DNA from: Cymbomonas tetramitiformis
Taxonomy: Eukaryota; Chlorophyta; Pyramimonadophyceae; Pyramimonadales; Pyramimonadaceae
Length of the DNA stretch: 64,000 nt
Reading direction: 5' to 3'
Assembly (NCBI GenBank): GCA_001247695.2
Contig: LGRX02025776.1
Coordinates: 1-64,000, forward strand
In this document: positions 1 through 64,000 of the stretch, one piece after another
Numbering within the stretch: position 1 is the stretch's first letter
How the letters are laid out: each line of letters begins with the position of its first letter
The notes under the pieces: model-generated
Told to the model about the DNA's origin: nothing
The model's input: the letters and a program-made list of their open reading frames with translations, nothing else
The model's database searches: none
Made by a program: the position numbers and the translations under genes

Positions 1-59
1 CGGGTACGGGGGCGGGACCCAAGTAGGGGCCAAGGGGCGCAATCCTGCCCTGTCGCTTT

Positions 60-2176
60 GTGCCCACGGCAGGTAAACCTTCTCCGTGGGCACCGTCGAA
101 GCCGTCGAGGGAAGCCATGACCGTGTGGTTACGTGACAATCTGAGCGCACCAAAATCATGGGGGCCACTGGCTCAGAAGCTTATGCAACTGAAGGCTAAC
201 GAGAATTTCATTCCTCGAAGATTGAAGGCGGCATTGGGCATCACGGCGATGACTTCAGGAGTTTTGCCTGTTCTCTCGAGCTGGTCTGGTCGGGATGGGC
301 TCGTGGAAAGGCCTTTGCACGCGGATTATGTTGGGGAGATATGCTCCATCGTTCGTGAGGTTGTCAGCCCTACAATTCTTCTGAAGGTAAACCTCTCCCT
401 ACAATTCTTTTGAAGGTCCAACACCCCGCCCCGACGGGGGCGGGGTGCTTCCCTGATTTAGTACCCACGTGGCCATAGCAGGTCCGCATTTATATTGTAC
501 CCATACGATTTCTTTTTGAGATCTGATATTTGCCTTTTCCAGGAAATGCCAGGTCTCATTGAGAGAGTGAAAGTGGTCCTAAAGCTTGGTGAAGATCATA
601 TGTCACCAGCCGATTTGGTGATGATGCAGCATCTCCTTACTCATGTCGTGCCGCAGCTCATGATGTACGGTCCAGCACGTGAGCTATGGATGTTTTGCTT
701 CGAGGACTACTTTGGCCGAATGAAGCGCCAAAACGCGGTCGAGTCCGGTGGCCAGCATCATGAAGAATATAGAGTTGGAGCGCCTCGTAAACCTTTGTCG
801 CGGGTTGAGCGATTTGGCGCGAGGGTCGAGGCCACCTGTATATCCACTCCCCGAACCTTCGCGGGTTTCAATGATGCTGAAATCAGGAGTGGAGCGTCAA
901 GGCAGGGACACACTGCTATCAGACGGTAAGTGATACCGTGCCGCCCCTGTTGAGTCAACATGCCGGACCCGTCGGTCCTAGATCCCGCCCCGGCCCCGCC
1001 CCATGTATTGCAGTTCGATTTCATGCTAGCTACAATCTTAAAATAAAGTTCGATATTTTGGGCTTCAGATACCATTAAGGACATCAAATCCTGGCTGCTG
1101 CTTCATTTTGATTGGTTTGCCGAACTTCGACATCAGTTTGAATTGGCTGCAGCACGCATCAGGGCGGAAAATCAGCGATCTCGACGGTTTGTACCCACAC
1201 TTGCATCACTTTTACAGCCTGTCGCGCTCGCTACTCGTCCTTTGTTGGAACCATCGGACGTCCCCGTGGGGACGGCACGTTGGACCGGCACGGGACCCGC
1301 ATCGGACTAATGTCTTCACCTGATTCACAAAACAGGTTACATCAACAACGTGTCCGTCGGCAACGACTTGCTGGAAACCCCGTTGCCCCGTTGCGTCTGG
1401 TAGAGCCTACCTTCGAGGACGCCAGCACGTGGAGGAAGGAGCCCAACCCCCATGGCGAAGGAATGGTCGTGAAACAATTTTCCACGGAAGAGATCAACTT
1501 CATTACCTCGCCACCGCCACGACTTTTGTGGTACAGTTATGTAAAGGTTGGACGTAGCATGTTCAGAGCTCGTGATCTGGACCATGATAAGGCGAGTATG
1601 CAGCGATACATGCTTGTGAAGTTCAGAGATATCTTTGTTGGACACAAAATGGTTGACGGCATTCGCACTCCCCAATACGAAAACCAGGACTGGTGCGTGC
1701 CCCCATCCCGCCCTCACCCTGGCCTAATGGGGATCACATGTTGCCCTTGTTGTATTCGTTCAGTTTATCTAGGCGATCTCCATTTTCACCCAGAATTATA
1801 CTGATGAATCAGGTACGCGGAGTTGCTGGATGTCTTCAAGATGTCGATCCACGGCCACGACCCATTCATTTTTGTGAAAGTCGGGTGGTTTCCTCAAGAG
1901 GCCGCTGTCGCTGACCCCATCAGCCAGACCGTATTTCTACGTACCGACTTGCCATGGGCCACGAAGGATTCTGTTATCCGAGCTGAAGAAATTGAGTCCC
2001 AGGTTTGCATCGTGCCAATACCGTGGCTGCCTAAGCGGTTAGCAATCACACCCTCGAACCGCCGCCGACTGCCTATGGGAATCAGAGAGAAGCCCGGTAT
2101 ATTGGCGGTGGTTCTGGACCGGACCGTTGACTTTGTTGGTGAAGTTGCTGACGATGAAGACAACCACGCCGCTTGA
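60..2176 (+). pseudogene. TNP2-type CACTA transposase, C-terminal half, decayed
   Basis: Several exons in order resemble the part of a plant-type CACTA transposase that follows the catalytic TNP2 region. The first (60-386) ends at a GT donor. The next begins after a CAG at 540 and carries a DUF4218-like stretch (HLLTHVVPQLMMYGPARELW ... FEDYFG). A third lies near 1072-1240. The last two (1320-1694 and about 1814-2176) are DUF4216-like, with FVKVGWFPQEAAVADP. The minus-strand copy at 34.4-39.9 kb has the same blocks in the same order, which supports this reading. A one-base frameshift near 740-750 separates FEDYFGRMKRQNA from ASMMKNIELERL, so this copy is probably dead. DUF4218 and DUF4216 are known companions of the TNP2 transposase domain; exon edges are my inference. 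Confidence 0.6.
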
Positions 2177-2183
2177 AGCATGG

Positions 2184-3730
2184 ACCTCGGTCGTACCCAC
2201 GCTGGACCCGTCGTGGACCCGCCCTGGACCCGCACTGGACCCGCTTTGGACCTATCGGGGATGATATTACTAGTATGCTAGCAACCGTTTCTTACCGACA
2301 AAACTTGTAACATATGTACAGTGTAAATATTTTTACGGGTCCGTGCGGGGTCCATGCGAGGTCCACGCATCACCTTCCCCGTGCGGTATATTTGTCACAT
2401 GGACTCCACTTAATAACCGCATGGACCTGCCGAATAATCGTATGGACCCACAAAATAATAATCACCACGCAACCCATGTCGGGTGCGCCACCCCACGGGT
2501 CCATGCGAGGTCCACACATCACCTTCCCCGTGCACCCTATCTCGGGTGCGCCACCCCACGGGTCCATGCGAGGTCCACGCATCACCTTCCCCGCGCACCC
2601 CAGCCATCTCGGGTGCTCCACCCCACGGGTCCATGCGAGGTCCACGCATCGCCTTCCCCGTGCAGTCCATCTCGGGTGCTCCACCCACTAGTCCATGCGG
2701 GGTCCATGCGAGGTCCACGCATCACCTTCTGCTGGCCACATGTGGTGCACCTGGGTCCATGCAGAGGTCCACGCCCTTCATGCGAGGTCCACGCATCGCC
2801 TTCACCCGCAATCACATGCCGGGTGCGCCACCCCACGGGTCCATGCGAGGTCCACGCATCGCCTTCCCCGTGCAGTCCATCTTGGGTGCGCCCCCCACTG
2901 GTCCATGCGGGGTCCATGCGGGGTCCACGCATCGCCTTCACCACGCAACCCATGCCGGGTGCGCCACACCACGGGTCCATGCGAGGTCCACGCATCGCCT
3001 TCCCCGCGCAGTCTATCTCGGGTGTGCCACCCTACGGGTCCATGCGGGGCCCATGCTGGGTCCATGCGAGGTCCACGCATCGCCTTCACCACGCACTCCA
3101 TCTCGGGTGCGCCACTCCCGGGTCCATGCGGGGTCCATGCGAGGTCCACGCATCGCCTCCCCCGTGCAGTCCATCTCGAGTGCTCCACCCATGGGTCCAT
3201 GCGGGGTCCACGCGGGGTCCACGCGGGGTCCATATATGGTCCGTACGGTTGGGCGCCTATCGGAGGTTTTGGTCCGTGCTGAACTTAACGGGTCCAACCT
3301 GGGTCCGAGCGATCATGTTTGGTCCAGGGTCGGTCCGGGGTCGGTCCGGGGTCGGTCCAGGGTCGGCCCATGCACCACATGCTGCCTTAAAGCATGGCCA
3401 TACGGGTCCATGCGAGGTCCCCCACGCTAGCGGCGAGGAATCCGTGGTGAGATTTCGATGGACACATGGACCCCACATGGACCGACGAAACACCGCATGG
3501 ACCCATGGTGAAATGTCGCATGGACCGAGAAATCAGTGGTACCACGTTTGGGACCCACCCCGGACCGATAGGGATTTTTGGACCAATCTAGTGGTAAAAA
3601 CCCGAAGGCTTCATCGACGGGTCCATGTGATCCATTTTTCACGGGTCCATGTGGGGTCCATGTGGTCCCTACGGGTCCATATGGGGTCCATGCGGGGTCC
3701 CTATTGGTCCCGGGACCGCATGGACCCGCC
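2184..3730. repeat. GGTCCATGCG tandem/subterminal array
   Basis: Irregular tandem array built on the core GGTCCATGCGAGGTCCACGC. Units of roughly 65-70 bp between 2343 and 3240 alternate with a spacer reading CCCGTGCAGTCCATCTCGG. Beyond 3300 the array degrades to GGTCGGTCCGGGG runs, and the motif appears on the opposite strand (catggaccc) around 3460-3530 and 3715-3730. The absence of stops in several frames makes long spurious reading frames on both strands; I do not believe any of them. Position beside a CACTA transposase suggests transposase-binding subterminal repeats. Confidence 0.75.
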
Positions 3731-5389
3731 CTTATTTGGTAGGGATATTCCCAGGTGTTGGTTCGGCAAGAAGCCAATAACTGCTTATCGACGACATCAC
3801 TATCCGCATTCTCCTCCTCACCGAGAACTCTAATCAAGTTCGTCATCCAGGGAAGCCTTTTATGAACGGCTGGGTGGGTTTCGTCTGCGAGAGCAATCAG
3901 CGCTGCTTAGTCAGATTGCCCATGCTTAGACGCCAAAAAGCAATCACAGAATTGTACGCAACTTAACATCTACGGACCTGTAGGTGTTGCTTCCTTGACG
4001 TAGTAACACAAGACAAAGCACTCCATGCGGTTGGCGTAGTCCCGTGGCGCAACGCCAGATTCCAAGGCCATCATGTTCGATCTGCTCAAAGGTTTCGCCC
4101 AGAACATCTTTTCTGCGTTCCCATGGCAAAACTGCTTGGCGGCTTCGAAGAACTCGTGGTGTTGTTGGAAGCCACAGAAACATCCCCCTACCCAATCATC
4201 ACACGTGGTCAAAGTGTTGAAGTTTTGTAGGAATTGCTTGAACTCTCCTGCTAAGAGAGGTTTCGGGATCCATCTCTTGTTCGAGTCCAGAGCATACTCG
4301 CAATCCATAATGAAACCGGTAAATGGAAGCCTGGGAAGAGTCGTGAAGGAATCAGGTGATGTGGGCTCCAGCAGAAGGTCCTTCTTGTAAACCAGTTGCG
4401 GAATCTTGTGAGTGTAGAAGTAGCCGTCATCATCGTCGACTTGCTGGCCCTCAGGAACGTTTGACAATATTCGATAAGTCACACCTGTGTGCAATGTAAA
4501 CGATTAGTAATTACATAGCTACGGTGCACAAATGGAATATGAAACCGAGATACGCACCTGGAAGATCCTTTAGGAGGTTTTCCGCAGTCGATGCTGTCGT
4601 CGAACCGATTTTCAGCAACACAGCGCTCTCGATATTATTCCAGTAGAACTTTATATCCGCCGGAATGTCTTTGATCAGTTTCTCTATCTTCGCCTCGTGC
4701 CGTTTTTTGTCTTTGCTTGCTTGTTTGTTCATATTGAAATTTCCGGTTCTCCTGCTCGTTCTTGCAGGAGACCTTCGGGGGCACCACTCCCGCCTGGTAC
4801 AGTTGTAAACAAACCCCGTTGTTAATTGAACGCGCAAGCCGATATGAGAAAATCAGATATCGTGAAGGACGACCAGAGGGCGCAACTTAGGTAAATTACC
4901 TTCAGTAATGTACGTATTTCTCTCTCATCCCCAGCCCCTGGGAAATAGTTACAAAACTTCTTCCAGTCGTGTTCTGGGTTGGGAAACGTAAAGCTGTCAA
5001 GCTTCTTTTGCAGCGTAATGATTTCGCCATCCAGCTCACCGTAGGTCATCTTACGATCCCAGAACTTCGACTCGGGAGCATTGGGATCCACGACAGCATC
5101 CACTGGTTTCCTTTCCTTAGGTATGGGATACCCATCTTCATCCAGGTAAGGAATGAAGCAGGGTGCATCTAGCTCGTATCTGTCGTTTACGAACCCTTCC
5201 GGTTGTGTTTTCAGAAAGAGCTGCATAGAATGCCGGTTTTTCTTGAGAAAGTTCAGTTGCCGGTAGGCCGGTGTCGATTCCAAGGAGTTTTTTTTTTTTA
5301 ATATGTTGAATCGTTCATGAGCGTCTGGGGCAAGCAGCATTAGGTTCTCTCGAACATTGTTGAGAGTCTTGATCTCGGCGATACGGTTG

Positions 5390-5589
5390 TGTGGGATATA
5401 TATATAGTGCCGACTATATATTGAGGTGGTGAGAATACAGAATGCTTACACTTAAGATAACATAAGAAGTGACGTTAGATTGAGTGTCGCTCGGCTTAAG
5501 CCCGAAACCCTGAACCTGTGACAGCCGTACTGTACGGAGTACTAGTACAGACAGAGGACTGTGACACACACGGGGTGTCACATCCAGCA
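5390..5589 (-). repeat. 3' LTR of TR-GAG-1
   Basis: On the minus strand it begins TGCTGGATGTGACACC and ends ATATATCCCACA. It is nearly identical to 8480-8674 and to the LTRs at 47,124-47,319 and 53,534-53,729. It differs from its partner by a slightly longer TA run near 5396-5404 and scattered substitutions. Confidence 0.92.
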
Positions 5590-5805
5590 CACCACCCTGT
5601 ACTATTACGGAGGAAGAGTTAGGGTGGCACAGGCAGTTTGTTAGGTGAAACAAACCACACCATCTCAAGCGGTGGAAACAAATTTCTAGTGGGGGCCTGT
5701 GCTCTTGGCCAGGGCGGTCCCAAATCTCTAGCTAGCACTATACACTGAAGGCTGTTGTGCCCGTGATACAGATCTAGTGGTGCTACTAGGCTTCTGACAG
5801 CAACT

Positions 5806-8088
5806 CTAGCCACCTTTAAAGTGGTCCACAGAGCAGAGTTCACAAAGATTGCAGGTGTTGTAGTTCTCAAATTGGAAGTCCAGATTGCAGATGCCGAAGC
5901 CGTCAGAGTCCAGATTGAAGATGTCGTAGAAGTCAGTCGGCCCAGTGTCCAGAAGGTCGGGGTCAGTGAAGTAGCCCACTGTGCCATTCTGATAACCAGA
6001 GCAGTCACCGTACACCACCGACGGTGGAGCAATCTCCACATCACAAAGTACAGTGGCGGTGACGGTGTCGATCATGGCGATGCTCACACACAGAAACAAA
6101 GCGGGGATAGCTGCTGCCGTGAGGAATGCGCCGATTGAAGGTGTCCGTACACCACCAACCCGTGGAGCGGGTGGTGGGACGGCATCATGCAAGTCCCCGT
6201 CGTCAGACTCCGTGTCAGCCACGCTGGCCGAATCATGCGTGGAAGAAATGTACGGAGGCAGGGGGTTGAAGGATTGAAGTGAGACCTGCGGCTCGGGCTC
6301 GAAGAAGCCCAATTTTACAGACATGTTGTCCATAAAGGACTGCTCGAAGGGCGGCTCACCGTCAGCGAACTGCTTCGGGTAAATTAACGCGTCGCTCTCG
6401 GTCTCGATCGCCACCTCCGGCTCATGCTCCACGACGGCATCGCCGATCACGGAGGGTGTGGCCGAACCGAAGTGCACCATTGGAAAGTGCTGAGTGTCAG
6501 ATTCAGCACCACCAGCCACCTGCTTGAGCTCGCGGAGAGCGGTGCGCGCCTCGTGCACGCGGGTAGCAAGGAGTGAGGGTTGGGTGGGCGTCAATCCCGC
6601 GTACTGTGCTCGGAGCCCCACGTCAATGTCCTCGGAGAACGTGAAGGGCTCCTCGTCCTGCCGAACCAAGGGATGGTCATGTTGGGCACAGAGTCGAGCA
6701 AAGGCCGTGTCGTCCTCAGTGTCGAAGGCAGTCTGGAAGGCGGACACGAGACCGTCGGCGTCGTCGGCTTGCTCAACCACGCACTTGTCGCACTCGATGT
6801 CGGCGGTGGGACAATTCGCGGAGTCATGCCAAAACCCCGGAGGGCAACGGACACACTCCGGAACGAAGGCTTTGGAGAGGACGTGGAAGGAGACGGAGTG
6901 CATGCCGTAGTTCTTCTTGTCGCCGTTGTGGCGTCGGACGCCTTGCGGCCAATTCCCGTCCTTGGGAAGGGGCGAAGCGGCGAAGCGGTGCTTCAAATCA
7001 CGCCTCCGGCCGTGAAACTTCCCATCCACCCGACGGTTCTGGCGGTCACGCCAGGAGGAGGGTGGAAAATGCACACCTGGCTTGCCAGTAGGCTTGCCCG
7101 TAGTCGGAGCCGGCCACCTAGTCGTCGTCTCGTCGTGCGCGTCCTCGTCGGAGAGCGTCGCAAGAACCTTGTTGGCGGCGTCGATGTGGAACTGAAACTC
7201 CCGAATCAGGGCCTTCACGTCAACGTCGGACGGTTGGCCAGAATACAGGATGTTCTTGTCCGTGAGGGGCACGTGCTTCCGCTTGCCGGCGTTGGCGTCC
7301 CAAATCTCGAGGACGTGGGCGTAGATGTCCTCAAGGTCCACCTTGGCTAACTCAACGTCGAGCCGAAGCGGCGTGATGACCTTGTCGTAGAATTCGGTCG
7401 TGTCGAGTGAAGCCAGAAGCTGTCTCTTCGCCATCATCTCGTCGAGAGGTCCAGAAGGCCCGTTGCCAATAGCCGTAAGGCAGGCGTCAAAGTCCTGGAT
7501 AAGTGGATCGGGGTCCTTCTCGGAGTTGAAGAAGATAGAGCAAAGCTCCTCGTAGTGCTCAAGAGGTCGGACCACGCGAGGGATCAACCTCTTGGTGACC
7601 TCGAGGAGGGCACGCTTGCCATCCTGAGGCGAAGCCCGTCCCGAGGCATCAACCCAACGCCGCGCGGGTGAATTCGGAGAGGTCAACGATGTCAAAGTCG
7701 ATAAGAGAATAGCGTTGAAGATGGCGTGGACCTCCTTCGTCGCGTCCGCCAGATCAAAAAGAGCGGCGTTGGTGGGGTCCTTCTGCTCGAACGCGCGCTG
7801 CAAGGACTTCACAATGGACGTCCAGAGCGTGTTGCGGTTCGACTCATCGCCTCGGAAGGTCTCGTCCTTGGAGCCCAAGGCGTTGTGAGAGATCCTCTTG
7901 ATGATGTCCACGTCCCAAGTGGAATTTTGGATGGCCGTAGCACGAGTCCGGTCCGCAGCCGTGAGGGCAACACCGGGAGAATCCGGTGTCGGCCTGTAAC
8001 GAGAGCCGACGTCGCGTGAAAAAATCGTGTCTAGTCTAATGCGGTTGTTGGCCCCCAAGGGAGGCGTGGCGTGAGAATTTACACTCAT
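5806..8088 (-). CDS. Gag-like protein with zinc knuckle and C-terminal membrane segment (TR-GAG-1)
   Basis: Open frame of 760 codons. I start it at the ATG giving MSVNSHATPP because the same ATG and context occur at 53,139 in TR-GAG-2; the frame is open further upstream. Residues 1 to about 330 are helical and Gag-like (TLWTSIVKSLQRAFEQKDP, LLEVTKRLIP, DPLIQDFDACL). Near residues 410-425 lies CVRCPPGFWHDSANC, a CX2CX5HX4C variant of the retroviral/copia CCHC knuckle, expected to bind nucleic acid. A strongly hydrophobic run near residues 655-680 (AAAIPALFLCVSIAM) looks like a membrane span. It is followed by about 75 residues rich in Asp, Tyr and Asn that end in a Cys pair cluster (CNLCELC). 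Capsid assembly is the family role; the membrane segment is unusual for Gag. This copy has no stop or frameshift and may be functional. Confidence 0.8.
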   Translation of the reverse strand: MSVNSHATPPLGANNRIRLDTIFSRDVGSRYRPTPDSPGVALTAADRTRATAIQNSTWDVDIIKRISHNALGSKDETFRGDESNRNTLWTSIVKSLQRAFEQKDPTNAALFDLADATKEVHAIFNAILLSTLTSLTSPNSPARRWVDASGRASPQDGKRALLEVTKRLIPRVVRPLEHYEELCSIFFNSEKDPDPLIQDFDACLTAIGNGPSGPLDEMMAKRQLLASLDTTEFYDKVITPLRLDVELAKVDLEDIYAHVLEIWDANAGKRKHVPLTDKNILYSGQPSDVDVKALIREFQFHIDAANKVLATLSDEDAHDETTTRWPAPTTGKPTGKPGVHFPPSSWRDRQNRRVDGKFHGRRRDLKHRFAASPLPKDGNWPQGVRRHNGDKKNYGMHSVSFHVLSKAFVPECVRCPPGFWHDSANCPTADIECDKCVVEQADDADGLVSAFQTAFDTEDDTAFARLCAQHDHPLVRQDEEPFTFSEDIDVGLRAQYAGLTPTQPSLLATRVHEARTALRELKQVAGGAESDTQHFPMVHFGSATPSVIGDAVVEHEPEVAIETESDALIYPKQFADGEPPFEQSFMDNMSVKLGFFEPEPQVSLQSFNPLPPYISSTHDSASVADTESDDGDLHDAVPPPAPRVGGVRTPSIGAFLTAAAIPALFLCVSIAMIDTVTATVLCDVEIAPPSVVYGDCSGYQNGTVGYFTDPDLLDTGPTDFYDIFNLDSDGFGICNLDFQFENYNTCNLCELCSVDHFKGG

Positions 8089-8458
8089 ATTGAAGATCCA
8101 GTAGGTGGGAGCGTCGGGGTAGGGCCGATGTCGGAGAATACAGAAAAGTGATGGTTTAGAGCCGTAAGATGCAGTGTCGGAGCGGATAATTAAGGAAGCC
8201 GTAACTGTGAAATTGTAAGATCGTAACGCGGCGGCCAAGGAATCTCACGACAAAAATTGATCAAGTGTCAGTCGAGTAAAATCCATCGCGGACAATACAA
8301 ATTAATCCCAGGTAGGCGAACGCTGCAGCGATACCAAATTTAATCCGCCCGTAAACTAGCTCTCGACCGCAACTGCGAAAATCACGACATCAAATTGGGC
8401 CCCCAACGCCCCACCAAGCGGAGTGGCTTAGCCACTCATGCAATCAAAAGTAGTGGAA

Positions 8459-8479
8459 GGTGCCTGGCGCACCATAACC
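8459..8479 (-). promoter_or_regulatory. Candidate primer-binding site of TR-GAG-1
   Basis: Directly inside the 5' LTR on the minus strand: GGTTA then TGGTGCGCCAGGCACC. TGG at the start would pair with a tRNA CCA end. The same sequence is kept at 53,513-53,533 in TR-GAG-2. I cannot name the tRNA. Confidence 0.55.
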
Positions 8480-8674
8480 TGTGGGATATATAGTGCCGAC
8501 TATATACTGAGGTGCTGAAACACAGAATGCTTACACTTAAGATAACATAAGAAGTGAAGTTAGATTGAGTGTCGCTCGGCTTAAGCCCGAAACCCTGAAC
8601 CTGTGACAGCCGTACTGTACGGAGTACTAGTACAGACAGAGGACTGTGACACACACGGGGTGTCACATCCAGCA
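8480..8674 (-). repeat. 5' LTR of TR-GAG-1
   Basis: Partner of the repeat at 5390-5589. It is followed on the minus strand by GGTTATGGTGCGCCAGG, the candidate primer-binding site. It contains an inverted-repeat cluster around gtactgtacggagtactagt that is present in all four copies. Confidence 0.92.
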
Positions 8675-10335
8675 GGTTGATCATATCTTTGACCGTGTAC
8701 TTCTTTTCGATGACGGCTTCGTCGACGAGCTCAGTGATCTCACGTAAGTGTCCTTCGGTCAAGGGGGCCCAGGTATCATAGAACCCCTTCGGCAGATCAT
8801 GGTAGACGATCGGCTTTCCGGATGTGGGGTCCCATTTAGTCTGCTTGGTCGTTGGTGCGTTGAGGTCAGTTGTGCCGGTCGACATACCGCCTGAACGTTT
8901 ACGTTTGGGCTTTCTGCGAGATGCCCCAACCGTGGCGGTGTCTCCGTGTCGTCTTCATCGTCCGGGTCACCGCCCTCTAGCGCCCCTGCACCGTGGGCCT
9001 CCATCACTGAAAGCGAAAACATGAAATACCAAATCGTTAGTTAGCTACTGCAAACACCTCAGAGCAAAAATAATGACAATAATGTCGAGAAGGGATTCAC
9101 AAAAAATGGCAAGCACCTCTCTGAAGTTGTCCGAACAAAGAGTGCGATTGCACCGCGATAGACCAAGCAGACCAATGCGTGTTCTTCTGGTCTTTATTCA
9201 GCTTCTGGTGATTGAACACCTGCGTCTTCAGCGCCATTTCGAAGTTGAAATCCAAGTTCTGCTTCGGCGGCACCTGACCGTATTTCAAGTGCTCAAACGC
9301 CTTCATTCCAACGTCTCTCTCGTTGGGTTATTCGGCCATCAGTTTCTCCACGTGCCTTCGCATGCCAAGAATGATCTCCGTGATGTTGCGGTGCTTCATG
9401 TAGGCGTCAATGTTGTTCTGCTTATTCCCAAGCTGCGTGCGCAAACGAATTGCACGGATCATGACTATAGCCGAGAAGCTGGCCGACCGTAAAACCTCCC
9501 TAAACACTTGAGTATGTAAGCCCTGAGAAGCACCTGAGAAAACTGGCATGAGTGAGACACACCTGATTCATTTCGAGGGCGCTCAAGTTCATGAAGAGAC
9601 GGCATTCGATGAACTGAAACGCTTCCGTTCGATTTGCATGGTTCGCGTGCTTTGCTTCATCCGCCTTGACGCAGCGACGCTTTGCCTCCAGCAAATGCTG
9701 ATGTCCAAAGCAGATGAATCTGTAGAACAACAAAGAAAGTGTAAGTTGGAACATATCTGCATGCATCCATCAATGCATCCATCAATGGGTCTTACTTGTA
9801 TCTGCCTTTTCCGATGTCCGCCCAAACGAATGTATCTGGGTTGGTGCTCGTTGGATCATTCTGATTCTCCATGACAGCAATCAGGGCTGGAGATCCCGAA
9901 CCGGTGTGTGGGTTCCAGTACATCATTTCGGCAATAGCCTGGGCGTGATGTTCGTCCAGTGGTCGAGGGCGATACGCTCCTTCTGCATCAAAGATGTGCT
10001 GGATGGGGATTCTCCACGATGTCGCACATGGATTATTACCTGTCGACCAACTTATGCATGTCATCGATTTCCCTGATGGCCCACAGAAGCAACGTATGCT
10101 TGGTTTTAGTAATGCACATACACCGTCAAAAAAGCAATGGTCGTATAAGTAAATCTCAGGAGGGAAGATGCCTGCTTGCGAATGACAGCCTGTTTTTTTT
10201 GCTCCTCTGCCTCGGTTTCTTCGGCGGTCTTCGGAGTCTTTGAAGGGGACACAATCTCCTCAACATCCTGCTCCATGATGAATGCAGCAGGATGGCGCTG
10301 CGGAGTTCTAGCTGCAGGAGATACAAGGCCCGCTG

Positions 10336-10540
10336 ATGGGAGACGGCTTGCCGCTAATGGCCCTGGAGCAGGGCTTGCCCCTGATGGCCCTGGAGCAGGG
10401 CTTGCCCCTGATGGACCTGCACCTGCAGGGCTTGCCCCTGATGGCCCTGGAGCAGGGCATGCCCCTGATGGCCCTGGAGCAAGGCTTGCCCCTGATGGCC
10501 CTGGAGCAGGGCTTGCCCCTGATGGCCCTGGAGAGCTTGC
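10336..10540 (-). repeat. 27-bp coding minisatellite (Gly-Pro-Ser-Gly-Ala-Ser-Pro-Ala-Pro)
   Basis: About seven tandem copies of a 27-bp unit lie inside the first exon of the gene at 3970-10,857. On the minus strand they encode GPSGASPAP repeats with small variants (SLAP, ACPAP). The frame is kept through the array, which suggests it once evolved as coding sequence. Confidence 0.8.
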
Positions 10541-10859
10541 TGCAGAGAGTCTTCGAGATTCGTTACGAGTGACAGGTGAAGTTACAATTGAAGGAGGTGG
10601 AGCCGTTTTTGGAAATGGTAGTATACGACCCGTGTCGTCTCCACCAGCGCCCTCTTCGCCCGCAGCGGCCTTGCCTATATCATCAGTGCCTGCATCAGCA
10701 ACGGGCACGTCTGAACATTCATGACCTAAGATGGAGAGCGAAAGAGGCTGGGCTGTTATAAGCTCACCGCCTTCAACAACTGGTTGCGTTGGAACCTCGG
10801 CTTCATAAGGCCCCTCACTATCGGAATTAAAGTAGACACAAGGCTGAGGTCGCTGGCAC

Positions 10860-13050
10860 CACTATTGGAGTTGAGAATAATGTTGAAAGGGGCTCTCTAG
10901 TGGTGTCAAAGTAGTCCTCGTTGCATTTTTGTCCATTTTCTCAAAATTTTGCCAGGGCTCCGCGACACAGATTTTAAGTGCCTAAGTATGGGCTGAGGTC
11001 AAGATGCTGCAACCAAAAAGCTCAGCAAGGTCCCATAGCTCCAGCAAGTGGTATATACTGGCCAAAAATATTCATACTAAGAAAAATAAAGGATTTCCAC
11101 CGCCCAGAAGTCCATATTTGAAGCTGACTGAGTGTAATCAAGGCGGAACGAACTCAGGGTTTTGACTCAAAAAGGCAAGATTCAGCACATATTTTGAAGA
11201 AATAAGCTGTTTGAAGGTGAACCACTGTTAGATGCAAGTTGGAGACGTTGCAGATAGTCCATAAAAATTGCATAAAAGTTGGTACCAGCCATATCCTCTC
11301 CCCCCCAATATGTGTTGCAGAGCCCAAATACGCAATTAAGGAGCGCGAGCGAGCGAAAAAGCGGTATTTTGGCCCAAAAGCTGACAAAAGCCGGTGTCGC
11401 CCGAAGATGTTAGGCCGAAAAAACTGCCAACAACCTCAAAATATCCACAGCAAACATCCTTGAAGCCCGCCACGAAGTATCCAAGCCGTTACCAAAAGGT
11501 CCAGAAGTTGCATGCGCGAGCGCGAGCGAGCGAAACCGGTGCAACTAACGACCAAAACGGTCCCGCCTCAAGGACGCTAACCCGTTAAGTCGCCAGAACA
11601 ACCGAAACGCACGAGAAAAACATATCAGAACGTCGCAACGAAAGCTGAAAGCAGTTTGCCACAGGTCCAAAGTGCGCATGTAAGTACGCAAAGCGAGCGA
11701 GAGCGAGCTAAAAAGACGCCCACACGCCCAAGATACCAAATTGTCCCAGGGGAATTCCCAGGAGTAAACTATTATCCTCTATTATCTTGAGGAATCATAC
11801 CGCATATATTCAGATATACTATTTAACATAAACCCAGACAGCAAGAGTTATATCATTTGTTGTCCAAGTCTGAGAGACCAACTCAGTGATCTCTCTTTAT
11901 TCACCACTCTGAGCTCACAGATTATTTCCCCAACTGTTCGCTCAAGCAATGTCACATCCACTCACTATTTTCCCTAATAGTTCGCTACTCTTATTCTCAT
12001 CGAAATCAGCCCCCCTATTCTGGGTGGCTCAGCAGGTACGTCGTGCCTCCTGGCACAATATGTGGATGGCTGACGCCATCTTCGGGTTTTAGGGTATAGG
12101 TCATATAATGTTAACACCAATCATAGAATTTGCAGTTTTTTTGCATGCCATTTCGCACGCGTTTTTTACACGTATATCCCCCACGTCTCATTGAACGGGA
12201 ATCTCCTAACTCCCCTTGAAATCCTGTCAAAATACTTGTGCGCGGGTGTCTGTTGGGGACCCAATTTTTGTAAGGTACATTTAGAAACAATTGAAAACCA
12301 CAGATCGCAAACCTAATTTACTAATGCAAACATGAGAAATTGACCGACCATAGACGAACAAAAAAGGCCTTAAATCGATGTAATGATTTCCATTCATTTA
12401 TTTTTGCCCCCAAAAAACATATAGTTCAGTAACAACCAAAGTTGAAACAAATATTTTCCCATATTAAAGTATGAAAAATCGTACCATCGCGCTATATTAT
12501 GGGAATTTCAATAAACCGGATCTCGGTGACTCGGCGCGGCTCCCATGGGTAGGACCTTCGTGCATCAGATTTTGGGGGTTGGTATACAACCTCGATGTCG
12601 TGAAAGGTATGGGACCAGAAAAGTGGTATAATCGATTTTTCTGAAGCATCGAAAATCGACTGGACCATTAGGCTCCTCGACCGTTGACATGGGGGTAGGG
12701 GGATAAATGGGCGTCTGGGGGGACGGGTCGGGAGAGGGCTTTACCGCCTCTACCTGCGCGGCTACCGCATAGTGCATGTTTGATAATTTGTAAGATATGA
12801 TACACATGCCATATAAATGCCATATAAATGAGAAATGCATTTCCTCATGCGTATTTGGCAAGATGCCTTACATGCAATATGCCTACTTATGATTGCCATA
12901 AAGATGACAGTCATTCAAGTCACATTCTGGAACACACATTTTCACCGGCCAGCGCTGGTGACAGTACCCCCCCCCGCCGGAGAGGGGTAATGTTCTATCA
13001 ATGGCTATCTACTTAGGGGTCTATAGACCCCTACCGTGCCGATGATCAAC
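10860..13050. other. Intergenic stretch without a recognised gene
   Basis: I see no supported gene here. A GCGAGCGAGCG motif recurs at about 11,343, 11,519 and 11,693, roughly 176 bp apart, in otherwise diverged sequence, which hints at an old tandem repeat. 11,760-11,830 is AT-rich with an inverted ATTATCCTC/GAGGAT pair. The rest is featureless to me. Confidence 0.5.
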
Positions 13051-13054
13051 TGTT

Positions 13055-14479
13055 TTATTCATCGAGCCACAAAGGAAGCCCGCGCGGACTCTCCCTCAAG
13101 GCCTCCACCTTGAGATCATCGAGCAGAGAAAATGCATGGGAATGCGGCCAAGTCTGCAAAGTTGTGAGTGATGCTTTCCCCGACAGCACAGCATCCACAT
13201 CACCTCGTGTGCTGCTATCGCAGAGCGTGGTTCCAGTACCAATGGTGAACGATATCGGTAACGACGTGGACTCTGATGTCGAACATGGCCGCGTACTGTT
13301 GATAACTTTGTCGGTATTCAGCTGCGGGACGAAGGTGGCACCCTCCGAGGTCGGCTGATATTGGTTGGAACTCTGGAAGGGAAGGGACCTTCCCCATAAG
13401 TCCTTCTCCGCCGTACTGCTGTCGGTATTCAGCGCCGATGAACCGGGCCTCTCAAATCGTGCGCTAACCTGCTGCTGGTGCCAGATGACGCCGGGGAGCG
13501 TGCTAGTGAACGGCTTCGGAGTGTGGCTCAGGCTCCAACGTGGCGGCACGTGCAGGCACACAAAAGTGTCACCGTCGCAGAAAGCGCGCCGAAGAATGGA
13601 GCGTTTATCCTCAGGAGATGATTTAGGAGCGCTCGCATCACCGTTGGTCAATGCCATCTCTCCGAGGGACCAGCAGTCAGAGGCGGCGAAATCTGCGGAG
13701 GCGGCGGACAAGCTTGCTTGGATCTCCGCATCGACCGGCAGCTGATTCGTACCTAATGCGGACCACCTCCCATTGAGTGGAAAGGGGAAGTGTGCCCTTG
13801 GGCAGTTGGCGGCCGTGGTAAGCTCAGCACCCTCCTGTATTGTCCGACCAACGGCGCCGAGAACAGCTTGGAGGGCCATCTGAGCGGGTTCCAAGGGGAG
13901 TCCAACGGATGTGGAAGCTATGCATACAGCGATGGAGGGTATCCCGGTCACAGAAGCGCGTTTGGCGGCGCTGATTGTCGCGCTCATGTCCGCATCCTCG
14001 CTTAAACTCGGGTCATTATTTATGCCGACCACGCATAGCACAGGGGAAAGGCGCAGGCTACGCAGAAGCCCGGAGGAGGGGTCCAAGCCACAGGTGACCG
14101 CGTCCTCGGCGGAGGCACCTCGCAGGATCCAGCAGTCCGGTGAGTCGCTGGCGCACAAGGACAGCTCTTGCCCAAGCGACAGACCTCTTTTATCGCCGTG
14201 TTGTATGCCCACCGCGTGACAGCCTAAAGCGTCTCGCACGCTCGACATTGCCGCTACTAAAGCGTCAGTCCGTGGCGAAACTACCAGCACACACGGCCTG
14301 GCGACATTCTGAGAACGACTCTGAGTTGCAACACAGATCGGCGACCACCGCGACCAGAATATGGTTCTCCGTGTCGAAGCCTTCAAGAAACCGACGCGAG
14401 AAAGTGTGGGCGATGCGTTGCTCTTGCTGAAGGGATGGCTGACGAGAGGTGGGCGAATCCTAAACACTGAGCGTGACAT
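13055..14479 (-). CDS. SurE-like protein with organelle-type N-terminal extension
   Basis: Single open exon of 474 residues. The first 60 residues are rich in Arg, Ser and Thr (MSRSVFRIRPPLVSHPFSKS) and look like a plastid or mitochondrial targeting peptide. Residues about 62-215 follow the SurE fold in order: VLVVSPRTDALVAAMSSV at the first strand, a GDKRGLSLGQ loop, a GASAEDAV helix, and CVVGINNDPSLSEDADMSAT with SAAKRASVTGIPSIAV. SurE proteins are metal-dependent nucleotidases acting on nucleoside monophosphates. Here the usual Asp-Asp at the end of the first strand is replaced by Ser-Pro-Arg-Thr-Asp, while the Gly-Ile-Asn is kept, so catalysis may be lost. The C-terminal half (from about residue 225) is long, Ser/Thr-rich and unrecognised. 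No introns are visible. Confidence 0.65.
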   Translation of the reverse strand: MSRSVFRIRPPLVSHPFSKSNASPTLSRVGFLKASTRRTIFWSRWSPICVATQSRSQNVARPCVLVVSPRTDALVAAMSSVRDALGCHAVGIQHGDKRGLSLGQELSLCASDSPDCWILRGASAEDAVTCGLDPSSGLLRSLRLSPVLCVVGINNDPSLSEDADMSATISAAKRASVTGIPSIAVCIASTSVGLPLEPAQMALQAVLGAVGRTIQEGAELTTAANCPRAHFPFPLNGRWSALGTNQLPVDAEIQASLSAASADFAASDCWSLGEMALTNGDASAPKSSPEDKRSILRRAFCDGDTFVCLHVPPRWSLSHTPKPFTSTLPGVIWHQQQVSARFERPGSSALNTDSSTAEKDLWGRSLPFQSSNQYQPTSEGATFVPQLNTDKVINSTRPCSTSESTSLPISFTIGTGTTLCDSSTRGDVDAVLSGKASLTTLQTWPHSHAFSLLDDLKVEALRESPRGLPLWLDE

Positions 14480-15339
14480 GTGGAGATATTGGTTGCAATA
14501 CTGTGATAGAAGATAGCACTGGGAATTTTCGTGTGGGAACGGTTGAAGTTTTGGTTAGGAGACACCACGCATGCAAGCAGTGGACAGCACTGACCACACA
14601 CGACGTCACGGAAATGCTCTCCCTCCAATAACTGATCAAACGAAAGTACTTACAAGCAAGTGAGCTGGACGAGAATAAGCAGAAGGGACAGGACTCTCAA
14701 CCGTGTCTGTACAGGTATAACCTCGTCTGGCTGAGATGACGACGGAACCGATTTTTTCACTTCGTGCTTCAACCAAGCTCCAACCGAACGCAAGAAGGTC
14801 ATGTTCGATGTTGAAAGGACGAAAGGGAAAGCGCTTGAACTACTACTCTCTACTGTACTCTACTGTACAGTAGCTCTAGATCAAGATCGGTTTATCAGAT
14901 CAAAATCGGTTTCGGGCATTCGGGCATTCGGGATTGCCGGCTTGCCGGCTTGCCGGTTGCCGCATCACGATCATGATCATCGATCATACACGAAACATGA
15001 TACATATAAATAAATAAATCTAGAATTTATAATGCTAATTGTTAATTTGTTATCATTAAACATATGACGTATCATCAATCATGCTCGATCGTCGATGCGA
15101 TGCTGGAAGCTGGATGCCGATGCAGTGCTGATGCGAAATCGAATGCCGATCGTGATGCTCATGCTCGATGCTGCGCTGCGCTGCGTCACAATCCAACAAT
15201 AAATATAATTACACGACCGCGTCCCGTTTTGGCGAACATTTGAAACAAATGTTTTATTTCCAGTCGAGTGCCTTGCATCTGAAAATTTAACCTCAGAAAA
15301 CCGCATTTTCCACTCAGGCACTAGGGTAGTCCTCATATC
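14480..15339. other. Intergenic region between divergent SurE-like and EF-hand genes
   Basis: Probably holds the promoters of both flanking genes. It contains a short CCGGCTTG microsatellite (14,936-14,958), an AT-rich block (15,003-15,060) and a degenerate GATGC-rich block (15,085-15,190). No clear TATA box or gene is seen. Confidence 0.5.
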
Positions 15340-16859
15340 ATGTCGCACCACAAGGCCTCCGCAGAATACTCGCATAATGACCTCATTCATCACAAAAAAT
15401 ACCACAGTGACACCTTGACCTTTGCTCAGGAGCAAAAAATCACCAAGTTCAAGGGCAAAGATGGCCATACGATTCACGGAATTAAGGGTGGGTATGGAGA
15501 GAGCATCGAAGACGATGTTGATCACCAAATGGAGGACCTGTTTCATCTTCCTACGAAACAGGCTGTTGCCAAAATGACCACCCCGAACGTCACTGCTTGC
15601 CTGAAGTTGTTTGACGAGTTTGATTTTAACGGAAACGGTGCGAGTCAACCGAAATGTTCTCTGCCAGTCTTGCCTGCAGGGTTTGCATTGCTTCTCATGC
15701 TGCTGCTTGGTCTAGGCATTTGAATAGCCACGTGCGGAATTTGCGGGAACTACGGACTCGCCGAGAATTCGTTTCAATGTCGTGTCCATCAGGGCGCACT
15801 CAAAATGCTGCCAAAGCACACAGAAGCTGAATACCGAAATTTTTAATTTATATTTGATGACTTCCCAAAATGTTCTTGGAAACATGAAAGAATGCACCTC
15901 ATACGCTTTTACGCCTGGATAGCAGGAATTCTATCACTCGCCGAGATTGACAAGGTTATCTGTGACAAGTACCCTCCTCTTAACCATAAGCCGGCTCTTA
16001 TTCGTGCCTACTATGCTTCTGACAAAAACAAGGTACGGTACCTTGATAACTGTAAGCGTCGCTGTCGTAGACGCTTCCTCAGTCATGTTTTCATCTTTTG
16101 CTGAAGCTCAAGTTAGCGAAAACACGCGTTTGTTGTACTTCAAGCATATCGAAACACCGCGCAAGGCTGGATGAAAATATCCTGAAGTTACAGGTTGCGT
16201 ATTCTTTGTGAGCTTCTTGGTGTCATCTCGCTTCATATTAATCCTCTTCCAACTTTTTACAGAGTGGCTTCATCAGCAAGCATGAATTCAGGTATGTCTT
16301 CTCACGCACGGTCGCCTATTACGTCCGCATGACTCTGCTTCTTACTTTCTATCGTACCAGTTCTGTAAAACAAAAATTCTCTCCAGTTGTCATACTCGTC
16401 CCGTTTCTAATGAGCCGTACTACCGCTGTCCACGAGCAGGACGATGATTGCAAACGTGATATATTTCAACCAAGTGTGGGAGAAGTTTGAGGAGATAGAC
16501 AGCGATCACGACCGTAGGCTCTCACGGGATGAATGGCTTCAGGTGCGGAGGGATTACGCACTTCCTTAGTTTGCTTTTGAGCCAACACCTTTTTATCTTC
16601 ACCAAGCTTTTTGCAGACGAGAAACATCTTCGCATTTGGAAGTGCCCTTGGCTTCGTGACGACAGGCGGTAAGTTCTCTTGACAATGTTTTTGTTTGTAC
16701 CAGGGATGCAGCGTTGTCGGGGTCAATTCCACTCGTAGCGAGGCAGGAGCCAAGTATGATGAAATTGATGAAAATAACGGTGGCACAGTCTTGTTTAAGG
16801 AGTTCTGCATTTGGTGCGCTCATAAGCATTGCATGACGAATAATATTGGTATGGACTAG
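15340..16859 (+). CDS. EF-hand calcium-binding protein, calflagin-like, six predicted exons
   Basis: Exons 15,340-15,637, 15,926-16,032, 16,263-16,291, 16,440-16,542, 16,617-16,668 and 16,704-16,859 are joined by GT-AG introns. The first three junctions are supported because they rebuild EF-hand loops. Exons 1 and 2 give DFNGNGILSLAE, exons 2 and 3 give DKNKSGFISKHE, and exon 4 holds DSDHDRRLSRDE, each with acidic or polar ligands at positions 1, 3, 5, 9 and 12. The last exon has YDEIDENNGGTVLFKEFCIW, a degenerate fourth hand with the LFxEFxxW signature seen in flagellar calcium-binding proteins (calflagins). The phase between exons 5 and 6 does not join cleanly, so that part may be mis-set or decayed. 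The N-terminus (MSHHKASAEY...) is His/Lys-rich and has no signal peptide. The likely role is calcium sensing in the cytosol or flagellum; partners are unknown. Confidence 0.7.
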
Positions 16860-18192
16860 AGGGGGCTTTTTTCATCAGAATTGAATTAGGTGCACAAACA
16901 ATTAACTGTAATAACAATAGCTAAGGTTGCCGAGTGCACTTGCTATCCTTTCTTGGGGGTTTTAATCAATGCATTTAAAAGTGAACATGGCAGTCGTCGA
17001 GTTGCCGCTTGCTTATGTAAGCTCAGTCTTGTGAACTCGGCGTGTGTCCCAAACATTTACGCGTGGTTTTGAGGGCTGTATGTACGAGAATCGCGAGCGG
17101 TATATACCAGTCACCCAAGTATATGATGCAAGGTGTACCTTCAGCGTAAGCTAGAATATGTGTGGTTTTCGGGGGTCTGTCAGAACTAGTATTTTTAGTT
17201 ATAGTCCTCGCTTCTATATATCGGGACATAAGAAGGTATTTTATAGGCCAGTTGCACACATACTGCACATATATATATATGGTAGTAGGGTACATATAGT
17301 TCAATTGCACGTATATGCCATGTTTACAATATGTGCCTTACGAACTTTTGGGTAAACTGGGAATGTTCACAATATTGATTCCCCCTCTACTCCCAAAAAA
17401 GCATCAACAAAGTAATTACAATCGTTTATAGGTAGACCTGCTTCAATTAGTAATTCAAAAAAAAAAACGTTATTCGTGGTCGGCTCACTTGGGGAAAATA
17501 ATTATTTCTTCAATTTGCTTTATTTTTTTCCGGGATCTGGGTGGGCAGCCCTGTCCGAGAGTCTCGGTTCAGGCCCCCACTCAGACCCAAGTCCAATCTG
17601 AGTCTGTCTAGACCTGAGTACAGGTAGTAGTACAGTAACCGTGACCGTTCGAGGTTCTAGGTTTAGGTTTAAGTTCTGTCTTCGTTATTATTCTATATCA
17701 CAAATACATATCTGAAATACCGCGTATTCTGACTGTTAAGTGTATTCACACACCCGAGATATACCGGCTGTATATCATTATTTTTTGTTGTTGGCATGCT
17801 ATGTCCATTTCCAGGCAAAGTATCTTATATAGTATGTTATGTGTGTATTGATATTGTGCATTTATTATGCGGCAATTGCCTTTCCGCAAACAACAACATG
17901 CATGGTGATGTGCGGTTTGCCGTTCCTAATAAGAATACAGTACAGTCGTGTCGTCGTTTGTTGGCGACGATGCACAATGCCAGGAGGAAATAAAATTTTA
18001 GCCGTTTCTTGTCTGATGAGGAAAAACCCCAACGATTTGGTCCGATTTCCTAGCTCCGTTTATGCGATACGGATCCGTTGCCGATGCCGTCTCAGTCGCC
18101 GTCGGTACTCGGGTGGCATGGCATGTAATGCCATGTAATGTCATGTCCGCATGGCATGTCATGTAATGTAATGTCATGCTATGTTATGTGAC
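16860..18192. other. Intergenic, AT-rich, no recognised gene
   Basis: I find no supported gene. There is a TATATA run near 17,270-17,280, a poly-A at 17,459-17,467, and a CATGGCATGTAATG-type microsatellite at 18,113-18,190 that continues on the far side of the foldback element (18,535-18,590). The element therefore inserted into, or seeded, this microsatellite. Confidence 0.5.
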
Positions 18193-18532
18193 GGAGAACG
18201 TAATAGCGACAAAGCACTAGCTCTCCAATATAACTTTATTTTCAGGCGATCAACTCTGAATATATATTTATACGTCGCTTCAAACTCGACGCTTGAGCGC
18301 AGAGTGAGGCTCGAACAGACACGCTCAGGATGGTGTAGTTGACAAGGCGTGCGACTAGGCAGATCCCGATTTCTGACTTCGGGTTACGGATGAACCATGA
18401 GGTCTCGTGTTCGAGCCTCACTCTGCGCTCAAGCGTCTAGTTTGAAGCGACGTACAAATACATATTCAGAGTTGATCGCCTGAGTATAAATTTATATTGG
18501 AGAGCTAGTGCTTTGTCGCTATTACGTTCTCC
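18193..18532. mobile_element. Foldback/MITE with 124-bp arms and tRNA-like centre
   Basis: Arms 18,193-18,316 and 18,409-18,532 are near-perfect inverted repeats beginning GGAGAACGTAATAGCG. The 92-bp centre carries GGTGTAGTTGACAAGGC, which resembles a pol III A box. The inner edge of the right arm, GTGTTCGAGCCTC, resembles a B box. A short stem CCCGA/TCGGG lies between them. A complete cloverleaf could not be built. No target duplication was resolved because the flanks are repetitive. Confidence 0.75.
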
Positions 18533-18631
18533 ATCATTATGTTATGTTATGTCATGGCATGGCATGTCATGTCATGGCCGGCATGGCATATCACTCGACT
18601 GCGACTGCGACTGCGCTGCGACACTATTGCG

Positions 18632-18975
18632 CGCTACGACTGTTGTGGTAGTCATCACAAGCGAAGCGACCGAAGCCGGAATAATAGACCAGATTTTTAT
18701 AAAAAAAACTTGCCCACTTCCTCTATGTGGGATTTTAAGATCGAGTGGGTAGTCCCCCCCAACTTGATTTTCAGGCCCAAGTGGGTAGCCCCCTCTCCGC
18801 GAAGCCGGCTTGACCAAGTGGCTAGTCGCCCTCCCCCCTCCCCCTCTGATTTTTTTGGCATGAAATTTTGCGAAATCTACCGAAATTTTACGATTTTCTG
18901 AAGATACGCTTTACGATTCACTCTGCGAGATTCGATCACGTGACCTAGAGATTCGCAGTATTGCGCGATAACTCG
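18632..18975 (-). repeat. tRNA-derived SINE-like copy 1
   Basis: Aligns with 23,446-23,790 along its length. On the minus strand the head reads GAGTTATCGCGCA ... GGTCACGTGATCGAATCTCG, matching pol III A- and B-box spacing, and the body contains GAGGAAGTGGGCAAG. Its head is cut short by the LTR-like repeat starting at about 18,976. Confidence 0.6.
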
Positions 18976-19122
18976 GAATGTTATGTGTCACAGTACAGCG
19001 CGCGGAGCGAGAGGTGTTGTGTCACATAACTACGGTTATGTGACAGACTGGAAGGGAGGTACCACTGCGTGATATAAGGTTTCGAACTCTGTGAGAGTTC
19101 GGCTGCGCAGTTTGATTTGTTT
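18976..19122 (+). repeat. LTR-like repeat at the start of gag cassette 1
   Basis: TGTTATGTGTCACAGTACAG ... TTTGTTTCA, repeated at 23,065-23,218. It has a short inverted repeat (ttatgtgtcac / gtgtcacataa). It precedes the coding region at 19,190 and so may be a 5' LTR, but I could not find matching target duplications. Confidence 0.5.
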
Positions 19123-19189
19123 CAAAGAAGGGTGTTTTTTATTCAAGAATTTTCATTACGTCTTTTGAAGCGATAATTCGATTTTACGT

Positions 19190-20663
19190 ATGGACGAGTT
19201 TTCTGACGCTCAATTAGAGGAGAAGATCGCACTCGTGAAAGCGTCCGATGAGTATGCAATATATAAGGAGAAGCTTTCCGCCTTGATTCCGAATTTGTCC
19301 GAGAGCGACAGAGAAGTCCAGTCCTACCTTGCGACTTTGATTTGTGAGCAGCGTAGCAGGGTAACGCAAAATGCGACGAATCTCGACTCAATTTTGCAAT
19401 CGGTGAGGGCGATAGAGCCCACTAGAAGCGAGGGCTGCAACGCCCTGTTTCTTGGTTATCGGGCGGTTACGCTCACTCGAAGGCAGGTGATGCAAAAGTA
19501 CAGGACTTATCGTGTAAGCGTCGATTCGAAAGTATAGACAAAGTGGATTCGTTTTTATTCGAGGCTAAGACGCAGGTAGATTCGTTGTTGTTAGAACCGG
19601 ATTCGTTTGATGAAGTTCAGCTCTCAGCGTTGAAGAGAGTGCGAGCTACTTTGGAGGATGGTATCGCTTGGGTAGAGGGACGTGCGCTAGTAATCCACGT
19701 CGCTTTTCAGTTCGGATGGCAGGTTGCACAAGAGTTTGAGGAGGAACCAGTTGTTCAGAATGAGGAGGATCAACAGCGCCTTAAAAAGGCAAGAAAAGTA
19801 GTAGCCACGAGGCAGGCCGAGAGGGCAAGTGTTGGGTGGCCCTAAGGGCGTACTTTGATTCGAATGAGCAGAGAGCGGCTTCAAGCCCTTTAGGGAATAT
19901 TTCCCAGCAACGTTAACGTTGCCAATTCCTGGCGTATTGCTATGGAAGAGCTTGGCTTCTCGCCTTGCCAGCTCGGCTTATCGCCAGCTAAGATAGCTCG
20001 GCTTATCGCCAGCTAAGATGAATGTTCATATTTGGCCTATAGCCATAGAAGTAATTTAAGCGTGTTGTTTCACTCTTGATTTGGCGTATTGCCAACGTCA
20101 AAATGAGGGGAATGTGAAGTACCCGTGAGAGCGTTGGCTTTTTACCGAGGCTTATTGCCGTGGCTCCTCACTAGAGTTGAGATCTGACTCGAGATTGTTT
20201 GGGCTTGAAGCCACTTCAACGTGTTGTCGGAAGTTATTGCCAATCGCTAAGATCTCGCATGTTCAATTGGGTTTGGTTCATACCGCTCGTTGGTTGCAGA
20301 GAATGTTGCAAAATGAATGTGCACAAAGGGATTTGCTTGGCACTGTGCCGAAAAGCAATGATGGATCATACGTTTGCTGGCTCGATGCTCGCTGAGTTCA
20401 AGTCAAGATGTGCTGAGATTCAGTAGTTCAGTACCCCGTATGACGTATGACAGTGACAGTGACAGTACAGTGACTTCCTACCTATACTCAGTAGTTCGAC
20501 TTCGGTAGCTTAGACTGTGACACACGATATGATTGCCTAGTGACGGCCTCAGAGCTTAGATAGCCTGAGAGTCGTGTATTCATTCTATCTTTTGATATAC
20601 CCGATTGCCTCGCTCAAAACCTACGGCGTTCAACGTTTTCACTGTGTCACCAGGACATTCTAG
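19190..20663 (+). pseudogene. Gag-like cassette 1, frameshifted
   Basis: The frame opens with MDEFSDAQLEEKIALVKASD and runs to 19,537. A one-base shift near 19,530 moves it to the frame continuing MDSFLFEAKTQVDS to 19,845. Both parts are charged and helical, like a Gag N-terminus, but I recognise no domain. After a poorly conserved stretch, a short frame ends TYGVQRFHCVTRTF-stop at 20,622-20,663, and the same tail ends cassette 2 at 22,873. The middle (19,846-20,610) also holds a tandem duplication of gctcggcttatcgccagc near 19,970-20,020. The cassette follows an LTR-like repeat. Confidence 0.45.
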
Positions 20664-21340
20664 TAGGCTATAGGCCCACCACTTGCCTAAAGTGGTTTTG
20701 ATTCAAAGCCACTAAATGGCTGGCTAAAGCTGTAGAGGGGCGAGCGTGGCTGAGTAGGTAGAATGTTGCGGGGCGCCGCGTTTTCGCGGTGCAACTGACT
20801 GCGTAGATGATGAGGTAAGCGCGACGAGTGGCGGAGGAGAGTATGGAGGAGAAGGGTCAGAGAGCGCTGGGGCCCCCGACTGTATGCAGCATCGCGCAGA
20901 GTATGGCACCTAGTGGCTCGCGACACGTTAACAATAATGGGCCATGACAGCGGATTCGACAAGCGCAAGGACCTCGACCCCCCAACTCTTACTTTCCGCC
21001 CACCCCCGCCGCTCCGCATTTTTACTCGTGACTCTATGCTTCTTTACCCGTGTCATTTTACCTTAATTCGCCACGCTTGCCGCTTGTTCGTGTTTATTGA
21101 GCGCATTTACGGATCTTGCGGTTGAGTTGACCGTTTTTGGACGCTTGGCATTTACGGAGTTTTGGCTTCCAGACATTTTCCTTTGGGGTATATTTTTACT
21201 TCGCCAAACCCGGCCGTGTCACCGAGTTTCGTGAGCATCGGAGCAGATTTTGAATTTATTTCAGATTTGGCCCCTTCCTTGAAGGGGGCTAAGCCTTATT
21301 ATTAGGGTTTCATCGCGCCGGTGCTCCACCTACGGCCGCT
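20664..21340. other. Leader of gag cassette 2, no gene recognised
   Basis: Contains TGGCTGAGTAGG at about 20,748, a perfect match to a pol III A-box consensus, but no B box follows at the right distance, so I do not call a tRNA. The remainder is likely untranslated leader of the next cassette. Confidence 0.4.
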
Positions 21341-22873
21341 ATGACCACCGTGGATTCTTCGGATGGATTTACCACGCCGGTCCCGGCTGGGATCGACACG
21401 CGGAGAGCTCTCCCCTTCTCCGACGGCCCTGAGGCTCCTATCCCTCCTACGCCTGTGAAGGCTCGCCCACTTGCGGGTGATGACACTGGAGGTGCTGCGG
21501 TTCTCAGGGAGTTCATTGAGGACTGCAAAACCATTCTCCGGGAGCCGGGTCACCGCACTGGCATCATCCAGCAAGTGCGTGACCAGTGCCGGCCAACGCA
21601 CATCAAGGCCTCGGAGTGGGTGTTTGACATCGACAAAATTAAAGGCCAAGTGCCTCGTGAGGAGGCCTTGGACCGCTTCACGCGAGCGGTAAAAACCCAA
21701 CTACAGACTACAATCTTCAGTTCGCTGCGGTATTTCACCCTACCGATCTTACAGCACGTGTACTCCCTGAGGCATCTAGGATTCTCTTTCGCATTCTCAC
21801 CGCGTTGGTGAGAGGATCTTGCCTGCGGCTTATCGAGGAGTCCGCTGCGGTGTCCGAGGAGGATGGACGCCGCGCGTGGCTTGTTATCTGCCGCGCTGTG
21901 GCCAGGCGACGCAGGCCGTGGGTCTCCCATGGCTATTTGTTCGAGACCGCACCGGCTATCGAGCTGCTGGAGGGTGTGGACCCTGAGCCCTACATCAAGG
22001 GTTTCATGCAGCACCACACCGCTATTCGGTCCGAGCTCAGGCCTGGCATCGAGCCTGACGATGTGTGGGGTGTGGGGTTCGCCCTGGACCTTCTCACCCT
22101 CCGTATGTGCCCCACATACTATAAGGACTTGCTGCAGGAGTGGAGTTCTAAAACGGCAGAGGGCAGGGAGAAGCGGGCGCTCGGCATCCAGCAGTACACG
22201 CTGGCGTGAAGGCATTTCACCAGCAGCGGACAGAGGAGGCGAAGCTGCTTAAAGAGAAGAAGAAGAAGAAGGATGGGGTCTCCGCATTGGCGGCCTCACT
22301 CCTCTCTGGGGAGTCCCCTTCTGCCGCCCTTATGGCCCGTGCGGGTATCCCGCAGGCTCGTATCGTGGGTGGCCGCAGGCGTGACGAGCCCAGACACCCG
22401 CCGCAGCCTCGGGATGCTCAGCCGCAGACGTCCGGGCAGGGTGCTCACCGCAGGGAACATATCAACCTCTTATGGCCGGTCTGTGGCCGTACGATGAAGG
22501 CTGTGGCCGACGTTTGGCCGAGGGTGCTTTTGCTTGTTTGCCGAGACGAATTATGTAAAATTTTGAAAATTTCCCCGAAATTGTGCGATTTTTATGATAT
22601 TGTCATACTTAAAATTAAATTTTTGCGGGCAATCTTAGATTTTGGCCGAGATGGCCGAAACTTGGCCGATGGAAAATTTGAGTGTTGGCCGTACGACATA
22701 AAAGTTTGATATGTTCCCTGGCTCACCGGTCTTGGGGCGACAGGTAGGGGTGCAGCTCCCCGCGCCAGACAGGGCCGCGGCGGAAAGAATCGACAACAGA
22801 ACATGAAGGGGCACAGGAAGGGCTCTCGACCCTACGGCGTTCAGCGTTTTCACTGTGTCACTAGGACATTCTA
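21341..22873 (+). pseudogene. Gag-like cassette 2, frameshifted and interrupted
   Basis: Starts MTTVDSSDGFTTPVPAGIDT. The frame shifts near 21,715 into a frame reading FAAVFHPTDLTARVLPEASR, and continues to 22,209 with YIKGFMQHHTAIRSELRPGI and YYKDLLQEWS. Beyond that a Lys/Arg-rich linker (KLLKEKKKKKDG) leads to a 270-bp MITE at 22,451-22,720. Downstream is a basic Gly/Arg tail (RQGRGGKNRQQNMKGHRKG) ending YGVQRFHCVTRTF-stop. The order of helical capsid-like part followed by basic tail fits Gag. No zinc knuckle is seen. The shared tail links it to cassette 1. Confidence 0.5.
22451..22720. mobile_element. hAT-type MITE 1 inside gag cassette 2
   Basis: Inverted ends CAGGGAACATATCAA...; the 8-bp target duplication GCTCACCG is perfect on both sides (22,443-22,450 and 22,721-22,728). 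Internal GGCCG motifs near both ends flank an AT-rich core. The CAGGG start and 8-bp duplication are hallmarks of hAT elements. There is no coding capacity. Confidence 0.85.
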
Positions 22874-23064
22874 GTAAGATGTACCACGCATGTTACACCG
22901 ATGATTCGTGGTTGATGTTTTTGCGTATTGGCGCTTGGCATGTTTACGGGTCTTTCAATCAGATCTTTGTTCCGTCTCCGAGAACCTAGTCTTGCTCTAC
23001 ATATGTGATTACTTGGTAGCTATGGTAGTTAGGGGGGTACTGTAGTGTATGCGTGTCACATAAC

Positions 23065-23218
23065 TGAATGTTATTATGTGTCACAGTACAGTGAGCGGAG
23101 CGAGAGGTGCCGTGTCACATAACTACGCTGATTATGTGTCAGGCGGGAAGGGAGGTACCATTACGTGGTATAAGGTTTCGAACTCTGTGAGAGTTCGGCT
23201 CCGCAGTTTGATTTGTTT
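23065..23218 (+). repeat. LTR-like repeat, second copy
   Basis: Matches 18,976-19,122 (TGTTATTATGTGTCACAG ... TTTGTTTCA) with small indels. It may be the 3' LTR of cassette 2 or the start of a lost element. Confidence 0.5.
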
Positions 23219-23445
23219 CAAAGAAGAGTGTTTTCCCACCCACCTCCCTTGCTCAAGCTTTTGCTTTTTGATGGCCTTTTGGTCGGGTTGTTGCTGACGG
23301 TTCAATGTTTGACCTGTTTGTGGCGTTGCACATCGTCCGAGTTTTGGCTTGTTTCTTCATGAGCTTTGTGCGCACTACAGGTTATCTGGTGATTCCGTCG
23401 TGCAGTGCGCAGCTTCACCCTTCCGAGATCCTAGTATTGCTCTAC

Positions 23446-23790
23446 TGCGCGCTACGATTGTTGTGGTAGTCATCACAAGCGAAGCGGCGACCGAAGCCGG
23501 AATGATAGACCAGATTTTTTGGGAAAACTTGCCCACTTCCTCTATGTGGGATCTTAAGATCGAGTGGGTAGCTCAAACTTGCTTTTCGGCCCAAGTGGAG
23601 CTCCCCTCGCGAAGCCGCCTTGACCAAGTGGTAGTCAGCCCCCTGATTTTTTTGGCATGAAATTTTGCGAAATCGACCGATTTCTTTTGCGATTCTCAAA
23701 AGATTTGCATTATTCAGTACGAGATTCGAACACGTGACCTTGAGTTCAAGAGCGGTTTTGCGCGATAACTAACTGCACTATGAGCAAAAT
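23446..23790 (-). repeat. tRNA-derived SINE-like copy 2
   Basis: Minus-strand head TAGTGCAGTTAGTTATCGCG followed by GGTCACGTGTTCGAATCTCG reproduces the A-box/B-box layout of a tRNA gene. The body and AT-rich tail match 18,632-18,975. A fragment of the body recurs near 58,500-58,560. Confidence 0.65.
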
Positions 23791-23953
23791 ATTGACATTT
23801 TCGCAAGTTTTTACTGAAATATCACTATAAATTTTAATAAATTTCATATCTCGTCGTAGTTCCGAGCGGAGGTTCCGTGCGCCGGCGTGGTGGGGGCCGG
23901 GGGACTTGGGTGGGGGGACTTGGGTGGGGGGCTTGGGTGGGGGGAGGGGGATT

Positions 23954-24210
23954 TCACGGCTGAAATTCCCACCGTATGGGGGCCCAGCCTTTCCCTAGCA
24001 TCACCCCTTGCTGCGTGTGTCGCCGGTCGTGTGTCACCATCTGTCACTGATCTGCTAGTTAGCTCACACCCGTAACCTATCTATCAATTAAGTTATCACC
24101 CGGTTTCACCAGCACTGCTTTTGTGTGTTCCTGCTGCATTGAATATATATATATATATATTATCCTTACATATATATATATATATATTCACCATTTCACC
24201 TGTTTCATCA
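23954..24210 (+). repeat. 5' LTR of gag-3 element (TCACGG family)
   Basis: Aligns with the LTR at 56,060-56,319 and, inverted, with 56,390-56,613 and 58,218-58,466. It starts TCACGG (a few bases deleted just inside) and ends TTTCATCA. It is followed by GGTTATCGGTCCCACTTCAC, the candidate primer-binding region shared with the element at 56-58 kb. It contains long TA runs. Confidence 0.75.
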
Positions 24211-24449
24211 GGTTATCGGTCCCACTTCACGTGAGTGGTGATTCCGGTAGATTCGACTCACTTCGGTTATTCCCGATTCTAGTTCCGTCAACTAGTCAGC
24301 GTATTCTGCACCGTCAAGCGGCAATTTCCGTTTCCGTCTCCGTTCCTTTTGCCGCTTCCGTCTTTCGTGGCTTGCCTACCGACTGTGACTGGTATCCCGC
24401 GCACCGTCTCCGTCAGCTTTCGTGCATTCTGGATTATTTTCTGCCAAAC

Positions 24450-25638
24450 ATGTCACAACAACGCCAAATTGGGCTCGCTGAAGCCCTCGCTCCGTTCAGC
24501 GAGGCGGGCTAGCGCCACGCCTTCAAGGTCTCCCGTGGATTCCGGCGGTGCTACGCCGGGTCCGACTCGCCCGAGAAGGATTGTGTCGACTGCATCCTTG
24601 CGTTCCCGGCCATCATCAGTGCGGCTGTCGCCATTGCCGTCCAATTTCTTCAACGACCCGTCAGCCCTTGCCTCTACCCCGGTGGAGGAAGGCAGGGAAG
24701 AAGAGTACCTCGAACAGCTGTCCTACGCCTTCACGTATTCCGCCGACATCGTCGCTGTTTTACGGCCTGGAGGCTATAACCCTAAAATTGGCTACACCCT
24801 CGACACCGAGACTGCTGACGCCGATTTCACCGCTCTGCTTTCAGCACTTCGTCATGTTGTGTTCCCCGTGTCCTTCCCGGAATTCTCCAAGTTACTTGAC
24901 CTCGAGCACGACTACGACTACTACCACGTGGTGCTCAACGAGATCATTTTTGCCGTCCTCCCCATCGTTCTTCGTGGTACTGCGTTGGCGCTTTACGCAG
25001 AGGCGCCCCGTTCCCACCCTGGGGACGGCCGCTACATTTTACAGCGCCTACGCTACGAGGTCGAGGGGGTCCCCGATTCCGACTCCGACCGTTTCTGGGT
25101 GAAGATGCGCTATCGACCATCGTCAACGAGCCCGACGACCCAGCGCCACAGTTAACCGTCATCCGTACTCTGGGCGACAAGCACGCCCGGATCAACCCCG
25201 ACTACAGTACAGCGAGGCCAAGCGGGTAAAGACCTGTGGCACATCCTCATCGCCTCGGCCAAGCAGTCTCCGTACGTCACCCCGTTGTACATCAACGTCA
25301 TCCGTGAGCTACGGGGTGGTACGCCTTTCTCCTTCATCTCCACACTATGCCTGCGCATTCGCACGGTATGGCGTGAGGAGCTTTCCTTCGCCACCCCCGC
25401 AGTGAAGGACACCGGCTACTCCCCGCCGTCCGGTGGTGGTGGTGAGGAGCGGGAGAAGAAGCCGAACTTCAACGCCGTGACCTTTGACCGTAAGACTGCC
25501 TACACCACCAAGCCGGTTGGTGAGTGGAAGACAGAACCCGTTGGCGCCATGGTAAAGCGCTGGGTGGGCGTCGGGTACCCCTGCATTTTGTGCTTCCGTA
25601 TGATGTGGGGGGTCACCGATACCGGAATATCCTAGTTC
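24450..25638 (+). pseudogene. Gag-like gene 3 (TCACGG family), frameshifted and truncated
   Basis: Likely start MSQQRQIGLAEALAPFSEAG at 24,450, then a shift into ATPSRSPVDSGGATPG and a helical Gag-like body (YLEQLSYAFTYSADIVAVL, LLDLEHDYDYYHVVLNEII). Further shifts near 25,100 and 25,200 lead to LWHILIASAKQSPY and INVIRELRGGTPF, and then a Gly/Lys linker and GVGYPCILCF. At least three frame changes make this a dead copy. The 3' part and its LTR are missing. The 5' leader (24,211-24,449) also occurs in the gag-less relative at 56-58 kb. Confidence 0.55.
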
Positions 25639-25703
25639 ACTAGATATCAGAGGTCCCGAACTGTGTGTGGATAAACACTCAAGATAAATAAACCCTAAGC
25701 TAG

Positions 25704-26760
25704 ATGGCTACTATCCCGAGATCCTTGTGGGAGGACCTAGAACGCTCTAGATCCTCCCACAAGGATCACTTTTTCAATAATTTATTTGGGCGCCCCACGA
25801 GCTTTTTACAAGTCAACACCAAGGAATACTTTCCACATGGGACCTATATTAAGTAGTGTGGTGCGTGGTTTGACGAGAATCCAACATATATACTCCTAGC
25901 TAATGCATTTATAGCATGCCCCAACCAAATTTTAAACGGCTACGCTTTTTAAAGCTTCAAAACCGGGGTGTCTCTTCCATATTTTTTGGTCAATCGTATG
26001 TCGATCCTTTTCCACCATAGACGTGATATATCTCAAGGTATGCATGTATATTAATCATATTCGGCTCGAAATACGACTTGGATAGTGTATATTGGACACA
26101 TCACACGAACGCGGTAACATGGGTGAGATATACACATTCCTTAAGTATGGGGATAATTTCGCATTCTGGGCGTAAGTCTTGGTCCATTTTAAGCTTTGAG
26201 GCTAGATCTTTGCTTTGGTGAGCACTTTATTTAGTACTTTAATATGACTTCAAAGTGTCCCTGGGATTTTTGGGGGATTTTTTGAACGGTTTGAACTGCC
26301 GCTAGAGGTTCTAGAATGCAATTTTCAGATCCTAATTATGATGGAAATATTGAATTTCGACGGTACTACACCATGTCATGCGCATATGCGGCGATTAATC
26401 CGGCTAGTATTATATTAAAGGGCTTACACAATTAGTTTTGGTCATACCCTCGAGGGTTAACAACATACGCACCAACCCGAGCTCGTGTAGCAAGGCCTAG
26501 AGTTGTCGGTACCCTAGATCCTTGTGGTAGGATCTAGCATTTTAATTAAAATTCTGTGAAAGCACCCACCCAAACCACTCTAAGATTAAAGGTTAAAGCA
26601 TCGACATTTCAAGCAAAAAAATGTTATAGATAATTCAAAAGGGTCATATATAGATATTGCCCCAAAGCATATGCCGGGCCACTATATACGATATACAAGG
26701 TCGCCATGCCCATTTGCGCTAGATCCTTGTGGGAGGATCTGGATTAAGGATAGTAGCCAT
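25704..26760. mobile_element. Transposon A: ATGGCTACT-ended element with paired hairpin motifs
   Basis: Terminal inverted repeat ATGGCTACTATCC / GGATAGTAGCCAT, with a 2-bp duplication AG on each side. The 18-bp near-palindrome GATCCTTGTGGGAGGATC occurs four times (25,720, 25,750 inverted, 26,517, 26,722), close to the ends. There is no coding frame of note. It is related to element B at 28,037-29,108, which has similar length and layout. The superfamily is not recognised. Confidence 0.75.
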
Positions 26761-26762
26761 AG

Positions 26763-26931
26763 ATATACCCGGAACGGTCTCGGACGGTTTCGGAGTCTAG
26801 CCTACCTGTGACACAGCGTGTGTCACAGCACGAACCTATAGATCAGTCAGCAGTCCAGTGTTGGCCTAGGAGTCTGTCATAGGGGCCTGCACCGGGACTC
26901 CCGTTCAGGGCTGCCTATACAGATTTCAGCA
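26763..26931 (-). repeat. 3' LTR remnant of gag-4 element
   Basis: On the minus strand the LTR would begin TGCTGAAATCTG at 26,931, preceded by GGGTGGCTGGTG, the same 3'-end context as the other LTR families here. Transposon A lies at its other side, so the LTR probably continues in 25,640-25,703. The end was not resolved. Confidence 0.45.
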
Positions 26932-27257
26932 CACCAGCCACCCCAGCACTGCGGGTGGTGACTGTCTAGGAGAGTCAGATATTAATGTAAGATAAGTCAA
27001 GGCAGGAGCCAGTTTGACAGACCTAACTGCTAATCCAACTGTGCAATTCTGAAACACAAATTGGAAACCCTCTAGCTAGCACAGGTGCAGAAACCTACGG
27101 GCATTGTGCACCCGCTAAACAACTGAAAAGCACCGAGCCAGCAAGCCAGAAGATAACTTGCAGATGTCAAAATCAAAACCATAAACCAGAAAATTTGTTG
27201 AAGTCACCGGAGTTCCGCACACCACCATGTTGGTGTGCATCCAGAGTGAACAAGAAG
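26932..27257. other. 3' untranslated region of gag-4 element
   Basis: Non-coding on both strands. It lies between the gag-4 stop (27,258) and the LTR start at 26,931, and includes the GGTGGCTGGTG tract next to the LTR. Confidence 0.4.
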
Positions 27258-28036
27258 TCAATCGACAGCACCAAAGCAGTCAGCGGTGGCCTCACTCAAG
27301 TCCGATCCGGATAGAGGATTCCCGAAAGGAACTCTCTCATGTAGAGCCACACCGTAAAAGAAGGCCATGTCGAAACTCAAATCTGCCTGAGCAAGGTCTT
27401 GAAAGAGGTCAGGGGGCTCAGGCGGCTCAAGCGGTGGCACATTGTCAGCCAACAAGAAAACCTGAGCCGGGTTCACTGAATCAACAAAATCACTCGTAAA
27501 ATAAAATGACGGAGTTTCCCAATCGAGATCACCACCAGGCGAAGGCATCTCCGTAGCCGATGCAGAAGCTGACACAGCAGAAGCCGTGGAAGCCGAAACA
27601 GCCACACCTGCAAAAGAAATGCAGAAGAGGGAAAGCACCGCGAGAGCCCCGATCGTCGGCTTGCCAAAGCCGAAAGGTGGCACACCGCACCCGACAGTAC
27701 CGGCCGGAGCCCGCTGCTTCACAGCGAAAGTGCCGTCCGCGAAGTCCTCGTAGTCATCCGTGTCGTAACCTGTCAGGTCAGACGGGTGGACGGCGGCATG
27801 ATTAACTGTCTGCACGAAGCCTCCGAACTCACCGCACGTCGCCTCCGTGGTGGTCACCCGCGCCGATTGAGTTGGCGAGGGCTCCACATCGTCCACGTGC
27901 GAGACAGGGATAATAACAGGGGCCGGCACGGCGGACGCCGATGGTTGCCGCCGCACCACCTGCCGGAACCTACTCCTCCGGCGTGACCCCCGTCGCAGCG
28001 GCAGGGCCACGCACCAGAGCCGATGCATGCTCCTCC

Positions 28037-29108
28037 ATGGCTACTGCCCGGCGGTCCTTGTGGGAGGACCCAAATCGCGTTCGGTCCTCCCACAAGGACC
28101 GGCTTTGCGGGGATTTTTTTAACCATCTTTTTGTGGTACCTATTGAATATCCTCCGAGGTTTAGCATGTATAGGACCTAAACTAAGTGGGAACATATGCC
28201 ATATACAATATATGTTCATATACTCACGATATCCAATGCATTTGTAGCATGCACCCTATCATTTTTGATTTTCAACCTTTGGAGGGCATTCAAAAACATG
28301 GCATGTCACTCAAATTTTTTATCCAATTGAATTTCGAGCTGAATGATCCCGTCAGGCAGTAAAATTTTATCCTAACACTATACCCAATCATGCTTACCAC
28401 ATTTTGCATGTTGGCAACTTCATATTACACTGGCATATATGTAACTTTTGGGTTTGGATCCGAAACCCTGATTATAAAGTCAATTTTATCATTGTATTTC
28501 TAGCCAAGTGTAAAGTTCTAGATGCCTGACAACATATGCATTTAACCGTTTTACGCCCTGTCACGTTGCAGTCATCATATATACCTATCAAATGATTTTT
28601 AGAATGCTTAACATCATCGATACATATTAATGTCTGCCTTGTGCGCGGCAATGAGGTTCCATCTATATACAAAATCTTGATGGCAAATTTCACCCAAGTC
28701 AGTTTTTTTGTGGGTGCATGACATTGCGAGGGATATATCCCGCAGTATTATGGATTCCGAAGATGTTGTACATTGTAGAGGGCACGAATAGGTCATGTTA
28801 CAGTATATTTCATGTGCAGTGGGCGCCAGGAAGGCCACTTAGTGAGCGTAGGTAGCTTGGAATAATCCGGTCCTTGTGGGAGGACCGGTCTTTTTATTTA
28901 ATTTCGAGCGGTTTCACCCCCACTTTTCAATGACGTAAATCACATAGCTACACCGAGTATACCACCCAACATAAGTTTTTAGATAATTGTCGGACACCTA
29001 AATATGACCCCAAAGCACTCATTTACCGACTATATCGAAAAAACGCGGCCTATGGCCCAAATTCACTTCGGTCCTTGTGGGAGGACCGGACCTTCGGGCA
29101 GTAGCCAT
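28037..29108. mobile_element. Transposon B: ATGGCTACT-ended element inside gag-4
   Basis: Ends ATGGCTACTGCCCG / CGGGCAGTAGCCAT, 2-bp duplication CC. The motif GGTCCTTGTGGGAGGACC occurs four times (28,053, 28,083 inverted, 28,869, 29,070). The interior shares short blocks with A (for example aatgcattt.tagcatgc). The motif stems differ from those in A by paired changes, so the inverted repeat is preserved. Its insertion point in a gag frame confirms the boundaries. Confidence 0.8.
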
Positions 29109-29266
29109 CCACCTCACTCCCAGGAACAAAGGACGCGTGAGTGAAATGTACCTTTTCTTGGGCGGCCTGAACCTCAGAGGTGATGGCATCAAGCCGCCGC
29201 AAGAAGTCCTCGTCGTCACTCTTGCCAGAAGGCGGAGGCGGCACGGAGAAACCGTAGGCCACCACG

Positions 29267-29547
29267 CAGGGTAGATATCTTCCGCGGAGGTGACTCGGCC
29301 CGCATTGGGAATTTACTTCGGCCACATTTCGGCCCGTCTCGGTCCGAACCCAAAATTGCCCGCCGCAGGCGCAAACTTTTAATTTTAAGTATGACAATTT
29401 GTCCAAAATCGATAAAATTGTGGAAATTTATCGATTTTCCCCTCAATGCGACTCGGCCCATCCGCAACTTTTCCTTCGGCCCGCCTTCGGCCCGGGCCTC
29501 CGTGACACGGCCCCGGGCCGGCCAATCCCAGGAAGATATCTTCCCTG
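29267..29547. mobile_element. hAT-type MITE 2 inside gag-4
   Basis: Ends CAGGGTAGATATCTTCC and, inverted, CAGGGAAGATATCTTCC. The 8-bp duplication is CCACCACG versus CCGCCACG, one change. The interior is related to 22,451-22,720 (AT-rich core with the block tgtcatacttaaaatt, and GGCC-rich flanks). Confidence 0.8.
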
Positions 29548-30436
29548 CCGCCACGTCGATCCCACCGACGCCGTCCGTGGAGAGCACGTGAGCACCGCGG
29601 GCGGACCATACGCCAACGCCGCATGCGAGAAGACCTCCGGTCCGGTGTCTGCCGCGTCCTGGAAGACTTGCACAAGCGCCAGTGCGTGCAGGCCCTCCGC
29701 GTCCTCCTGCTCAATGGGAATGCAGAAAGCCGCGGCCGTGGTTGGCGAGTGTTGGCGACCGCCAAGTGGGCAGTCGCGGTAAGGGTGATATACCTCACCT
29801 TTACCGGCCTTGCGGTAGCGGTGGCACAGTGGCTTTGCCTTCATGCTGTCGCGCTCGAAGCCGGCCGCGGGGGGGTTGCCTGCACCCACGCGAAAGGCGA
29901 AACCCCTTCGGATGCTGCTTCCCCCGATGCTGCGCAGCTGCGGCTGCGGCTGCTGCCCCCCGCCCGCACGGCCACCACGCACCAAGGCCTTCAAGGCCGC
30001 AATCTCCTCGAGGAGCACCGGGTACTCCGACGACGTGACCAGAGCGGAGGGCTTGCCGTCCGTCCCCAGCACCTGCTTCTCACGTGCCGCCACCCCATCG
30101 TCCGACTGCGCCCAGGCCTGAAAGATGGCCACCACGAGGGCCTGGAGCGAGCGGAGAGAGGCACCGCCGAGGTCACCCGCAAGCGGATAACGCACCTTCA
30201 CTGCCGCGTAGAAGATTGGGTCGAGGCGGTTGTAAAGCGAGAGCTTGCGGGTCTCGTCGGTGGGCCGCCAGTCAGGAGCGCGGTTATCCCGCACCAGACG
30301 TTGCTCACGAGCCAAAATCGGCTGCGGGTCAACGCCTGCGGGATAACGAAGAGCCGCGTGCTCCTGCTGGTGGCTCTCGCGTAGGGCTGCCGGCACACTC
30401 CCCTTGATGATGTCAATGAGAGCGCGACCCCTACGT

Positions 30437-31320
30437 TTCTAGACGCGTGCAATACATCGTATTGAACACATATTGCAGGCATATTGCAGGCATATTGCAC
30501 GCGTATTGACAATACATGTTCAATACAATACAAAATGTTACAATATGTGTGCAATATGCCTGCAAGCGCTCCAACATGTGTTCAACATAGTATTGAAGTG
30601 AGCCCTCACGTATTGGAGACATATTGAAGTTCTGATGCAGAGAGTAATTTCAATATGCCTTCAACATATGTGTAGTATAGGGTTGGAGACATGCACCATG
30701 CATGTCGCAAACACTATGAAGGCATGTTGCAGACATATTGCCCACATATTGTATACATATTGTAAGTCAACATTCAATATGTTGGATACACACTGCGGAC
30801 CTACTGCATACGTATTGAACATGTAAATTCAATATGTTGTATATATATTGCGGACCTATTGAATATGTATTGAAACGGAACATTCAGTATGTTGGATACA
30901 TACTGCGGACCTATTGCATACGTATTGAACATGCAAATTCAATATGTTGTATATATATTGCGGACATATTGCATATGTATTGAAACGGAACATTCAGTAT
31001 GTTGGATACATACTGCGGACCTATTGCATACGTATTGAACATGCAAATTCAATATGCTGTATATATACTGTGGACATATTGCATATGTACTGAAACGGAA
31101 CATTCAATATGTTGGATACATACTGCGGACCTATTGCATACGTATTGAACATGCAAATTCAATATGCTGTATATATACTGTGGACATATTGCATATGTAT
31201 TGAAATAAAAGTTGCAGCCTATGTTGGATATATACTGTAGACCTATTGCATGCATATTGCACAGACATATTCAACATGCTGCAAGTATGCTGTGGACCTA
31301 TTGCATATGTCAACGAGAGG
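30437..31320. repeat. ATATTG-rich array with 110-bp tandem units
   Basis: Units starting cattca(g/a)tatgttggat recur at 30,881, 30,991 and 31,101, a 110-bp period. Less regular ATATTGC/GCAATAT motifs lie from 30,450. The array lies just downstream of the minus-strand gene at 31,372-33,109, whose introns contain the same motif, so it may be the subterminal array of a transposon carrying that gene. Confidence 0.8.
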
Positions 31321-31371
31321 CATATTGAAGTTGCAGTTACAATTACAATTACAAATTGTCAAATAGTATTT

Positions 31372-33109
31372 ACAATTGGTCCCCCTGCCTAACGTAGGCT
31401 ACGTCCACTACAAGGTTTTTTATTTTTGTTCTTCCCTCGCGCTTGAAGGCCTTCTCCAACAAGATGGACGCATCCGAGTTGGGATTCCCCACGCGGTGGG
31501 TAGCGTTCATCCCTTCCGGGAGGCGCTTGTCCACCTCCTTCATGATGAAGGAGACCGCGCTGCGGACATAAGGGTAGGGCTTCTCTTTGCAGGTATTCTT
31601 CATATCGAGAATACCAGTTACCTGCAGCCCCACCAAACGAAATACATGTGTCAAATACTGGAAATCTAGTACAGTACTATTACAGACATATTGAAGAACA
31701 GAAAAGGTTGGTGCGCACCTTGATCCCGATGAGCCCCTCGGTGAGGGGGAAGTCGGGGCCGTCCATGATGTGGTTGGGGAGAATATCCCCAACCGCATTC
31801 GCCACCACCAACCCGGCGAACAGCCCGACGTTGGCCTTCAATCGGCCGGTGTTCGTCACGAGTTGGCCTTTCTCGGGACGGACCGAACTCTTCATCGGAG
31901 CGTACTCCGTTTGCGCCCCCACGTACACCACCACCTCTTTCCCCACGTAGAAGATGTCTTCAACATTTGTGGCTTCGGGCTTGGCGGGCTTGGCCGGTGA
32001 CGGGGCCGGTGACGCGGCCGCCTTGGCCTTGCCCTTTGCGGATGCGGAGGCGGGGCCCTCCGAGGGCTTGTTCTTGCCCTTTGCGGATGCGGATGCGGAG
32101 GCGGAGGCGGGTGCTTTTTTGGCCTTGGCCTCCACCTCCTTCTTCTTGCATTCCGCCTCCAGGCGGTCAGCCTCCTCCTCGTCCTCCTTGTCCGGGGCGT
32201 TGTAATCGTAGAGATAGGCGACTGCAAACAAAAACTGCTATAAACTGTAAGTTTTATGTAGTACTGTATGTGTACAATACGTTGGACGTATGTTGCAGGT
32301 ATACTACATACATATTGCAGGCATATTGCGGCCCTACTTTTCAGAAAGGTGCACAAGCAACTAAGTATGCTGAACGTGTGCTGCGACATGCTCCACATAT
32401 ACTGCAAGGGTCTTTCACGTGTATTAGAGGGTGGGAACGTACTCAGACGCTGTCGAGCCTCCCCGTGCAAGCACTCCACCTTCGAATTAGGCCCCTCCTC
32501 CAATTCGAATTGGGGCAGCGCTTTCAGCACCTCCAGCTTCTTGGCGATTTACCGTACCGGGCATGTGAGAGGGACCCCCTCCTCCATCAACGTGGTGTAC
32601 GGATGTAGTTTTTGGGGGTCCACCCACGTACACTTTCCCGTTTTCGTGTCGGTCGCCCACCGGCCACACTTCCACAAGTATCGATTGTTGTTGACAATCG
32701 ATCGGGCTTTCGCCCGCACGAACGATTCAGTGGGCGCGGTCGCCCACTTGCACCGATTTTGTACCGCCGTGACGCATTTTGTCACGCGGACTCTTGCTTC
32801 GGAACGTGAAGTAGGGGCTCAAGACGCCCGTCCTTCGCACGCAATTCTGCAAGTAATTCCTCCCCAAACTCTTCCCAAATCAATATTTTTCATGCACCGA
32901 AGGAACGAAGTTAATTAAAGCCGCATGCGTGTAGTAGGGGCTTACGTACCAAACTCCTCGTGACATGCTTTTAATTAATTGAGCTTCGAACGCGCTTTTC
33001 TCCTTGCGCCTTTTTTTTGCTCCCTTTCGCGTCTTGCGCCCCGTCCCCCCCTCCCTCCTCATCGTCCTCGTCGTCTTCCTTCGCCCTTTTCTTGCCCTTG
33101 TCCCTACAA
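31372..33109 (-). pseudogene. Unrecognised multi-exon gene, probably transposon-borne, decayed
   Basis: Minus strand. An acidic/basic exon (about 32,950-33,109; KKRAKEDDEDDEEGG and, in another frame, KEKSAFEAQLIKSMSRG) ends at a strong GTACGTAAG donor. A Cys/Trp-rich exon follows (about 32,550-32,800; KCVTAVQNRCKWATAP, KCGRWATDTKTGKCTW). Next is an exon with Ala/Lys low-complexity (AKKAPASASASASAKGK) running into NVEDIFYVGKEVVVYVGAQ (31,720-32,220). The last exon ends at a stop at 31,372 (MKNTCKEKPYPYVRSAVSFI). Frames disagree inside the first two exons, so it is likely broken. I recognise no domain. Intron 32,222-32,420 carries ATATTG motifs like the array downstream. Confidence 0.4.
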
Positions 33110-33429
33110 ATTACTGGCCTGTCCGCACGCGTGGAAAACCGTCCGTCCGACGTGTGGATGGCATGCGGACGCCGTATGGACGCTTTTTTTGCTAAATCCA
33201 CACGTGTGAAATTGTCTAATTTGTAAAAGTGATGTTCATACGGTGTCCATACGATAAATCCACACGTCGTCCATACGTGCGCTTCCGTGTGGACGACGTA
33301 TGCTAGTTTACCTGATTTTATTACGCGTGTGGACGCTCCGTACACTGCCCGACCGTATGGATAGGTGTCGTCCATACGTATGAACCACTGGAAATTGTTG
33401 TCCACACGTGCGGACAGCGAGAAATGCCG

Positions 33430-34230
33430 CTTCTACCCCTCCTCAGCCATATGGACACCATGGGGACGTGTCCCTGGACCGTACCGACGGGTACGGACGA
33501 CGTGTGGACGGGCGTATGGACAGTGTGAGGCCCGTGCCGTGCCACTCGTTTGCGCTTGTCCGCACGTGTGGACAGCCATTGCACCCGGGCCTGGGTGTAC
33601 CCGAGCACTGCTTGCCCCCTCCTTAGCCATGTGGACACCATGTGGACGTGTCCCTGGACGTACCGATGCGTACGGACGACGTGTGGACGGGCGTATGGAC
33701 AGTGTGAGGCCCGTGCCGTGCCACTATTGTGCGCTTGTCCGCACGTGTGGACAGCCATTGCACCCGGGTCTGGGTGTACCCGAGCATTTCCTGCCCCTTC
33801 ATCAGCCACATGGACACCATGGGGGCGTGTCCCTGGGCCGTACCGACGCGTACGGACGACGTGTGGACGGGCGTATGGACAGTGTGAGGCCCGTGCCGTG
33901 CCACTCGTTTGCGCTTGTCCGCACATGTGGACACCCATTGCACCCAGGCCTGGGTGTACCCAAGCATTTCCTTCCCCTTCATCAGCCACATGGACACCAT
34001 GGGGGCGTGTCCCTGGGTCGTACCGACGCGTACGGACGACGTGTGGACGGGCGTATGGACAGTGTGAGGCCCGTGCCGTGCCACTCGTTTGCGCTTGTCC
34101 GCACGTGTGGACAGCCATTGCACCCGGGCCTGGGTGTGCCCGAGCGTTGCTTGCCCCTTCATCAGCCATATATGGGCACCATGGGGGCGTGTCAACGAAC
34201 GAACCCATGCGTACGGACGACGTGTGGACA
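33430..34230. repeat. 180-bp tandem satellite of CACTA element 2
   Basis: Units begin at the AGCCATRTGGACACCATG block at 33,445, 33,625, 33,804, 33,984 and 34,164, a period of 179-180 bp, about 4.3 copies. Each unit contains CGTACGGACGACGTGTGGAC and GCACGTGTGGACAGCC. The less regular flanks (33,120-33,430, 34,230-34,400) carry the same core. Long open frames in the array are a by-product of the repeat. Confidence 0.85.
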
Positions 34231-37200
34231 GACGTATGGACGATCGGAATTCGCCAATCCATACGTATGGACGTCAAAATTGGAGTTTGTTGAAACACGC
34301 GTGTGGACACATACATCCGCGCGTGTGGATAAGGGTTTATCCGCATGGATTAGCGGAATCGTGCGTGTGAATACAGGTGTCCGTGCACATACGGTTTATT
34401 TACATATATAATACATCGTGTATCATCCGCAATCATCTGAATCAGATGAACTACTACGGTCATCCTCGCTACTACTGTTATCATCGATTTCACGGAAGAA
34501 ATCCGCCTTGCGATCCAACACAACTTGCAAGCAATCAGTTCGTCGTCGAATGGCCAAAGGGACAACATTTTCTTTGTACCGGGCAAGCCAAGCCGGCATG
34601 AAAGGAACATCCTGAATTACCACTTGATTCTCAATGCTGTCTGCGCGAACGAATGGCTGAGACACGTCCCATGACATGGCTTTGCGCAGGTAAATGTTCT
34701 TGCTGATGTCGTCCGCAAGCGCAGCCGCCTTTGGGTACCAACGGGCCTTCAACAGAAAGATCTCGTGACCGGGAAGATCAAGCTTGACGATCTTCATGAT
34801 TTCCCCATACCTATCTTCATCGTCATCGTCCGGTATCTCGCGTGTAAGAAGTTGGGCTGGAGTTGGCACTCCCGGACTTCGAAAGATGCTCTTGAAATAC
34901 CGTTGACAACTCTTCAAACCAATGTCGCTGTTGTGCACTCGGAAATCTTCACGCCCAATCTTGATGCTAGGATACTCCGTCCACGGGGCGATGCCGGCTA
35001 AGGCGAAGGCCTGCTCCTCCTCGGTCAAAGGCTGAATCTGCAAAGTTGCTGGGCACCTCCTCCACGTGTCTGGTTGTAGAAACACCGTCATCGGCCTTCG
35101 ACGACCCGTCCATCGGTTGCGACGATTCCGTTGCACACGGTTCCTGCATTCGCAAGGTACACACGGGTGGACTCAATGTTCCGTACGTTGGCATACGGTG
35201 TCCGTACGTCGTCCGAATGTCGTCCACATGGCATTCGCAAAATTTACAGTCATGCACATAAGTTGGTACCTGTTGATTGCGTCGAGTCTGTCGTCGAACT
35301 TTTTGCACAGAGTTTCGTACTCGGAGAACTCGGTACGAAGGTAGACTTGAATCTTTTCCCTATCATCTGTCGCGATTGACGCCGCGCAAGTGAATTAGTT
35401 GTCTTACAAGAAGACTAAAGAGAAAAACGGACAATAGTGAAAACCCATCCGTACGTACGGACAGGTATTCCGTACGCGTGGACAACGTCCTCCGCACGGG
35501 TGACCCATCGTCCACGCGCTTGGACAAGTGGTATTGACCAAACGGATAATAGTAAAGTACCGTCCGTGCGTATGGATCGCCGTCCACACGTGCGAACGAC
35601 TGCGTGTACACGTACTTACAAAGCATCCACACGCATGGACATACTAACATGCATGGTACACATGATACTTAGGGGTGTGCTCACCAGCGGTTGGCCGCAC
35701 AGTGCTTGATTTCGTTGTAAAGATGTTCTGCTTTGCAGGAGGTCGATAATGGGGAGCTCGACCACTTCGATGTATTCGCTTGATGCCAGCAACCATGGAA
35801 ACCGTTCGCCGCAACTCCAGTCCTTTCATCATGCTGGCGACGGGTTGTGAGCGGGTCTTGATGGACAGCTTCAACAACCCGAAATAGTCTTCGAAGACAT
35901 ACATCCAGATTTCCCGTGCAGGGCCGTTGTCCTTCAGCTGGTCGACAATGTGCACGAGAAGATGCGACATAATCACCAACGCCTCAGGGGAGTTGTTCCG
36001 CTCCATCTCATCTCTCAACTGCATGACTCGGCTCTGCAGCTTGTTCATTTCCTGAAAGGCAAAATGAGAGGCAACCTTAATCTCGAACCGGGACATGCCA
36101 GGTGTGAATGGTGGAGGAACACCCGGATGGAGAACGGCTTCATACGCCGTCCGTGCGGCGTCCGTACGGTGTCCGAGAATATCCACACGGAAGCACACGG
36201 GTGGATTAGGCAAAACGTACCTCTGGATGAATTGAGGGGGCGGTTAATTCTCGAACCACCACCGAAAATTCACCGATGAACCTCGCGTATTGTGGTCGGA
36301 GAACTTGCCCGTCAGCATTTTGCCAGGATGCAATAACGCCCAGTATCCCAGAAGTGCGGGATACCACCAGCTCCACGGCCTTCATCTTCCGCACCTTTTT
36401 CGGGTTCCTGCAGAAGTTTCTTAGCTAGAGGTCCCATATTTGTCGCGAGCTTCAGACCTCGTACCCACTTGATTGCACCGGTCTTTGCAATCGGTGACAG
36501 TCCCCACGGTGATGGTTTGTCTGCAAAGAATTTACATTGTTAGGCATACAGTGGATGGTCCATACGTCGTCCGTACGGTTACATGCGCCGTCCGTCCGGC
36601 AGCAACACGGTGTTCACCCGTATGGAACAGCAGAAACTCGCAAACGACCTACAAGCTTACCTGCCAGTCGCTTCGCAGCAGATCTTCGATCGTTTACATT
36701 TCTGGGTGGGGATGCGATAACCCACGATCGATGGACCTTCATCTTCCGCGCATAGTTGCGTGTGTTCGGTCCCCAACCATCACCAAAAATCACGCAGTGG
36801 ACGCCGTGAATCAGGTTGTACAAGATGTGCATCAGGTCGAGAAGGTAGTCCCGTACAATGTCAAAATCAGGAATGATTGACATCGGGCATGGTTCCTTAA
36901 CCCCGCTCTGCTTCATGAATTCCTCGACGATTTGTTTAGGCACTCGTCCCTCTCTGATCATCTTGGCGTGGAGCTGTTGGGTTTCACGGACTTCGCTGTT
37001 GGTGCGAAGAGGGATTGGTTCACCTGCTCAATGCCGGCGAAAATCAACACGACACGCTTAGACGGCGAATCACGCGTACGGAACACATCGGACTCCGGCG
37101 TCCACGCGTGCGGACGCCGGTATCCACAAGCCCGGACAGGGTGTTCTTTAACACATAATTTAAGCTAAAATCCACGAGCTGTCCGTGGGGTGTCCACACG

Positions 37201-37829
37201 GTGGGCACACATACTCCGTACGTACGGCCGATGAAGGAAAGGGGACAAGCGACGGGGTCATGCGTTTACCTGGTTGCAGTCCTTGGTGTAGTGAGGAATG
37301 TATGATTTTCGTTAGACCAGATGTAGATTTCTCGGTACCCCGGATCCAGCATTTCAGGCAAGCTAAGTACGAATTAGCTCCGAATCGTCTCGTCACGTCG
37401 CTCAAGCCAACGTAGTCTTCGAGCATTTTGTACAGCACGAGCTTGAACGTGAAAACCGTGTTGGTAACCACATCGAACATGCGTACGCCGTTAGTTAGTC
37501 TGTTAACCTCCAAGGTGAACATGTCGTAGAACTTGCTGCTGACTTTCGGTTTTCCATCCCAGATTCCCCAAGTCATCACGTATTCTCGTTTGCAGCGAAT
37601 TTCTCCCGGGAAGTTGACAATCGTAAAACACAGCGGAGTCACCGTGCACATGGCACCCATGACAGTCGGTAAATGACCATCTAGGAATCGGTTCTTCATG
37701 CCAAAAACGATTGTTTGTTCGCGCGAAAAATTGAACCGGACAGTGCGGCGGTCTCCGCACGCGGAGCGGTCCGACGTGGCAAGTGGAGGCGGCGGGCATC
37801 CAAATATTTGTTTTTAAGTGTTTCAAAAA

Positions 37830-39690
37830 ACATTTTCTGGTCTGGACGTTCGCTCACGACCTAGCAGCACCCTGTAAGAACGCGTATAAGGTGGACTAAC
37901 GCGCAGGTATGAGCTATTTGCGTACTGCCCAGCTGTGTGAAACTAGGAGAAATCTAAGAATTGGAAACATAGAGTGGTGAAATGTTTTGCTGAGATTGTA
38001 GGTTACCCCTTTTTAAAAAACTTTTGGTGTTAACGAATGTTAAGTTCGGGCTTGAGTTAATAGGAGTTTGACGCGTTCGCTGCTGACACGAGGGCCACCG
38101 CTTAAGTCCTAAAATTCCGCCCGCAGGCTGGAACTGCTGCGGTGCACTCTGTGCTGCATCGCATGTGGTCACACTCTTTTTTTGCCTCACAGGAAGGTTT
38201 TTATCTTTTTACTTAAAGGGAGCAGCGCGTCCAAAGAGTAATTCTCTGGCGGGACTTGTGCGTCCTCGGGTCTAATCGCCCCTGCTCCCCCCTCTAACTC
38301 TGGCGTGCTTTGTTGTGTGCAGATCCGCTTGCAGAGTTTAAAAAAACTCCCGAAAAGGTATACCAAAGGTATATTTTTTCGCGGACTGTTTCGAACTGAA
38401 GAGCAGCCTTTTTTTTTCAGTTAACGAAAACTGTCATTATTCGTTTTGCGGAGGTCAGAATTGTTGAGCGCGGCAGCGCCGAGAAAATAGTAATGAGACT
38501 GCAGCAGGCTCAGTGCAGCCTGCAAGCCTCATCTCTTTACCTTAGTTTAGTTTGCCTAACGCACAGGCCTACTTGCGGGTGCATATCTTGGCACCATACT
38601 CCTGCTGGGATGAGTGGTATTTTTGGGGCTGCAGTCTGAGTATTGGGCGAACGCCACTCAGCTTGGGTTTAATTCCCAACAGTCCCGGGAGGGGGGGGGG
38701 TGGGGATACAAGTGCCGCTGCTGAAGAGGAAACTATTCCCCTTTTGCGGAAGGATTTGCGACCGTCTAGTATTACATAATAGAAGGGAACACACCATCCC
38801 GTTTGCTGCACTTTTGATAGGGAAACAAGATACAACCCTGACTGCGACTCAACATGCAGTGAGGGAACGATGCGCTTGGAACGGTGTGCCAAAACAGAGT
38901 GATATTTTTCGGGACTGTAGTCTGAGTATTGGGGCTCACCCCGCTCAGCTTGGGTTTAATTCCCAACAGTTCCTGGGGGGTGGGGGGGTAGCCAGAACCG
39001 ACGGCGACCGTACGCGCCGTCGATTCCACAGCCAACAGCACCGAGATGCCCCGTTGAAGCACTTATTAAATAGATAGATAGTCACGCACATAGCCTGTGT
39101 ATTTTGTGTGGCGTTCCCTTTGTGTTTGAGGGAGGCACTATCAAGTGCATAGGAAAGGTCCGAGCATCCGTTGCATGGGTTGCTGCTGTTCACCGTATGC
39201 CTGAAAACGGTTGGGATCATCGGCATCCAGTTGTGTGAGGCTGCCGTATGTTTGAGAGCTCAAAAAGCATAGAAACTAGTTGTATTATATGCACTCTTGT
39301 TGTAGAACTAGGCTTGGATAGGTTACCTTGTTGGTATTATTATTATCATTTTCATTCTTAGCGCGTTTTCACGAATAACGTATCTTGTGAACCAATTTGA
39401 GGTTTCAACACTCCTAAGACTATTTGTCATACCTACAACTTTTGTATGTACATATATAATAACGTTAGCACTCACATAGCACCAATTTTCACGCTTCCAA
39501 CAAGTGCAGGTTGCCAACACGCTCAAACCCTAAGTCATTCGTCCTACACCCCCCTCACTTTTCCATTTGCTGCACAACAAATGCATTCGAATGAGCCAAA
39601 ATGGACGTCACCATCGTTTTTGGCAACATCGAAATAGGTAATATTGCTATTAGTATTGTTGGCATACATTGGATAATTCTCCAAATAAAA
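37830..39690. other. Unclassified insertion within the CACTA transposase
   Basis: Separates two transposase blocks. It holds no recognised gene. It contains a pair of similar 85-bp segments (see 38,610-38,976), poly-G runs at 38,691-38,700 and 38,976-38,988, and AT-rich sequence near 39,330-39,470. I found no flanking duplication. Confidence 0.4.
38610..38976. repeat. Two related segments with a tRNA-B-box-like core
   Basis: 38,610-38,692 and 38,898-38,976 share gtctgagtattggg and CAGCTTGGGTTTAATTCCC followed by a G-run. GGTTTAATTCC resembles a B box but no good A box is seen. Possibly SINE fragments or a decayed tandem repeat. Confidence 0.4.
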
Positions 39691-39984
39691 CCCAAACCCC
39701 TAGATGGTCATTTCGACCCCCCCCTGGGTGCCATGTGTGCGAATGCCGTCGTTGAAGGATTGGACGCCATCTGCACACGCCATAATGGCAATGTTCCTCG
39801 GGTCTTTAAAGATGTCCCACTTGTTGCGAACGAAGTTGAGAAATCCTGGCGAGTCTGCACGAGCATTGGGAAACGATACATAAGAATTCCTTGCACACAC
39901 TGTCCGCACGGGTGGATAACTACGTACACACGTACGGACAACGAACGAACGAATTGTCCATGCTACGGGTTTCCATACGGTGTC

Positions 39985-40535
39985 CCTGCGCTGTCGTGCG
40001 GGTGACTAGTGCCTCTGTCCGTGCGTATGGACACCATGTGGACATATTTTCTGTCCATACGGTGTCCATACGGTGGTCCATACGGCGTCCATACGAAATC
40101 CTTACGGTGTCCATGGGATATTGTCATATGGACACCACAATTACGCGTCGTCCATATGGTTCTTACATATGCATCAAGGTTTCGCCAGAAATCTGTTCAC
40201 ATTGTCCATACGGTTGTCCATGTGGATCCTTACGATGTCCATACGCTGTCCATATGCAAATCCACACGGATGAATGGAGCAATAATCCGTAGGGCCCCGG
40301 CGTTCGCTGCTGCCCTTGCATCCTTCCAGGCGCCGGATTGCCCTACAGCCAACCCTCCGGTGGTGCCAGCTCAGCAGACCGACACCCCTGCGGACGCGGC
40401 GATCATGACCTTCGTAGCGCCTGCAATCGACCCGTCGCCACAGCTCGCCCCGTTATCTGCATCTACGGCTAGCGAGCCGGTGGCACCGCCCGCGGAGCGG
40501 CCGCTTGAGCGGTCATCTCTGCACCTGGCACGCAC
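39985..40535. repeat. Duplicated segment: CACTA-2 end joined to gag fragment (copy 1)
   Basis: Closely matches 46,875-47,099 followed by 55,395-55,735. The left half is a TCCATACGG array. The right half encodes APAFAAALASFQAPDCP and SASTASEPVAPPAERPLER, a Pro/Ala-rich Gag fragment. This copy is interrupted at 40,536 by an LTR element; the other copy is interrupted by the hAT element. Each serves as the empty site for the other. Confidence 0.8.
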
Positions 40536-40709
40536 TGCTGGAATTGGCACAGTGACATGTTCGTACTGTCACCTGTCATATCCGGTGTGTCATCTTCGGT
40601 GACTCTGCTTGTGTCAGTCAGGGCATTTATTACCTTATGTTATCTATTATTCAGTTCGTTCTATCTCGCCGGGAGCGTTCTCCCCGTGGCTGCTGTACTC
40701 TTTCCAGCA
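40536..40709 (+). repeat. 5' LTR of element C
   Basis: Starts TGCTGGAATTGGCACAG, ends CTTTCCAGCA. Followed by GGTTTTGGACCCACTTTACG, which parallels the primer-binding regions of the other families. Confidence 0.8.
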
Positions 40710-42431
40710 GGTTTTGGACCCACTTTACGCTTGCGTATTGTGATTTTTAGCGTGAATTTTCACTTCGTGTTCGCTCTATCTTTATTTTGAGCGTAGCCAT
40801 CTTTATCTCGGCCTACGGAGTCTGATTCTCGCTTTCGCTTGGGCGGTCCGGCAGTTACGGGAATTTACGGCTAAGTGGTATCGGCATTTTCATTCGCGCG
40901 TTCGCTTACTTTGACGGATTTTTTTTCCGTGATGGCTCTCGTAGATGTTTTGTCCGATGGAGAGCTTCATGCTCTTTTGTTATCATGCGTCGAGAAGTTG
41001 GGGAAGGTTTCATTCTCAAAACGCGCTCAGCTCATTTCCTTGTGCCACGCCCAAGCTAAAGCGCTCGCTCATTTTGGGAGTGCCCCGCAGATTTTGCCGC
41101 GACCCGAGACAGTTTTGAAGCCGATCTTTTTGGAGATAGTTGTTTCAGAGGGCGCAGGAGTTGGTGGTGTGCCTTCCGGCGATTTTGACGGCTCCGAGGT
41201 TTCGTTCTGTGAGATGGGCATTGGAAATGGGCTGGCAGTTTTGGACACCCGATCTATTTCTTCGCAGGTCACTACCACTTTACCCTCGCCTAGGGCTTCT
41301 AGAGCGAGTACTGTAGCGTGCGCGCACAGGCCCCTCCTGTGCGCCACGAAGTTCATTATCTTCATCACCATCATGGCCCGACTGTATACTCTTCTGTGGT
41401 CCCTGGGTATGAGAATTTTGGAGCTAGTGAGAGTGAAGATGAATCGGAGTACCCTCTTGGGTATTACGATGAGTCTGACGACGATTGTGAGGAGTCTGGT
41501 GGCCACTTGGCCTTTCCGCGATTTTATCCTTCACAGCTGGCACATACTGTGTCTTCATTATTGATTTTAACCCCCCCAAGGCGATCCATAAATAATTAAA
41601 TGCAATAGTGTTTTCAAGTGGTCTCGGACTTAATTATTTAAAATCCTATCTATTGTCGCACACTCTCCTTGACGCAATATTGAATATTTTTTGAACTATT
41701 TACTATTACTATTGTACATTATCATCACCGCAAAATTAGTTATTTTTGAAGCTACTCGCTATTACTATTGCATACAAATTCCTTGGCGGAATCGTTGATT
41801 ACCGCGCTGCACATTTTACTGCAAATGAGTTCTTTACGGAATATTACACCTGTGCTTACAAACGATATATCAATATGTTCGTCTATGAAAGACCTATTTG
41901 TGGTACATTTTTCAGCCAAAATGGCCAAGTATATCAAACGTTATGCCCATTCCGAGCATTTTCGGTTATTACCGCACTCACTGGCATAGGGTTTCGCAGT
42001 CATCTAGGTCTCTGTATTATGGATACGGGGTATAAGGTATTGAACACAAAATATCATTCAAGCTTCACGCATACATGACTAATAGGTCTGTCAAGTTCCA
42101 TTTGCACATCGTAATGATGTTCCAATCAACAACCAACGTGTTACTAGTATCTTACACTCGGCACCTCCGGAGTGGGTACATTTGTGAAGCTGGACTGCCT
42201 ACAAACAGCATGCCTCTCCTTCTTGTCTCAGGTGCGGAGATGCGTTATTCGTATATAATATCTAAACTATTGATTGTTGTACAACCATCGTACGGCTTGC
42301 AATAATTATTTTTTAAACCTATGGATTGTCATACACCACACGATGCATCCTCTTTAAATATGTTTTGAACTATTTACCAGTGTCGACATCGGATCCTGTC
42401 CGACCTTGCCAAGTTAGCTTGGCATCTTTGC

Positions 42432-42635
42432 CTTGTAGTCGGTGTCGGGGTCGGTGCAGGCCTTCGGCCTGCACTTGTAGTCGGTGTCGGGGTCGGTGCA
42501 GGCCTTCGGCCTGCACTTGTAGTCGGTGTCGGGGTCGGTGCAGGCCTTCGGCCTGCACTTGTAATCGGTTTCGGGGTCGGTGCAGGCCTTCGGCCTGCAC
42601 TTGTAATCGGTGGCGGGCCGGTGCAGGCCTTCGGC
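42432..42635. repeat. 42-bp minisatellite with a hairpin in each unit
   Basis: About 4.5 copies of a 42-bp unit; GCAGGCCTTCGGCCTGC recurs at 42,456, 42,498, 42,540 and 42,582 and is a perfect inverted repeat with a TTC loop. The last unit is diverged. Confidence 0.85.
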
Positions 42636-43080
42636 AACATATTGGCATATCGCACGCATGATTCCGGTCACGTTTCATCCGAAACTGAAATTATTTTCTA
42701 GTGCGCCCGCGATACCGATAGGGTTATCAATAGGGGACTAACTTTTGATGTACTCCGCCTTTGAGGGTGAAATTGCACCCAACATATGAGCTTATACATA
42801 CGAACATATTGGCATATCGCACGCATGATTCCGGTCACGTTTCATCCGAAACTGAAATTATTTTCTAGTGCGCCCGCGATACCGATAGGGTTATCAATAG
42901 GGGACTAACTTTTGATGTACTCCGCCTTTGAGGGTGAAATTGCACCCAACATATGAGCTTATACATACGAACATATTGGCATATCGCACGCATGATTCCG
43001 GTCACGTTTCATCCGAAACTGAAATTATTTTCTAGTGCGCCCGCGATACCGATAGGGTTATCAATAGGGGAATAACGTTT
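42636..43080. repeat. 167-bp tandem repeat, 2.7 copies
   Basis: Units start AACATATTGGCATATCGC at 42,636, 42,803 and 42,970 and are almost identical, so the duplication is recent. The third copy ends inside the unit at about 43,080. Confidence 0.9.
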
Positions 43081-43085
43081 GAATG

Positions 43086-43652
43086 TTAAGTTAAATGCCG
43101 AAAACGGTTCCATGAAGAAAGCTGTATCCAGTAGCCAGGGTGAGAGGGGTCGTCGCGAGCGTCCTCGCAGACTTGGAAACGAATAGCTGGGGATCTTGTA
43201 GCACGTTGTCCACTGCCAAACCTTTTAACGTCGCAATACTCAACTGCCTCCGCGCGGAATTGCTTATTTTTCTCACTGTCGGGAGCATTATCGAACCAGT
43301 GCCCCGGGACGTTCACTACTACTTTCAAAGCTACTTGCTCCTCTCCAGGGTATTGCTTAATAAAGAGGTTGGCGTCGATAGCAGGCTGACTAAAAACTTT
43401 CTGATTGGCCTTAATCATCTCATTCGGCATGACGGCATGAAGGCGTTGGCGTGTAGCGGGAGGGAGGGACGAGCTAGTTCTTGGAACGAGCGGAGGGAGG
43501 TCGGCAAAAAACTGGCCTAGATGGGCGTGGTTGTCGGGCGAAGTGGACGGGGTCCGATCGAACCGCCAGTGTCGGTCAGATGCAGTGCGGCTCGATTTTT
43601 TAACGGTGCAGAACCTGCCAGTGTCGGCGTAGGGCTCCCCACCCAACCGCAC
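43086..43652 (-). CDS. Hypothetical 188-codon frame inside the TA element
   Basis: Open minus-strand frame with a protein-like middle (FIKQYPGEEQVALKVVVNVP, GHWFDNAPDSEKNKQFRAEA). I do not recognise it. The N-terminal third overlaps a CGGTGTCGG-rich repeat, so the true start may be the Met of MPNEMIKANQKVF. It could be a captured gene fragment or chance; the even hydrophobic pattern makes me favour a real coding past. Confidence 0.3.
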   Translation of the reverse strand: MRLGGEPYADTGRFCTVKKSSRTASDRHWRFDRTPSTSPDNHAHLGQFFADLPPLVPRTSSSLPPATRQRLHAVMPNEMIKANQKVFSQPAIDANLFIKQYPGEEQVALKVVVNVPGHWFDNAPDSEKNKQFRAEAVEYCDVKRFGSGQRATRSPAIRFQVCEDARDDPSHPGYWIQLSSWNRFRHLT

Positions 43653-44060
43653 GATCGGTGTCGGATCGGCGCAGCTCTATTTCTTTACGGTGTAAATCCT
43701 GTCAGTGTCGGTGTAGAGCTCTTTTTGGAACCGATGACGGGTTCGGGATCGGATCAGGTACCTTCCCTCGATCCGAAGTAACGGATACTCGCGGTGCAGC
43801 TGAAAATTTAACGGTGTCGGATCATTTACGGATAGGATCCGACACCGATGTCGACACTGCTATTTACTATTTACTATTGTACTGACGATCCGGCATTGGG
43901 AATACTTATTTAAAACTTGTTGCCCTATTGGTCACACTCCATTGCGGCGAGTTATTTATTTTATGCCAATTGTATACGCTTCACGATTTGCGACCCAAAT
44001 AATTAATTAATTATAAAATCAATAATGAAGACACAGTACTCCTACCCTGGACACGGGCTT

Positions 44061-44312
44061 TGATGGAGAACCTGAAATATATATATCATATATATATATA
44101 TATATATATAGGCAGGTTGTACTCCAAGAACTGTCGGGCACTCGCAGAGACATACGGAGACTAAGATGAGATAATAAAATAACTTAGGTGTTTTATTATC
44201 GGACGGGACTGACGGCAGGCAAGATGCAAATGACACTACACGGCGAGGGGTGACACAGGAAGAGACAGTCACCCCCATTTTATGGGGGGGGCGAAAGTCT
44301 GTCTCCCCATGA
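44061..44312 (-). repeat. 3' LTR of the small LTR element
   Basis: Near-identical to 45,690-45,931; longer by extra TA units near 44,090-44,110 and one extra G in the poly-G run. Confidence 0.88.
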
Positions 44313-45689
44313 CACTACCTCACCCTGAAGGTGTGAGGTGCCACGATGCCAACTTGCCAGGCCAGGCCTAAGATCCTACGGCAAGCACAAAGGCGAAACC
44401 CTAAGGAAACATACATCTTGTGAGACCCAAAGGGGTCTTTCTCAACCCAACTAGTGTGGCTCAGCCCGCGTTGGTCTCTAGATGCGTGCTCTAGGGGCTT
44501 ACGCCCATGCATGTGCTGTGGGGATGACTACTCCCACAGGCCAGCCGGCGAATCTAGCCCCAGCAATCGAGGGTGGACGGCGGCGTAGCTCACGATGGTG
44601 AAACGAAGTCGAGCGCCGCCAAGACGTTGTCATCCAACGCCCACGCGATGCGGTGCGACGATGCGTGGCACCAACAGAGCGAGTGCGGGGACGTGGACAC
44701 CCCGGGGGGGGGGCGAAGGTGGAAAATGCGATGTGGCTCCACTCTGCCGCACGCAAGTGCGAAAGCAGAGAGGAAAAGCGGCGGGATGAGGGCTGCAACA
44801 CCACCAAACACCACCAGGCAGTGGCCAAGGGGCACGCAGGGTGGAGGGAAGAGTGGAGGATGCTGCGGGGTGAGCTCGTAGTGGTCAAAGCTCATGTCGA
44901 CGATGGGGTTGATGGACTCGATTTTGGTGTCTGGTGCATAAGCATCCACCACCAGACACCACCAGATCGTAGCCAGGGGTAAGTTCTCGTAGTCGAATCA
45001 CCTGCAGCGCGGAGGCAACTGCAGAAATGCGCGAGCGCTGACGATACGAAGCCATGGCCGCTGTAAGCTGGAAAATCTGGAGCCCAATACTTAGGGTTCC
45101 CAAACGAAAACGTAACTTTCGCCAAAAATAACCAAATCGAACGATGAAAAAGTCAATTTGGGGTAGATTTCGACGAGGAACACGGCGGTGAGGTCAAAAG
45201 CGTCGTGCGGTAAGCCAATTTTCCGGCAGCAGAGGTGCTGCTGGCCAGAGTGTTGAAGGCGTAGATGTTGGTATAAGAGGTTGGATAATAAAAAAACGGT
45301 CGTCTCCGGAGCACGAAGCCAGAAGGTGTGCAATAGGAAAACGGCTAAAGATGTCGGAAATAAAAGATGCCGTGACGTCGGTGCTGCCGCTGTTGTGCGT
45401 AGTGCAATACGGCTGATGTCGGAATGCCTGCGTTGCTGAAAGCTGATAACTGTGCTAAAAGTGAAGGCGTAGATGTCGGAAGCAACCGTCGTAAAATCAC
45501 GTCGGAAAATCACGTCGGAAGCAGATGTCGGAATTAGATGTCGGAAGATGTCGGTTGCTTAGATGTCGAAAGCGCGTCACGGCTGATGTCGGTACTAAAA
45601 AGATGTCGGTTAGAATCACAGGGCGTGAAGCGATCTTGTCAACGAGTCAACGAGGTACGTAAAAATAAGCGTGTAAGGGCACCATAACC

Positions 45690-45931
45690 TTATGGAGAAC
45701 CTGAAATATATATATATCATATATATATATACGCAAGTTGTACTCCAAGAACTGTCGGGCACTCGCAGAGACATACGGAGACTAAGATGAGATAATAAAA
45801 TAACTTAGGTGTTTTATTATCGGACGGAACTGACGGCAGGCAAGATGCAAGTGACACTACACGGCGAGGGGTGACACAGGAAGAGACAGTCACCCCCATT
45901 TTATGGGGGGCGAAAGTCTGTCTCCCCATGA
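45690..45931 (-). repeat. 5' LTR of the small LTR element
   Basis: Partner of 44,061-44,312; one mismatch in the terminal TGATGG (TTATGG here). Confidence 0.88.
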
Positions 45932-46701
45932 GGCTTCCAGGAGGATGACTCCGGCGGTCTTTTCGACGCTGCAACAGCAGAATTTTTGCCGCCAACATTT
46001 ATTTCGACTGGTAATGCTTCGCTCTCTTCAGGGCGCGTTGACCCAGTTCACGATGACAACGACGATGATGAGTCCTACCCCTACCCCTACCCTTCCGACG
46101 ATCACGATGGGCACGACTCTGGTGGTGCTTACGAGGACGAGGCTGACCACTCCGATTACGGTTCTGGTGACCACTACGACTCTGGGTCTGGTGGTGCTAG
46201 CGGCAGCTCATACGGGGGTTATTCTTCTGGTTCATCTTAATTTCTAAACGGACAGGCAGGGCTTTTACTTCGGTGTTTCGACCACTAGCTGAGTTGGGAT
46301 TGTCTTCGTATATCCTAGATTCTCGTTCTGACCACTTGCGGATAGCTTGCCCCAGTAAGTCGAACCTTTAGGCATTTAAGTCCTCTCAATTTTGTTCGCA
46401 GTTGATGGCTACAAGCTAAGCCGACAGGCAGCTCCGATCTTGGTTATTTTCTTCACGTCCCATGAGCAGACAGGCGGCATTGTATTAGCTGCTGACCACT
46501 AGCCGGCAGGAATTTGCCTTAGAAACCTTTCCGTGTGAGCTGAGCTGACTAGCTAAGTGTTTACCCAACATCCTCTGTTCATTTATTTTCACTTGTGATC
46601 ATGACTAGCTACGCGACTTATAACATTCTCATTAGATGTAAACTCTAGTAGCTAGGGTGGTGACTTTCACAAGCTGTAGATTCACCTCAGACGAGGTGGT
46701 G

Positions 46702-46865
46702 TGCTGGAATTGGCACAGTGACATGTTCGTACTGTCACGTGTCATATCCAGTGTGTCATCTTCGGTGACTCTGCTTGTGTCAGTCAGGGTATTTATTACC
46801 TTATGTTATCTATTATTGAGTTCGTTCTATCTCGCCGGGAGCGTTCTCCCCGTGGCTGCTGTACT
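46702..46865 (+). repeat. 3' LTR of element C, truncated
   Basis: Matches 40,536-40,700 with a few substitutions and stops at GTACT, about ten bases before the expected CA end. It is directly joined to the duplicated CACTA-2 array. Confidence 0.8.
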
Positions 46866-47123
46866 GTGACTGTTGTTGTACTGTCGTGCTGGTGACTAGT
46901 GCCTCTGTCCGTGCGTGTGGACACCATGTGGACATGTTTTCTGTCCATACGGTGTCCATACGGTGGTCCATACGGCGTCCATACGAAATCCTTACGGTGT
47001 CCATGGGACATTTTCATATGGACACCACAATTACGCGTCGTCCATATGGTTCTTACATATGCATCAAGGTTTCGCCAGAAATCTGTTCATATTGTCCATC
47101 AGGGCTCTATATCGGGTTGGTTT

Positions 47124-47319
47124 TGTGGGATATATAGTGCTGACTATATATTGAGGTGGTGAGAATACAGAATGCTTACACTTAAGATAACATAAGAAGT
47201 GCCGTTAGATTGAGTGTCGCTCGGCTTAAGCCGGAGACCCTAAACCTGTGACAGCCGTACTGTACGGAGTACTAGTACAGACAGAGGACTGTGACACACA
47301 CGGGGTGTCACATCCAGCA
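47124..47319 (-). repeat. 3' LTR of TR-GAG-2
   Basis: Nearly identical to 53,534-53,729; starts TGCTGGATG on the minus strand and ends CCCACA. Confidence 0.92.
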
Positions 47320-49167
47320 CACCACCCTGTACTATTACGGAGGAAGAGTTAGGGTGGAACAGGCAGATTGTTAGGTGAAACAAAACATACCATCTCAAGC
47401 GGTGGAAACAAATTTCTAGCGGGGGCCTGTGCTCTTGGCCAGGGCGGTCCCAAATCCCTAGCTAGCACTACACACTGAAGGCTGCTGTGCCCGTGGTACA
47501 GATCTAGTGGTGCTACTAGGCTTCTGACAGCAACTCTAGCCACCTTGAAAGTGGTCCACAGAGCAGAGTTCACAAAGATTGTAGTTGTTGTAGTTCTCAA
47601 ATTGGAAGTCCAGACTGTAGATGCCGAAGCCGTCAGAGTCCAGATTGAAGATGTTGTAGAAGTCAGCCGGTCCAGTGTCCAGAAGGTCGGTGTCAGCGAA
47701 GTAGCCCACTGTGCCATTCTGATAACCAGAGTAGTCACCGTACACCACCGACGGCGGAGCAATCTCCACATCACAAAGTGCAGTGGCGGTGACGGTGTCG
47801 ATCATGGCGATGCTCACACACAGAAACAAAGCAGGGATAGCTGCTGCCGTGAGGAATGTGCCGTTTGAAGGTGCCCGTACACCACCAACCCGTGGAGCGG
47901 GTGGCGGGACGGCATCATGCAAGTCCCCGTCGTCAGACTCCGTGTCGGCCACGCTGGCCGAATCATGCGTGGAAGAAATGTACGGAGGCAGGGGGTTGAA
48001 GGATTTAAGGGAGACCTGCGTCTCGGGCTCGAAGAAGCCCAATTTCACAGACGACATGCTGTCCATAAAAGACTGTTCGAAGGACGGCTCACCGTCAACG
48101 AACTGCTTTGGGTAAATCAACGCGTCGCTCTCGGTCTCAACCGTCACTTCCGGTTCATGCTCTACAACGGCATCGTCGATCACGGAGGGTGTGGCCGAAC
48201 CGAAGTGGACCATTGGAAAGTGCTGAGTGTCGGACTCAGCGCCACCAGCCACCTGCTTGAGCTCACGGAGAGCGGTGCGTGCTTCGTGCACGCGGGTAGC
48301 AAGGAGTGAGGGTTGGGTGGGCGTCAATCCCGCGTACTGTGCTCGGAGGCCCACGTCAAAGTCCTCGGAGAACGTGAAGGGCTCCTCGTCTTGCCGAACC
48401 AAGGGATGGTCATGTTGTGCACAGAGTCGAGCAAAGGCCGTGTCGTCTCCAGTGTCGAACGCTGTCTGGAAGGCGGACACGAGACCGTCGGCGTCGTCGG
48501 CTTGCTCAATCACGCACTTGTCGCACTCGATGTCGGCGGTGGGACAATTCGCGGAGTCATGCCAAAATCCCGGAGGGCATCGGACACACTCCGGAACGAA
48601 GGCCTTGGAGACGACGTGGAAGGAGACGGAGTGCATGCCGAAACTCTTCTTGTCGTTGTTGCGGCGTCGGTCGCCTTGTTGCCAATTCCCGCCCTTGGGA
48701 AGGGGCGAAGCGGCAAAGCGGTGTCCCCAATCACGCTTTCGGCCGTGAAACTTCCCATCTCCCCGACGGTTCTGGCGGTCACGCCAGGAGGAAGGCGGAA
48801 AGTGCACACCTGGTTTGCCCGTAGGCTTGCCCGTAGCCGGTGCCGGCCACCTAGTCGTCGGCTCGTCGTGCGCGTCCTCGTCGGAGAGCGTTGCAAGAAC
48901 CTTGTTGGCGGCGTCGATGTGAAACTGGAAGTCTCGAATCAGGGCCTTCACGTCAACGTCGGACGGTTGGCCAGAATACAGGATGTTCTTGTCCGTGAGG
49001 GGCACGTGCTTCCGCTTGCCGGCGTTGGCGTCTCAAATCTCGAGGACGTGGGCGTAGATGTCCTCAAGCTCGACCTTGGCCATCTCAACGTCGAGACGAA
49101 GGGGGGTAATCACCTTGTCGTAGAACTCGGGGTCGAGAGAAGCCAGAAGCTGCTTCTTGGCCATCAT

Positions 49168-49353
49168 TGCTGGAACAGTCACACCGCTTGCTTTGTGACT
49201 CTTCCTATATATAGTAGTGTGTATGACTGTCACCCGAACCCGAACCCTAACTGTTTATGCCCGTTATATCGGGTTAACTTATCAGCTTTAATGCATTCTG
49301 AGAAAACTTATCACTGAGTGAATATATCCCGAGTCCTAGGGGTATATCCAACA
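49168..49353 (+). repeat. 5' LTR of TR-GAG-3
   Basis: TGCTGGAACAGTCACACC ... ATATCCAACA; differs from the 3' LTR by an extra TATA and one substitution, so the insertion is recent. Confidence 0.92.
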
Positions 49354-49743
49354 GGTTTGGCCCCACTCACTCTTTTTTTAGACACTGCGAATTTTAGCCA
49401 TGTCTGGCTAAACAGCGACGCTTGAGATGGAGTGAGGGGCTCCACTAGAGGCGCGGCGGAGCGGTATGGCCTGGTTGATGCCTGGTTGATTGGATTTGCG
49501 GGAGGCTTGTGCACGAGGCGGACTTCATTTTCCTCGCTTCGCGTTGGTTGACGTTGGAAATTTTGGTCGGATCCGACACCACTTTCCTTGGCCGCGTCAC
49601 TCTGCATCCACATGCACGTGGGGAGATTTTTACGCCACGGCTTTCCCTTGTTTTCCTCGACAACCGCATTACGACTTTTGGCCGCCGCTCCTTCCGCACC
49701 TCGTCCCATTTACCCTCACTTCGTCTCTACAGTCTCTTTCACC

Positions 49744-52075
49744 ATGGTTGCGACTAGATTGACCTCAAGTATGGCGTCTCGACGACGCTCTTTAGCTACG
49801 ATTTTCGACTCCGCCGCTGCCCGCAATTCCGTCACGCCGGCTACGCCGGCAACTACTGGTGTTCCGGCTGCGAACTCCGCTCAAGCTGTTTTCTTGGCGG
49901 GTGTTCGCACTCTCACCCGTGAGCGCTTCGACGAGAGCGTGGCGAAGCACGTGATCCGAAAATGTTTCCGTGAGAAGCATGATCGATTCACGGGAACGGA
50001 GTCCAACGCGCAAGTGCTTCTCTCCAAGCTAGTGCCTGCCCTCCAGGAGGCTTTCGAGGCGCAGGATGCTTTGTTTGCGCCGATGTTCGACTTGGAGGAC
50101 TCCGCGTTCGCCGTCCGTCCCGAGGCCAACAAACTTCTTTTTTCAACGCTCGAGCTCATTGTATGTCCCGCCTCTCCAGCGGGTGACTGGCTCGAGGCCT
50201 CTGCGACGTTGCACCCGCTGCACGGCAAGCGAGTCCTTCTGGAGCTCGCACGGCGTCTGCTGGGCTCCGGTGCACCCTTCCAGGGGACATCGGACCTCCT
50301 TGGCGTCCGCTTGAAGGCCCACACCGACCCGTCCGAGTCCATCACGGACTTCAACGCGGCCTTACGGTCTGCCAAGAGACGCAACACTCTCGACGATGAC
50401 GAGGTGAAGGAGCTGTTCCTCGCGGCGCTGGACCCGGGATTCTACGCGCCGGTGGTGTCACGACTCTTCACACACCAGCAGCGGGCGGCCGTGGACCTCC
50501 TCACCATTCAACAATGGGTCCTCGAGTGCTACGCCCGGCACGTTACAGCCGGTACGCACACTGCCTCGTTCACCCTGTCCGCAGCGGCCGTGGCCACTGA
50601 CGGCGACGCCTCGCAGCTGTCCGACCTCACGGCCATCATCCTCGACGTGAAGCGGCAGCTAAAGGTCCTCACGGACAAGGTCAACGGGCGGGGTTTATTT
50701 TACCCCGCGGGCGGACAAGAACAAGATCGGCAACGGGGGAGGCGGCTCCGGTGTTCGTTTTGCAGCAGGTGACCTCCCGACGGGGGGGAACTGGCCGCAG
50801 TCGCATGTGAGGAAGCGCGTTGCTTTCCACAAAGGGAGCGGTGACTTCATCCCGTTCTGCCAAAACTCGACGTGCAAGAAAGACGAGTCGCGGCACTGGC
50901 ACCGTGACTGCCCGAACGGCGGCAAGCATGGAGCTGGGGGAAGCTTCCACAGCTTCTCCCTCGGTGGCATCGAGAACGACTTGCTGGCGGAGCAGTTTCA
51001 GGCGGCCATGGACGAGCACGACGGCGCGCGGTTCGATGCGCTTTGCCTTCTGGCAGGGGGCAAGCCGGAGATGCTCGACGGCGTTTCGGCGTATTCCTTC
51101 GGGATCGAGCCGGAGCGGGAAGACGGTGCGTTGCAGGAATTCCTGCCCTACTGCCAGCCTGCCACCCACATGGGCGGCTTCACGGTCGGTGGTGTCGAGA
51201 GCGGGATCTCGGCTGCCGCTTGCACGCATGTCCGGGAGGACCCACCGCCGGCTCCACCGCCGGCGGCAATCGAGCATGTTTACCCGGACGAGTCGGAGGC
51301 GTCCGACGCCGGTGACATGACGCCGGTAGACCCCATGCACGCGCACGAGCCCGACCTCTGCTTTGCGGACAAGATCGCGCGAATGGGGGGACTCTCGATC
51401 ACGGCTGAGGGCAAGGACTTCGCGATGCGGTACATGCACGCCGAGTCGGAGACCGACTCTTGCGACGGCGACGTGGACGACTCTGCAGCTGGGTGTGACT
51501 CTATTGACGGTGATGATGCGGTCCCGCGCCCTACAGCATCTCGTCCGGGATGCGGTGCACCCCCTTGGGAGGTTGCCCGCTCTTCGGCAATTGCGGTAAT
51601 GCTTTGTGCGTTCTTTTGTGTGTGCACCACCGCGGCGCCACTCGCAACTGCCGCCCCTGGCGGAGCATGTACACCGGACCACATCGGCCTGGAGGTCGGT
51701 TGTGCTGCTGAGACAACCAACAACGAACCTGCATTCACTTTTGCGGCGCCGGCTGCTATTCCGCCGCATCGGCAGACGCGGTATCGAGAGCTGCGACAGG
51801 GGTTCCACACTCTCCGCAATGTCCCGCGGCCGCCATGGCTGTATAATCCCGACCCTGATTATGTTCCACAGTCACCACCTCACCCGCCACCGCCGTACTC
51901 GTCCGATGACGAGGAGCAGAGCTCTGGAGACCATGCGGCTGTGCACGACGATCGACAAAATTCAGATTCCTTTTCTGGCTCCACGAATGATTCACACACG
52001 GCATCGACAACTTCGATTCACGGCACCGTACGTGGCTGTGCGGCGGACTGGCACAGCAGTGCCACCGCCGACTAG
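49744..52075 (+). pseudogene. Gag-like protein with membrane segment (TR-GAG-3), one frameshift
   Basis: MVATRLTSSMASRRRSLATI at 49,744 begins a helical Gag-like region (AKHVIRKCFREKHDRFTG, LLSKLVPALQEAFEAQD, DPSESITDFNAAL) comparable in order to the TR-GAG-1 protein. Near 50,695 the frame shifts by one base within a G/T-rich run. The second frame (ADKNKIGNGGGGSGVRF onward) continues to a stop at 52,075. It holds CQNSTCKKDESRHWHRDC, a knuckle-like Cys/His cluster, then an acidic region and a hydrophobic run SSAIAVMLCAFFCVC near the C-terminus, followed by a Pro/Ser/Asp tail. The single shift in an otherwise intact recent element could be a true mutation or programmed frameshifting; I favour mutation because no slippery site plus structure is obvious. 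Confidence 0.7.
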
Positions 52076-52297
52076 TGGCTAGGAGGTTAATCATGCCGCT
52101 CCTGCACAGTGAGATTGACCGTAGCTGTATGTGCAGAGGGGTCCGATCACGGACCGGTTTCAGATTTACAACTCTTGAGTGGGAACCGCCCTGCCAGAAA
52201 GGACAGGCCTTCCCTTAGAGCCCAAATTTCCACCGCTGTAGATGGTGTTTGTTCACAGGTTTCACCTTCGGCTAGCCAGTCACCACCCTAGGTGGTG

Positions 52298-52479
52298 TGC
52301 TGGAACAGTCACACCGCTTGCTTTGTGACTCTTCCTATAGTAGTGTGTATGACTGTCACCCGAACCCGAACCCTAACTGTTTATGCCCGTTATATCGGGT
52401 TAACTTATCAGCTTTAATACATTCTGAGAAAACTTATCACTGAGTGAATATATCCCGAGTCCTAGGGGTATATCCAACA
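52298..52479 (+). repeat. 3' LTR of TR-GAG-3
   Basis: Partner of 49,168-49,353, preceded by the purine-rich GGTGGTG. Confidence 0.92.
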
Positions 52480-53533
52480 ATCATGTCGTCGAGTCAGAGG
52501 CCCAGAGGCGCCGTTGCCAATAGCAGTCAGGCATGTGTCGAAATCTTGGATAAGGGGGTCGGGGTCCTTCCTGTCGTCGAAATAAATGGAGCAAAGCTCC
52601 TCGTAATGCTCAAGAGGTCGAACCACGCGAGGGATTAACCTCTTGGTCACCTCCAGAAGGGCACGCTTGCCATCTTGAGGCGAAGCCCGTCCCGAGGTCT
52701 CAACCCAACGCCGCGCGGGTGAGTTAGGAGAAGTCAACGATGTCAAAGTAGAGAAGAGGATGGCATTGAAGATGGCGTTGACCTCCTTTTGCGTGTCCGC
52801 CAAATCAAAAAGAACGGCGTTGTTGGGGTCCTTCTGCTCGAACGCGCGCTGCAAGGACTTCACAATAGATGTCCAGAGCGTGTTACGGCGTACTTCGTCT
52901 CCATGAAAGGTGTCCTCCTTGGAGCCCAAGGCGTCGCGAGAAATTCTCTTGATGATGTCGACGTCCCAAGTGGAATTCTGGACAGCCGCAGCTCGAGTCC
53001 GGTCCGGAGCCGTGAGATTTACAGCTGGAGAATTTGGCGTCGGTCTATAGCGAGACCCGACATCGCGTGAAAAAATCGTGTCTAGTCGAATTCGATTGTT
53101 GGCCCCCAAGGGAGGCGTGACGTGTGAATTTACACTCATGATGAAAATCCAATAGGTGGGAGCGTCGGGGTAGAGGGTCGATGTCGGAGAACACAGAAAA
53201 GCGAGGGTCGAGAGCCGTAAGATGCAGTGTCGGAACGGATAATTAAGGAAACCGTAACTGTGAAATTGTAAGATCGGAACGCGGCGGCCAAGGAATCCCA
53301 CGACAAAAATTGATCAAGTTTCAGTCGAGTAAAATCCAACGCGGACAATACAAATTAATCCAAGGTAGGCGAACGCTGCAGCGATACCAAATTTAATCCG
53401 CCCGTAAACTAGCTCTCGACCGCAACTGCGAAAATCACGACATCAAATTTGGGCCCCCAACGCCCCACCAAGCGGAGTGGCGTAGCCACTCATGCAATCA
53501 AAAGTAGTGGAAGGTGCCTGGCGCACCATAACC

Positions 53534-53729
53534 TGTGGGATATCTAGTGCTGACTATATATTGAGGTGGTGAGAATACAGAATGCTTACACTTAAGATAA
53601 CATAAGAAGTGCCGTTAGATTGAGTGTCGCTCGGCTTAAGCCGGAGACCCTAAACCTGTGACAGCCGTACTGTACGGAGTACTAGTACAGACAGAGGACT
53701 GTGACACACACGGGGTGTCACATCCAGCA
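53534..53729 (-). repeat. 5' LTR of TR-GAG-2
   Basis: Followed on the minus strand by the same GGTTATGGTGCGCCAGG primer-binding-like sequence as TR-GAG-1. Confidence 0.92.
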
Positions 53730-53734
53730 GGTTT

Positions 53735-53944
53735 TTCGGTATCGACACAATCCGATATCCGAAAAACGGCATCGATAATCGGCACAATCGATCAATAATC
53801 GATTACTTGGACATTTATATGTAATTTGTTATAAATCAAATATGGAACACCAAAACCTGCACAATCGATAGTTAGACATTGCAATCCGATAATCGGCGAT
53901 AAATACGATATATCGATAGTATCGGTTATCGGAAACATCGATAT
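53735..53944. repeat. CGAT/ATCGG motif cluster at the left end of the hAT element
   Basis: About 210 bp dense in ATCGAT, TCGATAATCGG and CGATAA in both orientations, directly inside the hAT left end once the nested LTR element is ignored. Likely subterminal transposase-binding repeats. Confidence 0.5.
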
Positions 53945-53970
53945 TGTGAAAACAAACACACAGTGAAGCA

Positions 53971-54609
53971 CTACAAGTCAGCGTCAGTGAAAGCTTTGAT
54001 GAACTGCTTGGGGTTCACACCTGCCGGGACCTCTACTGTGGGTGTAAAGATGAAGTCAGTCTTGTCAAAATCCTCCAGGTCAGGCATCACGTCCCTGACT
54101 AAGGCAGTTAAAATAACCTTGCCGTCGTCAGGGAAGTAACGATGTGCTTCCCGCACTGAAGCGAGCGCTGGACCGCCACAGAGATACTCCAACAACTCCT
54201 TTAGTTAGGAGTTTGTTTGCGTTGGGCATCACTGTGGCGGTGACGTCGTCCAGCCGGAAAGCATGTGCGTAAAGGGTAACCGTGTGAGGCGCGAGGTAAG
54301 CTCTTCAACGAGGGAGTCAAGTAGTGAGCGAGCATTAGACTCGTCAACACAAAACCTCCACTCGTCGATGGCGTCCCCTTTGCCACACAGCTTAGATTTA
54401 ATGCCCCTTACAAGCGCCTCAATCTTCTGGTGGTCATCCAGGAAAGCTGCTGACTCAGAATCAAACTTCTTTTCAGCCGCTGATTGTTGAGACGAAGCTG
54501 CCACTGGTGTGGGCACCAGTTGATCAAATTGCAATTGTCTCTTAGAAGCACCAGCTGGGTGCGCTCTCAATCTTGCTGGAGCCATCAGCTGATACGGTGT
54601 AGAGGCCAT
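53971..54609 (-). pseudogene. Unrecognised protein of the hAT element, frameshifted
   Basis: MASTPYQLMAPARLRAHPAG at 54,609 runs through FLDDHQKIEALVRGIKSKLC and SLLDSLVEELTSRLTRLPF to a frame break near 54,235. It resumes as LLEYLCGGPALASVREAHRY with FDKTDFIFTPTVEVPAG to a stop at 53,971. Moderately helical and charged; no DDE, BED or hATC motif is seen. A 36-bp direct repeat (53,945-53,980 and 55,088-55,123) brackets this gene and its upstream region. Confidence 0.4.
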
Positions 54610-55123
54610 GCCGAAATTTTTACAGTCGCGGTGCTCGAGCGTTAGTCAAGAAAATCCAAGAATTCAAAATGTTCGGTGATCAAGGTTCTAAAAAATGCAC
54701 TGCAAAGTTCTCGCCAAGAGAAACCAAATTTACACTTGAGCAAGCTATAGAAAATAAGGGCAGGGGCTTCAAATGCGGGGTCAAAGGTTCAAAATTTACA
54801 GCCGCGAAATAGGGTAGGGTAAGAGAGGGTGGCGATCGTGTCGTGAGGCTTGATGTCGACGCGCGTGCTGCTTCGGAGACTGCGGCTAGCTAGACCGGTC
54901 CATCTTAGTCCTAAGCAATTGTGCTCACGAACGGAAAATCTTCCTCTCTCTCACTCTACCCCTTTCGTGACTAGTGCGTCCTAGAACCTCATGCCCCGAT
55001 CTTCAGCCCCGAGCCCCTATAAAGGCTTTAGCCAGCCATGATTGGCGGTTTTAACTAACCACCTTAGGCCGGTGGTGGGCGCAAACCTGTGAAAACAAAC
55101 ACACAGTGAAGCACTACAAGTCA

Positions 55124-55394
55124 GGTGCTACGCTCGCATATGTCAACCGTGAAACTGTGAAGCTATACACAAGATAATACGATGTGTTATAGCTTCCGCC
55201 GAAAGAATGTGATGACAGCCCCTAAGGTGTCAGATGTGGAAATGACAGATGCTATGAACTGTCTGACTACCGAAGTCGATATCGGAGATGGCGCTGATGA
55301 CAGTGAAGAAGTCATAGTAGTCGAACCATATCGGTGATGACACAGATGACGATGACACTGTCGGCGTGCCAAATCCAGCAGATATAGAGCCTTG
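55124..55394. other. Right end region of the hAT element
   Basis: Non-coding as far as I can tell; repeated GATGACA/GATATCGG-type words lead up to the terminal GATATAGAGCCTTG. Confidence 0.45.
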
Positions 55395-55414
55395 TTGTCC
55401 ATACGGTTGTCCAT

Positions 55415-55900
55415 ATGGATCCTTACGACGTCCATACGCTGTCCATATGCAAATCCACACGGATGAATGGCGCAATAATCCGTAGGGCCCCGGCGTTCGC
55501 TGCTGCCCTTGCATCCTTCCAGGCGCCGGATTGCCCTACAGCCACTCTGGGGGTGCCAGCTCAGCAGACCGACACCCCTGCGGACGCGGCGATCATGACC
55601 TTCGTAGCGCCTGCAATCGAGGACCCGTCGCCACAGCTCGCCCCGTTATCTGCATCTACGGCTAGCGAGCCGGTGGCACCGCCCGCGGAGCGGCCGCTTG
55701 AGCGGCCATCTCTGCACCTAGCACGCACTGACTCCGACGAGGCGTGCCCGAGGACCCCGACGAGGATGCCGCCCTTCATGGCTTCACTGGAGAAGAAGAC
55801 TCCGATTGGCCGGCTTTCCGGGAGACTCCGTGGATTCCTTCGATCTTCACCAATGCCGCGGCTCAAAAGACCTTAGAGCGGGACTAGCCCACCTTACCTT
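55415..55900 (+). pseudogene. C-terminal fragment of a fifth Gag-like protein
   Basis: Pro/Ala-rich sequence (APAFAAALASFQAPDCP, SEPVAPPAERPLERPSLHL) followed, in the adjacent frame, by an acidic end (DEDAALHGFTGEEDSDWPAF). It lies upstream of a plus-strand LTR (56,060-56,319), so it is probably the gag end of a TCACGG-family element. The 5' part is replaced by the CACTA-2 array. A copy is at 40,290-40,535. Confidence 0.5.
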
Positions 55901-56059
55901 TTGCTTGTCTCTTAAATGCCTAGGCAGCGCCCATGCACGGATGTGCCTCTAGCTGGGTTGGAAAGGCCCCCTCGGCCTAGACATTAAATTGACATTGGGT
56001 TAGGGTTTAGGGTTTCCTTGCTCTTGCATGACCACTCACACCTTCGGGGTGAGGTGGTG

Positions 56060-56319
56060 TCACGGGGAAGCTGAAATTCCCCCCCACTGTATGGGGGTCC
56101 AGATTCTCCTAGCATCACCCCTTGCCGCGTGTGTCACAGGTCGTGTGTCACCGTCTGTCACTGATCTGCTAGTTAGCTCACACCCGTAACCTATCTATCA
56201 GTTAAGTTATCACCCGGTTTCACCAGCACTGCTTTTCTGTGTTCCTGCTGAAGTGAATATATATATTATCATTACATATATATATATATATAATTATATA
56301 TATATTCACTGTTCCATCA
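56060..56319 (+). repeat. 3' LTR of a TCACGG-family element
   Basis: Starts TCACGGGGAAGCTGAAATTC right after GGGGTGAGGTGGTG, ends GTTCCATCA. Matches 23,954-24,210. The leader before it (55,900-56,059) includes a telomere-like gggttagggtttaggg run, which is part of the element rather than a telomere. Confidence 0.8.
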
Positions 56320-56389
56320 TTTCCTTGCGGACGAAAGCCGCAAGCCCCCCACTAGCTTTTCAACCCAAGTCGAAGATGGGGTCCCACAC

Positions 56390-58466
56390 TGATAAACGGT
56401 GAAAATAGGTATATATTTGTGTGAATATATATATAACTATTTCACTGCAACAGGAACTCAGAAGGCAGTGATGGGAAACCGGTGATAACAAAGCTGATAG
56501 AAGGATTACGGGAGTGAGCTTTCTAGCAGGTGAGTGTCATACGGTGACACACGACCAGTGACACACGCAGCAAGGGGTGATACTAGGAGAAGCTGATTTC
56601 AGCTTCCCCGTGACACCACCTCACCCCGAAGGTGTGAGTGGCCATGCGAGAGCAAGGAAACCCTAAGCCCTAACCCAATGTCAATTTAGTGTCCAGGCCG
56701 AGGGGGCCTTTTCAACCCAGCTAGAAGCACATCCGTGCATGGGCGCTGCCTAGGCATCTAAGAGACATATAAACAGGCTAGGCGGGCTAGTCCCGCTCTA
56801 CGGTCTTTGTACATCAAGGCAAGCATCTACAAGCCGCGACGTGATTGCGGAATGGCGGCGGCGGAGTTCTCGATTGCAGAAGTCCTCGAGCGCCACGAAA
56901 ACGATGAATCAGCCAATGCCCACGCGGTGCCAAAGCCAAAAGCGGCCTGGCACCACCAGAGCGAATGCGTCGTTGAAGAGGGGATAGGGAGGTGGAAGGT
57001 GGAAAATGCGGTGAGGGAACGTGATCGAGGCCATGGGGAGGAACTCGAAAGGGATGATGGAGAGGGGGGAAGCGGTCGTGATAGCACCACCAAACGCACC
57101 ACCAGATGGCGACCACTGGGGGCATAAGGCGAAGGTGAGGGAAGTGGCGAGACGAAGTCGCGGAAGTCATTGGTCTCGTCGTTGTCGTCCAGGATGTTGT
57201 CGTCGTGATTGGTGCCTGGTGCGCAAGCACCACCAGACACCACCAGAACATAACCAGCGGTAAAAGGATGTCGATGCACTCGGAGAGAGAGCAACGCTAA
57301 ACGAACAGCGGCCATACGTGCACGCTGACGTTTAGTGCTGGACTTCGGGTTTAGGCTTAGTTATTATGGGCTCTGACTAGCCCCTAGCCTGACCCTGCTT
57401 CCGTCTCGTGTCCGTGACATCCTAGCACTGTACTGTACAGTAGTACAGTACAGTAGTACAGTCATCGTTTCACTGTCTGGGTTTCCGAGAGCATAAAGCT
57501 TCGGCCAGACACAAGTTATAGGATGATCAGTTTGTTTCCTAGCGAGCTTAGCCGGACAGCGTATCTGTCTTCCTCGCATTTAGTGGACATGACAGCTCCA
57601 GCCAGCTGTCTGCAGAATTCTGCGAACCCCAAGATAGGGTTCCCAAGCGAAACGGTATCTTCTCGAAAAATCAAGCGAATTGGACGATCGAAAGGTCACA
57701 TTGGGGCAGTTTTTGACGAGGAAAACGTTGGTGACGTCAAAAATGCCGTACGGTAAAGCGGTCCCCCGGCAGCAGAGGCGCTGCTGGCCAGAGTGTAGAA
57801 GGATTCTTATAAAAAATGACGGAGTGCACCAAAATGCACGAAAGCTGACGGAGACGGTGCGCGGGATACCAATCACCGTCGGTTGGCAAGCCACGAAAGA
57901 CGGAAGCGGCAAAAAGAACGGAGACGGAAAGGGACTCGCCGCTTTTTACGGTGCGGATCAAGCCGCGATAGCTGTGATGTCAACAGCTGACGGAAACGGT
58001 GCGCGGATTCCCAGTCACAGTCGGTAGGGTAAACCACGGTTAACGGAAGCGGCAAAGGGAACGGAGACGGAAAAATTGCCGCTGATACGGTTCGCAGTTG
58101 AATTATGCTGCGATGTTGACGGTAAAAAAAACGGTGTTGACGGTTTGTAGAATCGGACGAACCGAAGCGAGCCGAACCAACCGGAATCACCACTCACGTG
58201 AAGTGGGACCCATAACCTGATAGAACAGGTGAAAATAGGTATATATTTGTGTGAATATATATATAACTATTTCACTGCAACAGGAACTCAGAAGGCAGTG
58301 ATGGGGAAACCGGTGATAACAAAACTGATAGAAGGATTACGGGAGTGAGCTTTCTAGCAGGTGAGTGTCATACGGTGACACACGACCAGTGACACACGCA
58401 GCAAGGGGTGATACTAGGAGAAGCTGGACCCCCATACAGTGGGGGGGGATTTCAGCTTCCCCGTGA
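56390..58466 (-). mobile_element. Gag-less LTR element of the TCACGG family
   Basis: LTRs 56,390-56,613 and 58,218-58,466; on the minus strand they start TCACGGGGAAGC and end CTATCA (right copy). Followed by GGTTATGGGTCCCACTTCAC. The 5' leader matches that of the gag-3 element at 24.2 kb. The rest (56,614-57,900) shares blocks with 44.3-45.5 kb (for example LVVSGG and SGQQ.LCC in translation) but no convincing gene. It interrup­ts what looks like a SINE fragment; no clean target duplication was found. Confidence 0.7.
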
Positions 58467-58499
58467 CCCCCATTCGGCCGCACCAAGTCGGTAGTGGGG

Positions 58500-58765
58500 G
58501 GGGGTAGAGGAAGTGGGCAAGTTTTTTCAAAAAGTCTGGTCTATAAAAGCAAAAAGGTCTTTTGGTCTGTGACTCTCAACTCTGAACTCTCGCATCTCGT
58601 CGCGTCGCGTCGCGTCGCGTCGGGTCTACTCGAACTCGTGTCATCAGTCATGTCACTGGACTCGCGTCGGACTGCCGATGCCGGCACTGCCCGTTCCTGT
58701 CGCTGTCGCTGCGCTGTCGCTGTCGCTGTCGATGTCGCTGTCGATGTCGTTCCGTTCGCTTCAAG
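58500..58765 (+). repeat. SINE-body fragment followed by CGTCG and TGTCGC microsatellites
   Basis: GAGGAAGTGGGCAAGTTTT and TCTGGTCTAT match the minus-strand body of the SINE copies at 18.6 and 23.4 kb. Then CGTCG repeats (58,594-58,622) and TGTCGC/TGTCGA repeats (58,698-58,750). This lies a few hundred bases upstream of the next gene. Confidence 0.6.
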
Positions 58766-58990
58766 CGAAGGGGGGGGGGCGCAAACGGAAACGCAAAACG
58801 CTAAATGGTGTAATGAACTGTTAATGTTGTGTCCTGATGTTGTGTAAAGAATGTTGTGAGATCCTCCGCTCGTTCAACGTCACCATCTGGAGAGAAAGAA
58901 AAAAAGCTGCAATATTCTGAAATTGTCTGTTCAGATTTGCCCACAGATTACCACGCATACACATACCTTGGGGATCATACTCTTGCCTTC

Positions 58991-61900
58991 ATGGAAGAGC
59001 GAGCGAGGAAGCGTTTTCGCCCGTCACGATGCGTATACGTTGCTCTGATCTTGTTCAGTCTGCATCTAGCAGAAGGTGCAAAAATGCGAGAGTGCCCGAA
59101 AGAAGAACCATTTAACGGCGACCATCACGCCCGAAACCTTCCCAAAGGACAGGTTCCCGGGGAGAACCAGGACGTAACTTTCCATAACTCGCTTGCAGAT
59201 GACGTGTCGCTTTTCTGGGTGAGACCAAACACTGGTGTAGAGATGCTTGCAGCTATGATAGCAGCTGGTACATCCGAGGAGCATCACTCACACGTAGGCC
59301 ATATTTTCCGAGCCCGCGACGAGGGAGGAATGCTGATTCAAGAAGTCGTAGTCACCAAGCCTGACCGTGGTGCATTCCGGGCTACGGTATGCCTCTTGCT
59401 AGGAGCAGAATGCTCCGCTTTGACTGTGCTACGATATCCTTGTACTATATCGAGGGAAAATTGTTGGGTACAGGGTGGCGGCGGTGTGTAATACTCCACA
59501 CAGTTCATCGCGATCGTTGATATGCTAACAAATGGCCGTGTTAGCACAAGTTTACGATGCAAAGTGGTCTTATGCAAGTTTCGAGTGATATGCGGACCTC
59601 GTCACAACCTTCTCGTTGCGTCACTGTAATGCACACAGTGTGTGTAACTTGTTTAAGGGCTTCAACTTAAATCCTGAAAAGGTGGAAAGTAAGTCGACGT
59701 GCAGTTTCTGTAAAGGTCAACAGTTTCTTATTTCCTTTTTTTCCCCTACAGATAACTCCTTGCGGCGAGAGCGAAAAAGCATCGTTGCCCGCGTGCCCAG
59801 ATGAAATCATCAACCTTCGTTCGAAAGCAGGCCAACCCAATCCCGCGGAAGTGACGTTCAAAAACGACTTAGCCGAGGATGTAAATATCTACTGGATGAC
59901 TGACAATGGTATCGAGTCGTTTAGGAACGCAGTCGAACCGAATGGAGAAAGTATTCATAATAGTCATATTGGACACGCTTTCCGTGTGCGCACGGGCTCG
60001 ACCGGGGCTTTGGTGCACGTCGTCACGGTTAACAAAGCCAAAATGACGGTCTACTTGGCGCCGTGCGCAGAGGGTTCGTGCACCTCCTATCTTAGCTGCC
60101 CGCCCAAGCATGAATGCACTTCCCTGCTGCTGCAAGGACCATGTGGTTTGCCCGAACCTGCGCCTCTGTTTCGAATTCAAGGCAGTTACAGGTTGACCGG
60201 CTGCGAAGCGCTCGCTGTTTGTGCTGTTCTGTTCCACTCACGGAGCATCGCTAAAAGGCACCCGACCTCAGTCCTTGCGAATTCCATAAATCCCGAGCGG
60301 ATGCTTCATCATTTTCTCGAGGATAATGGCTCGCGTACTTTGCGGATGCAGGTAAAGACTCGAAGCTTGTTACAGACGAGCAGGTAGCAGGAATCAAGAA
60401 ACTAATTCATCCTGAGAACAGGAAGTGTGAACCTCCGGAAGACTCGACTCTTTGGAGTTGTATCCGGCCGACCTCTTTTCAACGGCCCCGGAGGGATCGG
60501 TGGGGTTTTCAGCCTAGCGACAAGATGCCAGGCAACGTATTATACAAGACCGCCGATGACACATATGTTGCCCACATTCCGAAGATGCCGAAAATTAGCA
60601 AAGGACCTGGTATTGGTCTCGTCGATTAACTTCTGTATCTGCGCCAGCGTCTATGACGTGCTAGCGCTTTACCACTGCTGCACCCACTCGCCCCGTAACT
60701 CACCTTCCTGTCTTCGCGAGTATGTTTGCCTCTAGATTGCGTCATCGGTTTACCGCTTGCCGCTTTGACGTTGCAAGGACAGAACGAGGCTCCCGTTCTT
60801 TCCATGGCCGTATCTTCCGCGCTTCTGACGCCAGCGGGTCGCTTATGACGCCGGGAACTGGCCGGCCGGTGCGCCCAGGTTGGCTGAAGATGGATATGCC
60901 GGACGGCTTAGCGGAATTCCTCAAGAATTTCTGGGATAAGGAGAAGGTGCGAGCCACTCTCTCCTTTGGGGAGTTGCTCACGATTGTGACTTTTCCTGTC
61001 CGAAAGACCTTTGTTTAGCTCCTCTCACTTCGAAGTGAGCCATTTGCATCCCTGCGTGAGCTCGAGTGTGACCAGGTTATGCCTGCGTGGAGCAGGGTAG
61101 ATCCCTCGTGCGCCACGAGTCGATCGGTGGTGGATACACGAATCAAGAGGTGGTTCCGATGGACAAGGTAGACCTAGACTTCTTCACACCGACGCGTTTC
61201 GAGATCGTGAAGAAGATGCGGCCCATCCTACAGTGGTGGACCAATCGTAGGTGGGTGTATAAGCGCACCTGCTTGTGTTCTGCACCCTTTATCTTCCTGC
61301 GGCACTAAAACCTCAAACACCTGAAAGCCGCAAACGCTCTCTTACGGCAGCCGCCCTCTCTCAGTGCCACGTGGCGGGTCCCCGCGACACTACAGGCATA
61401 TCACAGTGGTGCTCGCGTGAGCGGCTTGCCCGTGCAGGTTGGTGCACACTGCTACATACGGCTTGAGGATTTACAGGAGAGACAGCATGTTGCTCACACA
61501 CGTGGATCGTGCTGAAACCCATCTTGCCAGTGCTATCCTGCAGATCGACCAAAAGTCAGATGAAGGCTGGCCCCTTGAGGTATGTGCACGGCTGCGATCA
61601 GCAGGTGTACTTGTCACTTCCTTTATGCCATGACGGGACAGTTATCCTGCTGCTGATTTCTGACAAAGGGGAATCATGGCGGAAAGTGGAGTGATGCATT
61701 TTCTGGCCAAGTGGATTACAGGGCGGCGGAAGCTGAAGGCCATAAAAGCTGTTTTGAAATATGTTGCAAATTCTTAAGCCTTGAAGTCAATCAGGAGCTG
61801 GTTGGTGGCTAATTTGGGTCTGTGTGGGAGACGCTCATGGGGAGCAGGTGCTGACCCCCGCTGGAGATCCGTTTGAAGTCTTCTTAAGGGCGGGCGAGAT

Positions 61901-62021
61901 GCTCCTCTACGAAGGTGGAAGAATTCGGCACGGTCGCCCAGCTCGCTACAATGGGTCTGAATTCGTCAATGTCTTCACCCACTTCTGCCCCTTGGACTGG
62001 CAAGGGCCAAACAAGTACTGA
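58991..62021 (+). CDS. Secreted prolyl 4-hydroxylase with two N-terminal VHL-like beta domains
   Basis: Predicted exons: 58,991-59,386, 59,752-60,073, 60,352-60,609, one ending at 60,946, 61,120-61,250, 61,438-61,579, and a last one to the stop at 62,019-62,021. Start MEERARKRFRPSRCVYVALI leads into a hydrophobic signal or anchor ending LHLAEGA. VHL-like domain 1 has VTFHNSLADDVSLFWV and HSHVGHIFRARD. Domain 2 has VTFKNDLAEDVNIYWM and NSHIGHAFRVR. The first intron is supported because removing it gives ATITPCGES at the end of domain 1, parallel to VYLAPCAEG in domain 2. Catalytic part: RPTSFQRPRRDRWGFQ, GGYTNQEVVPMDKVDL, then YGLRIYRRDSMLLTHVDRAE with the Fe-binding His-x-Asp, and RIRHGRPARYNGSEFVNVF with the distal His and following Arg. 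Junction phases at 60,946/61,120 and 61,250/61,438 agree; the start of exon 4 and the last acceptor are unresolved. Family role: hydroxylation of peptidyl proline in the ER, using O2, 2-oxoglutarate and Fe(II). Confidence 0.75.
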
Positions 62022-63075
62022 AAAATAGGGGTTTCAGAATGTGGAAACTATTATGACCCTTTATCTTTTCTACCGAGACAAAGAGTAGTGCACGGTGCTC
62101 ACCTTGACTCGAAGCCCCTAGGTACTGCTAGGTAATGGCAATATGATGAAGCTTTGGAGGATTATACTTATGGATTTTAGATTCTGACCACGGAAAATAG
62201 ACTTTGTACTGGATACACCTTGTGCACACTCCATCGAAGCAGGCGCATTCTGTGCAAAGTGGACGATATTAAAACATGATATTAGTCAGATTCAATCTTT
62301 ACAGATACGAATACCTTATAAATGTAGAATGAAAAGAGATATATTAATAGTAAGGTACATATATTCTGCAAATCTGGGAATTCTTGCTTGTCACTCAATG
62401 CTGTACTCGATGTGTGCCCACCAGAACAGTATTTCAACACAGTGCAGGTGATCACTTCTTTGGTTCAGGTAGGGTGGCTCACCGATGATTTTAAGTATAG
62501 ATGTGACCGAGTAATAGTTGATAGTATAGTTGATACCGAGGCCTGCTGCAGAAGCGCCTTTATTGCAAGCGAACCGAAGTAATTAAAATCTCTTCACTTC
62601 GGCACGCAGTCGGATGTGGTGTCGGCTCATTGCAACATCCCCGTCATACAGTCGTCCAGAAACTGTTCAAAGCAGGTTTGAAATGCTTAGGTAGTGAAGT
62701 CAGTTAACACATGTAATGATGGTGTAAGTTCTCAGAATACCCTTTTTGGGAAACCCCATAAAAATGGTGGTGGACGTGCGGAATAAGGCTTCAAATGAAC
62801 AAATGCTCAAGAAAAGCGGCGGATGTAATCATGCCGCCTTGCATGTTTTACTATGTTTTTCAAATATGGCTAGTAAGTAATCACTATACTATTCACGCGA
62901 AGCATTCAAAGTGTTGAGTTTGAGGCTAAACTGAAAATATTCAAGCGCCGCTCCTGCATCTCCGGCTGGGTGATTCCTAGACTTCACTGCTAACGAACGC
63001 AAGCCACGCCAATCATCATTACTTGGAACCATCTAGCTATGCGCTCTGTCGAAATAGCCGTCAATCCGATCGGAT
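62022..63075. other. Intergenic, no recognised gene
   Basis: Downstream of the hydroxylase gene. AT-rich in parts (62,270-62,360). Short open frames look random. Nothing else supported. Confidence 0.5.
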
Positions 63076-63482
63076 CATATGACTACATCCACGACTCAGA
63101 TATGATGAGAGTGATAACGGCCAATTTTCAACTATTGCATATCGCGCAGTTTTTGGGTGGGACACCGGCTATCATATCACATTAGGTCTTGGAAACTACA
63201 AAGTAACATGCAGAAGCCCAATATGACCTGAGAACTTACATTTTCGTCAAATCAAAAATCACAAAAAATGGAAATATCATGAAAACCGGCATTTTTTTGT
63301 TTATTTTGGGCCCCAGTCATCCAACGGATGGCGGAAAATGTAGGGAAACCAACCCGCGAAGGGACTTATTTTTAACATGCACTATCGACTGGAACTCGTG
63401 GGTACCATGAAAATGCCCCGAGACGCCCATTATCAGCTCACCACTATAATCATCATATCTGAGTCGTGGATGTAGTCATATG
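63076..63482. mobile_element. MITE with 33-bp perfect inverted ends
   Basis: Arms 63,076-63,108 (CATATGACTACATCCACGAC...) and 63,450-63,482 are perfect inverted repeats; similarity continues a little outward (gatcg). The interior is AT-rich and non-coding. No target duplication was established. Confidence 0.75.
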
Positions 63483-63689
63483 GCGATCAGACGAATCAGG
63501 CGGATATCTGATATAATTTGAGCAGATCAGATCATCAAGTGGTTTTTTCCGCTGATTAGTTATATGACCTTCCGAGGATTGATAGCAGGGGGGGGGGAGC
63601 AGGGGTTCTGGAAATACCCTCCCCCTAGAACTTCAATTTTGCCCTTGGGGGTTAGCATCCCTTCCCTAGAACTTGCACTCGCGCACACT

Positions 63690-64000
63690 GCGGGGCGGGC
63701 GGGAGTGCCCCACGGTACCACCATAACGCGCGCGGGGCGAGCGGGAGTGCCCCACGATACCACCATAACGCGCGCGGGTCGGGTGGGAGTGCCCCACGAT
63801 ACGTGCCCTGTGATACCACCATCACGCTCGCGGGGCGGGCAGGAGTGCCCCACGAGACCACCATCGCGCGCATGGGGCGGGCGGGAGTGTCCCACGATAC
63901 CACCATCGCGCGCGTGGGGCGGGCGGGAGTGTCCCACGATACCGCCATCACGGGCGCGGACTAGTCACGCAAGGATGGTGGGGGTGGGAGTGCCCCGCGC
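63690..64000. repeat. 42-bp GC-rich minisatellite at the right edge
   Basis: GGGAGTGCCCCACGATACCA recurs at about 63,701, 63,743, 63,785, 63,841, 63,883 and 63,925, mostly 42 bp apart with one 56-bp unit. Open frames on the minus strand over this stretch are repeat artefacts. Confidence 0.85.

Follow-up and report, generated by a model that had tools for sequence, protein, structure and literature searches.

The window analysed here, a 64,000-nt stretch of DNA from the green alga Cymbomonas tetramitiformis (Pyramimonadophyceae), contains a seven-exon gene whose limits, 58991 to 62021 on the forward strand, are exactly those proposed in an earlier sequence-only reading, running from an ATG to the last base of a stop codon (Table 1). 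Sequence comparison and predicted structure make it nearly certain that the product is a single chain with two VHL-type beta domains and one HxD...H double-stranded beta-helix domain.

Gene structure and transcript support

Table 1. Coordinates of the VHL-VHL-oxygenase gene and of repeats downstream of it
Feature	Position	Strand	Remarks
Coding region, whole	58991..62021	+	VHL-VHL-oxygenase; 7 exons, 504 aa plus stop; first base of ATG 58991, last base of stop codon 62021
Exon 1	58991..59386	+	Signal-like hydrophobic N-terminus (residues 15-26), Cys-Pro, bulk of VHL-like domain 1; model m39e049f4de32
VHL-like domain 1	59159..59386	+	Residues 57-142, end in exon 2 at 59781; Trp88-/Ser111-/His115-equivalents at 59216/59288/59300
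Exon 2	59752..60073	+	Last strand of domain 1; VHL-like domain 2 almost complete (residues 157-244, starting at 59824)
VHL-like domain 2, Trp88-/Ser111-/His115-equivalents	59893/59962/59974	+	Exon 2
Exon 3	60352..60609	+	Linker with Cys (C...WSC), start of oxygenase region (IPKMPK at 60576)
Exon 4	60879..60946	+	N-terminal part of oxygenase domain
Exon 5	61096..61250	+	Oxygenase domain
Exon 6	61438..61579	+	Oxygenase core, HxD metal motif (His421 codon 61499)
Exon 7	61848..62021	+	Oxygenase core, distal His475 of HGRP (codon 61929), C-terminus ...GPNKY, stop
Inverted repeat, arms	63076-63108 and 63450-63482		Perfect, 33 nt, arms 341 nt apart
Tandem repeat	63690-63959		GC-rich, unit of ~42 nt, longer periods of 98 and 140 nt

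The closest public record, CYMTET_38820 (P0002) of C. tetramitiformis, is a gene model that starts 31 residues later, at Met32, and is missing part of exon 3, along with the conserved WSC linker encoded there. The omitted stretch is retained in P0001, a protein of 473 aa found on three contigs (the longest of 1,922 nt) that is 96% identical to the window protein; the C-terminus of the latter is identical in P0001 and P0002 and carries no KDEL-like tail. The reading frame of P0001 is uninterrupted across all six exon junctions of the window gene, so that both the VHL-like and the oxygenase exons encode parts of a single protein. We infer that P0001 is a cDNA, because its 1,422-nt ORF together with introns of the size found in the window (~1.5 kb in total) would exceed 1,922 nt. 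The earlier reading of the VHL-like and hydroxylase domains as one chain is supported. Residue 1 of P0001 corresponds to Met32, and P0001 thus provides no support for the first 31 residues, which include the signal-like stretch; the backing for the start at 58991 consists of the open frame, the hydrophobic stretch and the habit of relatives, and comes neither from P0001 nor from the public model.

A VHL-motif-like string at ~60.8 kb was considered as a third VHL repeat and rejected, as it falls in the intron that separates exon 3 from exon 4, and P0001 lacks it. Downstream of the gene, the perfect inverted repeat looks like a small non-autonomous, MITE-like transposon, and a tandem repeat follows it.

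VHL-like domains and the hydroxyproline pocket

The window protein has no match in Pfam at E<=10, and neither does P0001; a Pfam search of the single-exon ORFs of the window likewise found neither a VHL nor an oxygenase domain. The domains were scored with a family profile built from 28 VHL-like domains of relatives, with P0001 and P0002 left out. This profile detected two domains in the window protein, with 59.4 bits (residues 57-142) and 70.6 bits (residues 157-244), compared to a top reported domain score of 5.8 when the first 250 residues were shuffled 2,000 times; the tandem beta domains described in the sequence-only reading are thereby recovered. Among eight relatives scanned, P0003 and P0009 exceed the Pfam VHL cut-off (21.6 and 22.5 versus 21), and 6 of 36 family members match Pfam VHL at E<=0.01. 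When the family profile was compared to the PDB at E<=10, 24 of the 25 distinct sequences retrieved were VHL, rather than an unrelated beta-sandwich family. Through these relatives, the window domains can be assigned to the VHL beta domain (PF01847) by sequence, and the VHL beta-sandwich fold is predicted for them, with the caveat that the exon 1 model used for domain 1 lacks the last strand. A six-frame Pfam VHL search of the Cymbomonas genome gave no match, but neither did the control genomes, so that this search is uninformative on absence. As observed previously, the elongin/cullin alpha domain is not visible: at E<=10, the Pfam VHL alpha domain matches neither the window protein nor the eight relatives, and in the model, the segment that links VHL domain 2 to the oxygenase contains a single helix of at least 4 residues (217-224).

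In animal oxygen sensing, VHL is known as the protein that reads hydroxyproline. Its hydroxyproline pocket, as described in PMC9528729, consists of Trp88, Tyr98, His110, Ser111, His115 and Trp117; the hydroxyl is bonded by Ser111 and His115, and the hydroxyproline carbonyl by Tyr98. Equivalents of Trp88, Ser111 and His115 are present in both window domains, whereas Tyr98 is missing and Trp117 is replaced with Phe; the window domains therefore do not hold the full Trp88/Tyr98/Ser111/His115/Trp117 pocket. The earlier description of a strand Trp, a Ser and a His in both domains, with Phe for the later Trp, was correct but overlooked the loss of Tyr98. This pattern extends to the family. Among 96 domains (the two of P0002 were excluded as near-copies of those of P0001), collected by a profile that favours conserved domains, Trp88 is present in 91 of 92, Ser or Thr at position 111 in 93, and His115 in 94; position 117 is Phe in 88 and Tyr in 3, and Tyr98 is kept in none of the 92 domains covering it. 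The early set of 36 members gave similar counts (Trp88, 30/31; Ser/Thr, 30/32; His115, 31/32; Phe117, 31/32; Tyr98, 0/31). One domain set had been preselected for His at 115 and an aromatic residue at 117, and its counts at these two positions were not used. The part of the pocket that binds the hydroxyl is thus retained and the Tyr that binds the carbonyl has disappeared, a combination that, judged from the alignments, permits rather than demonstrates hydroxyproline binding.

The conservation of the pocket may in part be structural. A tenable alternative, to which we assign well under even odds, is that the VHL-like domains are beta-sandwiches that bind a substrate or partner without reading hydroxyproline, with the Trp/Ser/His cluster serving mostly a structural role or another ligand. 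The loss of Tyr98, the Trp117 to Phe replacement and the lack of conservation of Asn67 and Arg69 of VHL in the family domains all fit this alternative, and a shared fold alone proves no function. Against it, Ser or Thr at 111 and His at 115 are nearly invariant, while positions 98, 107 and 110 are far more variable.

The oxygenase domain, its bacterial relatives and viral matches

The HxD...HGR motif is found in the window protein and in 115 of 116 homologues, and HxD...H in all 12 bacterial loci. The predicted fold of the domain is of the P4H/PHD2/BesD type, which, together with the metal ligands, places it in the 2OG-Fe(II) oxygenase superfamily of double-stranded beta-helix proteins, with predicted 2OG and iron binding. 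At E<=0.01, no Pfam 2OG family, the P4H-type profile PF13640 (2OG-FeII_Oxy_3) among them, matches any of 36 family members. Lys or Arg at positions +9 and +10 from the distal His, which we take to be the 2OG-binding positions of PHD2 and P4H, is scarce (8/115 and 3/115 eukaryotic rows, 4/12 and 4/12 bacterial rows; the window protein has Glu at His+10), so that, to judge by the alignment, the mode of 2OG binding must differ from that of P4H. Candidates for this role are the Arg at His+2, present in 36 of 36 members, and the Arg at His+5, present in 112 of 115 eukaryotic but none of 12 bacterial sequences. In an alignment whose rows were chosen by HGR, the Arg at His+2 is invariant by construction, and that count was not used. 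Hence, the earlier designation of the domain as a prolyl 4-hydroxylase is supported by the fold and the HxD...H motif but not by the sequence family: compared to P4H and PHD2, the oxygenases found here form a separate sequence family with a conserved HGR and no conserved Lys/Arg at His+9/+10. The predicted shape relates the domain to enzymes that hydroxylate proteins.

Homologs of the catalytic domain form the second domain of tandem oxygenases in Gammaproteobacteria (Bowmanella, Marinibactrum, Granulosicoccus and others), with 29-42% identity in the best segments across 12 loci. These tandems share the catalytic domain with the window protein, but their first domain is 2OG-FeII_Oxy_3 (P4H-type) in place of VHL; the P4H-type domain precedes the homolog in L001, L002, L003, L006, L009 and L010. 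In three bacterial relatives scanned, PF13640 matches the other domain, and PF13661 falls below the cut-off in the homologous one; PKHD models gave a below-cut-off match in the homologous domain for one of two bacterial relatives. Comparison of the catalytic profile with the P4H-type domains of six bacterial tandems using hhalign, in which one profile was thin (six sequences), yielded no meaningful alignment. L003 appears to contain a PqqD-like insert, which, if real, would hint at peptide modification. The ORFs in the one bacterial neighbourhood inspected, around L006, provide no clue to the substrate.

Should the oxygenase act on lysine, another side chain or a non-peptide target instead of proline, the VHL domains would merely position a partner; we consider this rather unlikely, given that the VHL-type partner in eukaryotes and the P4H-type partner in bacteria both suggest prolyl chemistry.

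Among viruses, the 2OG-Fe(II) oxygenase of cyanophage S-SCSM1 (two accessions) matches the oxygenase part only and is also the best fold match among viral models. A scan of IMG/VR retrieved five stretches with the pattern, none of them a confirmed relative. PHROGs 2954 and 3531, labelled 'ferrochelatase', match the oxygenase domain of P0001, P0008, P0029 and L002 (best E-value 2.5e-21, for L002); judging from these matches, the label is probably wrong.

Family distribution, cell location and proposed function

Three homology searches yielded 116 proteins in total, of which 94 contain at least one VHL-like domain. The remaining 22 are 193-388 aa long, and many of these are apparently truncated at the N-terminus. 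All three queries included VHL domains, the candidates were limited by length and, in the third search, scoring was restricted to the 7,999 candidates with the most shared words; thus, 94 of 116 is no measure of the frequency of VHL-less oxygenases in nature. That adjacent VHL-like and oxygenase genes were fused by misprediction is hardly credible: the lack of a Pfam match in the window protein and the incomplete exon 3 of the public model would fit such an artefact, whereas the P0001 ORF is unbroken over all junctions and the same fusion recurs in these 94 homologues. The architecture, which the earlier reading proposed to look for in algae and protists, occurs mostly with one VHL domain in these relatives. 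Named members include Prorocentrum cordatum, Noctiluca scintillans, Pelagophyceae sp. CCMP2097 and an Aureoumbra record, so that, by sequence, the one-VHL architecture is not peculiar to Cymbomonas but has single-copy relatives in other single-celled eukaryotes. Two VHL-like domains in one chain are indeed unusual, as had been suspected, occurring in four homologues (P0001, P0002, P0012 and P0015). In a tree of 89 long VHL-like domains (P0002 left out), which has few columns and many weak forks, the two Cymbomonas-type domains are joined (99/85), with P0030 nested between them, and P0012 and P0015 share a separate duplication (98/90 for the first domains, 100/94 for the second), which makes two independent VHL duplications likely.

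The homologues end in EL or DL in 102 of 116 cases, compared to ~1% expected from composition, and 46 of 116 have a strict [KRHQSA][DENQ]EL ending. A hydrophobic N-terminus is present in 64 of the 76 proteins with room for one; a conserved Cys lies after the VHL domain in all 91 domains that cover the position, and one directly before it was found in only 37 of 76. The tails, N-termini and Cys pattern fit the ER lumen, and the family is apparently ER-resident. If translation starts at 58991, the window protein has a hydrophobic N-terminus; the secretory pathway proposed earlier is a likely route for it, a KDEL-like end being absent.

We tentatively propose, with a probability of roughly 0.4 for the full series of inferences, that the protein is an endomembrane, most likely ER-lumenal, 2OG/Fe(II)-type protein oxygenase in which the VHL beta domains are substrate-docking modules. 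The Trp88/Ser111/His115 pocket would bind hydroxyproline or proline-rich segments in which it occurs, and the tethered oxygenase would oxidise residues near the docked site, probably proline or hydroxyproline. A first hydroxylation would then recruit further ones, and hydroxylation could conceivably become processive; the second VHL copy in Cymbomonas would confer higher avidity for repetitive substrates. Reading of hydroxyproline and writing of oxygen-dependent marks may thus be combined in one molecule.

The peptide-substrate-binding (PSB) domain of collagen P4H is of the TPR type. According to PMC12433258, collagen P4H, an alpha2beta2 tetramer with PDI, has a separate domain for proline-rich peptides beside the catalytic domain; this domain binds a peptide with hydroxyproline as well, and whether it contributes to processivity is unsettled. 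The window protein would resemble it in having a peptide-binding domain next to the catalytic one, if VHL docking holds, but differs in that the PSB domain is not VHL and the enzyme is a tetramer with PDI. In the HIF pathway, as presented in PMC9618697, the VHL reader, a component of an E3 ligase, and the hydroxylase writer are two distinct proteins; both systems pair a VHL-type reader with a hydroxylase-type writer, in the window protein within one chain and with no visible E3 part. Compared to animal VHL, the window protein lacks Tyr98, has Phe for Trp117, shows no alpha domain, is apparently lumenal and fused to an oxygenase, and has its VHL domain duplicated.

A variant that we regard as improbable is that the VHL domains, in the ER of algae and other protists, read a first prolyl hydroxylation introduced by an ordinary P4H, after which the fused oxygenase, representing a new subfamily, adds a second oxidation at the same or a neighbouring residue (e.g., dihydroxyproline). 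If true, VHL-type reading of hydroxyproline would extend beyond the HIF signalling of animals to the secretory pathway, and the bacterial tandems of a P4H-type domain and the same second oxygenase would be two-step enzymes without a reader.

In the literature on VHL with hydroxylases and on dihydroxyproline, in which subscription journals are thinly covered, titles and abstract beginnings among the matches listed describe no VHL-oxygenase fusion, and VHL does not occur in the text of PMC2824669. Passages of PMC9618697, PMC5800844 and PMC13223302 treat VHL within the HIF pathway or as derived from it; PMC9618697 refers to previous work according to which VHL is absent from choanoflagellates, and itself reports a VHL homologue in Salpingoeca rosetta. 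The reach of VHL outside animals is thus unsettled, and the apparently ER-type oxygenase family provides a second setting for the VHL fold, with a hydroxylase-like neighbour and no visible ubiquitin-ligase part. With this family, it becomes testable whether the reading of hydroxyproline is older than HIF. Moreover, an oxygenase with a built-in hydroxyproline-binding module would be a clean system for the unsettled idea, discussed for collagen P4H in PMC12433258, that prolyl hydroxylases rely on additional binding domains to act processively or in a hold-and-modify mode.
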